From: Brucella oryzae
Lineage (GTDB): Bacteria; Pseudomonadota; Alphaproteobacteria; Rhizobiales; Rhizobiaceae
Direction of reading: 5' to 3'
DNA length: 64,000 nucleotides
Assembly: GCA_012103035.1 (NCBI GenBank)
Contig: JAAVLL010000002.1
Span: 434,001-498,000, forward strand
Within the stretch, counting starts at the first letter, position 1; every line of letters starts with the position of its first letter. Below are positions 1 through 64,000 of this stretch, one piece after another. The translations under genes and the position numbers were made by a program. Under the pieces are notes generated by a model. The model ran no database searches and was not told the origin of the DNA. It saw only the letters and a list, made by a program, of their open reading frames with translations.

Positions 1-306
1 GGAGATTTCACTGTTCCCGATGCAATTGAGTTAGCGTCCAAACTTCCTCGCGCCACAGATATGCTTGATGGTCTTTGCTGCACCGTAACTTCGCAACCTA
101 TTTCTCTCGGCAATTGGGCGTCTGAGTTGGGGCGTGAGATGATCCATCGCCACGTTTTCTGCGTTGCCGATCCTGGTGTAACGAACTTTGCACTTGGAAC
201 GATCTTTGAGATTTGGGGATTTGGCATACAGGCTTGTGTTGATAGCAACTTAGATGAGAACAATTTTCCAGACATCACGGGATCTGTGCATCTTGAGCGC
301 GGCTGA
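1..306 (+). CDS. C-terminal part of an unrecognised protein (5' end outside window)
   Basis: Frame 1 is open from the first base to a TGA at 304-306, so the coding sequence enters from the left; 101 residues are visible. The in-window ATG at 61 has no clear ribosome binding site and the reading continues sensibly upstream of it, so I regard the gene as truncated by the window edge. No signal peptide, membrane segment or catalytic motif is evident, and I do not recognise the family. Its last ~55 bases overlap the 3' end of the convergent gene on the other strand. Confidence 0.45.
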   Translation, partial: GDFTVPDAIELASKLPRATDMLDGLCCTVTSQPISLGNWASELGREMIHRHVFCVADPGVTNFALGTIFEIWGFGIQACVDSNLDENNFPDITGSVHLERG

Positions 307-1153
307 CAACCCGCGTAACTTTCCAAAACCCTTTCGATATCCGATATAACAATTATAGCTTTGGTTTGGAACTGGACCGCCCAATTCATCGAATAAGCTG
401 AGATCTGCAATCAATTTCCACCCGCTTGTCAACATTTCGCAACGGGCAAAATTTTGTTGAGCTTCGATTTTCAAGACACGCACGACATTTTCGGGCCTAG
501 GATGACCCGGAGCTTGACTTGGAAACAGATATGATTCCCGGTCCACGCAACCATATTCTCGAGTTCTCGAAAATTCCACAGCGGCGCGGTCCTCCCCGCG
601 CGAGCAGCCGCTTCAAGGAGCTTGGCTTCAATCGAACAGTTGAATCTTCGAAGCGCATTATTAAAATTTTCGATCAGATAGGGATCTATGTCTTCCTGTG
701 GATTTGAGAAAATTGATTGTTTAATCAGTTTGAAAAGGCCGCGTGGATTTGTATCCCAAAGCATACACGTTAAATCGATAGCTCGATTCAACTGAACGTT
801 GATTTGAGTCCAGTTCTGTTGGTTCACGATGGCGGGAACACCTACAGCATGTGCGCCGCCTTGATTTTGTGCCTCTGCTCCATTCGCAATGCTCGGAAAC
901 GGATCGGTTAAGGGCAGGGGGCGTGGCCTAGGAGCGTCAGTATGGCAGGACCAGAATCCCGTCCCGCATAGAATGTCTCGACTTGCTGCGTTGAACGGTG
1001 TGTGGCTTGAAAAATGTAGTACTCGCGGGTGAGAGGACGTGCGCAACCACGACGGGTCTGGCCTTCAAGGAGAGTGCAGTGCGAGATAGGTTGAACTTCA
1101 TAAGTGTCGACTAAATTTTGTCTCTGCGCATCTCCGAAACAAGAAATTGGCAA
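250..1153 (-). CDS. Unrecognised ~300-residue protein, frameshifted
   Basis: Three overlapping minus-strand reading frames (1153 to ~908, 1046 to ~471, 579 to 250) join into one protein if two small indels near 930 and 500-550 are repaired. The start is probably the TTG at 1151-1153, because a strong AGGAGG (plus-strand 1159-1164) lies 5 nt upstream. The N-terminal part contains HCTLLEGQTRRGC and a HRSTQQVETFYAGRDSG stretch; the middle is rich in Asn/Leu helices. I see no known catalytic motif or membrane segment. It lies ~240 bp downstream of the AAA+/M41 gene on the same strand, but its own Shine-Dalgarno suggests independent initiation. Function unknown. Confidence 0.4.
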
Positions 1154-1391
1154 TTAATCCTCCTAGAGTTAGAGCTTCCGATCACGAAGAAGCTGAGGCG
1201 TTGCATGGCCTGCTTATTGATTCAATTATCACAAAGCGGAAGGCGTCGATTTGTAGTTTATTCAATGCCCCACGCAGTACGTGTAAGACGTGGAAATTAA
1301 AGAAAAATTAGAATGTGATTTATTCAGCAACAATTCGCTGTGTCGAAATTCACCGCGATTGGAACGTTTCAAGGGTAACGGAAGCCGTGCC

Positions 1392-3357
1392 CTACTTACG
1401 AAGGCTCTCCGTAGGCGAAGAGCGATCATAAGCCTTCCGATCAAGTAATTCAGGAACCGAGAAAAGATCGTTTGCATCTTGTAGCACTTTGAGAAGTACT
1501 TCTTCTTCGATTTCTCCGTCGCGTTCTAAAAGACGACAGATTGATAATACGGCAGTTCTTCGCGTCTTGATGATTTCGCATGCCTTGGCAAAACAGGATT
1601 GAAGAGTTTTGCCGACAACTGCCTGCAGTCGCGGATTGCATTTTAGAAAGTCAGGCTTGCACTCATTATGGGAAGCCCAGAATGACAGATTTTCACCCAA
1701 GCCGAATGAGGCTTCCAATCTGATGGCAATCTCGGTGGCTTTCGAAAGATCAGATCCGTCAGCTCCACCGCCACCGTCCGAATGCTCTCCGAGAATCACG
1801 CGTTCGGCCGCCAGCCCTCCTAAATAGCAGCAAATCTCGGCTTCGTAATTTTCGCGTAATTTGACAATCTTGGGCTCTGTATTCCGCATTTTGACACCCC
1901 AAGTCGAGCGGTTCCGCTTTGGACTTCGCGATTGATCATTACCGAAACCGGCACCATGCCGAGGCTATCCGAAAGCGCGTGAGCGACGACGACATGTCCA
2001 GATTCATGAACAGCAATACGGTGAATGTCGTCAGGCTGAAGGGGGTAGTAGCTGGTTTAAATCTCAGCAAATCGGACAGCGCCAAAGGCCGTTTTTCCAA
2101 ACGCGCGATATGTCGAGCTTGACGCACAAACTTTGCGATATCTGCTCCAGATGCCTCGGTCAAACTTTCCGCCACGTCAGAGATGTCCTCGCCTTCGAGG
2201 TCACGATCAAGATGAAATCGAAGAATTCCTTCACGTTCAGCTGGTTCGGGTAGTGTGATCGACACATGATGTTCGATGCGCCCGGAACGCGTGATTGCGG
2301 GGTCAATTAAGTCTGGCATGTTTGTCGCCGCAATCACGAAAACACCTTCTCTGTTGCTTACACCATCAAGGTGCTCGAGCAGTCCATTGATTACTTGCCG
2401 CCCATAATTCGCATTATGTCCCGACAGATTAGCTCGAATACCGAAGCTGTCGATCTCGTCTAGAAAAAGAATTGCTGGAGCGTTTTTGCTGGCTTCTTCG
2501 AACGCAGACCGCATAGCTTTCAGCAAATCATCCAAACTTCCTTGGGACTGCCAGCTCGCAAGTGAATGTGGATAAAATGGAACATTGCATGTGTTGGCCA
2601 ACGCACGGGCAAACAATGTTTTGCCCACGCCTGGCGGCCCGCTAAGAAGAATTCCACGATCAATATCTGACCAAGGTAAATGACCGGCACGATAAAGCAG
2701 AAGATCGCTGGCCAATAGTTTACCCCAGGTAGCAGCCGAACCATATCCAACTAGGTTATCCAGATTGATATCTGTTGCTCGGTATTCTGGGGAAATTTTT
2801 GTGACGCAAGTGAATTGATAGAGTTTCTTTCTGATTTCCGGCTCAGTCCAATTTTGAGTGATAAATGACGCGATGCGGTTCAGGGAAACGGTATGAAGCT
2901 CATCGATTTTAGAAAATTCAATTTTAGTGTGCTGAAAACCCCGAGCAACGGCTTCGCAAAGTGATACGTCGGTTTTAATGGGAACAACGTAGTCTACTGT
3001 TGCCGATACGTATTCAGGCAATGATAACTCATTGTGCGTCAAGAAGACGGTTTGCCTTGCCCACGAAAATTCCTCGGTCGGTCGCTTTAACCGCTTTTGG
3101 CGTTGCGCTTGCTTTTCGTCAATTGTGATGATCCGTTGCGAGCGCGGGCCTGCACAGTAGTGTTTGATCTCAGTAAGCGCGCGTTCGTAGAATTCCAGAT
3201 CTTCTTGGTGATCGATAATGGTAGCAAGAGTGCACACTCGCCCTGCTAGAAAATGATGAAGGCCGTGTTTTCGAATTTGCCTAGTGACGTGTGCCCGAGC
3301 CAGCTCAAGGCCAAACCGTCTTGTGTTCGTTGAAAATACTTCATTCTGTTTACTCAC
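1392..3357 (-). CDS. Soluble FtsH-like AAA+ ATPase with M41 metallopeptidase domain (frameshifted)
   Basis: The first ~190 residues form a divergent N-terminal region without membrane segments. They are followed by an AAA+ module with Walker A GPPGVGKT, Walker B ILFLDEID, an ATNMPD sensor-1 and an SRH-like RSGRIEHHV. The peptidase part is in other frames: HRIAVHESGHVVVAH, carrying the HExxH zinc site, reads from about 2045 to 1990. The M41 C-terminal part (GGADGSDLSKATEIA, with the likely third zinc-ligand Asp) is open from 1889 to 1392. Two indels around 1890-2060 thus separate the domains. True FtsH has two N-terminal transmembrane helices; this one has none, so it would be cytosolic. The GTG at 3357 is one possible start; the frame stays open upstream to about 3440. 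Role unknown, probably an accessory quality-control or mobile-element/defence protease. Confidence 0.65.
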
Positions 3358-3438
3358 ACTGCGTGGAAGTGGGGAAGGGGTGGCCGCCAGTAGCGACCCG
3401 ATATTCGGATGAGTTTCATCGACGTTGCCCTCATGGAT

Positions 3439-3753
3439 TTAATGCTGCCGTCCGAACCTGGCTGGATTTCCGAGCCTATAGAACCTGGAAAGTGTGCGTG
3501 CGAACCGCATTTCAGGATCGAGATAGTAGAGATCGCTGGTGATGATGAGCCTGTTGCGACCAAGCAAAGGATGTTCCTGAACCAGTCCTTCTAGACATGC
3601 AGCAGGTCGAGTAGTCTGTTTCCAGTCGTATAACGCGGGACTGTCATCAAGAATTTCAGGTGTTGGCTGTTTGCCATCTCGGAGCATCTTCAGATCATCG
3701 ATCAGTTGGTGGAGTTTGCTGATCATGTCGTTCAGATAATTTTGACTATTCAT
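3439..3753 (-). CDS. Small unrecognised protein upstream of the AAA+/M41 gene
   Basis: The start is the ATG at 3753 (MNSQNYLND...), preceded at about 7 nt by GAGGAG. It encodes about 104 residues with an N-terminal amphipathic helix (MISKLHQLIDDLKMLRDG) and no recognised motif. The stop at 3439 lies 82 bp before the GTG of the AAA+ gene. A continuation of another frame to 3354 would end in a GTGA overlap with that gene, so the true C-terminus is uncertain if an indel is present. Co-orientation with the flanking genes suggests an operon with the protease. Confidence 0.45.
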   Translation of the reverse strand: MNSQNYLNDMISKLHQLIDDLKMLRDGKQPTPEILDDSPALYDWKQTTRPAACLEGLVQEHPLLGRNRLIITSDLYYLDPEMRFARTLSRFYRLGNPARFGRQH

Positions 3754-3818
3754 CGTAAGACTCCTCATTATCGGGCGCGTAAACGCCGATTTGCATCATT
3801 TAGGATTGTGGAAGTGAA

Positions 3819-4414
3819 CTAGGTTCTGGAAACGCGTGTTTCCGGAGCTATCCTCTCAGTCAAATCGAATACGATTTCACCGGAGAAATAGAGCGCGGCG
3901 ATTGCCGCCATTGGCTCGCTTGAATTTCGAATGAGTTGAAAACAATGCTTAAGCGGAAGTGGGCCGTAGTCATCGAGAACGGTCAGCAGGCGCACGCGGT
4001 CAGAAAGCGAAACCGTTGAATTCTGCGCGTATGGTAGTAAGTCTACCGCATTTGCAATGACTTCAGCATTGGCGTCGTGCTGGTAACTGGTGCAGTCATA
4101 GAGCCAGCCATCAGTTTCGGCGGCTGTGATCGCCCACTCCGGTGGAGGTGTCGCGTCCACGAGATAATCACCGTCGTTTCGTTGGATTGCGAAATCAGGA
4201 ACATGATAACCGTCGCCAAAACGTACGAGCAGAGGCAAACAAGTCCAAGCAATTACGTTAGGAGATAGATCAAAAGACATGCCAGGTCACGCGCTTGTTG
4301 CGAACGGAAAAGCGGTTCGCCACGGCACTTCAGTACCTGCGTGGGTGGGAATTTATAAGCAGACGCATTCAGTCTGACGTCCTTGAGAAGACGGTCGGTA
4401 ATGGATTGGAACAT
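3819..4414 (-). CDS. TnsA-endonuclease-like protein (frameshifted)
   Basis: The reading begins at ATG 4414 (MFQSITDRLLKDVRLNAS..., AGAGGA about 10 nt upstream) and continues, after one indel near 4275-4300, into the frame open to 3819. The resulting ~197-residue protein contains LDLSPNVIAWTCLPLLVRFG, then HVPDFAIQRNDGDYLVDATP. That arrangement (wrong-source residues, then PDF and a hydrophobic strand ending in D-A-T) is what I recall from TnsA-type and other PD-(D/E)XK-like proteins. The usual E/D-x-K is not intact: the position reads VDAT. It could therefore be an inactive or divergent nuclease fold. The neighbouring small gene and AAA+ protease run in the same direction. The family assignment is tentative. 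Confidence 0.4.
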
Positions 4415-4479
4415 TGAAAAGAGTTCCTCTGAGTATGGCGTATGAACTTACGCCGCCTATGAACTGCGGGGTTCAAAAC

Positions 4480-4659
4480 TCAGAAGCTACGTATTCGACG
4501 CGCGCGAGCGACAAGCTCAATAGGGAGCATAGTCAGCAACAGGAAATGGGCGAGCGCGTGTTTCATGCATGGAACATAGAGTGAACATAATTCAGGAGTC
4601 AACTGGAAATTTTCGGCGATCTGAATGAATTTGCATTCTGGATCTGACAAGACATTCAA
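4480..4659 (-). CDS. Small ORF (59 codons) coupled to the MFS gene stop
   Basis: A TTG at 4659 overlaps the TGA of the MFS transporter (TTGA). The frame is then open for 59 codons to a TGA at 4480. The product contains a helix-like FIQIAENFQLTPELCSLYVP and a hydrophobic stretch HALAHFLLLTMLPIELVARAR that could be a single membrane-associated helix. No family is recognised. It may be a real tail gene of the arsenic operon or simply an open frame. Confidence 0.25.
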   Translation of the reverse strand: MNVLSDPECKFIQIAENFQLTPELCSLYVPCMKHALAHFLLLTMLPIELVARARRIRSF

Positions 4660-5859
4660 GCTCTACGGATGCTGTTCTCGCGAAGACGGGTGATACAGAA
4701 AAGTATGATGACGGAGAGAAGGCTTGTTCCAATCATGACGGCTAAATTGGTTTTCACACCGAACGTTTCCAAGCCCAATGCCATCGCGAATGGCGCAGTG
4801 GCCGAAATGATTAGTCTGGCTGACATGATCTTGCCTTGCATGGCACCGTAGCCGTCACTGCCGAATAATGACAGCGGCAATGTTCCGGAGACAATACTGA
4901 ATAGACCGTTTCCGAAGCCAAAAGACAGGCAAACATTATCGTCGCAATAATGGATGGAGCTCGAATAGCAGAACAATGAGGGCTAGCCCCATCAAGGAGG
5001 CAGAGATTACTGCCAGACGGATCGGAGTGAGGTTTTGCCACCAAGCATGTTGATCAGGCGACTGGCTACCTGAGAAGGTCCGAATATCGCGCCAATAAAT
5101 GCTGCAGAACCTGCGAGACCGAGCGCGCCCAACATCGGCACCATATGGACCAGAGTGGCCGCCGCAACGAGGGCTTGCAACGAGAATGCTACGAGAACCA
5201 GTACGAAACCTTTGCGCCGTTGATGGGCAGGCAGATCACCTGAAAAGGCGGTTGTGACTGTTCCATTCGTTGATCGTTTCCGACCACTCTTTGCAATAGA
5301 ACGCACGAGCAAAAGGTGTACCGGCACGCAGAGAAACAAATGGAGGCAAGCGAACAGCAAATAGGTCTGTTGCCAGGTAAGCCAATGTTGAAGGGTTGTT
5401 GTAATGGGCCAGAAAATTGTCGAGGCAAAGCCTGCAATCAATGTCAGATAGGTGATGCTACGCTGGGCAACATTTGGAGCTAATTGCACCAATAATGCAA
5501 AGGCTGCTCCATATTGGACGAGGTTTGCGGCGATTTCGATGATCGTTAGCGCACCTGCAAACATCAAAGCATTTGGAGAAAGCGAACACAGTATGAGAGA
5601 GACGGCGGCCAGTATCGAGCCTATCGTCATCATGCGACCTGCGCCGTAACGATCAATCCATTTGCCTAACCAGGGAGCCAGAAAGCCCCGGCTAGCAAGG
5701 CAACCGACAGTGCTCCGAAAATCCATTCGTTGGAAACGGAGAGTCCCGCGCCATGGATGGCGCGAGAATGCTGAAGGAATAATATAAAGTGCCGTAACCG
5801 ATATTCTGGGTCAGTCCGAGACCGGCGATGGCCGCAATGGGAAGCCGTTCAGCGCTCAT
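4656..5859 (-). CDS. MFS transporter of the arsenic operon (frameshifted)
   Basis: The ATG at 5859 overlaps the arsH stop (ATGA). The product starts [35 protein letters not shown] and, with about three indels repaired (near 5730, 5040 and 4950), gives ~400 residues with multiple transmembrane helices. It carries the MFS loop [11 protein letters not shown] between helices 2 and 3. It belongs to the major facilitator superfamily, acting in the inner membrane. Position as the last gene after arsH suggests export of an arsenical (compare ArsK- or ArsJ-type carriers). The substrate cannot be read from sequence, and no GAPDH-like arsJ partner gene is adjacent. Confidence 0.7.
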
Positions 5860-6560
5860 ATTGATTTCAACGAAACACGCTTTTCGAGTTTGGCAGCTTC
5901 TTCCTTGCGCTCGCTATAACGGTCTGTGAGATGATCCGAGATGCCACGCGTCAGAAGTGTAAACTTCATTAGTTCTTCCATTACGTCCATCACGCGATCA
6001 TAGAACGATGAAGGTTTCATCCGTCCAGCGTCGTCAAATTCCTGCCATGCCTTTGCAACGGATGACTGGTTTGGAATGGTGATCATTCGCATCCAGCGCC
6101 CCAGAATGCGCATCTGATTGACAGCGTTGAAGCTCTGCGATCCGCCGGATACCTGCATCAATGCCAGAGTTCGGCCCTGCGTCGGACGAATTGCACCACC
6201 CGGCAATGGAATCCAGTCGATCTGCGATTTCATGACAGCGCTCATGGCTCCATGACGTTCGGGACTGGTCCAGACTTGCCCTTCTGACCAAAGCATTGCC
6301 TCACGCAGTTCTTGCACCTTCGGATGCTCTGCTGAACCATCGTCTGGCAAAGGAAGACCATTGGCGTGAAAGACACGCGTTTCAGCACCCATCGCATCGA
6401 GAAGGCGCTGTGCTTCCAGCGTCAGAAACCGACTATAGGAACGGTCACGAAGTGAGCCATAGAGCAAAAGGATACGAGGCTTATGCTTTGGAAAGTCGGC
6501 ACGTAATGCATCCAGGTCAGGCAATGCGAAGGAATCCTGATCGAGGTTCGGCAGGTCCAT
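5856..6560 (-). CDS. arsH: ArsH, NADPH-dependent FMN reductase
   Basis: The frame is intact at 234 residues, the usual ArsH length. The flavodoxin-like fold shows the phosphate-binding [16 protein letters not shown] near residue 36 and [23 protein letters not shown], which is characteristic of ArsH. ArsH oxidises trivalent methyl- or aryl-arsenicals and reduces flavin or quinones in the cytoplasm. The gene starts 9 bp after arsC and ends in an ATGA overlap with the MFS gene, so it is translated from the ars operon mRNA. Confidence 0.92.
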
Positions 6561-6569
6561 GTCAGCGGA

Positions 6570-6974
6570 CTATCTTTCATAGGTGATGACTTCTCCGTCC
6601 TCTTTGGTGAATGACGACACCGGGTTTTCCAGAATGTCGAGAACCAGTTCTGACGGACGGCACAGTTTGGTGCCAAGCGACGTTTCCACGATTGGACGAT
6701 TAATCAGGATAGGATGCGCCATCATGAAGTCGACCAGTTCGTCATCGGTCCAGTTTAGATCGGACAATCCCAATTCGGCATATGGTGTGCCTTTCTCGCG
6801 AAGGAGTTGACGAGGCGTCATCTGCATTGCAGTGAGCAATTCGACCAATCGTTCTCGCGAAGGCGGATTTTGTACATATTCAATGACGACAGGCTCTTCG
6901 CCGCTGGCACGGATCAAGGCCAATGTGTTGCGAGAGGTGCCACAGTTCGGATTGTGATAGATCGTAACTGACAT
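6570..6974 (-). CDS. arsC: Arsenate reductase, glutaredoxin-coupled ArsC
   Basis: An intact 134-residue ArsC of the Spx/glutaredoxin-dependent type. The catalytic cysteine is in HNPNCGTSRNTL near residue 12, and the Arg-bearing HPILINRPIV is conserved. The enzyme reduces arsenate to arsenite using glutathione and glutaredoxin. I chose the start [11 protein letters not shown] at 6974 because it overlaps the acr3 stop codon (TAATG). A longer in-frame start at 7028 would run into acr3. It is the second arsenate reductase in the operon. Confidence 0.92.
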   Translation of the reverse strand: MSVTIYHNPNCGTSRNTLALIRASGEEPVVIEYVQNPPSRERLVELLTAMQMTPRQLLREKGTPYAELGLSDLNWTDDELVDFMMAHPILINRPIVETSLGTKLCRPSELVLDILENPVSSFTKEDGEVITYER

Positions 6975-8030
6975 TAGAGTTTTCCTGTTTCGGTGACTGG
7001 ATTTTGATTGGCACCGCGTTCGTACCAACCCTTTGAGCGGTTCACGATCCAGACGACCGAGAGCATGACCGGCACTTCAACAAGAACGCCAACCACTGTT
7101 GCGAGCGCCGCGCCAGATGAGAAGCCGAAAAGGCTGATTGCTGCTGCTACTGCCAGCTCGAAGAAGTTGGATGCGCCAATCAACGCCGAGGACCGGCGAC
7201 GCAATGTTGCTCGCCTGAAATTCGGTTCAACAGATAGGCGAGGCCGGAGTTGAAATAGACCTGAATGAGGATCGGCACGGCCAGCATCGCAATGATCATG
7301 GGCTGTGTGATGATCTGCTCTCCCTGAAACCCGAATAGCAGAACGAGCGTCGCCAAAAGCGCAATCAGAGACAGCGGTTGTAGCATTCTGAGCATTGCAT
7401 CGAAGGATTGTTGTCCGCCGCTGGCGAGAATGCTTCTGCGTAGGATTTGCGCGATAATCACCGGAATGACGATATAGAGGACAACCGACAGAATAAGCGT
7501 GTCCCACGGGACAGTAATTGCCGACAGTCCGAGCAGTAGCCCGACGATAGGGGCAAATGCCACAACCATGATCGCGTCGTTCAAGGCGACCTGCGACAGC
7601 GTGAAATGCGGCTCCCCTTGGTCAGATTGGACCAGACGAACACCATTGCTGTGCAAGGGGCGGCGGCCAGAATAATCAGCCCGGCAATGTAGGAGTCGAT
7701 CTGGTCTGCAGGCAGATAAGGGCGAAACAGCCAGCCGATAAATAGCCAACCGAGAAGTGCCATAGAGAATGGTTTGACGGCCCAATTGATAAAGAGCGTG
7801 ACGCCGATGCCACGCCAGTGCTCAGTGACCTGTCTCAATGCGCTGAAATCGATCTTCAGCAACATGGGGATGATCATGAGCCAGATAAGAATAGCGACTG
7901 GAATGTTGACCCTGGCGACTTCAGCAGACCCGATTGCATGGAATACTGTCGGAAAGAAGTGGCCAAGAGCTACACCTGCGACAATGCAAAGAGCCACCCA
8001 GACCGTCAGATAACGTTCGAATGTGGACAT
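6974..8030 (-). CDS. acr3: ACR3-family arsenite efflux permease (two frameshifts)
   Basis: The N-terminal frame begins [29 protein letters not shown] at 8030. The middle and C-terminal parts are in other frames with breaks near 7610 and 7200. Repaired, the protein is ~350 residues with ten hydrophobic segments. It includes [18 protein letters not shown], carrying the cysteine required in ACR3 permeases, and the C-terminal [17 protein letters not shown]. It exports arsenite across the inner membrane. The start codon overlaps the upstream arsC stop (TGATG) and the stop overlaps the next arsC (TAATG). Both frame breaks look like lost bases. Confidence 0.88.
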
Positions 8031-8555
8031 CAGTTATTCTCCACATTTGTCTGTGTGCTACCTTCCATGGTGCCGATCTCTTTCAGATGATTTTGAAGCG
8101 CCATGCGGTCTATCGTGGCGTGGGGAAGGTTCAGGAATGCTGATATCCGGTTCTTCAGAAAACGGGCGGCCTGTGCAAAGGCGCGCTGCTTTTCTGCGTC
8201 GTTTCCTTCAACAGCGGCAGGGTCCTCAATGCCCCAGTGGGCTGTCATAGGATGGCCAATCCAGACAGGGCAAGCCTCTCCGGCAGCGTTGTCACAGACC
8301 GTGAAAATGAAATCCATCTGAGGGGCGTCGGTACCTGAAAACACATCCCAGCTTTTGAACTCAGGTTCTCCGTGGAATAGCCAAGAGCATCCAGTTCCTT
8401 GATTGCGAGAGGATGAACGTCGCCTTTGGCCGACTGCCAGCCGAATAGGCGTGAAAACGTCCTTCGCCATCCTTGTTCAGAATTGCCTCGCCCAAAATTG
8501 AGCGTGCGGAATTGCCCGTGCACAAGAAGAGCACGTTGTAGATCCGATCCGTCAT
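8030..8555 (-). CDS. arsC: Arsenate reductase, low-molecular-weight phosphatase (thioredoxin) type (frameshifted)
   Basis: It begins [25 protein letters not shown], with the P-loop CTGNSARS of the LMW protein-tyrosine phosphatase fold. The later [13 protein letters not shown] provides the two resolving cysteines eight residues apart, as in thioredoxin-coupled ArsC. The middle reads in a different frame ([21 protein letters not shown]), so two indels near 8430 and 8350 must be repaired to give ~175 residues. Reduction of arsenate to arsenite in the cytoplasm is expected. It lies between arsR and acr3, with a one-base overlap onto acr3. Confidence 0.85.
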
Positions 8556-8633
8556 TTTATCAGTCCGTTTATGGAAGGCCGAATTCAGCGGCCTTGTGTT
8601 ACTGGGCGACCGTCTTCGGTTCGCAACAGGGTG

Positions 8634-8951
8634 TCAGGCTTTTATAAGAGGTGCGCAGAGCTCGGCACTGCCGCCACAGCAGTCCTTGATCATGAAAAGG
8701 GTCAGTTCTCTAAATCGGTCGAGATCAGCGCGATAGATGATCGAGCGGCTCTGACGTTCGCCGTTCACAAGCCCAGCGCGAGACAGTGTCGCCAGATGTG
8801 CAGACATCGTGTTCTGCGGTACATCCAGCATCCGAGCGAGTTCTCCGACAGGAAGACCGTCAGGTTCATGTTTCACCAACAGTCGAAAGGTGTCGAGCCT
8901 TGTCGATTGGGCGAGTGCTGCGAGTGCGGTTATAGCTTCTTCTGTTTCCAT
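8634..8951 (-). CDS. arsR: ArsR, As(III)-responsive repressor
   Basis: An intact 105-residue ArsR/SmtB-family winged-helix protein. The recognition region is VGELARMLDVPQNTMSAHLATLSRAGLV. Metalloid-binding cysteines are at residues 91, 92 and 99 (CCGGSAELC), that is, at the C-terminus instead of the alpha-3 ELCVCDL box of E. coli ArsR. This resembles the C-terminal site known from Acidithiobacillus ArsR. It is the first gene of the operon, 78 bp ahead of arsC, and almost certainly autoregulates through the palindrome at its start codon. Confidence 0.93.
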   Translation of the reverse strand: METEEAITALAALAQSTRLDTFRLLVKHEPDGLPVGELARMLDVPQNTMSAHLATLSRAGLVNGERQSRSIIYRADLDRFRELTLFMIKDCCGGSAELCAPLIKA

Positions 8952-8985
8952 ATATCCAGAATAATGGATATATTAGTTACGTCAA
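8950..8985 (-). promoter_or_regulatory. ars operon promoter and ArsR operator
   Basis: Reading the minus strand, a -35-like TTGACG (8985-8980) is followed after ~16 nt by TATTCT (8963-8958). A perfect inverted repeat with 9-bp arms ATATATCCA / TGGATATAT and a 6-nt spacer spans 8973-8950, covering the -10 region and reaching the arsR start codon. An operator at this position would block RNA polymerase directly. The expected transcription start falls at or next to the ATG, so the transcript may be almost leaderless. The -35 lies inside the 3' end of the PIN-domain gene. Confidence 0.65.
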
Positions 8986-9519
8986 GACATTTGATCGGTC
9001 ATTAGGCAAGGATTGTGGAGGCCATGACGGCGAAATGTGCCAGACGGAGGTGCTTGGATCAATTAATCCGGGTAAACGGAAGTGCTCGTGAATGGCTTCA
9101 AAATCTTTGATATTCATCGTTGCAATCGGAATGTTGTGACAGATGCTGGTGGCCGCGATGAGCAGATCCTGTCCGTATTTTGGCGATTTTGCATTGGAAT
9201 CTGGAACCCAAAGATTCTTGAGGGCGGGTACAGAAACCATTCTACCTTGAAGTCTTGCCACTTTCGTACACTGCGGAATGCAGTTGATGTCTGTGGTCAA
9301 AAGTTCATCAAGCCAAGTCTCAAATGCTTGAACGCGGGGTGATTTGGCAGCCCTTAAATTCTCTATGCCTTTCTGAATTTCTACGACGGTTGCCACTGAA
9401 ATCGCTAAAGAATCTTCCGGAAATGTCCTGAGCCACGTGATAAGGTGTTCAGAAGGATTCTTGTACGTGAACTGAGAAATCACGCAGGTATCCAATAGAA
9501 TGTGTGGCGATTGGTTCAT
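8977..9519 (-). CDS. PIN-domain ribonuclease (VapC/FitB-like), no adjacent antitoxin seen
   Basis: An intact 180-residue PIN-domain protein. The acidic residues are in ILLDTCVISQF (near residue 9), VATVVEIQKGI and YGQDLLIAATSICHNIPIATMNIKDF, as in VapC/FitB toxins that cut RNA. Such genes normally follow a small antitoxin gene on the same strand. Here the upstream 130 bp (9520-9649) is a divergent intergenic region and no antitoxin ORF precedes it. Its last codons carry the -35 of the ars promoter. It may be an orphan toxin, or be neutralised by an antitoxin encoded elsewhere. Confidence 0.75.
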   Translation of the reverse strand: MNQSPHILLDTCVISQFTYKNPSEHLITWLRTFPEDSLAISVATVVEIQKGIENLRAAKSPRVQAFETWLDELLTTDINCIPQCTKVARLQGRMVSVPALKNLWVPDSNAKSPKYGQDLLIAATSICHNIPIATMNIKDFEAIHEHFRLPGLIDPSTSVWHISPSWPPQSLPNDRSNVLT

Positions 9520-9649
9520 TGTACACTCTGAATGCCTACGGGATCACCAGAATTTAAGGTTAATTCGAAGTGATTTCGTAAATATTAAATTGGGAGAATG
9601 TTAGCAGCTCGCGAAATATGTGGGCTGTATTTCGCATGGAGATTAGTTA

Positions 9650-9844
9650 ATGGCGAACGAAAAGCTACTCGACGTTGAGCCTAGTGAGCGTTTGGCTGAA
9701 TTGCTCGCCATCGTCGAAATAGATAGTCCTCAGATAATTCGCGTCGGTAACAGGAAGTTCGAGATAAAGTTTCTTGGCCACGTAGAAGCGAGGGACCCGA
9801 CAGAGTTTTTATCAAAGGGCGGCCCTTTGGAAGAAGATGATTGA
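9650..9844 (+). CDS. Small acidic protein, first gene of a coupled three-gene operon
   Basis: 64 residues, intact (MANEKLLDVEPSERLAELLAI...), with a GGAGA about 8 nt upstream of the ATG. It is acidic, with an SPQIIRVGNRKFEIKFLGH beta-rich middle and an EEDD C-terminus. No family is recognised; its size and charge would suit an antitoxin or adaptor, but that is inference only. The next ATG (9837) overlaps its 3' end. Confidence 0.5.
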   Translation: MANEKLLDVEPSERLAELLAIVEIDSPQIIRVGNRKFEIKFLGHVEARDPTEFLSKGGPLEEDD

Positions 9845-10047
9845 TAGATTCATTGTCCGGTCCGACAGCTATGCTGTCTTTCGTACCTTTCAAAACGCGA
9901 ACGTGGCGTACGGCAACTGCCAATATACTAATGATCATTGAAACAAAGTGGTTTATTTTTCAATCATTAAAGCGCGTTGAAAAAGCGACGAATATTTCAA
10001 AGAGAAAGTTACTCGATGAGCAGATATTGCGACGGGGACATAATTAA
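9837..10047 (+). CDS. Small unrecognised protein, second gene of the coupled operon (frameshifted)
   Basis: The ATG at 9837 overlaps the preceding stop. The frame reads MIDRFIVRSDSYAVFRTFQNANVAYGNCQYTND and then needs one indel near 9935 to continue as ETKWFIFQSLKRVEKATNISKRKLLDEQILRRGHN to the TAA at 10047. The product is ~69 residues with a basic C-terminal half. The stop overlaps the next start (TAATG), which supports the repaired reading. Function unknown. Confidence 0.45.
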
Positions 10048-10813
10048 TGATAATTGATTTCGATGCCACTGAATGGTTATTCGATTTACACCATGTTCTT
10101 GAAGCTCATCTATCAAAAGAAACTCGCCTAAAACTGAAGCGTGACAAGTTTGAGTTTAAGGAAGATGCGTTGGATGCATTTGAAGAAAGCGTCGACATTG
10201 AGGTCATCATCGACGTAACCCTCGATTGGATCAAAAGCAATCATGTGCGTATTTTTCATGGAACGCGTTTAACCGACCTTGAAGCGCAGGAGATTATATC
10301 TGAGGGATAAAGCCACTATCAGTTGCTGATCGCGTAGAGTGGCTCAGATGTACGATCCCTGGTTTGAGAAATATACTTACCGATGATTTGGTTAGTGATG
10401 CGGTCGATAAAGGTTCTCTCATTTATCGTGAGAATCAACTGCATGCGGCTATTTCGTTGAAGGAACTTATGAACGGTTATGACTATCTTTTCCTTGGATC
10501 AGAATTTGATCGCCGTTTACTGGAGTTTTCCGGGCGAAGTGACCTGCTGCCCTTAATTACAAAGCGCGGAAACCCGAGAGTCATAAAGATCGTCATACCA
10601 GGCAGTGAAGCATTGGATGCGATGCACCCCTTCTTCTCAATTGAACACACTCGTCAAAACGACCGCTATCCTAATTTTGTTCGAGATATTTTGGAGGAGT
10701 ACGCCTGGTTAATGACCAAGCCTGAATACAAGAGGGCAGGAATAGATTCTTGTCTTCTGTTCAGGCGTGCTATTCCAGCGGAAAATATTGAGGAGATTGA
10801 AACGATAGATTAA
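10047..10813 (+). CDS. Candidate ADP-ribosyltransferase-fold protein (one frameshift)
   Basis: The start ATG overlaps the upstream stop. The first frame ends at 10310 and the continuation (GIKPLSVADRVEWLRCTIPGLRNILTDDLV...) is open to 10813, so one indel near 10308 restores ~255 residues. Across the join lies FHGTRLTDLEAQEIISEGIKPL, close to the HGT...L...I...G(L/I)KP signature that begins many ADP-ribosyltransferase/KptA-like folds. It is followed by YDYLFLGSEF and a VIKIVIPG strand. I see no clear catalytic Glu assignment. As the last gene of a three-gene operon next to a PIN gene, it could be a toxin or defence effector. Family assignment is tentative. Confidence 0.5.
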
Positions 10814-10825
10814 ACACCTATCGTT

Positions 10826-11574
10826 TCAAAGAACGTGCGCTGCGAAAGCCTGGATAAAATTTGTTTGCCTTGGATTGTTCCTTGGAGTTATCGCGGCTGC
10901 GCTTAGGGTTCCTGTTTCATAAGCTCCTGTGTCCAGCGCTATTCTGTTTGAATAAACTTCCGGCCTACGCGATGCAGTAACTGTATGACCATGGACAACG
11001 ATCTTCTCATGAGCATCCGTATGGTTGAGGAACTCGCCCCTGATCCAGCGCAAGTCTTTCTCTCGTTGGTCTTTCAAAGAGACGTTCGGTCGAACGCCTG
11101 CATGGACGAACGCATAGTTTCCGTCGATGACAAGGTTCTCGGCTTGTCGCATCATTGCCAGGTGATGAGGAAAACGTTTCTTGAATTCCTCAGCCAAGTG
11201 CGTGACGTCACTGCAATCGAGAAGACCATATGACGCTAGCGTCTCGAATCCGCCTTTATCTAACCAGTGATCCCGAACACGTTCACTCTCTTGGTTGCAA
11301 TCAAGGACTCTAAGAAAAACTCCTCGTGGTTGCCGAGAATTAGGCGACTATTGGGAGAAGCATGGAGCGTTGCATGTACCAAGTCCATCGCCCTCCTGCT
11401 ATCAGGCCCGCGATCAATGATGTCTCCTAAAAAGATAATGCGATACTCGACCGCTCGCTGATCAGCATCAAGCTGAATCTGATCCAGCAACTTTTCCAGT
11501 AAATCTGCACGCCCGTGAACGTCGCCGATAGCGTATGTGAGCCTGCTCGATTTCATTGAGTTTCCATGGCTCAT
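10826..11574 (-). CDS. PPP-family metallophosphatase (frameshifted)
   Basis: The calcineurin-like signatures appear in order: GDVHGRADLLEKLL, FLGDIIDRGPDSRRAMDL, LILGNHEE, then in the second frame FVHAGVRP, VVHGHTV and LDTGAY. These are the metal ligands of lambda-phosphatase-like serine/threonine or symmetrical Ap4A phosphatases. The two frames join near 11265. The start ATG at 11574 overlaps the thermonuclease stop (ATGA); an internal ATG at 11556 is an alternative. ~250 residues, cytosolic. The substrate cannot be told from sequence. Confidence 0.8.
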
Positions 11575-12061
11575 CGACGCTGTGCTTTCGGTAGTTTTCG
11601 CCATTCCCATGGCGTAATGAAATCGCCTTGCCAAAGGCCTGAAGAGGCTCGCATAGCAATGTCTTGCACGTTTTCGTATGCTCCCTTGGAATAAACTGGC
11701 CAATCCAATGCGAGACCGTTCTCGACCAACCATGCGGCGATGTCTTGGCCTTGGCTTGTTTGGCATGTCGCAACGGTTCGGCCGTACCGATCCCGATCCA
11801 CTGGGAAACAAGTGACCGGCTGTGCATCGTGAATGAATGCATCCAGTTTTAGGGCCGCGTGCTGGCCGCAACGATATAACTTGCCTTCCGCATTCTTACA
11901 GGTCTGCGCGCTTTCGGGGCGTCAATCCCACTCAGTCGAATGCGCGCGCCATGTATCTCGATTGTGTCACCGTCGATCACTGAGGCTCGTCCAATTAATT
12001 CAGCGGCATGAGCGGCCAAAGCGCTCACACAGAGAAGCGCGGCCATTATCATTCGAACCAT
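11571..12061 (-). CDS. Exported thermonuclease (SNase family, frameshifted)
   Basis: The ATG at 12061 gives a signal peptide MVRMIMAALLCVSALAAHA. It is followed by the SNase core RASVIDGDTIEIHGARIRLSGIDAP and, after an indel near 11920, ESAQTCKNAEGKLYRCGQ, then DRDRYGRTVATC and a C-terminal AYENVQDIAMRASSGLWQG. With the repair, the residues matching staphylococcal nuclease catalytic Arg35, Glu43 and Arg87 are all present, so the enzyme is probably active in the periplasm. The repair adds one G to a GG-AAA context. It sits between a Cys-rich small gene and the phosphatase. Confidence 0.82.
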
Positions 12062-12075
12062 ACGACCGCTACTTT

Positions 12076-12252
12076 CTAGTGCACAGTCGCTTGGATTTAC
12101 TGATTGAGCCGTCCTGACAGAGAAACTTGCCATCGGCGGTACAACGCGCAACGCCGCCCTTCTTCCCAGAGCAGGGGTATTGCGTGCATCCGCGAAATTG
12201 AAAACGACATAGCCGCAATCAGGATCGCGACGAAAGCTACATAATTTTTCAT
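12076..12252 (-). CDS. Small Cys-rich exported protein (frameshifted)
   Basis: The ATG at 12252 begins a signal-like MKNYVAFVAILIAAMSFSIS. After one indel near 12190 the downstream frame reads RGCTQYPCSGKKGGVARCTADGKF..., with five cysteines, ending at TAG 12076. About 59 residues, too short for standard ORF cut-offs. It lies 14 bp before the thermonuclease gene on the same strand, so the two are probably co-transcribed and both exported. I recall similar CSGKKGG/CxDGxxS small proteins in proteobacteria but no assigned function. Confidence 0.5.
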
Positions 12253-12394
12253 TCTGCCCCCACGTTAAAAATCGCCTCTCTGAACACGGTCAGCGCTCAG
12301 AAACTTAAACGCTTCAAACCTGACACCCTAAAACATTGCCAAGCGATAACCATCATAGCGATCCAGAAACCAAATAATTGATGTGACGTTAAAC

Positions 12395-12432
12395 GCACCT
12401 GCTTCTGCCGCAATCGGGGCAGAAGCAGGTGC
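12395..12432 (-). terminator. Stem-loop just after the large helicase gene
   Basis: A perfect 15-bp inverted repeat (GCACCTGCTTCTGCC and its complement, 8-nt loop) starts 15 bp after the helicase stop codon at 12448. The T-run on the minus strand is short, so it may act as a terminator or as an mRNA 3' stabiliser. The remainder of the 12253-12447 gap shows nothing else. Confidence 0.6.
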
Positions 12433-12447
12433 GGAGTTTCTTCGGTT

Positions 12448-15400
12448 TTAAGTTGTCTTGAGTGTGAGAAGCCCATCTCGTTCCTCAAGTATATTGGCCT
12501 TTTGCAAATAGCCAATTCTCGCTTGGATATGTTCCCTCAATTGACCACTTGTTGATTTGAACCCAAGCGCTCTCGAAATCGCATTGATTGCTTCATCTGG
12601 CGTTGCACCGAAGCTCGCCTCGACCAATTGTCGAAGTCCCTGATCAATTTCCATTGGAGGAAGCATATCGAGGCGGCGCAAGCTGAGCGAGGTAACTTCG
12701 CTTCGATCACGAAGCTTGATTTCACCATTTGGCCAAAGCAGGAATTGCCCTTCGATGTTGATGTGCTTGTTTCGGGCGGCCGCCAATATTGCCACGGTTA
12801 CGTGGCTGTTGATGCGCTGGCCTGCTCTTTGTAATCCCCACGCGCTTCTGAGCCGAGTGACGAGTTCGTCTTGATGAAGAGGGCCCTCGACCTCCACAAT
12901 TTCCTTAATGTGTTCAACCAGAATGCCGATAGGCGTTTCATGAAGTTCAACATGGATCGCTGGCGTGATTGACGCTTCCTTATAAAGGGAGTTGCGTTTT
13001 CGATCACATCCTTCGGCAGTAGCCCGATTTCAGTCACGTCATCACGATCAATGGTGATGATCTCCACATTGACTGCTTTGCGCTTCTTCTCTGTGTCACC
13101 TTCGAGTTCAAGTGTATTGACCTTCGCACGTTCTATCGCGGCAATCAGCTTTTCGAGCTCAGCATTTGGGCGTTGAAACCAATCGGTGCTCCATATGCGA
13201 TGAATATTCCAGCCATGCGCTTCGAGAACAGCTTGTCGCAAACGATCACGGTCGCGAGCTGAACGAGAGTCATGATATGCCGCACCGTCGCATTCAATAC
13301 CGAGCAAATACCGCCCTGGTACCGCGTCATCGGCGACCGCGAGGTCGATAAAGAACCCAGCAATACCTACTTGCGGATGGACCTGGTAGCCACGCTCGGT
13401 CAATGCTGCAGCGACCTGTTCTTCAAAGACGCTGTCCATCTCGCGTTCAGTACGCTTGGATAGCGAAAGCCGTCCGGTTCTGGCAAAATGAAGGAAGAGC
13501 TTGAATGCAGCTACGCCCTTGCCTCGTGCGCGCTCCAAATCGATGTCCTCATCGGTTATGGACGCGTAGACTTCACAGCGTTGCTTGGCGCGACTAATCA
13601 AAACATTCAAACGTCGTTCACCACCCTCTGCTCCAAGTGGGCCGAACCTCATCCCCATGTACCCTTGGGCATTGCGGGCGTAGGCCACTGAAATGAAAAT
13701 GACATCACGTTCGTCACCCTGAACGTTTTCTAGGTTCTTGATAAAGAACGGTTCTGTTGGGTGCGAATGAAAGAAGGCTTCAGTTTCAGGATTAAGCCGT
13801 CGCAGGATTTCTAGCTGATCCTGAATTTCTCTACGCTGTTTGATCGAAAAAGCAGCAACACCCAGTGACTGGTTAGGGTTCTCAAGAGCATGCTTGATGA
13901 TAGCCTTGGCCACGGCCTTTGCTTCAGTTTTGTTAACGCCCTCTTCAAAGGTTCCGCCTGCAACTTGATGGAATCGGAGCCCCATTCCGGCTTCGTGCGT
14001 GTACGGACTAGGAACGATAAACAGCTTGTTTTCGTAAAACTCGCTATTTGAAACTGCGATGAGTGACTGGTGACGGCTACGATAATGCCATCTCAACATT
14101 TTCTCCGGCAGACCACGCGCAGAAAACAGACCGAGAATGCTCTCGATATCTGAAACCTGTGCGCCTTCAAGTTCGTCGTCGTCCTCCGAGCCGCTTGAAG
14201 TCATCTTCGAGAAGAAGCGCGTTGGCGGCAACTGTCTTTCGTCGCCTACAACAACCACCTGCCGCGCTCTGGCAACAGCGCCAATGGCGTCAACAGGTTG
14301 TATCTGACTAGCTTCGTCCATAACGAGCAAATCGAAGGTGAGTTGTGCAGGTGGCAGAAACTGTGCAATGGACAGCGGGCTCATCATAAAGACGGGCTTC
14401 AGCGCTTGAATTGCTGGAGCCGCCCTGGTCATCAACTGACGAATTGGCATGTGACCACGGCGACGAGCCATTTCAGATCTGAGCACGCCGACGGGGCCAA
14501 CACCGCTCTTGCCCGGAATACGTTTATGGTGTGAACGAACGACTTCCAGTCGTGACAGTCCCATCCTGTCCATGTCAAGGCGCGCGAATTCATTTACCAG
14601 CCTTCCGTGAACCTCGCCATCGAAACGAGCTAACTCCGGATCGTGTCTATGTTGATCACGTAGGATGGCTTCGTAAAATGCCATCTCAAAATATGACATT
14701 ACGCCGTCTGGAGTGACACGACCGTCTTCCAGACGTTCAACAATTAGTTCTGCGCCTGCATCATTTGCGGCATTGGCGCGATTACGGTAGGCGGTCCATT
14801 TCGATAGCTGTTCCCGTGAGGTCAACCAAACTTGCAACCGCTCCTGCAATTCGGAGCAGGGAACTTCCTCAACCCTGTTGGCTCCAAAAGTGTTTCCGGA
14901 TCGGTCTGTAGGTAATCAAGGATCGCTGAGAATTCGCCGACCCAGGTACCGGCATCGTCAAGCGTCGCTCCCGTTTTTCTGGCCAGGTCTCCCCGATCAG
15001 CTATTGTCGCAGCTAAAGGACGTATGTCTGCATTTTGCTGAACCCAATCGAACAGAAGAGAGTGCATCCCAATCGGATCCAATGCCCTCCCAACGTTGAC
15101 CAAATGCTGAAGCTAAAAGCGTTCCCTGACCGTCTACCTTTGCTTTCAGATCAATGGCAAGGCCTAACACTTGGAAAATTTTCGAACGTTCACCTGCTGT
15201 CGCCAGATCGCGCTTAAGGAGCGTCTTGGCTTCCTGCTCAGCTTGGCCGAGCTCATCCACCAATCTAAGGACTTGCGATAAATGCGCGTCTTCTGCTCCG
15301 GTAGCGCCAGGGAAGAGAATCTGCGTCTTATCGGACAGTTCCAACCACAGAGCATGAGTCAGTCTGCGGGCTTCTTCCAAGATGCCTTGTACTTGTTCTG

Positions 15401-17995
15401 CGCTAGTGCCAACTGCGGCTTTGTTCGAAAGACGGCTTGCGATCTGCCGTGCCTCAGTGCTGACACCCCGCAGGCTACGCATCCAAAGCACCAAATCTTC
15501 AAGTGGCTTGGGGTCTGTCTTCTCACCGCGCCAGTCCGCTCCAAAGGCGGAACGGCCAAGAGCATCTCCGTCTCGTATAGTCGATCTGGCCTGCTTGCCC
15601 TTCTGAAGAAAGTCGAGAATACGCAACGTTTCGTCGACGGAAGGCTCACCAACCAATACCGTTTTGAGCAATGATCGGGCAGAACGCCAATCCCCGCTCA
15701 GGAATTTGAGCATTCGCTTTCCGTGAACCGCCAAAGCGGTTCTCGCCGCAACGAGATCGACTTCCCAGGCGTGATCAGTAACCTTTCCTGTAAGTTCTGA
15801 TCGCGCGTTTTGTAGTGTGGCTACGGCTTCAGCAAGATCACCGGCCTGATCAAGCCCTCGTTCCCAAATAGCTGCAACAAACGCGTCCGGGCTTGCGTCT
15901 GGGGCATTCGCCACGCGTTGGCCGATTACGACCATCCGCTCAATCGAAGCCAATGAGCCTATATCGTCTACCCCGAGCAATGCTTGCAATGATCGCACCG
16001 CTGTCAGCAATCGCGGCAAAGGGTTCTTAATTGTTCAACGGTCGTAAAAGCTGCATCTGAGAAATTTGCAGGTACTCGCGAGAACTGCGAAACGAGTTCT
16101 GCAGGTTCAGACCCCAAGCTTCCGATGTTAAGATTTCATTAATTTTTCAGCAACATTCGCTAACTTCTTTCCATCTTGAACTAAGGAAGCGATCTCGGTG
16201 ATCGAACTCGCCCATACATCATTTGAAAGCGCATCATTCGCAATGGTATCGGGACAGCTAGCGAGTCTGTCTGCTAGCTTCTTGCATTTCTGATAATCTT
16301 GAAGATCGACGACATTCGCACGCTGAAGCGCCGTCGTCGTTTCTTGCATCCTTTCGAGCAATTCCGCGAATGCTGTGCTTGAGTTCTGAATGCGTACGGC
16401 CAGTCGTTCAAGATCGAGAGGTGAGATACCCGTTATCCCGACACCACGCCAAGGGTGTCGAGAAGGTAGTCCAATGTCGCGAATGCGTTCGGCGAGCTCA
16501 TAAGCAACTTTGACACTTCGTCGCGATGACCAGGTGTCCACTCCACCGCATTATGAAGCTCGATATCTGACGGTGCCATGCCTTCCCGACGAAGTCGAGA
16601 CAGATGACCTATGACTGTATAAGCTGAAAGTCGATATGGCTCATATAGACGGTGGAGCCTCTTGGGATGATCGTTCAGCCTGTCACGAAGATCGAGCAAG
16701 ACATCATCTATCGCGCCATCGAAATTTCCGCGTGGTGAGCCTAAGTCCCATGTCTTTTGGAGGTCGTGCAGTACGGCTTTCTTGTTCGCTTTATTGCTGT
16801 GCAACTCAAGGCAAGCTTCGCCGACACCAGCAGCGTCAAGCCGACGTTTTACGACCTCCAGAGCCGCCATCTTCTCGGCAACAAACAGAACGGTTTTCCC
16901 ATCAGCAACTGCCGAAGCAATAATATTGGCAATTGTCTGCGATTTCCCTGTTCCGGGAGGCCCCTGAATTACAAGGTTCTTACCTCGTTTAACCTCATGA
17001 ATGGCTGCAGACTGGGAACTATCTGCATCGACGATATGGGTCATCTCAGATGGCTGGATGACGGCATCAATATTAGCCTCGTCAGAAATCAGGTCATCAT
17101 CGCGTTCAAATCCGTCAGAGACGAGAGATCTAATAAGAGGCGTATCTGTAAATTTGGCGTGGGTTGGCCATAGAGCAGGATCGAGATCCCGATACATCAG
17201 GAATTTGGCGAATGAAAAGAAGCCAAGAACGATGTCGTCAGGCTGTACTGACCAATCCGGCTTAACAGCGATACAAGAGGCAACTTTCTGCGCGTAATCT
17301 TCAAATGAAAAATCGTCTGTTGCCTCAAACTCGGGCATTTTGATCGCGTGGACACGGTCAAGTAACGCTTCCAAGGACAGATTGGACGAGAAATCTTCTT
17401 GCCGCGCCCGTAGCTTAAACCGTTCACCGGCGGTCCCGCGTTCCAATATGACTGGCACCAATATCAGGGGAGCATATCGGTTATTCTCTTTATTGTTCGG
17501 GTCGATCCACTTCAGCGTTCCGAGGCCAAGAAATAGAATATTGACGCCTTGCTCTTCTTCGAGCGTGCGCGCGTCAAAATAAAGGTCCAGAAGGCGCTTC
17601 TGCAAAGCATTCGGCGTCATCTTGGTCTGTAGCTTGGTATCTCCATGTCGAACAAGCTTGCCTTGCTTATCGCGCTCGTCATCGTCCGGGAGTGCGAGCT
17701 CAATAAGCTCCTCGCCATCAGCGTCTTCCCCGGTTTTCACGTCCTTTCGCGCCTGCAAGGAAGGTCATTACCTTGCCTTCAGTCACGAGAATTCGAAATA
17801 CTTCTGCCGCTTTTTCATCGATGATATCGACAGTCTTCGCGCTCTTTGAAAAACGCGGCACGTTCAACAAGCGATTTCGAGCTGAAAGATCTAAAAGCTC
17901 TGTTCGAGCTCGTTCGATCTTGTCTTCGACCGATAAACTACCTGAAAAGCGGAATTTTCGACCGAGTTGGTCGATTCCGAACGCTGCTGATCCAT
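12448..17995 (-). CDS. Hhe-like defence protein: DUF4011, SF1 helicase, Vsr-like nuclease, DUF3320 (multiple frameshifts)
   Basis: Six successive minus-strand frames form one ~1,850-residue protein. Order: DUF4011-type N-terminus (RTELLDLSARNRLLN, ~17900); helicase Walker A VIQGPPGTGKSQTIANI (~16950); long helical insert (16540-14850); motif II VMDEASQIQPVDAIGA with VVVGDERQLPPTRFF; motif VI-like LNVLISRAKQRCEVYASI; a Vsr/DUF559-like nuclease ECDGAAYHDSRSARDRDRLRQAVLEAHGW (~13250); and a C-terminal DUF3320-like domain. This order matches the single-gene antiphage system called Hhe. The start is ATG 17995: restoring one T to a TTTT run near 17950 joins MDQQRSESTNSVENSAF to GSLSVEDK. Other breaks lie near 17740, 16500, 16080, 15050 and 12870. 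Whether it is functional depends on whether these are sequencing errors. Confidence 0.8.
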
Positions 17996-18011
17996 GATTT
18001 AACCCACCCAA

Positions 18012-18590
18012 TTATCAGCAATAAATGGAACAATCATGAGCAGGAGTCTAGTTGGATTTTGTATCTGCAGGTGAAATGTGAGTATTACGTTATCTCAATA
18101 TGCGTTTGGATACTGCTACGGTAAATCAACCATGTTCCTACGGATCACGAAGGTTCCGGATCAGGCGCTACATGAGCGTTCTCGCAAGTTTCTGCGATAT
18201 CATGAGCGGAGTTTTCGTGTCGTTACTAAGGTTCAAGAGATGAGGGCTGCTTGAGCTCTAAGGTCGCGCTCCCCATCGCTACTTATGGGGTCCGCTCCCA
18301 CTGGACTACAAGCGCAAATCATGTGGCGATGATTAGGCACAATTTAGGATGGGCAATCTTAAAAATAGTATAGATTCCTTCGTGGGCGTGCTCGATGATG
18401 TTGCATCGCTATAGCCAATGGGAAATATTGCAAAATAGGTTACCGAAAACCCTAAAACCAGCAGGCTTGTTTTCGGAAAAATTTTGCGATGAAGTATCTG
18501 CGTCTGATGGGGCCAGTTTGAATCTGATTTCAATTGAATATGAAATGAACAGCAAGCTATAAGTGCTTAAACGGGGGCGACAAGAATACG
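18012..18590. other. Divergent intergenic region with a 40-codon ORF
   Basis: About 580 bp separates the divergent helicase and PD-(D/E)XK genes and must hold both promoters. The only open frame of note is ATG 18132 to TGA 18254 on the plus strand (MFLRITKVPDQALHERSRK...), which has no ribosome binding site and is probably not a gene. I see no tRNA, repeat or IS sequence. Confidence 0.3.
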
Positions 18591-19798
18591 ATGCAGAGAA
18601 ATTTACGCGTGAATGTTGACCAGACTACGTGGCCACCAGCGCCTAATTTGCCAGCATTTCCACCTGAATTTACTGCCGGATCTCAGATTTGGGACGTAAA
18701 CATCCCCGCCTTGCTCCTAGCAATCGGATATCTGACCACGCCATCTTATGCGTCTGGAGTGTCGCTTAGCGAATACTGGGCTTGGGTTAGGTATATTCAT
18801 GCGTTGGTGGATTCTGCAGATTTCCAACTGACTAAATCTTTTCATGAGCTCGACGCACATCAGAAAACTATCCTGAGTGACGACTTTGGAATGGGAGCAC
18901 CGATATACTGGCTGTTCCAGAAATTACAAATCGGTCCAATTGCGGATGGGAAATATTTCATAGACAGAATGCATGCAACTATTGGGTTCACAGCAGTTGG
19001 AACAAAGAAACAAGGTCCGCAAAATCTCCTGATTTTGTTGCGCAAGACCTAAACGGGGTTTGGCATGTAATCGAGTGTAAAGGGACGCAGACATCGTTAG
19101 CTTACCGGAAAAAGCAGCTAGGTATTGGTGCGCAGGTTCCAAGTGGGGCACTGGCTCAAAAGCAAACCATTAATTTCCCCAACGGCCACACCGGACAGAA
19201 ATTGGCGACTGGTCTGTTTATTGGTGTCGAGGGCGATAGAAATACGAGTGAACTTTTGATTATTGATCCTGAAGGTGAAGGGGTAGGGTCAGTATCTGAA
19301 ACTGACCTTGATTTTGCTTCCGATGCGATATCAAGAGGGGTAAGCGGACGTGTGCTACGTCTAGCAGGTTTTCCCGACACATCCTCTCTGGTCGCTGCTC
19401 CAGCTGGAACAGGTCCAAAAGCTAAAGCTTATAAGGGCAGCAGATTCGAATCCATGCGCACAAGGATTGTTGATCAAAAGCGAAATCGCGCGAAGGAAGA
19501 ACTAGATCGAAAGAGCGACAGAATAGCATTCGTGTCTAATGGTAAAAGCTATATAGGACGAAAGATTAAAATGGATCTGGCAAAGGCAGTCCGGATCAAT
19601 GGCCGAGTTTCAAACTCCGTTATCTTAGAATACGGTGTTGAAAATGAGTTCCTCAATTTCGTAGAACACCGAGCACTAAACATCGATGCGCTTTCCGAAC
19701 CTCTTTCGGACATGCATGCTCTCAAACACGAACTGTTTTGGAAGGAAGTACGAGAAGCGCACAGCTCTCAATCGGTGATGCTTTTGTTTCAAAAATGA
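18591..19798 (+). CDS. PD-(D/E)XK nuclease-like protein, unclassified (one frameshift)
   Basis: The ATG at 18591 opens a ~150-residue N-terminal region. An indel near 19015 shifts to the frame continuing to 19798, giving ~403 residues. The join yields SPDFVAQDLNGVWHVIECKGTQTSLAYRKKQLGIGAQ, a textbook PD-(D/E)XK core (D ... ECK) with a following Q/K helix, as in restriction-type nucleases. The N-terminal domain has no motif I recognise and could be a sensor or DNA-binding part. The C-terminus is charged and helical. The gene stands alone between two defence genes on the opposite strand. A nuclease role in defence is inferred from the motif and location. Confidence 0.6.
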
Positions 19799-19801
19799 CG
19801 T

Positions 19802-20035
19802 TCAACTGACAATCGGTGGAAACAAGAAAACGTTCAACGTCCCCTTTCCAAGGCTCCACCTTAGAAAAGGCTGATGTTCACGTTTGTAACAAAACTCCGT
19901 CACACCAGATCGCAGTATTTTGCGCGCCGAATTACGCGAAACATGAAGCTCTCTGGTGACCACCTTGAACATGGAAGGCGCGCCGTACACGAACAGTCGT
20001 ATCCACTCTTTTCAACTCTCCACTCCATCCGCTGA
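19802..20035 (-). pseudogene. IS21-family istA transposase remnant
   Basis: The reading VVTRELHVSRNSARKILRSGVTEFCYKREHQP is the typical N-terminal HTH of IstA. Just upstream, in another frame, is VRVRRAFHVQGG, and just downstream PKVEPWKG, both matching the same family. The remnant covers only the first ~75 residues, is broken between frames, and lacks the DDE domain. It abuts the 3' end of the PD-(D/E)XK gene. Sequence at 20065-20110 resembles an IS21 end, but no inverted-repeat partner was found. Confidence 0.6.
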
Positions 20036-20484
20036 TTAAAAGTCAGTCCTTCGGATGAAATTTAGCGGGGGTCCAAATTGAATAAGTATTAGCCCCAAAA
20101 GGGGGCGAGTTAACTCACAATCGCGAACATCCAGCTGCACTCCTGTGACCTGCCAGAGCGTTGTTGGACGGCGTGCGTTTGTCTTGTGCGGCGTCGAGCA
20201 CAGTCGACTTGAGAGAGCTCAGCAGAACGTAAGGAAGATACTGTGTCGAAAATCATCATTTCCGCGTGGAACGCGCTGGACTAACTAAATTTCTGTCGGA
20301 ACGCTTTTGAGCATTGCGGCCTTGGGATAAGACCGCGTGATTCCGCACAGGTAACCAGATTGTAATTCGATGAGCATGTTGCTTTTAGAGCTTAGAGATG
20401 CGTCGTCAGAGTCCAAGAAACCTTGTCTAGCGGGGCAGATGCCCCAGCTGTCATTGATAAAAATTTATTGCCTGAAGCAGCAGA
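20036..20484. other. Intergenic stretch without a supportable gene
   Basis: About 450 bp following the istA remnant. It carries the GGGGTCCAAATTGAATAAGT stretch near 20070, possibly an IS end. I can support no coding frame, RNA gene or repeat. It is likely scar DNA left by insertion-sequence activity within the defence island. Confidence 0.3.
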
Positions 20485-21318
20485 TCAGTCTCCAAACGAC
20501 AACGAGCGTATTATGGCCTGAGGGAGTTGAGGTTGGAAAGCAATCACGAGGCCGACGATGCTAGCTGCACCAGCAACAAGCTGAAAAGGTCGGTTTTCCG
20601 CCGCGAAACTGATAAATGTGCGCAGTCGTCCGCCGTGCATCTCCCACCATGTTGTATTCGTCTTTAGCGACCCATCAGCTACTCGCCCCGCGATGTTGGC
20701 CAAAATGTCCACTTTACGCAACGTAGATTGATGAAGTCCAACATAGTTCCCTTGTACAAAAGCATCTGCCTCTGACGCACCATTCAAGAAATCGCGCGGT
20801 TGTTTATTGTTTTTATCAAGTAACGTGGTCAGTCGTGGATGTCCAGTGTATCCAACGCCATAGATGTCGATCAAAAGGCGAGCAAGATCAAATTTGCTTT
20901 CATCCGGTATGACGTAAGGATTGCCAGAAATTGCTCGGTGTCGATGCTCGATTGCCGCGAAGCCGTAATTTATATCACGCATGTTCCAGTGAAGGTATTT
21001 CATGCCGCGATGACTGCCGACGTGCTGAAAGAATGCATCGAGCATCTTCCTTTCCAAAACGTCATAATGATCGGCAATTCCGGCCAGGTTGATCCCTTCA
21101 AGTTCAGCCACTTGGTGAATTGAGAACGAGACAGTTTGGCCGGAATCAAGTTTTCTGATCGCGATGGAGGTTATGCGGGGTGAGCGCCCGTCTGTTCGAT
21201 CATAAAAGCTTTCGCAAGAGTAATGAATGACCCAAATATTAGCAGCGTCTTTGAATAGGCGGCTGATGGTTGTCTTGGCCGCGTTCTGTTTTTGGGATCT
21301 GGAGCCGACACTGGGTAC
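20485..21318 (-). CDS. Companion of the PHP-ATPase, C-terminally membrane-anchored, unrecognised
   Basis: The frame is open from about 21318 to 20485 (~275 codons). It has good coding character upstream of the GTG at 21111 (NIWVIHYSCESFYDRTDGRSPRITSIAIRKLDSGQ), so the GTG is internal and the true start is missing or damaged by an indel near 21300. A conserved-looking core is WNMRDINYGFAAIEHRHR and YGVGYTGHPRL. A C-terminal hydrophobic helix PFQLVAGAASIVGLVIAF suggests membrane anchoring. It follows the PHP-ATPase by ~10 bp on the same strand, implying co-transcription and a shared role. No domain name can be given with confidence. Confidence 0.5.
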   Translation of the reverse strand, partial: VPSVGSRSQKQNAAKTTISRLFKDAANIWVIHYSCESFYDRTDGRSPRITSIAIRKLDSGQTVSFSIHQVAELEGINLAGIADHYDVLERKMLDAFFQHVGSHRGMKYLHWNMRDINYGFAAIEHRHRAISGNPYVIPDESKFDLARLLIDIYGVGYTGHPRLTTLLDKNNKQPRDFLNGASEADAFVQGNYVGLHQSTLRKVDILANIAGRVADGSLKTNTTWWEMHGGRLRTFISFAAENRPFQLVAGAASIVGLVIAFQPQLPQAIIRSLSFGD

Positions 21319-21328
21319 CTATCCTAAA

Positions 21329-24300
21329 CTAATGATATTTCTGGCTTCGGTTGTTAAACGCGGGCTTGGTCCCTTCCAAGACTGTAACAACATGTTTATT
21401 TATGATGGGCGCTTCGATTGCCCCGGACACGTAGGTGATCTTTGGATTTTCTTTTCGGTCGAACTCTGCAAAAATGATCTGTTCAGCATCACATACAACG
21501 GCGAGATTGGGATTGTGGGTGACCATTATAATCTGGCGGTTCTGTTTTGCCTGTTCGAGAACCGGGACAAGTAAACTTACCACGGTCTCGTTATCTAAAT
21601 TTTCTTCTGGTTGGTCCAGAACGATTGGATTCCGGCCTTTGTCAACTAACAGGTAGAAAATCAACAGTAGCGCACCGCGCTGACCAGGTGACAGTTGCTC
21701 GATCTGGGTGTCTTGAAAAAGCAGGGTATATTTTGGCTCCAAGTACTCCAGGCCGAATATGAAATCGTAGACTTCCACGGGCTCACGATCCTTGCGGAGT
21801 ACAGTGCGGATACCTTCACCACCGCCTGATATCCGATTTGAAGCATCCCTCACGAGAGCCTCCATATCGTCGACGAACTGGACCGCATGATCTCTCACTG
21901 TGAAGTCATGCTTTTCAAAGCGCAACCGCACTGCGGCGAGACTTTCTTCTTCTCCTCGTAACTCTCCGACATTCTGTTTGATCAGATTGAACAAGCGAGA
22001 CGCAATCGCCTCCACGGAAGCACCGAGCTTGGCGACAAATTCCAGCTTGTATCCTTCTCTTATCAGTGTGTTGCCTTGGATTAGGGATTGAAGAGGGAGA
22101 ATAGTTCAGCCCGACTTTCACGCTGGGCGGCCAGAAGGTCATAAATCTCACCCGCCAACTCGCGTCTGTCATCGCGTTTCTTGCCAAGCGCCTCCGGTAA
22201 GGCTTGCAGCTGTGACAAACGGGCAGTCAGTCCCCGAACACTCTCGGCCAGGGTTTCTGAACCTTCCAGCGTTGCCAAAGTGCTCTGCCATCGTTCCTTT
22301 GCTGCCAGATACTCTTGGTGCATTTGCTGAGGTTCGTTGAGCTTGCTTGCGAGCTCTGCCGCGTTTGGTGCATTGCTTCCTTCTGCTTCTCAAACTGAGC
22401 GGCCTGTTCGATTAGTTGAGCGTTATCGTCAGCCAACGCACTTTCCATTTCGATCAGTTTTTCCGAGTCATTCTTAAATTGAATGACGTCATCAATGTGC
22501 AGGCCAATATTTATTAGGTCCACAGAGATGCCAGACCGAAGTTCGTTTAATTGGGATTCAAAAATCGCAACCCTAGCGTTGATGTTCTTGATAGAGCGCC
22601 GTTTCGATGTATTGAGGACCTGCTGCCTTTTCGTTTTCTCAATTGCTTCCGTAATCTGCGCCATCTCTTCGGATAGGGAGACAAGTTGTAATGAGGCCTC
22701 TTGTTGCTCAATCGAAAGCTCTTCCGTTGGGGCGGGGACTTCTTTTGGTTCAACAGCCTTGTGTTCAGCGACCTGCTGTTGTTTCAACGACAGTTGTTCC
22801 TGGAGGTTCAATTTTAGCGCAGGATTCAGCTGATCCTCGATATGTACGATTTCCTCGTTCAGCGTTCGAAGTCGCTTTCGGAGTTCTCCAACCTTAGCTC
22901 GATGAACTTCTTCCTGCTTTTCAATAAGTTGGTCGAAATCTAGGGCCCCGTCTGCTACCTCGGTGGGAACATGGGTGAAGATAACGGATCGAAGCTCATT
23001 TTCGAAGGCATTGGACGTGCCCATGACGTGTTCGTTGCACAGGGCTTCGAAACGCCCCTGTGGGATATACTTCACTAACTCGACGCGCTCTGCAGACGGG
23101 TTGTCGCTCAGAACCATCGAACCGGGCTCTCCAGCAAGCCAGTTCAATGTTCCCTGGAAATGGTGCGCTGGCTCACCGTTCTTTCCACGGAACCGTTTGG
23201 CTTGAAGGAAGGAAAAGTGCTTCTGCTGTTGTGAATTCCCAAGCAAGGCGATCACATCTGCTAGTGCACTTTTGCCGCTACCCTTATTCCCGATGATTGC
23301 AACCAGGTCATGATTCAAATTCAATTCAACGCCATCGAGCCAATCTTCTGCGAAAGTGCTGGTCGATACTTTTTAATCGCGATCTTGTCTATGTAAAAGG
23401 TTTTAGGAGTTAACCAAGTCTAGCTTGGGCGGCATTGCGCCAATGAATGACCGTTTCGCAGGTTCGCGAATTGCCTGCAAAAGTCCTTCCCACGTGGGGT
23501 CAGCTTTGATCCACGTCTTTTTATTTGAGGGAAAGTCGCCATATCCGCGCTGGTTGTTATCGCCTGCAACGCCGCGAAAACGATGAGTCGCTGCCTGAGA
23601 CTGCCAGCCTAGGCACATTTTGCAACGCTGTTTGAAAGGCCGCAAACCAGCTTTTGTTTCCGGGAGTTTGAACACCCGCGAAGGCAGCCCAATGATCGTG
23701 GTCGCGCGCCTCGAAAATTGGCGATGTTTCGAAGAGGCTTAGCGAATACGCGTAATGGTCATTGCGATCAATCTTGGTCAAACCGTCATTCGTCGAAAAT
23801 GGCATAAACCCAACCGCCATTCCGTCAGGGACCTTACGTATTGCCTCCTTGTACGCATCGCAGTTTATCTCACCAATAGTGTAGCCCGCTTTGCGCGCTA
23901 TCGTTTCATCCGCTTCAACGTCAGCTTTCTTAAAGCCGTGGTGAGCGAGTTTTTCCGGAGATGCACGGCGTGCGTAGTCTGCAAGCGCCACGTCCGATAA
24001 GGGGCGATTAATTAGCTCCAGCTTCTGAGCGGAAAGGAAATCTCGGAGGTGTTGATCTTCGATTTTATCAGAGAAAACGACATGCGCGTTTAACCTGCCG
24101 CGCATCGGAGCAGACAAACGAAGCTCTATTCCCGGAAAGACTGTTTTTCGAGTCTGGGAGCCGCCGGATCCTTCAATCTCCGCTTTAGGGCGAACCATCC
24201 ATCGAACGTGAAGTAATCCATAAACGCGAATACTTGCGGTTGCGCTTCATTTAGGGCGACGATTAGATCGTCGATAATTCCATTATTATGGACATCATCG

Positions 24301-24407
24301 CCCGGTATAAATCGCACACCTTCCCAGTGAAATGAGGCTGGCGTATGAATATGAAGATCCCACAGTCTCCACTCGGAACCGCGCGGGTACGTAGTATTCG
24401 CAAGCAT
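21329..24407 (-). CDS. PHP-domain/SMC-like ATPase (Ppl/TrlF-like defence protein, multiple frameshifts)
   Basis: The start ATG 24407 gives YPRGSEWRLWDLHIHTPASFHW, the first PHP metal-binding motif (HxH). Further PHP-domain sequence (TVFPGIELRLS, LAVSGSDSH across frames) follows. An ABC/SMC-type ATPase comes next: Walker A IIGNKGSGKSALADVIALLG (~23300), two coiled-coil stretches rich in Glu/Gln (23000-22100), LSPGQRGALLLIFYLL signature, IVLDQPEENLDNE Walker B and VTHNPNLAVVCDAEQIIF. About 1,020 residues after repair of breaks near 24190, 23600, 23360, 22330 and 22080. This architecture is that of TrlF-family proteins, reported as the Ppl antiphage system. The PHP part is presumably a phosphoesterase or nuclease gated by the ATPase. 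Confidence 0.78.
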
Positions 24408-25087
24408 AATTTTCGTCTATCCAAGCCCGAGATTTTTGACTGAAGCTACATCGGCCACGTTTTTGGTCTACTGGCTGTGCCCGATTTTCAACATATAAGG
24501 GAAGGCAGCTTACACATCTGCTTCAATCATGAGTGGTGATCATCTGTGTTCGGTAGAGGCAGGATCCTTGCGAAGTCTGAAACGGCGGGATTTCCTCAGT
24601 TTCTTCGCTGATATGAAGAGTTGGACGTCTGTCAGCGAATTAGGCGTACGCGACGCACTTTGCTCCGGTGATCGATAACAACAAGGATAATAATGGGAAA
24701 CTTTGATCTATTCCGCTTAATTTCTCGAAGTGGACAAATCAAATTCAACGAAATGCCCATACCAAGGCGCAGGAGGACAAACCAAGGTGGCGCTTACAAT
24801 AACGAACATTTCCCCATCCTGCACAAACTTGTGTAATTTTTGACGTTTACGGAAACGTCAAAGTAGGTTAGCTTTGATGTCGAGTTGACTGGTCGTGCGC
24901 AAAATTCGTGCTAGGCTCGGTCAAAAGTGGCAAAATTGGCTGTTTTTCGCGGAAAACCATCCTTTTTGTTGCAACATGCGCGCTGTCATAACGTTTCGCT
25001 ATCGTGTGGCATGCAGGCATGAAACGCGGTTACGGGCTCGTTCCAAGCATCGCGGAACGGCTCAGGTGATGAATTTGGAGGATTTCT
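24408..25087. other. Boundary region between accessory island and core genes
   Basis: About 680 bp without a supportable gene. The first ~430 bp shows no coding frame, tRNA or repeat. The last part holds the fad operator and promoter described separately. GC content and gene character change here from accessory to core, so this may be a junction of the acquired segment, but I found no direct repeat or integrase to define an attachment site. Confidence 0.35.
24839..24862 (+). promoter_or_regulatory. Palindromic operator upstream of the beta-oxidation operon
   Basis: A perfect inverted repeat with 10-bp arms TTTGACGTTT / AAACGTCAAA around ACGG lies 226 bp before the acyl-CoA dehydrogenase start. 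The TTGACG-TTTACG-type palindrome resembles sites I recall for MerR-type regulators of acyl-CoA catabolism (LiuR-like) in alphaproteobacteria. A TTGACT at 24885 could be the -35 of the promoter. The regulator is not encoded in the window, so the assignment is inference. Confidence 0.5.
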
Positions 25088-26878
25088 ATGCCGAGCTATC
25101 GCGCGCCAGTTGAGGATACGAATTTCGTTCTCAACGACGTTCTGAATTATCAGCGCTACAACAATCTGCCGGGCTTTGCCGACGCGTCGCCCGATGTCGT
25201 CGAGGCAATCCTGTCCGAAGGCGCGAAGCTTGCCGAAGGCACCCTGTTTCCGGTCAACCAGACCGCCGATCGCGAAGGCTGCAAACGCGCGTCAGATGGT
25301 TCGGTTACGACGCCGAAGGGTTTCAAGGAAGCGTATAATCTCTATCGCGAAGGCGGCTGGCTTGGTCTCGCCGTGCCGGAGCAATATGGCGGGCAGGGGC
25401 TTCCCTATCTGCTGCATACCGCCGTTGGTGAATATATGTCGTCGGCCAATATGGCGCTTACCATGTATCCGGGCCTGACGCAGGGCGCGATTGCCGCGAT
25501 CCTGACCCACGGCACCGATGAGCAGAAGGACACCTATCTGCCGAAGATGGTGGAAGGCACCTGGACCGGCACGATGAACCTGACCGAACCGCATTGCGGT
25601 ACGGATCTGGGCCTGCTACGCACCAGCGCCACACCACAGGAAGACGGTTCCTACAAGATTTCCGGCCAGAAGATTTTCATCTCGGCTGGCGAACACGATA
25701 TGTCGGAAAACATCATCCATCTGGTGCTGGCCCGTATTGACGGCGCGCCGGAAGGCGTGAAGGGCATTTCGCTGTTCATCGTGCCGAAGTTCATTCTTGA
25801 TGCGGAAGGCAATCCGGGCGAGCGCAACGGCGTTTCCTGCGGATCCATCGAAGAAAAGATGGGCATTCACGGCAATGCCACCTGCGTCATGAATTATGAC
25901 GAGGCGACCGGCTATCTGATCGGCGAGGCCAACAAGGGCCTTCGCGCCATGTTCACCATGATGAACGAAGCGCGCCTTGGCGTGGCGCTTCAGGGGCTTT
26001 CGATTGCCGAAACCGCTTACCAGAATGCTGCAATTTATGCCCGCGAGCGCATTCAGGGCCGCGCGCTTTCAGGCGCTGTAGCGCCGGAAAAGAAGGCCGA
26101 TCCGATCATTGTCCACCCGGATATCCGCCGCAACCTTATGAACATCCGCGCTTTCAACGAAGCCGGTCGCGCGCTTATCCTCTGGATCGCGCTTCATTCT
26201 GACATTGCCCACCGCGCGGGCGATGAAGCGGAACGTCAGGCCGCCGACGATCTGGTCGGCCTGCTCACGCCGGTGCTGAAAGGCGTTCTGACCGACAAGG
26301 GTTTTGAACATGCCGTCATGGCGCAGCAAGTCTTCGGCGGTCACGGCTATATCGAAGAACACGGCATGAGCCAGTATGTGCGCGATGCGCGCATTGCGAT
26401 GATCTATGAAGGCGCCAACGGCATTCAGGCGCTTGATCTGGTCGGTCGCAAGCTGGCGCTGAACGGCGGTCGCGCGGTCACGGCCTTCTTCAAGGAAGTG
26501 GGCGAGTTCTGCGAAGCCAATCGTGAAAACGAGCTGTCCTTCTTCACCAAGCATCTGAAGAAGGGTCTCAACGATCTTCAGGCCGCTACCATGTGGCTGA
26601 TGCAGAATGCGATGGCCAAGCCCGACAATGCCGGTGCTGCCTCCAATGATTACATGCATCTCTTCGGTCTGGTGGCGCTGGGCTATATGTGGGCGCGCAT
26701 GGCCAAGGTCGCGGAAGAAAAACTCGCATCGGGCGAAGGCAACAAGGCGTTCCTCGACGCCAAGCTTGTTACCGCACGCTATTATTTCGAGCGGATCATG
26801 CCGGAAAGCGCTGCTCATCTCGCACGCATCCAGTCGGGTGCGGATAGCATGATGGCGCTCAACGCGGACACATTCTGA
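25088..26878 (+). CDS. Acyl-CoA dehydrogenase (long-type, ~600 residues)
   Basis: An intact 596-residue FAD-dependent acyl-CoA dehydrogenase, introducing the alpha-beta double bond in fatty acid oxidation. Visible are [18 protein letters not shown] (FAD-binding region), [72 protein letters not shown] (with the catalytic Glu in YEG), and a C-terminal extension typical of the 590-600 residue class. The start is fixed by GGAGGA 7 nt upstream. It is first in an operon with fadA and fadB, 45 bp before fadA. Confidence 0.93.
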
Positions 26879-26923
26879 GTTAGGGATTGAGCTAAATTTC
26901 GGATTTAGCGGGAAGGAGTCAAC

Positions 26924-28131
26924 ATGGCTGAGGCTTATATTTACGATCACGTGCGCACACCGCGCGGACGTGGCAAGAAGGACGGGTCCTTGCATGAAGT
27001 GCCTGCCGTGCGTCTGGGCGCGAAGGTTCTGGAATCCTGCGCGACCGCAACGGTATCGACACCGCAAAGGTGGATGACATTATTTTCGGCTGCGTCGATC
27101 CGGTCGGCGAAGCAGGTGCGGTCATTCCGCGTTCTGCCGCCTTTGAAGCTGGTTACGACTTCAAGGCGCCGGGCATCCAGATTTCGCGCTTCTGCGCTTC
27201 GGGTCTCGATGCGGTCAATCTGGCTGCTGCCAAGGTTGCCTTCGGGGCCGACGAGCTGGTGATTGCGGGCGGCGTCGAAAGCATGTCGCGCGTCGGTATG
27301 GGCATGTCGGGCGGCGCATGGTACATGGATCCATCGGTCGGCTTCCCCGGCTATTTCATGCCGCAGGGCGTTTCCGCCGATCTGATCGCCACGAAATACG
27401 GCTTCAGCCGCGATGATGTGGATGCCTATGCTGTCGAAAGCCAGAAGCGCGCCGCCAAATCGTGGGAAAAGGGCTATTTCAAGAATTCGGTCATCTCGAT
27501 CAAGGATCAGAACGGTCTGACCATTCTCGACCATGACGAGCATATGCGCCCGACGACCGATATGCAGGCGCTGGGCCAGTTGAACCCGTCTTTCGTGATG
27601 CCGGGCGAAATGGGCGGCTTCAATGCCGTTGGCATTCAGGCCCATCCGGAAATCGAAACGGTCAATCACGTCCACCATGCCGGTAATTCGTCGGGCATCG
27701 TCGATGGTGCGGCGGGTGTTCTGGTCGGTTCGAAGAAGGCTGGCAAGGCCTTCGACATCAAGCCGCGTGCGCGCATTCGTGCTTTCGCCAATATCGGCTC
27801 CGAACCGGCGCTGATGCTGACCGGCCCTGTCGATGTGACGGAGAAGCTGCTCAAGCAGGCGAAGATGAAAATCTCGGACATCGATTTGTTCGAGCTGAAC
27901 GAAGCCTTTGCCGCTGTGGTCCTGCGCTACATGCAGGCTTTCGACATTCCGCACGACAAGATCAACGTTAATGGCGGCGCTATTGCCATGGGCCATCCAC
28001 TCGGCGCAACCGGCGCTATGATCCTCGGTACGGTGCTGGATGAGCTGGAACGCCGTGATCTCAACACCGCGCTGGTGACCTTGTGCATCGGTGCCGGCAT
28101 GGGCACGGCGACGATCATCGAGCGCGTATAA
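26924..28131 (+). CDS. fadA: Acetyl-CoA acyltransferase / 3-ketoacyl-CoA thiolase (one frameshift)
   Basis: The N-terminus [26 protein letters not shown] begins at 26924. Near 27035 a base is missing in a CCC run (expected [22 protein letters not shown]), after which the frame is intact to 28131. ~402 residues after repair. Thiolase signatures: nucleophilic Cys in [34 protein letters not shown] and [13 protein letters not shown]. It cleaves 3-ketoacyl-CoA to acetyl-CoA. It partners with the fadB product encoded 20 bp downstream. Confidence 0.92.
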
Positions 28132-28151
28132 GGGCGAGGGAGGTTTTACGA

Positions 28152-30356
28152 ATGGCTTACACGAATTTCAAAGTTGAGACCGACGCCGACGGCATTGCCC
28201 TCGTTACCTGGGACATGCCTGAGAAGTCGATGAATGTTTTCACCGTCGAGGTGATGCAGGAACTGAACGCCATCATCGACGCGGTGGTTGCCGACGACAA
28301 GATCAAGGGTGCTGTTATAACATCCGGCAAGGAAAGCTTCTCCGGTGGGGCCGACCTGACCATGCTAGAAGGCATGTTCAAAGAATTCCAGAAGCAGAAG
28401 GCCAAGGACCCGCAGGGCGCGGTTCAGACCCTGTTCGACAATGTCGGCAAGATGAGTGGTCTGTTCCGCAAGCTGGAAACCAGTGGCAAGCCATGGGTTT
28501 CGGCTATCAACGGCACCTGCATGGGCGGCGCTTTTGAAATGTCGCTTTCCTGCCATGCGCGTGTGGTGTCGGATGCGCCGGGCGTGAAGCTCGCGCTGCC
28601 GGAAGTGAAGGTCGGCCTGTTTCCGGGCGCTGGCGGCACGCAGCGCGTTCCGCGCCTTGCCAACCAGCAGGATGCGCTTCAGATGATGACGACCGGCTCC
28701 AGCCTGACGGCGCAGCGCGCCAAGGCAATGGGTCTCGTCACGGAAGTCGCACCGGCAAAGAAGCTGGTCGAAACCGCAAAGAAGCTCATCAAGGGCGGCC
28801 TCGCCGGTTCAGCCCTGGGATGAAAAGGGCTTCAAGCTGCCCGGCGGCGCGATCTATTCAGCCGCTGGCGCCAATCTGTGGCCTGCCGCAACCGCCATTC
28901 TGCGCCGTGAAACATCGGGCAACTATCCAGCGGCGCTCGCCATTTTGAAGTCTGTCTATGAGGGCCTTCTGGTGCCGTTCGATACCGGCCTTAAGATCGA
29001 ACAGCGCTATTTCACGGAAATCCTCCAGACGACCGAAGCGGGCATGATGATCCGTTCGCTGTTCGTGTCGTTGCAGGAACTGAACAAGGGCGCACGCCGA
29101 CCGGCGGATGAAAAGCCGACCAAGCTCAAGAAAATCGGCGTCATCGGCGCTGGTTTCATGGGTGCAGGCATTGCCTATGTTACCGCCAAGGCAGGCATTC
29201 CGGTCGTGCTGATCGACCGCGATCAGGAATCCGCCGACAAGGGCAAGGCGCATACGGCAGACCTCATCGCCAAGGAAATGCAGAAGGGCCGTGCTACGGA
29301 AGCCGACAAGGAAAAGCTTCTGTCGCTCATCACCGCGACGTCGGATTATGCGCTTCTCGAAGGTGCAGATCTGGTGATCGAAGCCGTGTTCGAGGATCGC
29401 GAAGTCAAGCGCGTCGCGACTGAGAAGGCCGAGGAAGTGCTGAAATCTTCGGCGATCTTCGCGTCGAACACCTCGACCCTGCCGATCACTGGCCTTGCCA
29501 AGGTCTCGAAGCGTCCGAAGAATTTCATCGGCATCCACTTCTTCTCGCCGGTCGACAAGATGATGCTGGTGGAAGTGATCCTCGGCAAGAAGACCTCGGA
29601 CAAGGCTCTGGCCGTCGCGCTCGATTATGTCCGCGCGATCAAGAAGACGCCGATCGTCGTCAACGACACGCGCGGCTTCTACGTCAATCGTTGCGTGCTG
29701 CGCTATATGTCGGAAGCCTACAACATGCTCGTTGAAGGCGTCCCGGCTGCGATGATTGAAAATGCCGCCCGCATGGCCGGTATGCCGGTCGGTCCGTTGG
29801 CGCTCAATGACGAAACCGCTATCGACCTGTCACAGAAGATTCTGAAAGCTACGCTTGCGGATCTTGGGCCAAAAGCCGTCGATCCGCGCCATGTGTGGAC
29901 CGTCTCGTCAACGAGTTCGACCGCAAGGGCCGCAAGAATGGCAAGGGCTTCTACGACTATCCGGCTAAGCCTGCCAAGAAGCATCTGTGGCCGGGGCTCA
30001 AGGATCTCTATCCGCAGCAGAACCCGGACAAGATCGACGTGAAGGAGCTGAAAGAACGCTTCCTCGTCACCATCGCTCTGGAAGCTGCCCGCGTGATGGA
30101 AGAAGGCATTGTCACCGATCCGCGCGAAGCGGATGTCGGCTCGATCCTCGCCTTCGGCTTCGCGCCTTATACAGGCGGCACGCTTTCCTATATCGATGGC
30201 ATGGGCGCAAAGAAATTCGTCAAGCTCGCCAAGGATTTGCAGAAGAAATACGGCCAGCAGTTCAAGGCGCCGAAGCTTCGTCGACATGGCCGAAAACGGC
30301 GAAACCTTCTATCAGCGTTTCAACCCTTACAAGGCTGAAACGAAAAGGCGGCGTAA
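28152..30356 (+). CDS. fadB: Fatty oxidation multifunctional enzyme: enoyl-CoA hydratase / 3-hydroxyacyl-CoA dehydrogenase (frameshifted)
   Basis: The hydratase half carries SGKESFSGGADLTMLEGM, GTCMGGAFEMSLSCHARV and LPEVKVGLFPGAGGTQRVPRL. The dehydrogenase half has the NAD-binding GVIGAGFMGAGIAYVTAKAG, the SNTSTLPITGLA region and FIGIHFFSPVDKMMLVEVI. Breaks are near 28812, 29890, 30280 and at the end, where restoring one A to AAAA gives ...KAETKKAA and stop at 30354-30356. Repaired length is ~738 residues, usual for FadB/FadJ. The RBS GGGAGG precedes the ATG at 28152. Hydrates enoyl-CoA and oxidises the product in the cytosol. Confidence 0.92.
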
Positions 30357-30381
30357 GCGCAATCCTTCGCAAGATCATCAG

Positions 30382-30408
30382 GCGCGGCGTGTCTCACGCC
30401 GCGCTTTT
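30382..30408 (+). terminator. Rho-independent terminator of the fad operon
   Basis: GCGCGGCGTG and CACGCCGCGC pair around a TCT loop and are followed by TTTT. The hairpin begins 26 bp after the repaired fadB stop. Confidence 0.85.
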
Positions 30409-30586
30409 GTTCGCGCCGGACGCATTCTTGCATTACCAGTCCTTAAATAAGAAAATTTTCCCTGTCATTTCACCCATCTTGCGCAATTCCAGCTTTTTCG
30501 GTAGGTTGAAGCTGAAGATGGGACGGAAAATTAGGTTTAAAATCCTTTGAAATATATCTTTCCCGACAAGGATCGTTCAGGAAGAT

Positions 30587-31268
30587 ATGTCGGAACCTAT
30601 GTGGCGGATCATGACTATGTTTTCTCACGAGAGTGTGTGGGCGGCAATCGATGCTCTGGCTGAACGTCATTCCCTGAGCGCGTCCGGGCTGGCTCGCCGT
30701 GCGGGGCTGGACCCAACGACCTTTAACAAATCCAAGCGCTATGCTTCCGATGGGCGCGCGCGCTGGCCTTCGACGGAATCGCTCGCCAAGGTGATGGAAG
30801 CAACCGGTTCGACCTTCGATGAGTTCACGCGGCTCATTCAGGGCGAAAACCGTACGCCGCAATTCGGTGAATATACGCAGGACATGCAGTCGATCCGTTG
30901 CTTGGCATGGCGGAAGCGGGCGCCGGAGGCTATTTCGACGATGCCGGTTTTCCGGCAGGGCAGGGCTGGGACATCGTGGAGTTCCCCGCCCGCACGGGGA
31001 AGGTGTGTATGCGCTGGAGGTTTCCGGCGACTCGATGTTGCCCCTTTACCGTGATGGCGATACGCTGATCGTAGCACCCAATACTGCCATTCGTCGGGGC
31101 GATCGGGTGGTGGTGCGAACGAAAGACGGAGAAGTGATGGCCAAGATCCTGCATCGCCAGACGCCGCGAACCATTGAGCTTCACTCGCTCAATCCCGAAC
31201 ATCCGAACCGTATTTTCGAGTCGAGGGATATCGAATGGGTCGCCCGCATTCTGTGGGCCAGTCAATAA
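30587..31268 (+). CDS. HTH / peptidase S24 (LexA-like) transcriptional regulator (frameshifted)
   Basis: The N-terminal ~100 residues form a helix-turn-helix (SLSASGLARRAGLDPTTFNKSKRY). After two indels between 30950 and 31010 the S24 domain reads LEVSGDSMLPLYRDGDTLIV (catalytic Ser) and GEVMAKILHRQ (catalytic Lys). ~226 residues. S24 regulators either self-cleave on RecA activation or act as stable repressors. This family is also common as a chromosomal repressor in Brucellaceae. The target is unknown. The stop codon overlaps the next start (TAATG), so the two are co-translated. Arms ATATCTT/AAGATAT near 30551-30589 could be an autoregulatory site, weakly supported. Confidence 0.82.
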
Positions 31269-32227
31269 TGACGCAATCGCAGGATAGAAGTCATGCACGC
31301 GCCGTCTTTGGCGGTCTGGCCTGCATAACCGGCGCAGTTCTGGTCGCCGCTTTCGTGGCGCCATTCTATGGTGCGCTGGATCGACCGGTTGTGGTCATCG
31401 ATTCCGGCAGTGCGGAAAAGGGCGGTCAGGGCGCGAATAACGGCATAGTGGTCGAACAATTCGACTATAACGAGCCGGGAACATCGCCTGAACCAGGTAC
31501 CGCACAGCAGCTGCTCCGCAGACAGGCCAGTCCGCGCCTGCGGAAAGCCAGCCGCCTGCGTGGAAAGAGAACGGGAAGGCAACCGATCAGGTCAATGATG
31601 ACGGCATGGAGCGTGAAGCGCCTCGACCGCCGCTGAGCGACCTTGGCCTTGCACCGACACCCGCCGCCGGAGCCACCTACACCGGCCACACCCGTCGATG
31701 CGGGCGAACAGATGCAGCTTTTGCAGCGGCCTGTCGCTGTGGCCGCCGGACGCCTTGAAAGCCAGGGCCGCATGATCGAACTGCAGGGGATCGAGATCGT
31801 TCCGGTCGAACAGACCTGTGAGACCGCGTCGGGCGAAAGCTGGCCATGCGGCATGCAGGCGCGCACTGCCTTCCGGCAATGGCTGCGCTCCCGTGCCGTC
31901 ATGTGCCGTCTGCCGGAAAATGACAGCGGTGCTGCGGTCGCAACCGAATGCACGCTGGGCAATGAGGATGCAGCCGCATGGCTGGTCGCCAATGGCTGGG
32001 CGAAGGCCGTTCCCGGCGGCGCTTATGACGAAGCGGGCCGCAAGGCGGTGGAAGCACGTCTTGGCATTTTCGGCGACAAGCCCGATACGTCGCTGCCCAA
32101 TCCGGAGCCCGATAGCGGCAATATGCTGGACAGTCCTTCGCCGCTCACCCCTGCACCGGAACCGCAGCCGTCTTCTCCATCGCCGCAGCCGCTGAATGAT
32201 TTTCCGCCAGCGCCGCCTGCACAATGA
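31268..32227 (+). CDS. Membrane-anchored SNase-like protein with degenerate active site (frameshifted)
   Basis: It starts at the TAATG overlap with an N-terminal anchor or signal helix (AVFGGLACITGAVLVAAFVAPF). A Pro-rich linker containing breaks between 31490 and 31650 follows, then an SNase/OB-like domain: MIELQGIEIVPVEQTC, CGMQARTAFRQWLRSRAVMCRL, ECTLGNEDAAAWLVANGWAKAV, ARLGIFG. The Arg-Asp-Glu of active SNases is replaced (LQGIEIV instead of RLxGIDAPE), so catalysis is unlikely. The C-terminal ~50 residues are very rich in Pro and Ser. Probably a periplasm-facing structural or binding protein. About 315 residues. Confidence 0.65.
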
Positions 32228-32271
32228 CGAATGAGACCGAACCCCTTTCAGTCAGTTCCGCTCATACAACG

Positions 32272-32299
32272 AAAAAGCCCCGCACGATGCGGAGCTTTT
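32272..32299 (-). terminator. Rho-independent terminator after lysS
   Basis: On the minus strand AAAAGCTCCGCA pairs with TGCGGGGCTTTTT around a short loop, ending in a T-run. It begins ~20 bp after the repaired lysS stop and also serves the convergent plus-strand gene. Confidence 0.8.
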
Positions 32300-32318
32300 C
32301 CATTCCCTGCCTTGACAC

Positions 32319-33980
32319 TCACGCCAGTTCGCCAGCCAGCGCCTTTTGATGAGTGCGCGGGTTTCGTCGATGCCGTAGAGCGCGACGAAGGAACCGAAGC
32401 GTGGTCCGCGTTCCTGACCGATCAGCACTTCATAGAGCATCTGGAAGAAGGAAACCGAAACGCCGGGGCCGCCTTCCGGGCTTTTCTTGGTGTGGTCCTG
32501 ATAGCGCTCGATGGCGCGGGCCACGTCCAGAATGGCGTTCTGGATGTCATTGCCATCGGTGCCAGCAGGCACGCTGCCGCTTCGCATCCAGCGCTTCGAG
32601 CGCTGCGCGTTCCACATCGTCCGGCGCGCGGAACTGCTTGGTCGGCTTCACGAAATCGTTGAAGTAGCGGATCGCATAACCGACAAGCGCATCGAGTTCC
32701 GGATTGTTTTCCGGCGTGACGCCCGGCACGTGGCGCGAGATGAAGCCCCACAGAACGGCTGGATTTTCGGCATTCGATGCGCTGACCAGATTGAGCATCA
32801 GCGCGAATGTGACCGGCAGGTTCACCTTCGGCGGATTGCCGTAATGAATGTGCCAGACCGGATTGTTCAGCCGGTCTTTCCATTCCATGTTTCCTTGGCG
32901 ATGATAGGCCGAAAGATGAGCGAAATATTCGTCCACCGCCTTCGGGATGACATCGAAATAGAGCCGCTTGGCGGTCTTCGGCTTCTGGAAATTGTAAAGC
33001 GCAAGGCTTTCGGTCGGCGCATAGGCCAGCCATTCGTCGATGGAAATACCGTTGCCCTTGGACTTGGAAATCTTCTGGCCAAGTTGGTCGAGGAACAGTT
33101 CATAGACGAAATGTTCCGGTGCACGTCCGCCCAGGATTTCGCAAATGCGGTCATAAACGCCCGCATTGGTCTGGTGGTCCTTGCCGAACATTTCGAAATC
33201 GACGCCGAGCGCTGCCCAGCGCATGCCGAAATCCGGCTTCCACTGCAGCTTCACCTTGCCGCCTGTGACGGACAGGGTGGTTTCAACGCCGTCCTCATCG
33301 TCGAATGTGATGGTGCCGGCCTTGGCATCCACGCTCTTCATCGGCACGTAAAGCACGCGACCGGACTTCGGCGAGATCGGCAGGAACGGGCTGTAGGTCG
33401 CCTGACGCTCTTCGCCCAGCGTCGGCAGCATCACCTTCATGATGTCGTCATAGCGCTCGACAGCCTTGAGCAGCACGGCATCGAACTTGCCGGACTTGTA
33501 ATATTCCGTCGCGCTGGCGAATTCGTAATCAAAGCCGAAAGTGTCGAGGAAGCGGCACAGCATGGCGTTGTTGTGGTCCGCAAAGCTCTTGTAACCGCCG
33601 CCGAACGGGTTCGGCACCGAGGAAAGCGGCATTTGCAGATAGGGCTCAAGAGCTGCCTTGTCCGGCACATTGTCCGGAATCTTGCGCATACCGTCGAGAT
33701 CGTCCGAGAAGCAGATCAGGCGCGTCTTGACCTTGTCTTCGGTCAGGATGCGGAAGGCATGGCGCACCATCGAGGTGCGCGCCACTTCGCCGAACGTGCC
33801 GATATGCGGCAGGCCGGAAGGGCCATAGCCGGTCTCGAAGATCACTGTCTCCGGCAGGCCGGTCTTTGCATAGCGCTTGAGAATTTTCTTCGCTTCTTCA
33901 AAAGGCCATGCTTTCGCTTCCGCAGCCGCCGCGGTCAGTTCCGGGGTCAGCGTGATTTCGGGAAGGCGGTGCGAGGTCAT
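32319..33980 (-). CDS. lysS: Lysyl-tRNA synthetase, class I (two frameshifts)
   Basis: This is the rarer class I enzyme of alphaproteobacteria and archaea: [17 protein letters not shown] carries the HIGH-type motif and [13 protein letters not shown] the KMSKS loop. Restoring a base near 32585 joins the body to the frame reading [17 protein letters not shown]. Adding one A to the AAAA run near 32345 gives [12 protein letters not shown] and a stop at 32319. Repaired length is ~553 residues. It charges tRNA-Lys. An essential gene broken twice at homopolymers is strong evidence that the breaks are technical. Confidence 0.92.
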
Positions 33981-34176
33981 GGTTTAATCCTGTGAAGAGG
34001 TTTAGGCTGTGAAAACTTGCGCACATGGGCGGCGCATACTGCTCTATGGCGCGGCAACCACTGTCCGTCAACGGTTGCAACCGAATTTCCTTGCGCAACG
34101 GGATGCAGCTTCCTAACTTTCGAACCAATTTGGGCCGTTGGAGTTGATTCCGGCCATTGTTGTGCAGGAGTACGCG

Positions 34177-34598
34177 ATGAAAAGATCACCCCGCAGGATG
34201 CACTCGTCTATATCATGATTACGACGTCTGCAGCCGACACCACCATGACCGATGCCGAACTGGAATCCATCGGCAATGTAGTGACGCGCCTGCCGGTTTT
34301 TCGTGGTTTCGATACGGGGCGTCTGCCGCAGCTTGCCAATGATTGCTACACGTTACTGGCCTATGAAGACGGTCTGGAGAAGATTCTTGACCTCGCTCAT
34401 GAAGCCCTGCCGGAACGCCTCTACGATACGGCCTATGCGCTGGCTGTCGAGGTGGCTGCCGCCGATCTGCATGTGGAACAGGAGGAACTGGAGTTTCTCC
34501 AGATGCTGCGTGACCGCTGGACGCTCGATGAACTGACCGTCGCCGCCATCGAACGCAGCGCCCGGGTGCGGTTCCGCAAGCTCGATCCTGTTGTTTAG
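34177..34598 (+). CDS. TerB-like / tellurite-resistance-domain protein
   Basis: AGGAG lies 7 nt before ATG 34177. One A restored to the following AAAA run gives MKKITPQDALVYIMITTSAADTTMTDAELESIG, continuous with the downstream frame to 34598, ~141 residues. It is an all-helical acidic protein with two TerB-like halves containing DxxxxDxE-type acidic clusters (ADTTMTDAELESIG; AAADLHVEQEELEFL). TerB-domain proteins bind divalent cations, but no ter cluster is present, so tellurite resistance should not be assumed. Divergent from lysS. Confidence 0.7.
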
Positions 34599-34625
34599 AA
34601 CGCGTTGTTTCAGAGCGAGAATGCA

Positions 34626-34650
34626 AAACGGGCGGAAAATCCGCCCGTTT
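34626..34650. terminator. Bidirectional terminator between terB-like gene and convergent gene
   Basis: A perfect 11-bp stem, AAACGGGCGGA / TCCGCCCGTTT with an AAA loop, serves both converging genes. Confidence 0.85.
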
Positions 34651-34671
34651 CCTTTATAGGATTCAGGAAGA

Positions 34672-35016
34672 TCAGCACACGACCGGGAGCCGTCGTGCCT
34701 TGCGCCGTTCCAGAGCGGCACGCATGATGCGGGCAGCTTCTGCAAATGTCGGCGTTTCCTTCCAGTGTTCGGCATGAATGAAGCCGGTCGGGACGATATC
34801 CTTCAGCGCTTCCAGCGTGTGGCGCGGCACCATATCGGTGCAGTTCCACAGGCGACGAAAGACGACGCTGATCCGTGTGACCTTGCCGTTGACCTGAACG
34901 GACGGTTCGGCCGTTTCCAGAGCCCAATCTTCATAGGCATCGACTGCATCCTGGAATGCATGATGCAGATAGATCGGTGCGTGACCGTCATGAAGCGGGG
35001 GCAGCAAACTAGACAT
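34672..35016 (-). CDS. Conserved-looking hypothetical protein, ~114 residues
   Basis: The start ATG 35016 (MSSLLPPLHDGHAPIYLHHAFQDAVDAYEDWAL) has AGAGGA 8 nt upstream; an upstream in-frame start at 35169 has none. The C-terminus is basic (MRAALERRKARRLPVVC). No membrane segment or catalytic motif. I do not recognise the family. A Rhizobiales-type repeat lies directly upstream. Confidence 0.6.
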   Translation of the reverse strand: MSSLLPPLHDGHAPIYLHHAFQDAVDAYEDWALETAEPSVQVNGKVTRISVVFRRLWNCTDMVPRHTLEALKDIVPTGFIHAEHWKETPTFAEAARIMRAALERRKARRLPVVC

Positions 35017-35050
35017 TTCTGTTTCCTCTCTTCCAATGTGGTTTAGCTTC

Positions 35051-35100
35051 AGAGCGCATCCCGAAAAGTATGAAATGCGGCTTCGGAATAAGATGCGCGA
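35051..35100. repeat. Short Rhizobiales-type intergenic palindromic repeat
   Basis: AGAGCGCATCCCGAAAAGT followed by a GCGG-CTTCGGAATAAGATGCGC segment forms an imperfect hairpin. This core sequence is widely repeated between genes in Rhizobium, Agrobacterium and Brucella genomes (RIME/ABC-type), as I recall. Its role is unknown. Confidence 0.6.
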
Positions 35101-35169
35101 GTAATCAGGCGGCATTTGTCGCCAGATGAATTGATGCGGGGCGTACAAATGCATGTCAACAAGAGCCAT

Positions 35170-35505
35170 GAATTGCTCTTCTCTGGTTTATGCGTGCCGT
35201 GTCGAAATGGAAGCTCACGAAATACGACAACACATAATTAACCATGATCTACGGAAGAAGGCCTGTTTGGCAAGAGGTGATTTTCTTTAAATAAGCTTTT
35301 ATCGGAAAAATAATTCAAACGCATAGGTTGAAATACTGCAATAATAAGCTAGCAAATCATTGAAATATTATTTTTACTTGAGGGTTAAAGATGCCGGAAA
35401 ACGAAGTGTTTTTCGATATTTATTGTTCGGGTGACAGGTTTTGATCCTGTCAAATTCGGATGACTGGTATAAAAAGTCAGAGAATGAAAATGTGATTGCG
35501 GGGCA
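35170..35505. other. AT-rich intergenic region before the peptide ABC operon
   Basis: About 335 bp, markedly AT-rich from 35225 to 35440, and presumably the promoter region of the downstream transporter operon. No ORF or clear operator palindrome was identified. Confidence 0.4.
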
Positions 35506-37124
35506 ATGGATATGGCTCAACTGGTTCTGTCGCGTAGGGCTTTTCTGGCGGGGTCGACCGCTTTGGCCGCTGTTGCGCTTTGGCCGCAACGGTCGAATGC
35601 GGCTGCTGGGGTGCAGAAAGGCGGGCGGCTGGTTGTGGCCGCGGATTCAGAACCCCGCAATCTGAATCCGGCCATTGTAGCATCCAACGGCGTTTTCTTC
35701 GTCGCAAGCAAGATAGTCGAGCCTCTGGCAGAAGCGTCCTTCGAGGGCGAAAATGGTCTCGCGCCGCGCTTGCCGCGGGCTGGGAAGGTTCCGCCGACGG
35801 GCTGACGGCGACGTTCCACTTACGCGATGGCGTCAAATGGCATGACGGCAAGCCGTTCACATCGGCGGATGTGGCCTTTTCGGCCATGGAAGTCTGGAAA
35901 CCATTGCAGAACCTTGGCCGTGTCGTGTTCAAGGCGCTGGAGAAGGTCGAAACGCCGGACGACCTTACCGCCATCTTCCATTTTTCCGAGCCGACGCCCT
36001 TCCAACTTATCCGCAATGCTCTGCCCGCCTTGACCGCCGTGCTGCCGAAGCATGTTTTTGCTGGAACCGACATCATGGCCAATCCAGCCAATGAAAAGCT
36101 CATCGGCACCGGCCCGTTCAAATATGCCGAGCACAAGACGGGCGAATATTATCGGCTGACACGCAACGATGATTATTGGGGCGAGGGTGAGCCTTATCTG
36201 GACGAGATCGTCTATCGGGTGCTGCCGGATCGCGCATCAGCGGCCGGTGCGCTTGAGGCGGAAGAAATCGATCTTGCCGCCTTTTCCGCCGTACCGCTCG
36301 CCGATCTGGACCGCCTTTCCAAGGTTCCGGGCCTGACGGTCATTTCCAAGGGCTATGAAGCGCTGACCTATCAGCTCGTGGTGGAAATCAACCACCGCCG
36401 CAAGGAACTGGCGGACCTGAAGGTTCGGCAGGCAATCGCCCATGCCATTGATCGCGATTTCGTGGTGAAGACGATTTTTCTCGGTTATGCCAAGACCTCA
36501 ACCGGTCCCGTGCCGCGTTATGACAGCCAGTTTTATACCGATGACGTGCCATCCTATCCGTTCGACGTCGCGAAGGCGAATGCGCTTCTGGACGAGGCTG
36601 GTTATAAGCGGGGCAAGGACGGCACGCGCTTCACGCTCAAGCTTTTGCCTGCGCCCTATTTCAACGAGACAAAACAGTTCGGTGACTATCTGCGGCAGGC
36701 GCTTGGCGCCATCGGCATCGATGCGCGCATCGTCAACAATGACTCCGCCGCACACCAGAAAGCCGTCTACACCGATCATGATTTCGATCTGGCCATCGCG
36801 CCGACAGTCTATCGCGGCGATCCGGCCATATCGACCACCATTCTGGTGGAAAGCGGCATCCCGGCAGGCGTGCCGTTCTCCAATCAGGGCGGCTATGCCA
36901 ATGCGGAACTGGACGCGCTGATTGCCAAAGCCGCACGCGAAATCGATGAGGAAAAGCGCACGGCCCTCTACCACCAGTTCCAGCAGATGGTGGAGGCGGA
37001 TTTGCCGCTCATCAATGTTGCGGAATGGGGGTTCATCACCGTTGCCAGCGATCGCGTGAAGAATGTTTCCAACAATCCGCGCTGGGCTGTTTCCAACTGG
37101 GCGGATACGTGGCTGGAACAGTGA
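35506..37124 (+). CDS. Peptide/nickel-type ABC transporter substrate-binding protein (one frameshift)
   Basis: The N-terminus MDMAQLVLSRRAFLAGSTALAAVALWP is a twin-arginine signal (SRRAFLAG). The family 5 SBP fold follows: GGRLVVAADSEPRNLNPAIV, then after an indel near 35790 WEGSADGLTATFHLRDGVKWHDGKPFTSADVAFS, GTGPFKYAEHKTGEYYRLTRNDDYWG and LKVRQAIAHAIDRDFVVKTIF. ~538 residues. It binds oligopeptides or similar solutes in the periplasm and delivers them to the permease pair encoded downstream. First gene of a five-gene operon. Confidence 0.9.
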
Positions 37125-37156
37125 CGAAACCGTCAGATTGATTGTATCCTGCCGCC

Positions 37157-38142
37157 GTGAAACAGATTCTGGCCCTTTTCCGCAAACGACTGGCCGGCAG
37201 CATCATCGTGCTGCTGATCGTCATTGTCGGCTGCTTTTTCATGTTGGAAAGCGCGCCGGGCGATGCCGTCGACGCCTATGCCGTGACATTCGGCGGCGAT
37301 GCAACAACCATTGCTGAAATGCGGGCGCGCTGGGGGCTGGATCAGTCGGTCTGGCATCGGCTCGGGGCCTATCTGGCAGCCCTTGTGCAGGGTAATCTTG
37401 GCTGGTCCGTCAGTTTCAACCGGCCCATTCTCGACGTTATACTGGAACGCTTGCCCAACACACTTCTGCTGATGGGGGCGGCGACTGCCTTGTCTTTTGC
37501 CGCAGGGTCGCTCCTTGGCATCGTGGCAGGGGCAAAGCCCGGAAGCTTTCGCGACCGGTTTCTCTCCGTGGCATCGCTGATCCTCTATGCGATCCCCGGT
37601 TTCTGGCTGGCGCTCGTGCTGGTCATCCTTTTTCAATCAGGCTGCGCTGGTTGCCGTCGAGCGGCATTGAAACAATTGCTTCCGGCAAGCATGGGCTGGC
37701 GCGGGCAGGCGACATTGCAGTTCATCTGGTGCTGCCGGTCGTTTCGCTGGCGGTGATCTATCTGGCACTTTACTTGCGGGTCATGCGCGCCGCCATGGCC
37801 GAGATATGGCGCATGGATTTCGTGCGCGCCTTGCGGGCAAGGGGCATTTCGCATTCGCGCATTGTCCTGCGCCACGTGGCGCGCAACGCGTTGCTGCCGC
37901 TCGTCACTGTACTGGGCCTGCAGGCCGCATCCATGCTCGGCGGCAGCGTGGTGATCGAAAGCGTTTTCGCCGTGCCGGGGCTGGGACGGCTGGCGCAGGA
38001 GGCCGTCGCAAGCCGTGACACGCCGCTTCTGCTCGGCGTCATTCTGGTCAGCGCCATCATGGTGATCGTGGTCAATTTCCTGATCGACCTGATCTATCTC
38101 TGGCTTGACCCGCGTATCGCGGCCGGAGGCGGCGGAGTATGA
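37157..38142 (+). CDS. ABC transporter permease, DppB/OppB type (one frameshift)
   Basis: The GTG at 37157 begins MKQILALFRKRLAGSIIVLLIVIVGCFFM. Six hydrophobic segments are seen, with the break near 37645. The EAA loop region reads FVRALRARGISHSRIVLRHVARNALLPLVTVLG. ~328 residues in the inner membrane. It pairs with the next permease, whose GTG lies 4 bp after the stop. Confidence 0.88.
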
Positions 38143-38146
38143 ACGG

Positions 38147-38967
38147 GTGAAACGTTATTTCAGAACGGGTGAGGGTTTAGCAGGTGCAATCCTGCTGGCG
38201 CTGCTCGTACTGGCAGCACTTTCCGCACCTCTCATCTTTCCCGCCGATCCTTTAAGCATTGTCTCAACGCCGCTGCTGCAGCCCTTTGACAATACAGATT
38301 TTATTCTCGGAACCGACCGGCTTGGACGCAATGTTCTGGCCGAGCTTTTCTATGGTGCGCGCACATCGCTTGGCGTTGGACTGGCTGCTGCCTTGGCCTC
38401 AATTATCCTCGGCAGCATCATCGGGACGCTGGCCGGTTTTGCGGGCGGTATCGTCGATGAAGTCCTGATGCGGATCACGGAAGCCTTCCAGACCGTGCCG
38501 GGCTTTCTGCTGGCATTGGCGATGGTCAGTATTGCCGGGCCGACACTGCCGGTGTTGATTGCAGCAATTGCACTTTCAAGCTGGACGCAGGCTGCGCGCC
38601 TCACGCGCGGGCAGGTGCTCACAATCCGCGAAAGCGATTACGTGGCTTCCGCCCGCGTCATCGGCATGCATCCGATGGAAATCGCTTTCCGCCAGATTTT
38701 GCCCAACGCTCTGCCGCCGGTTTTGGCGCTGGTGCCAGTGATCGTCGCTTCGGCCATATTGATCGAAGCGGCGCTGTCCTTCTGGGGCTGGGCGATCCGA
38801 ACCGTGTCACCTGGGGCGGCATGATCGCCGAGGGGCGCACGGTCCTGCGTTCCGCACCCTTTCTTTCGATCCTTCCGGGACTGGCGCTGGCATTGACTGT
38901 TGTGGGCGTCTATCTGGCGGGCGAGGGACTGACGAACGCCTTGTCCCGACGCGAGGTGCAGTCATGA
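38147..38967 (+). CDS. ABC transporter permease, DppC/OppC type (one frameshift)
   Basis: The GTG start 38147 (VKRYFRTGEGLAGAILLALLVLAAL) is followed by ILGTDRLGRNVLAELFYGARTSLGVGL and the EAA-type loop YVASARVIGMHPMEIAFRQILPNALPP. A base is lost near 38800, after which the frame continues WGGMIAEGRTVLRSAPFLSILPGLALALTVVGVYLAGEGL to 38967. ~274 residues. The stop overlaps the ATPase start (ATGA). Confidence 0.88.
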
Positions 38968-39718
38968 CGGTGATCGTCCGGCTGGAGCAGCTTTGCGTGC
39001 GCTATGGCCGTGAAATGGCGCTGGAGAACATTAATCTCGATGTCCGGCGCGGCGAAACACTGGCGATCATTGGCGAAAGCGGCTCGGGCAAAAGCACGCT
39101 GGCGCTGGCGCTGGCCTCGCTACTACCAACCAACGCACGCATTTCGGGCAATATGGAATGGTTGGAGAACAGACTGAAACCGGGATGCGACATAGGCTTC
39201 CTGTTTCAGGACCCTGCATCGAGCTTCGATCCGCTGATGACGGTTGGTGCGCAGCTTGTCGAGACGATCCGCGCTCATGCAAAAATCGACAGGCTGGCGG
39301 CGAAAGCCAAAGCAGTCGCCCTTTGCAGCGGGTCCGTATCCCGCAAGCGGAAACAAGTTTCTCGCGCTATCCGCATCAGTTTTCGGGCGGGCAGAAACAG
39401 CGCATCGCGATTGCGCTCGCCATTGCCGCCGGTCCGCGCCTGCTGATCGCGGATGAGCCGACAAGCGCGCTCGACACCATCGTGCAGAAAGAGATTGTCT
39501 CTCTCCTGCGCGAACTGGTGCGCGAAGACGGTATGACGCTGATCTTCATCACGCATGACATTGCCCTGGCGTCGGGACTGGCCGACCGCATTGCGGTTTT
39601 CCGGCAAGGAAAGCTGGTGGAACTTGGCCCGGCACAAAATATCATCTTGAATCCGCAAACGGATTATACAAAAGCGCTGATCGCTGCCGTGCCGATGCCG
39701 GGGGCGTCCCATGGCTGA
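38964..39718 (+). CDS. ABC transporter ATPase, DppD/OppD type (one frameshift)
   Basis: Walker A IIGESGSGKSTLALALAS is in the first frame. Restoring one T to the TTT run near 39322 gives [55 protein letters not shown] (signature, Walker B) in the frame open to 39718. ~252 residues, shorter than typical DppD because the C-terminal peptide-transporter extension is brief. It hydrolyses ATP for the two permeases. Confidence 0.88.
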
Positions 39719-40454
39719 TCCGCTTCTGAAGGCCGACGATCTCATTCTACGCTATGGCGACACCCTTGCGCTTGATGGCGTCAGCCTCGCGATCCAGCCG
39801 GGCGAGACACTGGCGCTGGTCGGCCCGTCCGGCAGCGGTAAATCCACGCTGGCGCGCGCCCTTCTGCGGCTTCACCCGCTTGCAAGCGGCGCGATCCGCT
39901 TTGAGGGCAAGGACTGGCTGGCGCTCAAGGGAGCCGTTCTTCGCAAAGCGCGGGCGCGCATGCAGATGGTCTTTCAGGACCCACTCTCGGCTTTTAATCC
40001 GCGCGCAAACGTTGATGATCTCCTGCGCGAGCCGCTGCGCATCCACGGGCTGAAACGCGATAGTGCAGAGCTTCTGCAAACGGTCGGGCTCGATCCGGCG
40101 CTTGCGCGGCGCGGTGTCCATGAGATTTCCGGCGGGCAGCGCCAGCGTGTCGCGATTGCGCGGGCACTTGCGACCAAGCCGTCGCTGATTGTGCTGGATG
40201 AGGCGGTTTCGGCGCTCGATGTCACCGTGCGCCGCGCCATTCTCAACCTGTTGCGGGATATACAGAAAGCCGAGCGGACGGCCTATCTCTTCATCACGCA
40301 TGATCTGGCGGTCGCAGCGCAGATGGCGGACCGTATCGCGGTGATGGAGCGCGGGTGGATTGTCGAATGCCGCCCGACGCAGGAGCTGATAACGGCACCG
40401 CAAGCGCCTGTCACCAAGGCGCTGATCAAAGCGGTGCTGCGTCTCTCAGTTTAG
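39711..40454 (+). CDS. ABC transporter ATPase, DppF/OppF type
   Basis: Intact at 247 residues: Walker A LVGPSGSGKSTLARALLRL, Q-loop MQMVFQDPLSAFNPRA, signature HEISGGQRQRVAIARALATKPSLIVLDEAVSALD, His switch FITHDLAV. It overlaps the preceding ATPase by 8 bp and the convergent proC by 4 bp. Last gene of the peptide ABC operon. Confidence 0.92.
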   Translation: MADPLLKADDLILRYGDTLALDGVSLAIQPGETLALVGPSGSGKSTLARALLRLHPLASGAIRFEGKDWLALKGAVLRKARARMQMVFQDPLSAFNPRANVDDLLREPLRIHGLKRDSAELLQTVGLDPALARRGVHEISGGQRQRVAIARALATKPSLIVLDEAVSALDVTVRRAILNLLRDIQKAERTAYLFITHDLAVAAQMADRIAVMERGWIVECRPTQELITAPQAPVTKALIKAVLRLSV

Positions 40455-41263
40455 CTTTTGCCCAGTTCCACCGAACGCTTGCGGGCAGCTTCCACCGCTT
40501 CGGCGACCAGCTTCCTGAGGCGGTCGCCGCCCATCAGCACGTCGAGCGCGGCAGCGGTGGTGCCGTTCGGGCTCGTCACCTGTTCGCGCAGTTTTGACGG
40601 CGTGTCCGTGCTGGCATCGGCCAGAGCGCCAGCACCCATGACGGTCTGCATGGCCAGAAGTGCCGCCGTTTCCTGCGGCAGGCCGGCGGCTACACCGGCG
40701 TCAGTCAGCGCCTCGATGAAGTGGAAAACATAGGCAGGCCCGGAGCCGGAAACGGCGGTCACGGCGTCCATCAGCGCTTCATCGTTCACGCTTGCGACCT
40801 TGCCGGATGTTGCAAGCAGGCGGGCGACAAAAGCTTCATTGTCGTCGGTCACATTGGCGTTCTTGAACGTGACGAGCATTCCCTTGCCGATGGCGGCAGG
40901 CGTGTTGGGCATGCAGCGCAGCGGCTGCATCGGGTCCAAGCTTGCTTTCAAAACGGAGACCGGAATGCCAGCCGCAACGCTGACGAAGGTGGCAGCCGGG
41001 GCGAAGCGCGCATAGGCTGGCAGAACCTGTGCCATGACCTGAGGCTTGACGGCGACCAGAACCATGCGCGGCTTCAGGTCGTCCGGCAGGGCGTCTGCAT
41101 CGGCATAGGCATGGACGCCCGCACCCGCGGCGCGTTCGCGAAGCGCTTCGGTCGGCTCCACGACGTAAACGTCTTTCGCATTGAGGATACCGCTATCGAG
41201 CCAGCCTTTCAGCATCGCGAAGCCCATATTGCCGCAACCGACCAGAATTACCGTGTCATGCAT
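40451..41263 (-). CDS. proC: Pyrroline-5-carboxylate reductase
   Basis: Intact at 270 residues from ATG 41263 (MHDTVILVGCGNMGFAMLKGWLDSG, the Rossmann NADPH site). MVLVAVKPQVMAQVLP, RCMPNTPAAIGKGM, AVSGSGPAYVFHFIEALTDAGVAAGL and LREQVTSPNGTTAAAL are all ProC signatures. It reduces pyrroline-5-carboxylate to proline in the cytosol. A longer in-frame start at 41320 exists but begins outside the conserved N-terminus. Monocistronic by appearance. Confidence 0.94.
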   Translation of the reverse strand: MHDTVILVGCGNMGFAMLKGWLDSGILNAKDVYVVEPTEALRERAAGAGVHAYADADALPDDLKPRMVLVAVKPQVMAQVLPAYARFAPAATFVSVAAGIPVSVLKASLDPMQPLRCMPNTPAAIGKGMLVTFKNANVTDDNEAFVARLLATSGKVASVNDEALMDAVTAVSGSGPAYVFHFIEALTDAGVAAGLPQETAALLAMQTVMGAGALADASTDTPSKLREQVTSPNGTTAAALDVLMGGDRLRKLVAEAVEAARKRSVELGKS

Positions 41264-41523
41264 ATCAATCGTTCCACCTGTTTGATCCTGACGCACAGCG
41301 TCATGTACGCCTTCTCTCATTCCTTTGGGATATAGACCCGCGTGGTTGTGACCTGCAAGGCGGCGGTCTGATGAAAAGCACGATACTTGCTGCGAAGTAC
41401 TGTCTGGTTATTGCAATGCGATTTACCGATTGCTCATAAGGTATCAGTCATTATGCTTCCCATCTAGAATTCTTGATAGAGCAACGAAGCAGTTTCTGTC
41501 GGTGTTGCTGGAATGGGGAGACA

Positions 41524-42125
41524 ATGGATCCGGCTTTGACGACAGGCGTTCCGCCATCAGAAGCTTTCGGACACGTCCGTATTATTATCGGCATGATCCT
41601 GGGCCTGTGCGTTTCACGCCTTTTGACAGGATTGGCGCGTTTCATCCAGCATCCCGGCAAGCAGAAAATCTATCCGGTCCATCTGGCATGGGTGGGCTTC
41701 ATTCTGCTTTCGGTCATCCATTTCTGGTGGTTCGAGTTCAGTTTGCGCACCATTCCGCTCTGGACCTTCGAGAAATATCTGTTCGTGATCTTTTATGCAG
41801 GGCTGTACTTTCTGCTCAGCACGCTGCTTTTCCCCGACAGTATGGAAGAATATACCGGCTATCGCGATTACTTCATTTCCAGGCGCAGGTGGTTCTTCGG
41901 CATTCTGGCGCTGGTCTATGTGGTCGATTTCATCGATACGCTGCTGAAGGAGCTGATCACTACCGGCTCTACGGCATCGAATATCCCATTCAGGTCGCTT
42001 GCTTCATCCTGTTCAGTCTGATCGCGGTGTTCTGGGGCAACCGGCGCTATCATGCGCTTTTCGCGGCGGTTGCACTGGTGTATCAGATCACCTTCACGTT
42101 GCGCCACTTCGCAACGTTGAGCTAG
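41524..42125 (+). CDS. Integral membrane protein of unknown function (one frameshift)
   Basis: It starts MDPALTTGVPPSEAFGHVRIIIGMILGLCVSRLLTGLARF, preceded by GGGGAGA. About six transmembrane helices. A break near 41960 shifts to YGIEYPIQVACFILFSLIAVFWGNRRYHALFAAVALVYQITFTLRHFATLS, ending at 42125. ~200 residues. No transporter or enzyme motif is seen. Its 3' side is followed by two palindromes and an insertion sequence. Confidence 0.65.
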
Positions 42126-42131
42126 TCGATT

Positions 42132-42184
42132 GAATTTGACGTTTGATACCCGTCCGATATTAATCCGTTTCAAACGTCAAATTC
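42132..42184. repeat. Intergenic palindrome 1 (15-bp perfect arms)
   Basis: GAATTTGACGTTTGA at 42132-42146 pairs with its exact complement at 42170-42184 across a 23-nt loop. It begins 6 bp after the membrane protein stop. There is no T-run, so it is not a standard terminator. It resembles dispersed Brucellaceae intergenic palindromes, to be confirmed by search. Confidence 0.6.
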
Positions 42185-42224
42185 GAAAAATCCACTAGAT
42201 TCATAAAGTTACCAGTTATCTTTT

Positions 42225-42275
42225 GATTCCGACATTTGCATCCCCGGATATGAGCGCTGAGCAAATGTCGGAATC
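42225..42275. repeat. Intergenic palindrome 2 (15-bp perfect arms)
   Basis: GATTCCGACATTTGC at 42225-42239 and its exact complement at 42261-42275, separated by 21 nt. It lies 40 bp after palindrome 1 and 11 bp before the left end of the IS481 element, so the element may have inserted next to or into this repeat. Confidence 0.6.
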
Positions 42276-42286
42276 AGACTACTAGC

Positions 42287-43109
42287 TGTTTGGTCTCGGC
42301 ATATGACGGTATGAATTGTCACCGACACAGCAAAGGGAGCTATGGCCAAGTTCTCCACGGCAGCGCCAAGACCACGCACGCCATCCGAGCAGAACTACAG
42401 CGATCGAAAGCTTCGGTCGCGCAACTTGCCGAGCGGTTCGGGATCAACGAGAAAACGGTCCTGAAGTGGCGCAAGGGGCGTTTAGTCGAAGATATGCCAA
42501 TGGGTCCGAAAGCGCGCCGCAGTACGGTTCTGATGCCTGTTGAAGAGGCTGCGATCATAGTGCTGCGGGTTCAGGCACGGTTACCGCTCGATGATGTCTA
42601 CATTGCGCTCAAGGATGTCATCCCGCATTTGACCCGTTCTTCGCTGCACCGGTGCCTGCAACGCCACGATATCTCTCGTCTGCCGAAAAGCGACCGGGAG
42701 AAACCGAAGAAGCTTAAAGACTACGAGATCGGCTACTTCCACATTGACATTGCCAAGCTCCGCTATGAGGGCGGCAAAGGCTTCCTCTTTGTTGCGGTCG
42801 ATCGGACAAGCGAAGCTGGTGTTCGCACGAATCTATCGCAAGGCCACCAAACTGGCCACCGCCGGGTTCCTCAAGTCATTGATCAAAACCATGTCTTACA
42901 GGATTCATACGATCTTGATGGACAATGGCGTGCATTTTGTTCAGCGAGAGCAAGGTACAAACCTCACTTTCCCACACATCTTCGGGCGAATAGCGCTTGA
43001 AAACGCCATTGAGCATCGACTGACAAAACCATATCATCCGTGGACCAACGGCCAGGCCGAGAGGATGCGGACGATCAAGGAAGCGACTGTCACATACTGG
43101 GACTAAACA
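42287..43109 (+). mobile_element. IS481-family insertion sequence, internally shortened (~823 bp)
   Basis: The left end 42287-42310 (TGTTTGGTCTCGGCATATGA...) and the right end, read on the minus strand from 43109 (TGTTTAGTCCCAGTATGTGA...), match at 18 of 24 positions; all six differences are transitions. This is as expected for terminal inverted repeats. The element is shorter than typical 1-kb IS481 elements because the transposase C-terminal segment is missing. No target duplication is visible at the borders. Confidence 0.7.
42342..43106 (+). pseudogene. IS481-family transposase, frameshifted and truncated
   Basis: HTH region SKASVAQLAERFGINEKTVLKWRKG, then PLDDVYIALKDVIPHLTRSSLHRCLQRHDISRLP and the DDE residues in YFHIDIAKL, LMDNGVHF and NGQAERMRTIKEATV. 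A break near 42810 splits it. At the start, adding one G to ATGGCC gives MGQVLHGSAKTTHAIR with AAAGGGAG upstream. The protein ends seven residues after the catalytic Glu inside the right terminal repeat, whereas the family normally continues ~60 residues, so it is a deletion derivative. Confidence 0.8.
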
Positions 43110-43202
43110 TCTAAAGCGCCAAAAATGCACTCCTTGAAGGGTTGGAGAATTGACTCCATCTATAAACCGCGTAAAAGCAGTGGCGAACGAAGGAGAACCC
43201 GC

Positions 43203-43328
43203 GTGGATCGCGTTAACGTAGCGTCAGTTTCGATCGGAACTGCCGGCATTCTTGCCGGGGCAGCGCGCATGCCTTCGATTTCCAAAACACTCACGGCCAT
43301 TACTAAAACGACCACGAAAACGGTCTGA
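43203..43328 (+). CDS. Thr/Lys-rich leader ORF upstream of asd (candidate attenuator peptide)
   Basis: GTG 43203 is preceded by AAGGAG with 7-nt spacing, giving a 41-residue ORF that stops at TGA 43326-43328, about 100 bp before asd. Its last 13 codons read TLTAITKTTTKTV, with seven Thr and two Lys (a third Lys precedes them). An internal ATG at 43269 is a possible alternative start (19 residues). Threonine and lysine are the end products of the aspartate pathway that asd feeds. Leader peptides with runs of the regulated amino acid control many biosynthetic operons by ribosome stalling. The IS481 element ends ~95 bp upstream. Confidence 0.55.
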   Translation: MDRVNVASVSIGTAGILAGAARMPSISKTLTAITKTTTKTV

Positions 43329-43344
43329 TTCCTTGGCCTGCTCG

Positions 43345-43417
43345 CCCTCTCCCGGGTCTGGCCCGGGGCGGAAGTCCCGCGTGGCCTGCGGGGTTCCGAA
43401 TCTGGAAGCGGAGAGGG
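43345..43417 (+). promoter_or_regulatory. Anti-Shine-Dalgarno pairing region between leader ORF and asd
   Basis: CCCTCTCC (43345-43352), starting 17 nt after the leader stop, is the exact complement of GGAGAGGG (43410-43417), 13 nt upstream of the asd ATG. Between them a GC-rich stretch holds nested hairpins (CCCGGG...CCCGGG at 43351-43368). Pairing would cover the purine-rich region ahead of asd, and a ribosome stalled on the Thr/Lys codons of the leader could change it. No U-run follows the hairpins, so the sequence favours translational over transcriptional attenuation. The mechanism is inferred. Confidence 0.45.
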
Positions 43418-43430
43418 ACAGGAGACGAAA

Positions 43431-44465
43431 ATGGGTTTCAAGGTTGCAATTGTCGGCGCCACCGGAAATGTCGGGCGCGAAATGCTCAATATCCTCGAAG
43501 AACGCGGCTTTCCGGCTGACGAAGTTGTGGCGCTTGCATCGCGCCGCAGCCAAGGCACGGAAGTGTCCTACGGTGACCGGACGCTGAAGGTCAAGGCGCT
43601 CGACACGTATGATTTCTCCGATACAGACATCTGCCTGATGTCTGCCGGCGGCGAGATTTCCAAGGAATGGTCGCCGAAGATCGGCAAGCAGGGCTGCGTC
43701 GTCATCGATAATTCGTCGGCCTGGCGTTATGACTCGGAAGTGCCGCTGATCGTGCCGGAAGTGAACCCGGACGCGGTCGAAGGTTTCCGCAAGAAGAACA
43801 TCATCGCCAATCCGAATTGCTCGACTGCCCAGCTCGTCGTGGCCCTGAAGCCGCTGCACGATGCGGCGAAGATCAAGCGCGTCGTCGTATCGACCTACCA
43901 GTCGGTTTCCGGTGCAGGCAAGGAAGGCATGGATGAGCTGTTCGAACAGTCACGCGCTGTTTTCGTGGCTGATCCTGTCACGGCGAAGAAGTTCACCAAG
44001 CGCATCGCGTTCAACGTGATCCCGCATATTGATGTCTTCATGGAAGACGGCTACACCAAGGAAGAATGGAAGATGGTAGCCGAAACCAAGAAGATGCTCG
44101 ACCCGAAGATCAAGCTGACGGCAACGGCTGTTCGCGTTCCGGTCTTTATCGGTCACTCCGAGGCGGTCAATATCGAGTTCGAAAACCCGATCACGCCGGA
44201 AGAAGCACGCGAGATTCTGCGTGAAGCTCCGGGCTGTCAGGTTGTCGACAAGCACGAGAACGGCGGCTACATCACGCCTTATGAATCCGCTGGCGAAGAT
44301 GCGACCTATATCAGCCGTATCCGCGAGGACATCACGGTCGAGAACGGTCTGGCACTGTGGGTCGTTTCCGACAATCTGCGCAAGGGCGCTGCTCTCAACA
44401 CGATCCAGATCGCTGAACTTCTGGTCGCGCGCGGCCTTATCAAGCCGAAGACGCTTGCCGCCTGA
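43431..44465 (+). CDS. asd: Aspartate-semialdehyde dehydrogenase
   Basis: Intact at 344 residues: NADP-binding FKVAIVGATGNVGREMLNILEERGFP, catalytic Cys in NPNCSTAQLVVALKPLHDAAKIKRVVVSTYQSVSGAGKEGMDEL, and VPVFIGHSEAVNIEFE with the proton-relay His. It converts aspartyl phosphate to aspartate semialdehyde at the branch to Lys, Thr, Met and cell-wall diaminopimelate. ACAGGAGACGAAA precedes the ATG. The Thr/Lys-rich leader upstream suggests end-product control. Confidence 0.95.
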   Translation: MGFKVAIVGATGNVGREMLNILEERGFPADEVVALASRRSQGTEVSYGDRTLKVKALDTYDFSDTDICLMSAGGEISKEWSPKIGKQGCVVIDNSSAWRYDSEVPLIVPEVNPDAVEGFRKKNIIANPNCSTAQLVVALKPLHDAAKIKRVVVSTYQSVSGAGKEGMDELFEQSRAVFVADPVTAKKFTKRIAFNVIPHIDVFMEDGYTKEEWKMVAETKKMLDPKIKLTATAVRVPVFIGHSEAVNIEFENPITPEEAREILREAPGCQVVDKHENGGYITPYESAGEDATYISRIREDITVENGLALWVVSDNLRKGAALNTIQIAELLVARGLIKPKTLAA

Positions 44466-44489
44466 TCCGCTTTATCCGTACTGATAATG

Positions 44490-44515
44490 AAAAGCGCCGG
44501 TTTTCCGGCGCTTTT
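44490..44515 (+). terminator. Rho-independent terminator of asd
   Basis: AAAAGCGCCGG pairs with CCGGCGCTTTT around TTTT, 24 bp after the asd stop. Confidence 0.9.
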
Positions 44516-44564
44516 GTTAAGGAGAGGCTGTCGGCGCGGTCGTCCCGCCGTCGGGCAACCGTGA

Positions 44565-44987
44565 TTATTCCGCCTGTGCCTCGATATTTTCCATATCGTC
44601 GTCGGACAGGCCGAAATGGTGGCCGATCTCGTGGATCAGTACATGGGTAATGATATCGCCCAGCGTTTCTTCATGTTCGGACCAGTAGTCGAGGATCGCC
44701 CGGCGATAGAGCGTGATGCGGTTCGGACCTTCGCCGGTCTGCAGGCTGAAACGTTCGCCGATGCCGCGGCCTTCGAATAGACCCAGCAGGTCGAAAGGCG
44801 TTTCCAGCCCCATATCTTCGATGATCTGATCGTCGGGGAAATCGGCAATCTGAATGATGATGTCGCCGCACAACGCACGAAACTCCTGCGGCAGATGCGC
44901 AAGAGCTTCGATCGCTATGGATTCGATTTCGTCCAGCGAAGGCGAGAGACGTCCCGCCCAATCGCCGCTTTGATCTTCTCGGGCCAT
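44565..44987 (-). CDS. Zincin-like metallopeptidase family protein
   Basis: 140 residues from ATG 44987 (MAREDQSGDWAGRLSPSLDEIESIAIEAL). HVLIHEIGHHFGLSDDDM near the C-terminus is a HExxHxxGxxD zinc site, in the small MMP-like family often annotated as metallopeptidase (formerly DUF1025). Proteolytic activity is not established for this family. Intact frame; cytosolic. Confidence 0.85.
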   Translation of the reverse strand: MAREDQSGDWAGRLSPSLDEIESIAIEALAHLPQEFRALCGDIIIQIADFPDDQIIEDMGLETPFDLLGLFEGRGIGERFSLQTGEGPNRITLYRRAILDYWSEHEETLGDIITHVLIHEIGHHFGLSDDDMENIEAQAE

Positions 44988-45060
44988 TCCAGCCAATCGT
45001 GTCCTATTCAATGTCTCAGGCCACCGGGCTCTTGCAGGCCATATATAATGCTTTCCGTCA

Positions 45061-45664
45061 TTATGCCCAGGGACGCTGTTCGGCGCGCTTGGCCTCGAAC
45101 GCGTCGATGCTGCCAGCCTTTTCCATGGTCAGTCCGATATCGTCCAGGCCGTTGAGCAGGCAGTGGCGCTTGAAATCGTCGAGGTCGAAGGAAATCGAAC
45201 CACCGTCCGGACCGTGAATTTCCTTGGCTTCGAGATCGACGGTAAGGGTCGCATTGGCGCCGCGTGAAGCATCATCCATCAGCTTGTCCAGGTCTTCCTG
45301 GCTGACCTTGATCGGCAGAATGCCGTTCTTGAAGCAGTTATTGTAGAAGATATCGGCAAACGAGGTCGAGATCACGCAGCGGATGCCGAAATCGAGCAGG
45401 GCCCATGGCGCATGCTCACGCGAGGAACCGCAGCCGAAATTGTCGCCTGCAACGAGAATCTGCGCGTTGCGATAGCCCGGCTTGTTCAGGACGAAATCCG
45501 GGTTCTCGGTGCCGTCTTCGTTGAAGCGCATTTCGGCAAAAGACCCTTGCTCAGACCCGTGCGCTTGATCGTCTTCAGGTAATCCTTCGGGATGATCATG
45601 TCCGTATCGATATTGACGATCGGCAGGGGGCAGCGACGCCCGTGAGCTTGGTGAACTTATCCAT
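45061..45664 (-). CDS. leuD: 3-isopropylmalate dehydratase small subunit (frameshifted)
   Basis: ATG 45664 gives [38 protein letters not shown] once single bases are restored to a G-run near 45630 and a T-run near 45545. The remainder is open: [60 protein letters not shown]. ~201 residues, normal for LeuD. It forms the isopropylmalate isomerase with LeuC in leucine synthesis. LeuC is not in the window, as is usual for Rhizobiales where leuC and leuD are separate. Confidence 0.93.
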
Positions 45665-45785
45665 GTCCTGAACCTGTCGGTTGGGAATTTGCAATTTGCA
45701 AACTGGTTTACATCAGCTTGACCGAGAGTCAACGTTTGAGGCCGAAACTGCCCAATAGGTCGCAACTCCCGACCCGTTTTGAATT

Positions 45786-45813
45786 ATCCGGCGCGCGGAC
45801 AAGCGCGCCGGAT
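45786..45813. terminator. GC-rich stem-loop downstream of nothing obvious, upstream of leuD
   Basis: ATCCGGCGCGC and GCGCGCCGGAT form a perfect 11-bp stem with a 6-nt loop. It lies between the leuD start and the 3' end of the next minus-strand gene (45904), so it probably terminates that gene although no clear T-run follows. Confidence 0.55.
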
Positions 45814-45903
45814 AGTCCGACTGTCGGGTTATGCGCATAATCCTGTCTGGAAACCGCGTCAAGTTTTACGGATCATGCGCCGTTGGTGCCATTCACGCAA
45901 TTA

Positions 45904-46365
45904 TCAGACATTGAGGGCGATGCCACCGGTCTCGCTGCCGGTCAGGCGACGGGATTTTCCATCCGTGCCGACGACGATCGTATAACGCCTGCGCCGCATG
46001 GAGAGATTGGGTGACATAGTCACATCGATGGCTGGATCGAATTGCAACGTGATACGCCACAGTTCAGGCTTGATCGTTTCCTCGACGGCGATGATGCGGG
46101 CATCGAACGGCGTGGCGTGAAACATGCCGGTGATGCGCTGCCCGACGCGGTAAGGCGCGGTATCGTCTTGAACGGGTGCGGGTGCCACCTTGCTGTCATT
46201 GGCGGCAAGCGTATTCCAGTCACGGGTGCCGGACTGGCGCGCCACAAGGTCGAGTGCCTTGCCGTGGCTGATGGTGATGCCTTCCTCGCTCAATGCTTGC
46301 CGCAGACGGCGGGCCTGATGCTTGAAGTCAGCGTTATTGGTCCCAGCGATGATAGCTGTGGTCAT
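45904..46365 (-). CDS. Glyoxalase-superfamily-related hypothetical protein
   Basis: Intact at 153 residues. The N-terminal ~50 residues (FKHQARRLRQALSEEGITISHGKALDLVARQSGTRDWNTLAA) match a short domain seen in proteins annotated glyoxalase superfamily in Brucella and relatives. The rest is beta-rich (YRVGQRITGMFHATPFDARIIAVEE). No catalytic residues of true glyoxalases can be pointed out. Function unknown. Confidence 0.6.
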   Translation of the reverse strand: MTTAIIAGTNNADFKHQARRLRQALSEEGITISHGKALDLVARQSGTRDWNTLAANDSKVAPAPVQDDTAPYRVGQRITGMFHATPFDARIIAVEETIKPELWRITLQFDPAIDVTMSPNLSMRRRRYTIVVGTDGKSRRLTGSETGGIALNV

Positions 46366-46604
46366 TGTTTTCGCTCCTGGTTGTGAGCGGCGTTTTCATG
46401 AACGGGTACCCGCATTGCCGTTTCTGCCGTCACCGGAACAAAAACGAAGTTTCAGAATGCTCTACCAAGGCCATAAGGCTGCGGGCGGCGGGTGCATTCC
46501 AACCGAAAGCTGGAAATAGGCGTGTCGATACAGGATTTCAAGGGCTGGTCTACTCGTGTTCTCTACGCTTGCGCTGCTGTGCGGTTCGGTGCACAAATCG
46601 GCTT

Positions 46605-47479
46605 ATGAAAACTGTTGTTCGTCCCCGCCGTTCGGTCCTGTTTGTCCCCGCCGCAAATGCACGCGCTCTGGAGAAGTCGCTGACCCTTTCAGCAGATTGC
46701 GTGATCTATGATCTGGAGGATTCCGTCGCGCCGGAAGCGAAGGCTGCGGCGCGCGATGCGCTGGCGGCTCATTTCATAAGCCATCCGAAAGTTGCCTTCG
46801 AGCGCATCGTGCGGGTCAATACGGCGGAAACGCCGTGGGGCAGGGACGATGTTGCGGCTGCTGCCAAGATGGGAGCGGATGCGATCCTCCTGCCCAAGAC
46901 CGAACGACCGCAGGATATAATCGACGCGGCCAACCGGCTCGACCGGCAGGATGCCGATCCGGCAGTTGGTGTATGGGCGATGATCGAAACCGCGCGCGGC
47001 ATTCTCAATGCCGATGAGATTGCCGTTCTCGGGCATCGTTCGGCGGTGCGACTTGCCTGTTTCGTCGTCGGGCCGAACGATATTGCGCGTGAAACCGGTG
47101 TGCGCCCGCAACCGGGACGACCTTATCTGGTTCCATGGCTGATGCAGATCATTCTTGCGGCGCGCGCTGGCGGGATCACTGTGCTTGACGGCGTTTATAA
47201 CGATTTTCGCGATAGCGTTGGCTTCGAAGCAGAATGCGCGCAAGGTGCCGCCATGGGGTTCGACGGCAAGACGCTCATTCATCCGGGGCAGATCGAAGCG
47301 GCCAATCGGGCATTCTCCCCGAGCGAGGATGAAGTGACCCACGCCCGCCGCGTCGTTGAAATCTTTGCCCGCCCTGAAAATGCCGACAAGGGGTCGTCTC
47401 GCTGGACGGGCAGATGGTCGAGCGCCTGCATCTTCAGATGGCCGAGCGTGTGCTCGCCAAAACCGGTGTGAAGTTATAA
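46605..47479 (+). CDS. HpcH/HpaI aldolase / CitE-like CoA-ester lyase (one frameshift)
   Basis: ATG 46605: MKTVVRPRRSVLFVPAANARALEKSLTLSADCVIYDLEDSVAP, the N-terminal CitE signature. RIVRVNTAETPWGRDD, ILLPKTE, MIETARGILNADEIA (metal-ligand Glu), VVGPNDIARETG and GFDGKTLIHPGQIEAANRAF follow. A break near 47395 shifts the frame to one ending VERLHLQMAERVLAKTGVKL at 47479. ~291 residues. Likely a malyl/citramalyl-CoA lyase or thioesterase of carbon metabolism; the exact substrate is unclear. An upstream in-frame extension to 46365 is not conserved-looking. Confidence 0.85.
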
Positions 47480-47495
47480 CAGAGGAAGTAAAAGC

Positions 47496-47702
47496 ATGAA
47501 GTTATACCGTTTTATTACAGGCCCCGACGATTCCGCTTTCTGCCATCGTGTCACCGCCGCGCTTAACAAGGGCTGGCAGCTCTATGGCTCGCCAACCTAT
47601 GCTTTTAACGCCGCGACCGGCGTGATGCATTGCGGCCAGCCGGTGGTCAAGGAAGTCGACGGCGTCGATTACACACCGGACATCAAGCTCGGCGAATACT
47701 GA
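47496..47702 (+). CDS. DUF1737-type small protein
   Basis: 68 residues, intact: MKLYRFITGPDDSAFCHRVTAALNKGWQLYGSPTYAFN, the pattern of DUF1737. Function unknown. It follows the CitE-like gene by 16 bp (AGAGGAAG before the ATG) and its stop overlaps the next start (TGATG), so it is part of a three-gene operon. Confidence 0.8.
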   Translation: MKLYRFITGPDDSAFCHRVTAALNKGWQLYGSPTYAFNAATGVMHCGQPVVKEVDGVDYTPDIKLGEY

Positions 47703-48052
47703 TGGCCGTCCGCCGCATCGTCGCCAATATCGCCGCAGGTGATCCCGCGGCGGCAAAGCGCTTCTATGGCGATTTGCTGGGCCTCGATGTGGCGATGGAT
47801 TTCGGCTGGATCGTCACTTATGCGACTGATGCTGAGGCGCGGGTACAGGTGAGCATCATGAGTGAGGGGATCGGGCACACCGGTGCCCGATCTTTCCATC
47901 GAGGTCGATGATGTCGATGCCGTGCTGGAGCGCGCGATCGCGCTGGGATTTCCCGTCGAATACGGTCCGACCGATGAGGAATGGGGCGTGCGTCGTTTCT
48001 ATACGCGTGACCCTTACGGTCGGCTCGTGAATATTCTGACCCACAAAGTTGA
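47702..48052 (+). CDS. VOC-family (glyoxalase-like) protein (frameshifted)
   Basis: MAVRRIVANIAAGDPAAAKRFYGDLLGLDVAMDFGWIVTYA begins the first beta-alpha-beta module. After an indel near 47875 the second reads VPDLSIEVDDVDAVLERAIALGFPVEYGPTDEEWGVRRFYTRDPYGRLVNIL. At the end, one A added to CACAAAG gives THKS and a stop at 48050-48052, immediately before the terminator. ~117 residues. The VOC fold covers glyoxalases, dioxygenases and resistance proteins; the specific role is unknown. Confidence 0.75.
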
Positions 48053-48054
48053 AC

Positions 48055-48076
48055 AAAGGCCGGTTTCCCGGCCTTT
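48055..48076. terminator. Terminator hairpin, left copy flanking miniature element A
   Basis: Nine-base arms AAAGGCCGG / CCGGCCTTT around TTTC. It ends the VOC gene 2 bp after its stop and is duplicated exactly at 48215-48236 on the other side of the inserted element. Confidence 0.85.
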
Positions 48077-48214
48077 CAGGCTGCTGACAAACCTCCGGCA
48101 GGGTCAAAATGACCTCAGATTCACGGAACGTCCCAGATTCAGAACGTGAACAAATCGGAATCAAAACCCTCGTTTTGACTGCTTCCAAAAATCGAGGGGT
48201 TTGTAATCAATCTG
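48077..48214 (+). mobile_element. MITE-like element, copy A (138 bp)
   Basis: The ends are 17-bp imperfect inverted repeats: CAGGCTGCTGACAAACC on the left and, read inward from the right, CAGATTGATTACAAACC (13 of 17 match). An internal hairpin with CCCTCG / CGAGGGG arms occupies the right third. It has no coding capacity. The whole element recurs inverted at 54047-54186, differing only by one C and one T missing from homopolymers in this copy. Both copies are flanked by duplicated terminator hairpins, implying transposition into terminators with ~22-bp target duplication. It may belong to the class of Brucella repeats called Bru-RS, which I cannot verify. Confidence 0.75.
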
Positions 48215-48236
48215 AAAGGCCGGTTTCCCGGCCTTT
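48215..48236. terminator. Terminator hairpin, right copy flanking miniature element A
   Basis: Identical in all 22 bases to 48055-48076. It now terminates the convergent M3 peptidase gene, whose stop is at 48241. Confidence 0.85.
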
Positions 48237-48240
48237 GTTC

Positions 48241-50286
48241 TTAGTTCAATCCACGCTTTTCGATCATCGCGTCCGGTGTCGGCATCTTACCGCGGAAGGC
48301 CTTGTAAAGTTCTTCCGGGTCGCGGCTGCCGCCAGCGGCATAGATATGCTGTTTCAGCTTTGCCGCCAGTTCCGGATTGAAGGCGTCGCCGGTCTCCTCG
48401 AAGGCCGAGAAAGCGTCCGCGTCCAGCACTTCCGACCACATGTAGGAATAGTAACCTGCGGAATAACCGTCGCCGGAGAAGACGTGGGTAAAATGCGGTG
48501 TGCGATGGCGCATGATGATCGCATCCGGCATGGAAAGCTTTGCAAGCGTCTGTGTTTCAAAAGCCAGCGGATCAGTGATCTTTTCCTTACCGGTATGGAA
48601 TGCCATGTCGACCAGTGCGGACGAGGTGAACTCGACCGTGTTGAAGCCAGCATTGAAGGTACGCGCGGCAAGTACCTTGTCGAGGAGCGCCTTCGGCATG
48701 GCCTCGCCAGTGCGGTAGTGCACGGCATATTTTTCGAGAACGGCCGGGACGGTCAACCAGTGTTCGTAAAGCTGCGACGGCAGTTCCACGAAATCGCGCG
48801 AAACGGCAGTGCCGGAAATGGCAGGCCATGTCACATCCGACAGAAGCCCATGCAGCGCATGGCCGAATTCGTGGAACAGCGTGCGCGCATCATCAAGCGA
48901 GAGCAGGGCAGGTTCATCAGCCTTTGGCTTCGCAAAATTCATGACGTTGTAAATGATCGGCTTCTGTCCGCCGTCAAGCTTGTGGCTCGATTGCAGGGCA
49001 CTCATCCATGCGCCAGAACGCTTTGAGGTACGCGCAAAATAGTCGCCAAGGAACAGGCCGCGTTCGCTGCCATCGGCATTGAACACCTGAAACACCCGCA
49101 CGTCCGGATGCCATGCTGCGATACCCTTTTTTCCTCGAAGCGGATACCGAACAGGCGGCCTGCGACGTCGAAGGCGGCTTCGATGATCTTTTCAAGTTGC
49201 AGATAAGGCTTCAGTTCCGCCTCATCGAAGGCGAAGCGCTCGGCGCGCAGCTTTTCGGCATAGAAGCGCCAGTCCCACGGTGCGACCTTGTGATTGCCGC
49301 CATCGGCTGTGATCAGGCGTTCCAGTTCGACCTCTTCTTCATGGGCCTTGGCGCGCGCCTTGTCCCAGACAGGCTCCAGCAGGTCCATGACCGCCTTCGG
49401 GTCTTGGCCATAGTGTCGTCGAGCTTGTAGGCTGCAAAGTTGGCGTAACCGAGCAGATGGGCCTTGCGCTCGCGCAGCTCACCATCTCGCGCACGATTTC
49501 GCGATTGTCGCTTTCGTCACCATTTTCACCGCGCTTTGCCCAGGCATTGAAAGCCTGTTCGCGCAGTTCGCGATTTTCGGCGAAGGAAAGGAATGGCTCG
49601 ACAATCGAGCGCGATAGCGTAACCGCCCAGGCATCCGGTTTGCCGCGTTCGGCAGCAGCACTCTGCATGGCGTTTTTCAGAAAGTCCGGCAGGCCGGCGA
49701 GGTCGGCTTCATCGGTGATGAACAAGGCCCAGCTCGATTCATCCTTCAGCACATTCTGCCCGAAACGGGCGCCAAGTCCCGCCAGCTTCTCATTGATGCC
49801 TGCAAGCTCCGTCTTGCCCGCCTCGTCGAGCTTTGCACCGGAACGGACGAAACCTTTCCACGTCTTTTCCAGAACGCGCTTGGTTTCGCTATCGAGGTCC
49901 AGCGTATCGCGATTTTCATAAAGCGCGTCAATGCGGGCGAAAAGTGCGGGATCCATCAAAATGCGCGAATAATGGCGCGACATCTTTGGCGCAATCTCGC
50001 GTTCCAGCGCCTGGATCGTGTTGTTGGTATGTGCGCCAGCACGCATCCAGAAAACCGCCGATACGCGGTCGAGCGCCTTGCCGGTCAGTTGCAGGGCTTT
50101 GAGCGTGTTGTCGATGGTCGCGTCATCTGCCGCCTTGGCGATGGCTTCCACTTCTGCGAGGTCTGCAGCCAGCGCGGCATCGAATGTAGATGCGAAATCG
50201 CCATCCTCAAAGGCGGTGAAATCCGGCAGGCCCAGCGGTCCGTTCCATTCAGTCAGCGCGTGGTTGTGGGTGGGCTTGTCGGACAT
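48241..50286 (-). CDS. M3-family oligopeptidase / peptidyl-dipeptidase (frameshifted)
   Basis: MSDKPTHNHALTEWNGPLGLPDFTAFEDGDFASTFDAAL begins at 50286. The zinc site LFHEFGHALHGLLSDV (HExxH) is near 48880, followed by RDFVELPSQLYEHWLT and a C-terminal YYSYMWSEVLDADAFSAFEETGD, all M3 features. Breaks near 49460, 49390 and 49125 need repair, giving ~683 residues. It hydrolyses short peptides in the cytoplasm. Monocistronic, convergent with the VOC gene across the miniature element. Confidence 0.9.
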
Positions 50287-50612
50287 GATGAAACTCCAGA
50301 TCAAATGAATTTGGTATGAACCAGACTTAAGATTTAGAAAGCGGGCGGGCAAGAGGTTCACGACATTGAAGACTGCTTTCGGGAAAAAGCGTTCGACATT
50401 GCCTTGCGGGGCTTGACTTTGTTGGCGACCCAGCGCACATCACGCTCGCAGCCGGATTTCTGCGGCAGCAATTTCAACCGGAGTTTTATTCTCTTATGCC
50501 AAGCGACAGTCACAGTCGATTGTTTCAGCCGTCAAGGCAGTTCGTGATCTGATCGCTCGCGGTCGGCTTGCACGGTCTGCCTTCGACGGCGGATCGACAG
50601 AAAGGCAAGCCC
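50287..50612. other. Divergent promoter region between peptidase and mgtE
   Basis: About 325 bp between divergent starts. No ORF, repeat or recognised Mg-responsive leader (M-box-like) could be discerned. Confidence 0.35.
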
Positions 50613-51995
50613 ATGACCGACAACAACTTCTTCCCGGAAGTACTCAATGTTGCCGACCTCCCTGCTGCAGCCATCGCAAGCCGCATTGCGGACATGCGTA
50701 CTGGCGACGCAGTGGAACTCGTTAACGAACTCGATGCCGATGATGCAGTCGCCGTCATCGCACAGCTTTCGCATGACGATGCCATCCGTCTGCTCGACCA
50801 GCCGGAACTGCACCGTGCTACCGAAATCATTGCTACCCTCCCACCCGGCCTTGCAAGCCTTCTACTTGACGGCATGTCGGCGGACCGTGCAACCGACGTT
50901 TTTCAGGAGCTGGACGACGACGACCGGGCGCGCCTGTTTCCTATTCTCGCGCCTGAAACCAAAGCTGCGCTGAAAAGCTGATGGGCTATCCGCCGAATAC
51001 GGCAGGCTCGCTCATGACCATCGAATTCATCGCTGTGCCTTCCAACTGGAATGTCGGTCAGACGCTGGAGCATATCCGCAAGGTCGAGCGCACTCGCGAG
51101 ACGGTTTATGCCATCTATGTGGTCGATCCGGTCAGCCGCGTTTTGTTGGGCGTGGTCAGCCTGCGTCGCCTCATCATCCGCCAGCCGGACGAGCCGATCC
51201 TGTCGATTGCGCGGGAAGACGATCCGATCACCATTTCGCCGCTGGCGAGCCGCGAGGAAGTGGCGCGCCTGTTCCGCAAGCACGACCTTCTGGCCGTACC
51301 TGTCGTGGACGAAAGCCGCCACATCATCGGCATTGTGACCGTCGATGACGTGCTCGACGCGATGACGGAAGAGGCAAGCGAGGACGCTTACCGTTTCGGT
51401 GGCATGGAGGCGCTGGACAAGCCCTATATGCGCATCGGCTTCGGCGAGATGCTGAAAAGCGCGCTGGCTGGCTCGGTATCCTTTTCCTCGGTGAGATGCT
51501 GACCGCAAGCGCGATGCAGCATTTCGAGCTGGAGCTAGAAAAGGCGCTGGTGCTGACATTGTTCATCCCGCTCATCATGTCGTCGGGTGGTAATTCCGGC
51601 TCGCAGGCAACGTCGCTGATTATTCGCGCGCTTGCCTTGCAGGAACTCAAGCTCAAGGACTGGTGGCGTGTCGCCTTCCGCGAATTGCCAACGGACTGGC
51701 GCTTGGCAGCTTCCTCGGCCTGATCGGCATCATACGCATCGCCATCTGGCAGACGCTCGGCATATACGATTATGGCGAACACTGGATTCTTGTGGCTTCA
51801 ACCGTTGGCATGGCGCTGGTCTGCATCGTGACTTTCGGCTCGCTGACAGGCTCCATGCTGCCGTTTATTCTGCAAAGGCTCGGCTTCGACCCGGCGAGCG
51901 CTTCGGCGCCATTTGTGGCAACCCTGGTCGATGTTACCGGCCTCGTGATCTATTTCAGCGTCGCGCTGGTCATCCTCTCAGGTACGCTTTTGTAA
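50613..51995 (+). CDS. mgtE: MgtE magnesium transporter (frameshifted)
   Basis: The N-domain has MgtE helical repeats ([45 protein letters not shown]). After a break near 50975 come [18 protein letters not shown], two CBS domains ([50 protein letters not shown]) and, after breaks near 51475 and 51690, the membrane domain with [24 protein letters not shown] (pore motif GGNSGxQ) and [38 protein letters not shown]. ~460 residues. It imports Mg2+ across the inner membrane, gated by cytosolic Mg2+ binding to the N and CBS domains. Confidence 0.92.
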
Positions 51996-52181
51996 CAAGC
52001 GCGACAAAAACTGTCAGATTGACAGTGTAGAGAAGCGGTGAAAACAAGGTTTTCTTGGTCAAATGAGGGGTAGTTTCGCGCTGCCCCTTTCTAAAACGCA
52101 AAAACCTGTAAGAGCGGCGCATTGTTTTTCCGCGCACCCAATGCTGGCGCGGCTCCCAACTCATATAGAAGTGATCTCCAT

Positions 52182-54008
52182 ATGGAATTGCGTAATATCG
52201 CTATTATCGCACACGTCGATCATGGCAAAACAACACTGGTTGATGAACTTTTGAAGCAGGCCGGCTCGTTCCGCGAGAACCAGCGCGTCGGCGAACGCAT
52301 GATGGATTCCGGTGATATCGAGCGCGAGCGTGGGATCACCATTCTCGCCAAGGCCACTTCGGTTGTCTGGAAAAATACGCGTATCAACATTGTCGACACG
52401 CCGGGCCACGCCGACTTTGGCGGTGAAGTTGAGCGTATCCTCTCGATGGTCGACGGTGCGATTGTGCTTGTCGATTCTGCTGAAGGCCCGATGCCACAGA
52501 CGAAGTTCGTCGTCGGCAAGGCGCTGAAAGTTGGCTTGAAGCCAATCGTTGCGATCAACAAGATCGACCGTCCGGATGGCCGTCACGAGGAAGTCGTCAA
52601 CGAAGTGTTCGACCTTTTCGCTAATCTCGACGCAACCGACGAACAGCTCGACTTCCCGATCCTCTACGGTTCGGGCCGTAACGGCTGGATGGCACTGAAC
52701 CCGGAAGGCCCGCAGGACGAAGGTCTGGCTCCGCTGTTCGACCTCGTGCTCAAGCACGTTCCGGCACCGAAGGTTGCCGAAGGCCCGTTCCGCATGATCG
52801 GTACGATCCTCGAAGCAGATCCGTTTCTTGGCCGCATCATCACGGGCCGTATCCATTCCGGCTCGATCAAGTCGAACCAGGCCGTCAAGGTTCTCGGCCA
52901 AGATGGTTCGCTACTCGAAACCGGTCGCATCTCGAAGATTCTCGCATTCCGCGGCATCGAGCGTCAGGCCATTGATGAAGCACAGGCAGGCGACATCGTC
53001 GCTATTGCCGGTCTTTCCAAGGGCACCGTCGCCGACACGTTCTGCGATCCTTCGGTCAGCGAGCCTCTGGCTGCGCAGCCAATCGATCCGCCGACCGTGA
53101 CCATGTCCTTCATCGTCAATGACAGCCCTTATGCAGGCACCGAGGGCGACAAGGTGACAAGCCGCGTCATCCGCGACCGTCTGCTGAAAGAAGCCGAAGG
53201 CAATGTCGCGCTCAAGATTGAGGAATCGACCGAGAAGGATTCCTTCTTCGTGTCCGGTCGCGGTGAATTGCAACTTGCGGTTCTGATCGAAAACATGCGT
53301 CGCGAAGGCTTCGAGCTTGGCGTTTCGCGTCCGCGCGTCGTCATGAAGGACGGCGAGAACGGTGAAAAGCTGGAGCCGGTGGAAGAAGTCGTCATCGACG
53401 TTGATGAAGAATATTCCGGCACGGTCGTGCAGAAGATGTCCGAGCGCAAGGCCGAAATGGTCGAACTGCGTCCTTCGGGCGGCAATCGCGTGCGTCTGGT
53501 GTTCTATGCTCCGACCCGCGGCCTTATCGGCTATCAGTCGGAACTTTTGACCGATACGCGCGGCACGGCGATCATGAACCGCCTGTTCCATGATTATCAG
53601 CCATACAAGGGTGAAATCGCTGGCCGCAACAACGGCGTTCTGATTTCCAACGATCAGGGTGAAGCGGTTGCCTACGCACTGTTCAACCTTGAAGATCGTG
53701 GGCCGATGATCATCGACGCTGGCGTCAAGGTCTATCAGGGCATGCTTATCGGCATTCACAGTCGCGACAACGATCTGGAAGTGAATGTTTTGAAAGGCAA
53801 GAAGCTCACGAACGTTCGTGCCGCCGGTAAGGATGAAGCCGTGAAGCTGACCCCGCCGATCAGGATGACGCTGGAACGCGCTTTGTCGTGGATTCAGGAT
53901 GACGAGCTGGTTGAAGTGACGCCGAAGTCGATCCGTCTTCGCAAGCTCTATCTTGATCCGAATGAGCGCAAGCGCTTTGAAAAGAGCAAGTCGTCGAGCG
54001 CTGCATAA
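52182..54008 (+). CDS. typA: Translational GTPase TypA/BipA
   Basis: Intact at 608 residues from ATG 52182 ([29 protein letters not shown]1). G2/G3 are ERGITI and [13 protein letters not shown]4 is NKIDRPD. The C-terminal part carries the BipA-specific [35 protein letters not shown] and [16 protein letters not shown]. It is a ribosome-binding GTPase for assembly and stress or low-temperature growth. The longer frame to 52122 lacks homology and an RBS. The 3' terminator carries an inserted miniature element. Confidence 0.95.
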
Positions 54009-54026
54009 GCCCGACAGAATAAAGAA

Positions 54027-54046
54027 ACGGCGCCTTCGGGCGCCGT
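54027..54046. terminator. Terminator hairpin, left copy flanking miniature element B
   Basis: Eight-base arms ACGGCGCC / GGCGCCGT around TTCG, 18 bp after the typA stop. It corresponds to the 22-nt copy at 54187-54208, differing by one T and one G in homopolymers. Confidence 0.8.
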
Positions 54047-54186
54047 CAGATTGATTACAAACCCCTCGATTTTTGGAAGCAGTCAAAAACGAGGGGTTTT
54101 GATTCCGATTTGTTCACGTTCTGAATCTGGGACGTTCCGTGAATCTGAGGTCATTTTGACCCTGCCGGAGGTTTGTCAGCAGCCTG
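54047..54186 (-). mobile_element. MITE-like element, copy B (140 bp, inverted relative to copy A)
   Basis: The reverse complement matches 48077-48214 at every position except two homopolymers that are one base longer here (CCCC and TTTTT). It therefore probably represents the correct sequence. The internal palindrome CCCCTCG / CGAGGGG is better preserved. It sits between duplicated typA terminator hairpins. No ORF. Confidence 0.75.
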
Positions 54187-54208
54187 ACGGCGCCTTTCGG
54201 GGCGCCGT
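54187..54208. terminator. Terminator hairpin, right copy flanking miniature element B
   Basis: ACGGCGCC / GGCGCCGT arms around TTTCGG, followed by TTTT. It duplicates the typA terminator at 54027-54046. Confidence 0.8.
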
Positions 54209-54223
54209 TTTGTTTGGATATTC

Positions 54224-54326
54224 TTAGAGCGGTTCCTATCTTATCAGGATCGCCGGATCCGCTCTAACTATTTGTTTTGTCGCATTTTCCAACGCAAAGC
54301 CGTTTCACACTTTTGCTGGAAATGCT
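54224..54326. repeat. Rhizobiales-type RIME-like intergenic repeat
   Basis: TTAGAGCGG at 54224 and CCGCTCTAA near 54260 form one hairpin. The rest (GTTTTGTCGCATTTTCCAAC ... GCTGGAAATGCTC) forms a second. This two-hairpin unit resembles the RIME-type elements common in Rhizobiales, and a relative is at 61697-61801. The stop codon of the following permease gene lies at the repeat edge. Confidence 0.6.
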
Positions 54327-55271
54327 CTACCGCTCGCCGCGACGATAGGGCTGCATCAGCGCCTGCGGAACACGTGCGCGCCGCGCCATGACGATGAGCG
54401 CCACAATCGACATGATGTAAGGGATCATCAGGAAGAGCTGGTAAGGCACGACCTTGCCGTAAACCGTTTGCAGGCGTAGCTGGAAAGCATCGAACAGCGC
54501 GAACAGAAGCGCGCCCAGAAGTGCGCGTGCAGGCTTCCACGACGCGAAGACGACGAGCGCAATACAGACCCACCCGCGCCCCTGCATCATCGTCGGGAAG
54601 AACGAATTGAAGGCAGAGAGCGTGAGGAACGCGCCGCCCACCGCCATCAGTGCGCTGCCGAACATGATCGTGAAGATGCGCACCCGGATAGGGTTGATGC
54701 CTTGCGCTTCCGCGGCATGTGGATTTTCGCCTGTCATGCGGATGGCAAGGCCGAGCGGCGTGCGGAAAAGCACATAACCAAGCAGCAGTGCCAGAGGAAT
54801 GGCGATCCACGTGAGCGCCGTTTGCGTGCCAAGCACCTGTCCGACGAACGGGATATCTGCAAGCCAGGACGGATTGACCGGCTGGAATGGTGTGATCGTC
54901 GGTGGTGTTGAAGAAAGCGGTACGAGAAGGCGAAACAGGAAATAGCTGAGGCTCGATGCAAACAGTGTGATGCCGAGGCCGACGACATGCTGCGACAGGC
55001 CAAGCGGCACGGTGAGGGCTGCATGAAGCAGGCCGAACACGGCGCCGGAAGCAGCCGCCGCGAGCACGCCCACCCAGAGGTCTGCGCCATTATAGACGGT
55101 CAGCCAGCCAATCATCGCGCCAAAGGTCATGATGCCTTCGATGCCGAGATTAAGCACGCCCGCCCGTTCGCAATAAAGTGCGCCGAGCGTGCCGAAGATC
55201 AGCGGCGTTGCAATGCGCAGGACCGAGACCCAGAGGCCAGCGGAGAGCAGGATATCCATCAACTCATTCAT
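54327..55271 (-). CDS. Nucleoside-type (BMP) ABC transporter permease 2
   Basis: Intact at 314 residues with about eight transmembrane helices. It begins MNELMDILLSAGLWVSVLRIATPLIFGTLGALYCERAGVLNLGIEGIMTFGAM, the hallmark of YufQ/NupQ-type permeases. It belongs to the BMP-family transporter operon with permease 1, the duplicated ATPase and the periplasmic protein. It overlaps the preceding permease stop (ATGA). Confidence 0.9.
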   Translation of the reverse strand: MNELMDILLSAGLWVSVLRIATPLIFGTLGALYCERAGVLNLGIEGIMTFGAMIGWLTVYNGADLWVGVLAAAASGAVFGLLHAALTVPLGLSQHVVGLGITLFASSLSYFLFRLLVPLSSTPPTITPFQPVNPSWLADIPFVGQVLGTQTALTWIAIPLALLLGYVLFRTPLGLAIRMTGENPHAAEAQGINPIRVRIFTIMFGSALMAVGGAFLTLSAFNSFFPTMMQGRGWVCIALVVFASWKPARALLGALLFALFDAFQLRLQTVYGKVVPYQLFLMIPYIMSIVALIVMARRARVPQALMQPYRRGER

Positions 55272-56308
55272 CGGGCGATCCTGTATTGTGTGAAGAACAG
55301 AGCAACCAGCATGGTCAGAAGCGACAGCGCAACGGTGACATCGGCAATGAAGCTTGGAATGCCGATAGCGCGGCTCATGCCGTCGGCACCGACAAACATG
55401 GCGGCTGCAAAAGCGCTGAGAAGATCGCGCCGATAGGATTCAGATTGGCCAACATGGCGACTATGATGCCGGAATAGCCGAAGCCCGGTGAGAGGTCAGT
55501 CGTGACGTAACCCTTTACGCCCATGACCTGTATCGCGCCAGCAAGGCCTGCAAGACCACCGGAAATGCAGGCGACTTTCACCAGCGTCTTGCCAAGCGGA
55601 ACGCCTGCAAAGCGCGCGGCGCGCGGTTGAGGCCCGCAGCCTTGGTTTCAAGCCCGAAGACGGTGCGCTTTTGCACATAGGCGATGATGAGAGCCAGGGC
55701 GATGGCGATGATGATACCGATATGCAGCCGCATACCCGCCATGATTTTGGGTAGCACTGCGGCATCCGGTACGGGCTCAGATTGCGGCCAGCCAAAGGCG
55801 AGGGGTCTTTCATCGGCCCTTCGATCATCATCGAGACGATGAGCACGGCAACAAAGTTCAAGAGTAGTGTCGTCACCACTTCATCAACACCGAAGCGCAG
55901 GCGAAGCCCGAGCGGAATAAGCAGGAAAATCATGCCTGCAATGGCACCGATCACGAGCAGCAGCGGAATAAGTATGGGAGCCGGAAGCTGCAATTGCGTG
56001 CCACAGGTGACGACCGCAAGAGCGCCCATATAGAACTGGCCCTCGGCACCGATATTCCAGAGTTTGGAGCGGAAGGCGACGGCAGCGGCAAGGCCGGTCA
56101 GCATCAGCGGTGTTGCGCGCGTGAGCGTTTCGGTGATCGAAAGCTTGTTGCCAAATGCACCGATTGCGATCTGGCGAAAGGATTCCAGAACCGGCGCACC
56201 CGCAGCGGCGATCAGCAGTCCGGCAAGCACGAAGGCGGTCAGGACGGCGATAATTGGTGCGGTTGCCACCAGAACCATGGGCCGTGTTTCGCGTCGTTCA
56301 ATACGCAT
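55268..56308 (-). CDS. Nucleoside-type (BMP) ABC transporter permease 1 (frameshifted)
   Basis: MRIERRETRPMVLVATAPIIAVLTAFVLAGLLIAAAGAP begins at 56308, overlapping the ATPase stop. TPLMLTGLAAAVAFRSKLWNIGAEGQFYMGALA is the family signature. Breaks near 55790, 55620 and 55420 must be repaired to reach the stop at 55268 (...FTQYRIAR). ~347 residues, inner membrane. Confidence 0.87.
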
Positions 56309-57837
56309 CAGTTGAGCCCCTTCGTGATATTTGTCTGCCATTCGCCCGCCATCATCAGGCCCAGCCTTTGTGCATCGGCTTCTTCCGCGTCGATGGGTGG
56401 GGAGAGGCGCCCCTTGACAATCGCTTGAACACGATCCGCCAAGCCAATGATTTCATCCAGATCTTCCGAAATCAGCAGTACTGCGGCTCCCTTGGCGCGC
56501 GCTTCCAGAATGCGGGCATGGATGGCCGCAACGGCACCTTCGTCAAGGCCGCGTGTCGGCTGCGCCGCTATCAGGATACGCGGGGCAGTTTCCAGATTGC
56601 GACCCAGGATAAGCTTTTGCATGTTGCCGCCGGAAAGCAGGCGAATACGGCTATCAGGCGTACCGCCGCGCACATCGAAATCCTTGATGATGCGGTCGGT
56701 AAATTCACGCGCAGCCGTCCGGTTGACCAGAAGACCATTGGAGAACTGCGGATCGCGCACGCGTTCCAGCACAGCATTTTCCCAAAGTGTCAGATCACCG
56801 ATTGCGCCTTCCGCATTGCGATCTTCCGGAATGCGGCCAACACCTTCCGCCACAAACTGGCGCGGGTCGAATTTGGTAACTGTCTGCCCGAACATGACAA
56901 GTGAGCCGCTCGCAGGCTGGCTGAGGCCGGAAACGAGACGTCCAAGCGCTGCCTGCCCATTCCCCGACACTCCAATGATGCCCAGCGTTTCGCCAGCGCG
57001 GAGGTGAAAGTCGAGATCGCTGAGGCGTGTCGCGCCATCTTCCACGACCGTTACATTCTTCGCTTCCAGCAAGGTTTCGCCGGGCGTGGCCGCTGCACGC
57101 GAAGGGCGCGAAACGCGACGGCCAACCATCAGTTCGGCAAGTTCCTCTTTCGAGGTTTCGGAGGCCTTACGCTCAGCGACAAGCTTTCCGCCGCGCAGCA
57201 CGATTACTCGGTCGGCGGCGGACATAACTTCATGCAGCTTGTGCGAGATGAAGATCAGCGACAGGCCCTGACGAGCCATTTCTTTCAGTGTCGCAAACAG
57301 GTTTTCGGCTTCCTGCGTGGTCAGAACGGCGGTTGGCTCGTCGAGGATCAGAATGTCGGCGTCATTATAGAGCGCTTTCAGGATTTCCACGCGCTGTTGT
57401 TCGCCCACCGAGAGATCGCCAAGCCGTGCATCGGGATCAACCTGCAGGCCAAAGCGTCCGGCGATGTCGGCAATCTTGGTGCGCGCGGGTCCATGTGCCG
57501 ATTTAAGCTTCCAGAGGCTTTCAGTACCGGTAATGATGTTTTCCAGTACGGTGAGATTGGGTGCAAGCGTGAAATGCTGGTGCACCATGCCCACGCCCGC
57601 ATCGATGGCAGCGCGCGGCTTACCCTGCGGGATTTCCTCGCCCTTGACGAAGACGCGGCCTTCATCCGGCACATAATGGCCGAACAGGATGTTCATCAGC
57701 GTGGTTTTGCCTGCACCATTCTCGCCAAGAAAAGCGAGGATTTCGCCACGCTTCAGCTTCAGCGAAATGTCGTCATTGGCGGTAAGCTGGCCAAATCGCT
57801 TGGTGATGCTTTGCAGTTCAAGAACGGTCGTCGTCAT
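56308..57837 (-). CDS. Nucleoside-type (BMP) ABC transporter ATPase, duplicated domains
   Basis: Intact at 509 residues from ATG 57837 (MTTTVLELQSITKRFGQLTANDDISL), with the start overlapping the amidase stop. The first domain has GENGAGKTTLMNILFG, DLSVGEQQRVEILKALYNDADILILDEPTAVLT and FISHKLHEV. The second has GVSGNGQAALGRLVSG (a degenerate Walker A) and LSGGNMQKLILGRNLETAPRILIAAQPTRGLD. This is the YufO/NupO sugar-type layout. It energises the two permeases for uptake of a nucleoside or base. Confidence 0.92.
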   Translation of the reverse strand: MTTTVLELQSITKRFGQLTANDDISLKLKRGEILAFLGENGAGKTTLMNILFGHYVPDEGRVFVKGEEIPQGKPRAAIDAGVGMVHQHFTLAPNLTVLENIITGTESLWKLKSAHGPARTKIADIAGRFGLQVDPDARLGDLSVGEQQRVEILKALYNDADILILDEPTAVLTTQEAENLFATLKEMARQGLSLIFISHKLHEVMSAADRVIVLRGGKLVAERKASETSKEELAELMVGRRVSRPSRAAATPGETLLEAKNVTVVEDGATRLSDLDFHLRAGETLGIIGVSGNGQAALGRLVSGLSQPASGSLVMFGQTVTKFDPRQFVAEGVGRIPEDRNAEGAIGDLTLWENAVLERVRDPQFSNGLLVNRTAAREFTDRIIKDFDVRGGTPDSRIRLLSGGNMQKLILGRNLETAPRILIAAQPTRGLDEGAVAAIHARILEARAKGAAVLLISEDLDEIIGLADRVQAIVKGRLSPPIDAEEADAQRLGLMMAGEWQTNITKGLN

Positions 57838-59223
57838 ATGTTCAACCCCGCAACGGGAAATCTGTGCTGCCAGCGCCGGTCCTCCTCCAAACGCTCGCCA
57901 AGGTTCAGAAGCAGGGTCGGCGCCCATCGGGGCCACAAGCTGTAAGGCGACGGGCATTCCATCAGCATCTTCTCCGAATGGCAGAGAAAGTGCCGGAAAA
58001 CCGGAAATATTGGCGAGCGCTGCATAAGGCGCGAAGGCATTCATCTTTGCCAGTGTGCATCCACATCGTCGTGATCCATGGGAAACGAGCCGAGTGGCAT
58101 CGGCCCGCGCGACAGCATTGGTGTAATCAACACGTCAATGTTGCGGAAAATCTGCCAGAGCATATGTGCGGTGCTGACGGCTCCGTTCATGGCGCGGTAA
58201 AGCGCGGTGGCTTCCATGCGCCGCCCGCGCTCTGCAACCGCACGGGTAAGCGGTTCAAGCCTGTCTTCATCAAGGGCTAGAAAATCGATTGCAGCCGCGA
58301 GATTGACGGAAATGATGCGGTCGAAAGCGCGTGCGCTGGAAGCGATCAGCGGGCTGAATTCCGAAGCCGGAATTTCACGGATTGTATGACCTTGTGCTTC
58401 CATGAAATGCGCTGCATCGGCCACAACCTGCAAGCGCTCCGATCTGATTGGATAGTTTGCAAGATCGCCGGTCACGATGCCCACACGAAGGCGGTTCGGC
58501 AAATCGCCTGCCTGCATTGCCGGGTCGGGCAGAAAGCCTTCTGTTTTGCCTTCGACAAGCGGCAGAAGCGCTTTCGCATCTCGGACGGAACGACAAAGCG
58601 CAAATTCGCTCGCAATGCCTGCAAGATAATTGCCGAAATGTGGACCCGCTGGCATGGCGCCACGGCTTGGTTTCAGGCCGACAAGACCGCAGGTTGCAGC
58701 GGGCACACGGATGGAACCGCCAGCGTCGGTGGCGTGCGCAATTGCGACTATCCCGGCTGCGACGGCTGCTGCCGCTCCGCCGGATGAGCCGCTAGGTGAA
58801 AGCGTTTCATCGAAGGGATGGCGCGCAGGCGGTGCTCCCGCTGGCTCGCTCGCAAGCGCCAAACCGAATTCGGGAACGGTGGTGGTGCCAAAAAGTTGAG
58901 TCCGGCTGCGCGCAGCCTGCGACCGAGTTCGGAATCCATCTGCGGTGAGGCATTGAGGAATGCCTTTGAGCCGAGCCGGATCGGCAGACCGGCACAGGGG
59001 CCGCCAGATCCGAACAGTGAGGGAACGCCCGCGAAGGCCGCTTTGGATGGGGCTGCATCGAATGCAATGGCACCGGCACGGCCAAGATCGCGATCAAGAT
59101 ATGCAATGGCGCCCAATGGGCGCCATTTTCTGCTGCGTCGAGAGCCGCATCCATCGCCTGTTCGGCACTGAGGATTCCTTCCGCAATCGCCTGCGCGAGC
59201 GCGGTTGCATCCTGCTGGTTCAT
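57834..59223 (-). CDS. Amidase signature family protein (frameshifted)
   Basis: MNQQDATALAQAIAEGILSAEQAMDAALDAAE starts near 59223. AAPSKAAFAGVPSLF contains the catalytic Lys region, and SGSSGGAAAAVAAGIVAIAHATDAGGSIRVPAATCGLVGLKPSRG the Ser-cisSer-Lys amidase signature. Breaks near 59115, 58850, 58050 and 57910 split it; the repaired C-terminus is LLNLGERLEEDRRWQHRFPVAGLNI. ~470 residues. It hydrolyses an amide, possibly an intermediate of base degradation given the neighbours. The substrate is unknown. The stop overlaps the ATPase start. Confidence 0.85.
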
Positions 59224-59259
59224 GTCGATTGCCACGATGTGCTTGCCCGTTCTGAATGG

Positions 59260-60257
59260 TTACTTCGGTTCGGCGGGGTTCGGCTTGTACTCGAACTTGC
59301 CTTCCTTCAGTTCCACACGACGGGCTTCCATCTTGGCTTCTGCTTCGGCAGGGGCAATGCCCTTGACGTAGATGATGTCGTTGCCGCCTTCCTTCATAAG
59401 GCTGAACGGCGTGTAATCCTTGCCGGTTGCCTGACTGGCCTTCACGTCGGCGACAGCCGCATTGAGGATCGGGCGGAAATTCCAGATCGCATTGGCAAAG
59501 ACCGTATCGGGATAGCGCGGCGTATAATCGATCAGCGAGCCGATGGCCTTGATGCCGCGCTCCTTGGCTGCGTCTGCGGTGCCGATGCGCTCACCGAACA
59601 GGATATCTGCGCCCGAGTCGATCTGGGCAAGACCGGCTTCTCGTGCTTTCGGCGGGTCGAAGAAGGTGCCGATGAACGACGCGATGAACTTCGCGTCAGG
59701 CCGGGTTTCCTTCACGCCGTCCTGAAAGGCATTGATGAGCATATTGACTTCCGGGATCGGCACGGCGCCGACCGAGCCGAAGGTGCCGGACTTGCTCATC
59801 GCGCCTGCCAGCATGCCTGCGAGATAGGCAGCCTCGAAGTTCCAGGTGCCGAAAACACCGAAATTGTCGCCCTGCGGCTTGCCCGAGGAACCCATGACGA
59901 AAGCCGTTTGCGGATAATCGCCTGCCACCTGGCGCGCTTCGCGTTCGACGGCATAGGATTCGCCGACAATCAGCTTGATGCCCTGTTCGGCATATTCGCG
60001 CATGGCGCGGGATAGTCGCTCGCCGAAACGCCTTCGGAGAAGACATATTCGATGACGCCTTCGTCATTGGCCTGCTTCAGCGCTTCATGCAGGCGTGAGT
60101 TCCAGGCATTTTCAACCGGCGAGGCGTGAATGCCTGCAACCTTCAGCTTTTCGTCTGCCGCGAACACGCGGGTTGTCATTGCCGTTGCGCCGAGTGCTGC
60201 CGACATCGCAAGAATATCGCGACGGGTAAAGTTCGGTGTTTTGATGATTTTGGTCAT
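59260..60257 (-). CDS. BMP-family ABC transporter substrate-binding protein (one frameshift)
   Basis: MTKIIKTPNFTRRDILAMSAALGATAMTTRVFA is a twin-arginine-type signal peptide. LKVAGIHASPVENAWNSRLHEALKQAND follows, and after a break near 60010 MREYAEQGIKLIVGESYAVE, FVMGSSGKPQGDNFGVFGTWNFEAAYLAGMLAGAMSKSG and a GADILFGERIGTADAAKERGIKAIG region, typical of the basic membrane protein (BMP/PnrA) family that binds nucleosides. ~332 residues, periplasmic. It precedes the amidase by ~35 bp in the operon. Confidence 0.9.
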
Positions 60258-60386
60258 TTTGGTAAGGGACCCCTCATGTGTGTTTTCGGCGCACGGATGC
60301 GCGCAGCCGGTTGCTTCGTTTTGACGTGCGATGTCATGAGCAACGATTTCCATCATTGCCCAAACCACCTTTAATTCAAGAAGATT

Positions 60387-61680
60387 CTAAAGCTGGCCGA
60401 CTGGCGCGTAATCGGCCCCGTCAACTGAAGACGGACGGCCTTCGAGGTTGATGCGGCTTACGCGCTGCGGGGTTTCAGCGATGACCTTGCCGCGCTTCAC
60501 GACCTTGAGGCGGTTTGCCTTGAGGCGCAGCGCTTCAATCGGATCGCGTGCCTGCAGCACCACGAAGTCGGCATTGCAGCCCTTTGCAAGGCCGTAGCCT
60601 TCGAGGCCCAGCGCCTTGGCGGAATTGACGGTGAGTGCGTCGAAAACCTGGCGTTTGCCTTCGATGGAGGTCATCTGTGCGACATGGATCGCCATGTGGC
60701 CGACTTCCAGCATGTCGCCGGAACCCATCGAATACCAGGGTCCATAACGCAGTCATGGCCGAAAGCGACATTGATACCCGCCGCCATCAGTTCCGGCACG
60801 CGGGTCATGCCGCGGCGCTTCGGATAGGTGTCCGCACGGCCCTGAAGCGTGATGTTGATGAGCGGGTTCGGAATGGCATTCATTTTGCTTCCGCAATCAG
60901 CGGAATGAGCTTCGAGACGTAATAATTATCCATGGAATGCATGGAGGTCAGGTGTGAGCCGGAAACGCGACCCTGCAGGCCAAAACGCATGGTCTGCGCG
61001 GCCAGCGTTTCGACATGGCGAGACATCGGATCGTCGCTTTCGTCGCAATGGATATCGACCGGCAGGCCGCGTTCGGCGGCAATGCGGCAGAGTTCTTCCA
61101 GCGAGGCTGCGCCATCGGCCATGGTGCGTTCGAAATGCGGAATACCGCCGACGACGTCGAGGCCCATATCGAGCGAGCGGTTGACGAGATCGACCGCGCC
61201 CGGCGAACGATAGTAGCCGTCCTGCGGGAAGGCTACGAGCTGCAGGTCAATGTAGGGCTTCACCTTCTCACGCACTTCGATCATCGCTTCAGCGGTGAAG
61301 AGGCGCGGATCGCTGACATCGACATGGCTGCGAATGGCGAGCAACCCTTGCGAAACGGCCAGATCGCAATAGCGCAGCGCGCGCTCGACCATGGCCTCAA
61401 CGGTCAGTATCGGCTTTAGTTCGCCCCACAGCGCGATACCTTCCAGAAGCGTGCCGGAACGATTGAGGCGCGGCAGGCCGAGCGACAGGGTCGCATCCAT
61501 GTGGAAATGCGGGTCGACGAAAGGCGGCGTCACGAGCCGGTCGGTCGCATCGATTTCCTGCGCCGCCTGATGCTCACCCTTGGAGGGCACGATATCGGCA
61601 ATCTTGCCGTCCTTGACCAAAATGTCCTGCTTCTCGCGACCGTCGGGGAGATTGGCGTTTCTCACGATCAAATCGAACAT
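60387..61680 (-). CDS. Cytosine deaminase-like amidohydrolase (frameshifted)
   Basis: [35 protein letters not shown] begins at 61680. [15 protein letters not shown] supplies the HxH metal site, [20 protein letters not shown] the catalytic His and Glu, GHDCVMDPW the Asp ligand. Breaks near 60885 and 60735 are repaired to give [44 protein letters not shown], then [24 protein letters not shown]. ~431 residues, usual for CodA. It deaminates cytosine (or a related base) to uracil. It heads a salvage operon with the BMP transporter, ~130 bp ahead of it. Confidence 0.9.
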
Positions 61681-61696
61681 CGGCTGGACCTTTCAT

Positions 61697-61801
61697 CTGG
61701 AGCATTTTGCAGTCAGATGGAATCATCTGACGTCGCACAAATGCGGTAAAATCAAATAGATAGAGCGGTAGCGCGAACGTATGTGAGCGCATCCCGCTCT
61801 A
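61697..61801. repeat. Rhizobiales-type RIME-like intergenic repeat
   Basis: GGAGCATTTTGCAGTCAGAT ... ATCTGACGTCGCACAAATGC forms one hairpin and TAGAGCGGTAGCGCG ... CCGCTCTA a second. It is the same two-hairpin plan as 54224-54326 and lies 16 bp upstream of the cytosine deaminase start. The remainder of the gap to 61951 shows no gene. Confidence 0.65.
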
Positions 61802-61951
61802 GATATGCAAGAACAGAGCTCAAAAATATGGGCCCATTTTTCAATTGCCTTATACCCTATATCCGGTGGGCGCAATGCCAGGGGAAGCTGGAAGGGGTCG
61901 TCATCCTCAATGGAAAATGCTAGGCCCCGAAATCATCTTTGCAGGATTGCC

Positions 61952-62538
61952 ATGTTCACGATTAGTCGCGTCGAAACCTATAGTCAGGAGATTAAGAAAA
62001 GTCGGTTTCTGGCCATTGCCGCGCCTGTGGCGAGCGAGCAGGCGGCGAAGGACTTTTGAGCGAGCATTCCGACCTGTCGGCAAGCCATAATTGCTGGGCC
62101 TGGCGTATGGGGCAGAACTACCGTTTCAGCGACGATGGCGAGCCGAGCGGCACGGCAGGAAAGCCGATCCTGCAGGCAATCGACGGTCAGCAACTCGATA
62201 ATATTGCAGTTGTGGTCACGCGCTGGTTCGGCGGCATTCTTCTAGGAAGCGGCGGCCTGATGCGCGCCTATGGCGGCACGGCTGCAACCTGTCTGCGACA
62301 GGCGGAGAAAACAGAAGTTATTCCGCTGGTCGGATTTCAGTTCGCCTGCGATTTTTCAGATCATGCGCTGCTGAAGGCCCGTCTGACAGCGGTGGAAAAC
62401 CTTGCCATCGCGCAAGAGAACTTCACCGGCACCGGCGTGGAAATCGCGGGCACCATGCCCATTGCCATGCGGGATGAACTATCCCGCCTCGTCACCGATC
62501 TGACGCGCGGCAAGACGATTATCGCATTTGATGACTAG
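61952..62538 (+). CDS. IMPACT/YigZ-family protein (one frameshift)
   Basis: MFTISRVETYSQEIKKSRFLAIAAPVASEQAAKDF begins at 61952 with AGGA upstream. One T restored to the TTTT run near 62057 gives [46 protein letters not shown] and VVVTRWFGGILLGSGGLMRAYGG, the UPF0029/IMPACT signature. ~196 residues. In other organisms family members act in translation control or as stress proteins; the bacterial role is not well defined. It overlaps the convergent diguanylate cyclase stop by 4 bp. Confidence 0.88.
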
Positions 62539-63978
62539 ATCATGCCGCTCGTATATTGCTGGCGCTTGTTCTCATACATCAGCAGGTCGGCACGCTTGGC
62601 AACGGTTTCCAGCTTTTCGCCCGGCATACTGGTCGCGGAGCCAATGGAAAGATTGAGCTTGAGCTGCGAATAATACTGGTTGTTGATATCGACCAGCCTT
62701 TGAATGTCCTCGACCATCGCCTCGGCGCCGCGCTCATCCACATAAGGCAGCACAACTGCGAATTCGTCACCGCCGATGCGCGCCGCGTGTCCCGGCTGCT
62801 TTACGGCCTCATTCAGCACTTCGCCGATGCGCCGCAGCAATCCGTCGCCTGTCGCATGGCCCCATTGGTCATTCGCGGCCTTGAGGCCGTTGAGATCGAT
62901 GATGATGACGGAAACAGGCGTATGACCCTTGCGTTCCAGCCGGTTAAGCTCATCGACATAGTAGGCGCGATTGTGAAGCTTGGTCAGAACGTCGTGTTTG
63001 CCCAGATATTCCAGATAGGCTTCGGCCTTCTTGCGCGCGGTGATGTCGGTAAGCGCGATCTGCACCAGCGACCAGTCCGTCTCATGCCCTGGCAGAACCG
63101 AGAGCTGCAGAAGGACATGCCGTTCGGTGCCGTCGAGTGCATAGTTCACCACTTCGCGCCGCTGGAACAGGATACCGTTCCACAGATCGATCAGCTGTTC
63201 GCGAAACGATGATTCCATTTCATCCTTGAAGACGAGCGGCAAGTTCTGCAGCAGCGTCTTCTTGTCCGGTGCGAGGAAAGGGCCGTCGTCTCGGTATTAA
63301 CTTCGAGAACCCGGATTTCGCTCATGCACTGACGTACGAATTCCGGATGCACGTCGGTAAATACCCGAAAATCAACGATGCCGCGCTGGCGCACATCGTC
63401 CATCAATTGCTTGATGCGGCTGAAATCCTCGACCCAAAGCGACACGGGCGAATGTTCGAAAAGGCCCTGCGCGTGCTGCTTGTGGCGGTCCTGTTCGCGG
63501 CGGGCGTCTTCGCGGGCGGTCACATCCTCGATGGACAGTAGAACCCGCTCCCATGTGTGCTCATAGCCAGGCAGCACGACGCCCTTGAGCTGTATGTCGA
63601 GCCGCTTGCCGCCAAGCGAATAGTTGATGGTATCGCTTGAGAAGGCATTACCGCCATTCCAGAGCTGGACCATCTCGTCGATATGCGGGTCCAGCATGTC
63701 GTCGCGGAACACGCGTTCCAGGTTGGCGACCAGATGGCTGACGCTGTCCGCTTCGAAAAGCGAAAGCGTCTTGCGGTTGACCTTGAGAACCCGGATATGG
63801 CTGGTGCAGATGCGAAGCCGGGTCGTGTCTTCATGTAGGAAAGTCCTGAGATCGGTAACGCCAAGCGCTCGCCATTCTTCGAACTGCTTGCGCAGGCCGC
63901 TATAATCCTCAAGCCACAGGAAATTGGCGCAAGGTCAAAAATATTGGCGCTGTCACTCAAGGCAGATTCGATATTCAT
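62535..63978 (-). CDS. PAS-PAS-GGDEF diguanylate cyclase (frameshifted)
   Basis: MNIESALSDSANIFDLAPISLWLEDYS begins at 63978. Two PAS-type sensor modules follow (the first near 63900-63500, ending ERVLLSIEDVTAREDARREQDR; the second SPVSLWVEDFSRIKQLMDDV..., ending DWSLVQIALTDITARKKAEAYLEYLGKHD). The GGDEF domain VLTKLHNRAYYVDELNRLE... reads IGGDEFAVVLPYVD with the catalytic motif intact. Breaks are near 63915 and 63270. ~480 residues, no membrane segment. It synthesises cyclic di-GMP from GTP in response to an unknown signal. There is no EAL domain. Confidence 0.9.
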
Positions 63979-64000
63979 GGATTTCCCGCTCGACCAATGG

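What the first reader, a model, noticed from the sequence alone, without database searches (positions are those of the whole stretch)
48055..54208. A miniature element inserted twice into Rho-independent terminators, duplicating the whole hairpin
Seen directly: a 138-140 bp non-coding unit occurs at 48077-48214 and, inverted, at 54047-54186, with 17-bp imperfect terminal inverted repeats (13 of 17 match). Copy A is flanked by two identical 22-nt hairpins. Copy B is flanked by a different hairpin, also duplicated (20 and 22 nt, differing by one base in two homopolymers). Because the two duplicated sequences differ from each other, they are target duplications, not part of the element. The target in both cases is a complete intrinsic terminator between convergent genes. 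Duplicating it leaves each neighbour its own terminator, so insertion is nearly cost-free. Terminator-seeking with a ~22-bp duplication is unusual; some IS families that prefer palindromic targets could be the mobilising source.
Basis: partly seen in the sequence, partly recalled or inferred. Interest (0 to 1): 0.78.

Follow-up and report, generated by a model that had tools for sequence, protein, structure and literature searches.

The report
Transposons that duplicate terminator hairpins
A tiny mobile DNA element and its full-sized parent insert themselves into the hairpins that end bacterial genes and copy the whole hairpin as they do so, apparently cutting where the hairpin begins and ends rather than at a fixed distance.

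Summary
The window's genome holds 31 copies of the ~139-bp element and 7 of a full IS1182-family IS sharing its left end. All 38 sit at predicted intrinsic-terminator hairpins; 27 of 38 have an exact hairpin-length duplication, and the other 11 fit point changes, small indels, one flipped loop and one inversion. Sister species show one hairpin at both window sites (47 of 58 loci, the rest uninformative). The end CAGACTGCTGACAAACCC abuts a stem-loop at 111 of 121 junctions in five bacterial classes. Remote IS1182 relatives with other ends show short duplications (4 bp in 12 of 23) and no hairpin. So this is a MITE of a terminator-targeting IS1182 subgroup, probably cutting at hairpin feet (inferred). 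Prior art: IS1272 hits terminators but deletes the hairpin; Yersinia YPAL repeats carry the same 18-bp end and have no transposase assigned in the texts I read. Correction: the hairpin nearest each gene loses most of its U-tract; the intact terminator is the far copy. New variant of a known kind.

The parts
48055..48076 (.). Left copy of duplicated terminator hairpin, site A (22 nt)
   Evidence: one hairpin at the empty site in sister species
48077..48214 (+). MITE copy A, CAGGCTGCTGACAAACC...GGTTTGTAATCAATCTG, 138 bp
48215..48236 (.). Right copy of duplicated terminator hairpin, site A (22 nt, identical)
54027..54046 (.). Left copy of terminator hairpin, site B (20 nt); its loop TTCG is also the commonest at the empty site in sister species
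54047..54186 (-). MITE copy B, inverted, 140 bp
54187..54208 (.). Right copy of terminator hairpin, site B (22 nt; two single-base additions)
48118..48122 (+). First of three GANTC (CcrM-type) sites in copy A, GATTC; the other two lie further along the element

Best explanation
The unit is a non-autonomous miniature element (MITE) mobilised by a subgroup of IS1182-family DDE transposases. Four near-identical copies of such an IS with full-length open frames, and three more with interrupted genes, lie in the same genome. The transposase joins both ends of the element to the two 5' feet of an intrinsic-terminator stem-loop, so repair duplicates the whole hairpin. Because the duplication is as long as each hairpin (18-26 bp where exact) rather than fixed, the cut sites are probably set by hairpin or cruciform geometry. 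Shown: hairpin duplication, single-hairpin empty sites, the shared left end of MITE and IS, and the split between hairpin and short duplications on the transposase tree. Inferred: movement of the MITE in trans, extrusion of the hairpin, and cutting at its feet.
For: 31 MITE and 7 IS copies, all at hairpins with outer A- and T-tracts, 38 of 38, against 6 of 18 other strong hairpins in the window. Exact duplication in 27 of 38; in 24 of those 27 the stem pairs start at the very ends of the duplication. Site A in sister species: in 17 of 29 loci the flanks overlap by 20-22 bp on one hairpin. IS in the same genome: model NF033551, 472.7 bits, cut-off 270; same left end and same kind of hairpin duplications. 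One IS copy bears the MITE's right end and abuts a MITE copy, giving hairpin-IS-hairpin-MITE-hairpin. The end CAGACTGCTGACAAACCC abuts a stem-loop above the 99th percentile of control positions at 111 of 121 junctions. The own IS and the three complete relatives at 76-87% identity all have hairpin duplications; plasmid copies in Rhizobium (19 bp), Acinetobacter towneri and Staphylococcus simulans (27 bp each) do too. Of 23 remote relatives (~30% identity) 12 have 4 bp and none a hairpin duplication. One change of state on the tree. Presumed catalytic D151, D281, E409 kept in 25, 24 and 25 of 25 relatives.
Against: No transposition was observed. The MITE's right end (GTAATCAATCTG) differs from that of 6 of the 7 IS copies (GTCAGCAGCCTG in five, a shortened GTCAGCCTG in one). 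Duplications at 11 of 38 copies are not exact. A relative on the hairpin side of the tree, ISEfa7 (L303), shows neither a duplication nor a left hairpin, and IS1272 is reported to delete the hairpin (PMC5678879, PMC4923244). Ten of 121 junctions lack a clear stem-loop, three of them in Yersinia. Of 48 ends with at least 250 bp of element-side sequence only 14 gave a repeat of the flanking hairpin downstream; many of the other 34 are cut by contig ends, and some have different hairpins at their two ends. Extrusion of the hairpin is not testable from sequence.
Confidence: 0.87

Rival explanations
1. Same MITE and IS, but the transposase reads double-stranded sequence (A, G+C-rich palindrome, T) with a flexible dimer, not an extruded hairpin.
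For: Exact duplications begin with A in 26 of 27 and end with T in 23 of 27, so there is a weak sequence signature at the cut.
Against: Exact duplication length runs from 18 to 26 bp and follows the hairpin; by eye the targets share no core sequence.
Confidence: 0.3
2. Insertion is close to random between genes, and selection leaves only copies at terminators.
For: Terminators are tolerant places; 32 of 38 copies lie near a gene ending toward them.
Against: Selection cannot place both cuts at the hairpin's feet, and none of the 38 copies lies in other intergenic DNA.
Confidence: 0.03
3. The hairpins belong to the element: a larger repeat with hairpin ends.
For: Every copy is bracketed by hairpins.
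Against: Each site has its own hairpin, and sister species without the element keep one hairpin there.
Confidence: 0.01

Closest known systems
IS1272 / TnSha1 (IS1182 family, staphylococci)
   Same: Same transposase family; targets hairpins without sequence consensus, five of seven TnSha1 sites confirmed as terminators by RNA-seq (PMC4923244, passages; PMC5678879, abstract, passages and two sections).
   Different: Those insertions delete all or part of the hairpin and make no duplication. Whole-hairpin duplication appears there as pathway b of a model (PMC5678879, Discussion part 1 with the Fig 13 legend).
YPAL / RU-2 (Yersinia MITE, 167-168 bp)
   Same: Begins with the same 18-bp end: the first 44 letters of the RU-2 sequence (from CAG) printed in PMC2759123 Table 1b match nine Yersinia loci found here at 38 to 44 of 44. 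A review passage reports duplications of 3-26 bp at or beside dyad symmetry (PMC2229807). Recalled, not read: the 2006 YPAL paper says many targets overlap terminators. Yersinia loci L220 and L232 show whole-hairpin duplications and L203 a weaker one, 3 of 7 Yersinia ends testable.
   Different: Interior sequence differs from the window's MITE. No transposase is assigned to it in the passages read. The two Yersinia genomes searched hold only fragments of an IS1182-like gene at E up to 0.001.
ISCfr1 / ISShsp2 branch of IS1182
   Same: Same family and presumed DDE residues.
   Different: Ends of the type GATTCTGTTGAAAAA; 4- to 6-bp duplications; no hairpin.
Bru-RS and CIR repeats of alphaproteobacteria
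   Same: Short non-coding repeats; CIR also bears GANTC (PMC2229807 passages).
   Different: The 105-bp repeat beside copy B matches elsewhere as a block separate from the MITE. The MITE's core pattern, 1 mismatch allowed, was found in 2 of 387 genomes of the class, one of them the window's own. No named Bru-RS or CIR sequence was compared.

Membership tests
IS1182 family (the full IS in this genome) | Transposase passes the curated IS1182 model | tested here: met
   NF033551 472.7 bits, cut-off 270
IS1182 family (the full IS in this genome) | DDE residues kept | tested here: met
   D151, D281, E409 in 25, 24, 25 of 25 aligned relatives; that these are the catalytic residues is inferred
MITE of that IS | Short, no gene, terminal inverted repeats shared with an IS in the same genome | tested here: met
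   Left end CAG[AG]CTGCTGACAAACC shared; right end identical in one IS copy (L047/L269) and different in the other six
MITE of that IS | Moved in trans by the IS transposase | not testable with these tools
   needs a transposition assay
IS1272-type stem-loop replacement | Hairpin deleted on insertion, no duplication | tested here: not met
   hairpin duplicated, not deleted
YPAL family | Sequence similarity over the 167-bp element | tested here: not met
   End shared; interiors differ by eye
Bru-RS repeats | ~103-105-bp palindromic repeat sequence | tested here: inconclusive
   The 105-bp repeat next to copy B matches as a separate block; no named Bru-RS sequence was compared

The most novel reading that the evidence does not exclude
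A whole branch of IS1182-family transposases recognises DNA shape, an extruded terminator hairpin, so the length of the target duplication is written by the target and not by the enzyme. It also moves, or once moved, orphan MITEs such as YPAL in distant bacteria. In alphaproteobacteria its start region carries an invariant GATTC, which may tie transposase expression to CcrM methylation after replication, as Dam does for IS10 (recalled).
Probability: 0.4. Interest if true: 0.78.

Novelty: new variant of a known kind. Interest (0 to 1): 0.62.

Why it matters
DDE transposases normally leave a duplication of nearly fixed length. Here it varies with the hairpin, which gives a natural test of structure-guided target choice. 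The shared end offers a concrete candidate for what moves YPAL, a question left open in the review passages I read. It also shows how a transposon family can reach dozens of copies while sparing coding DNA, yet probably lengthening and overlapping the 3' ends of neighbouring transcripts.

Tried and rejected
Random insertion plus selection, and hairpins as part of the element, were rejected (see rivals). A general GANTC role in such MITEs is not supported: six copies of other alphaproteobacterial MITEs, from three kinds, have no GANTC, although the window's MITE averages 2.9 against 0.23 expected. Spread of the MITE core through the class: 2 of 387 genomes, so a link to CIR was dropped. Rfam gave two sub-threshold hits. 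No solved structure resembles the transposase by sequence at E up to 0.1. The decayed IS1182 fragments in Yersinia (L315, L316) showed no recognisable element end. No structure prediction was run, and ISfinder is not among the tools.

Rows dropped or labelled before counts: 3 of 124 pattern matches with under 35 nt of flank. The IS copy at L051/L267 was taken as a contig-end duplicate of L050/L266 because its flanks are the same. A diverged IS1182-like remnant at C2:353-355 kb (L052) was left out of the 7 and its ends were not found. Five one-mismatch core hits were not looked at. 10 of 76 hairpin sides could not be measured. In the tree, L138 was labelled hairpin-duplicating although its two hairpins differ, and L278 (5 bp) and L305 (4 or 6 bp) were labelled 4-bp. 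In one search the remote locus L277 gave a 44-bp repeat with poor ends, not examined further.

Full report
WHAT IS THERE. Both copies and their duplicated hairpins are exactly where the finding puts them. The window lies in an unnamed 4.86-Mb genome that holds 31 full-length copies. A pattern search for the core gave 30 exact and 1 one-mismatch hit at the same places, plus one unrelated exact hit and five one-mismatch hits not looked at.

EVERY ANALYSED COPY IS AT A HAIRPIN. The flanks of all 31 are printed. The same genome has an IS1182-family IS at 7 distinct places. Six were paired with both ends (a seventh row there repeats one place because the contig's ends overlap); the last, L265, whose left end is short by a few bases, was read. 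All seven lie between copies of a hairpin. In 27 of 38 the direct repeat is exact, 18-26 bp long; in 24 of the 27 the stem pairs from the very ends of the repeat. Allowing 2 mismatches, 33 of the 37 scored qualify. The four that do not are explained: copy B of the window (L015) has two one-base additions; L013 has the same stem with its loop reverse-complemented in one copy; L005 and L023 have exchanged flanks.

THE EXCHANGED FLANKS ARE AN INVERSION. L005 and L023 are inverted copies 3.6 kb apart. In sister genomes such as G213, G228, G204 and G214 the segment between them runs opposite to both outer flanks. So two single-hairpin targets were hit and the segment later inverted, I infer by recombination between the copies.

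EMPTY SITES. At site A, 29 sister loci were examined. In 17 the two flanks overlap by 20-22 bp on one hairpin. In 10 more one hairpin is visible by eye but the flanks have diverged. Two are uninformative. At site B, 20 of 29 show one hairpin by eye in the printed stretch and 9 had one flank only. None showed two tandem hairpins. In the search of 34 sister genomes the MITE itself was matched in one, G119 (at most 10 candidates scored per genome).

TERMINATORS, NOT JUST PALINDROMES. All 38 elements have an A-rich tract before the left hairpin and a T-rich tract after the right one; of 18 other strong hairpins in the window, 6 have both by a similar loose rule. By a crude gene call, 32 of 38 have a gene ending toward the element (median 37.5 bp), and 16 of 38 lie between convergent genes. 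Termination itself was not tested.

WHAT INSERTION DOES TO TERMINATION. Facing the element, the hairpin has 2.5 T in 8 nt on average; facing outward, 5.5. Four or more T: 6 of 66 against 62 of 66 measurable sides, of 76. I infer that transcripts read through the near hairpin and the element and end at the far copy, so convergent neighbours gain overlapping 3' ends.

THE MACHINERY. The IS gene is IS1182 family; four copies have full-length open frames and are 99-100% alike. The MITE shares its left end. One IS copy carries the MITE's right end and touches a MITE copy, with the same hairpin three times: a serial insertion into a hairpin already duplicated.

RELATIVES OF THE MITE. In 199 genomes of the family, 7 including the window's own had a match (at most 4 candidates scored per genome), and 2 of 72,556 plasmid records, Paracoccus and Neorhizobium. 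By eye most of these, and two elements with a similar core in G738, also lie between hairpin copies. The two partial matches differ: the one in G178 lies beside the start of an IS1182 copy (L036), and the one in G073 has other ends (L037).

BREADTH. Of 121 junctions with enough flank, 111 carry a stem-loop at the junction above the 99th percentile of control positions, 20 per junction, from the same loci: 80 of 85 in Alpha-, 17 of 21 in Gamma- (three misses are Yersinia), 7 of 7 in Betaproteobacteria, 6 of 7 in Clostridia, 1 of 1 in Desulfovibrionia. Many loci are contig ends, so both sides could rarely be seen: 14 of 48 ends with 250 bp or more of element side gave the matching hairpin downstream, among them short elements of about 167-208 bp in Yersinia, Martelella and others; 3 of the 7 Yersinia ends tested did so. 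Some elements have a different hairpin at each end (L130, L138, L174, L190), as recombination between copies would give.

A SPLIT IN THE FAMILY. Of the 30 loci, the window genome's own IS and the three complete relatives at 76-87% identity have hairpin duplications of 21-26 bp; of 23 remote relatives 12 have 4 bp and none a hairpin duplication; the remaining 3 loci are partial copies. Named plasmid copies agree: Rhizobium 19 bp, Acinetobacter towneri 27 bp, Staphylococcus simulans 27 bp; ISShsp2 4 bp and ISCfr1 4 or 6 bp without hairpins; ISEfa7 none. On a tree of 31 transposases the rows with short duplications form one side of a branch (95/99), the hairpin rows with ISEfa7 and L309 lie on the other side (100/100), and one change separates the two states.

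MECHANISM. A duplication as long as the hairpin and ending at its feet is what pathway b of the IS1272 model predicts (PMC5678879, Discussion part 1). In an extruded hairpin the two feet lie together whatever its length, so a fixed active-site spacing suffices. This step is inference.

WHAT IS KNOWN. IS1272/TnSha1 targets terminators but deletes all or part of the hairpin (PMC4923244, passages; PMC5678879, abstract, passages and two sections). YPAL/RU-2 of Yersinia makes 3-26-bp duplications at or beside dyad symmetry (PMC2229807, passages). The RU-2 sequence printed in PMC2759123 (passages) begins with the same end; its first 44 letters from CAG match nine Yersinia loci at 38 to 44 of 44. PMC2229807 says that movement of such repeats by transposases had no experimental support. 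My searches for IS1182 with terminators, palindromes or stem-loops, for YPAL, for terminator duplication and for Ochrobactrum MITEs showed, in titles, starts of abstracts and the passages I opened, no observed whole-terminator duplication by an IS1182 element and no link of YPAL to IS1182. I did not open most of the listed papers, and subscription papers, including probably the 2006 YPAL paper (the DOI tried was from memory), were not held.

A SIDE LEAD. Of 129 ends examined, 42 show the transposase start motif, and all 42 have GATTC, though the pattern allowed other isoleucine codons; elsewhere in nine of these genes ATT is 24 of 177 isoleucine codons. Of the 42, 36 are Alphaproteobacteria by record title and 6 are loci without a class label. 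Many come from the same species, so they are not 42 independent events. GANTC is the CcrM site (PMC2229807). Against a general role: other alphaproteobacterial MITEs lack it.

Noticed in passing
L270 (G000 C1:1762000-1772000): A 3.6-kb segment inverted between two inverted MITE copies relative to sister species; the terminator hairpins are exchanged between the two copies.
   Followed up: yes
L013 (G000 C1:1756943-1757083): The two hairpin copies have the same stem but reverse-complementary loops (GAATA and TATTC); a flipped hairpin, possibly a trace of extrusion or of later template switching.
   Followed up: no
L116 and other IS ends, offset 40 of the element; window MITE copies: Invariant GATTC at the transposase start in 42 of 42 ends with the start motif, and three GANTC sites in 28 of 31 MITE copies: possible link to CcrM methylation.
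   Followed up: partly
window 54225-54330: A different ~105-bp repeat beside copy B, with many copies across the genus and a sub-threshold match to Brucella sRNA CI153; probably the Bru-RS repeat (recalled).
   Followed up: partly
L056 (sister genome G213, site A): The empty site A of this sister species has a repeat matching the 105-bp type shortly after the same terminator.
   Followed up: no
L190 (Clostridia metagenome contig): A 56-bp unit with both ends, between two different hairpins and next to another end: perhaps the smallest element of the kind.
   Followed up: no
G000 C1:10 kb and C1:2505 kb: Contig C1 seems to repeat itself at its two ends (same IS copy with same flanks), so copy counts there must not be doubled.
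   Followed up: partly
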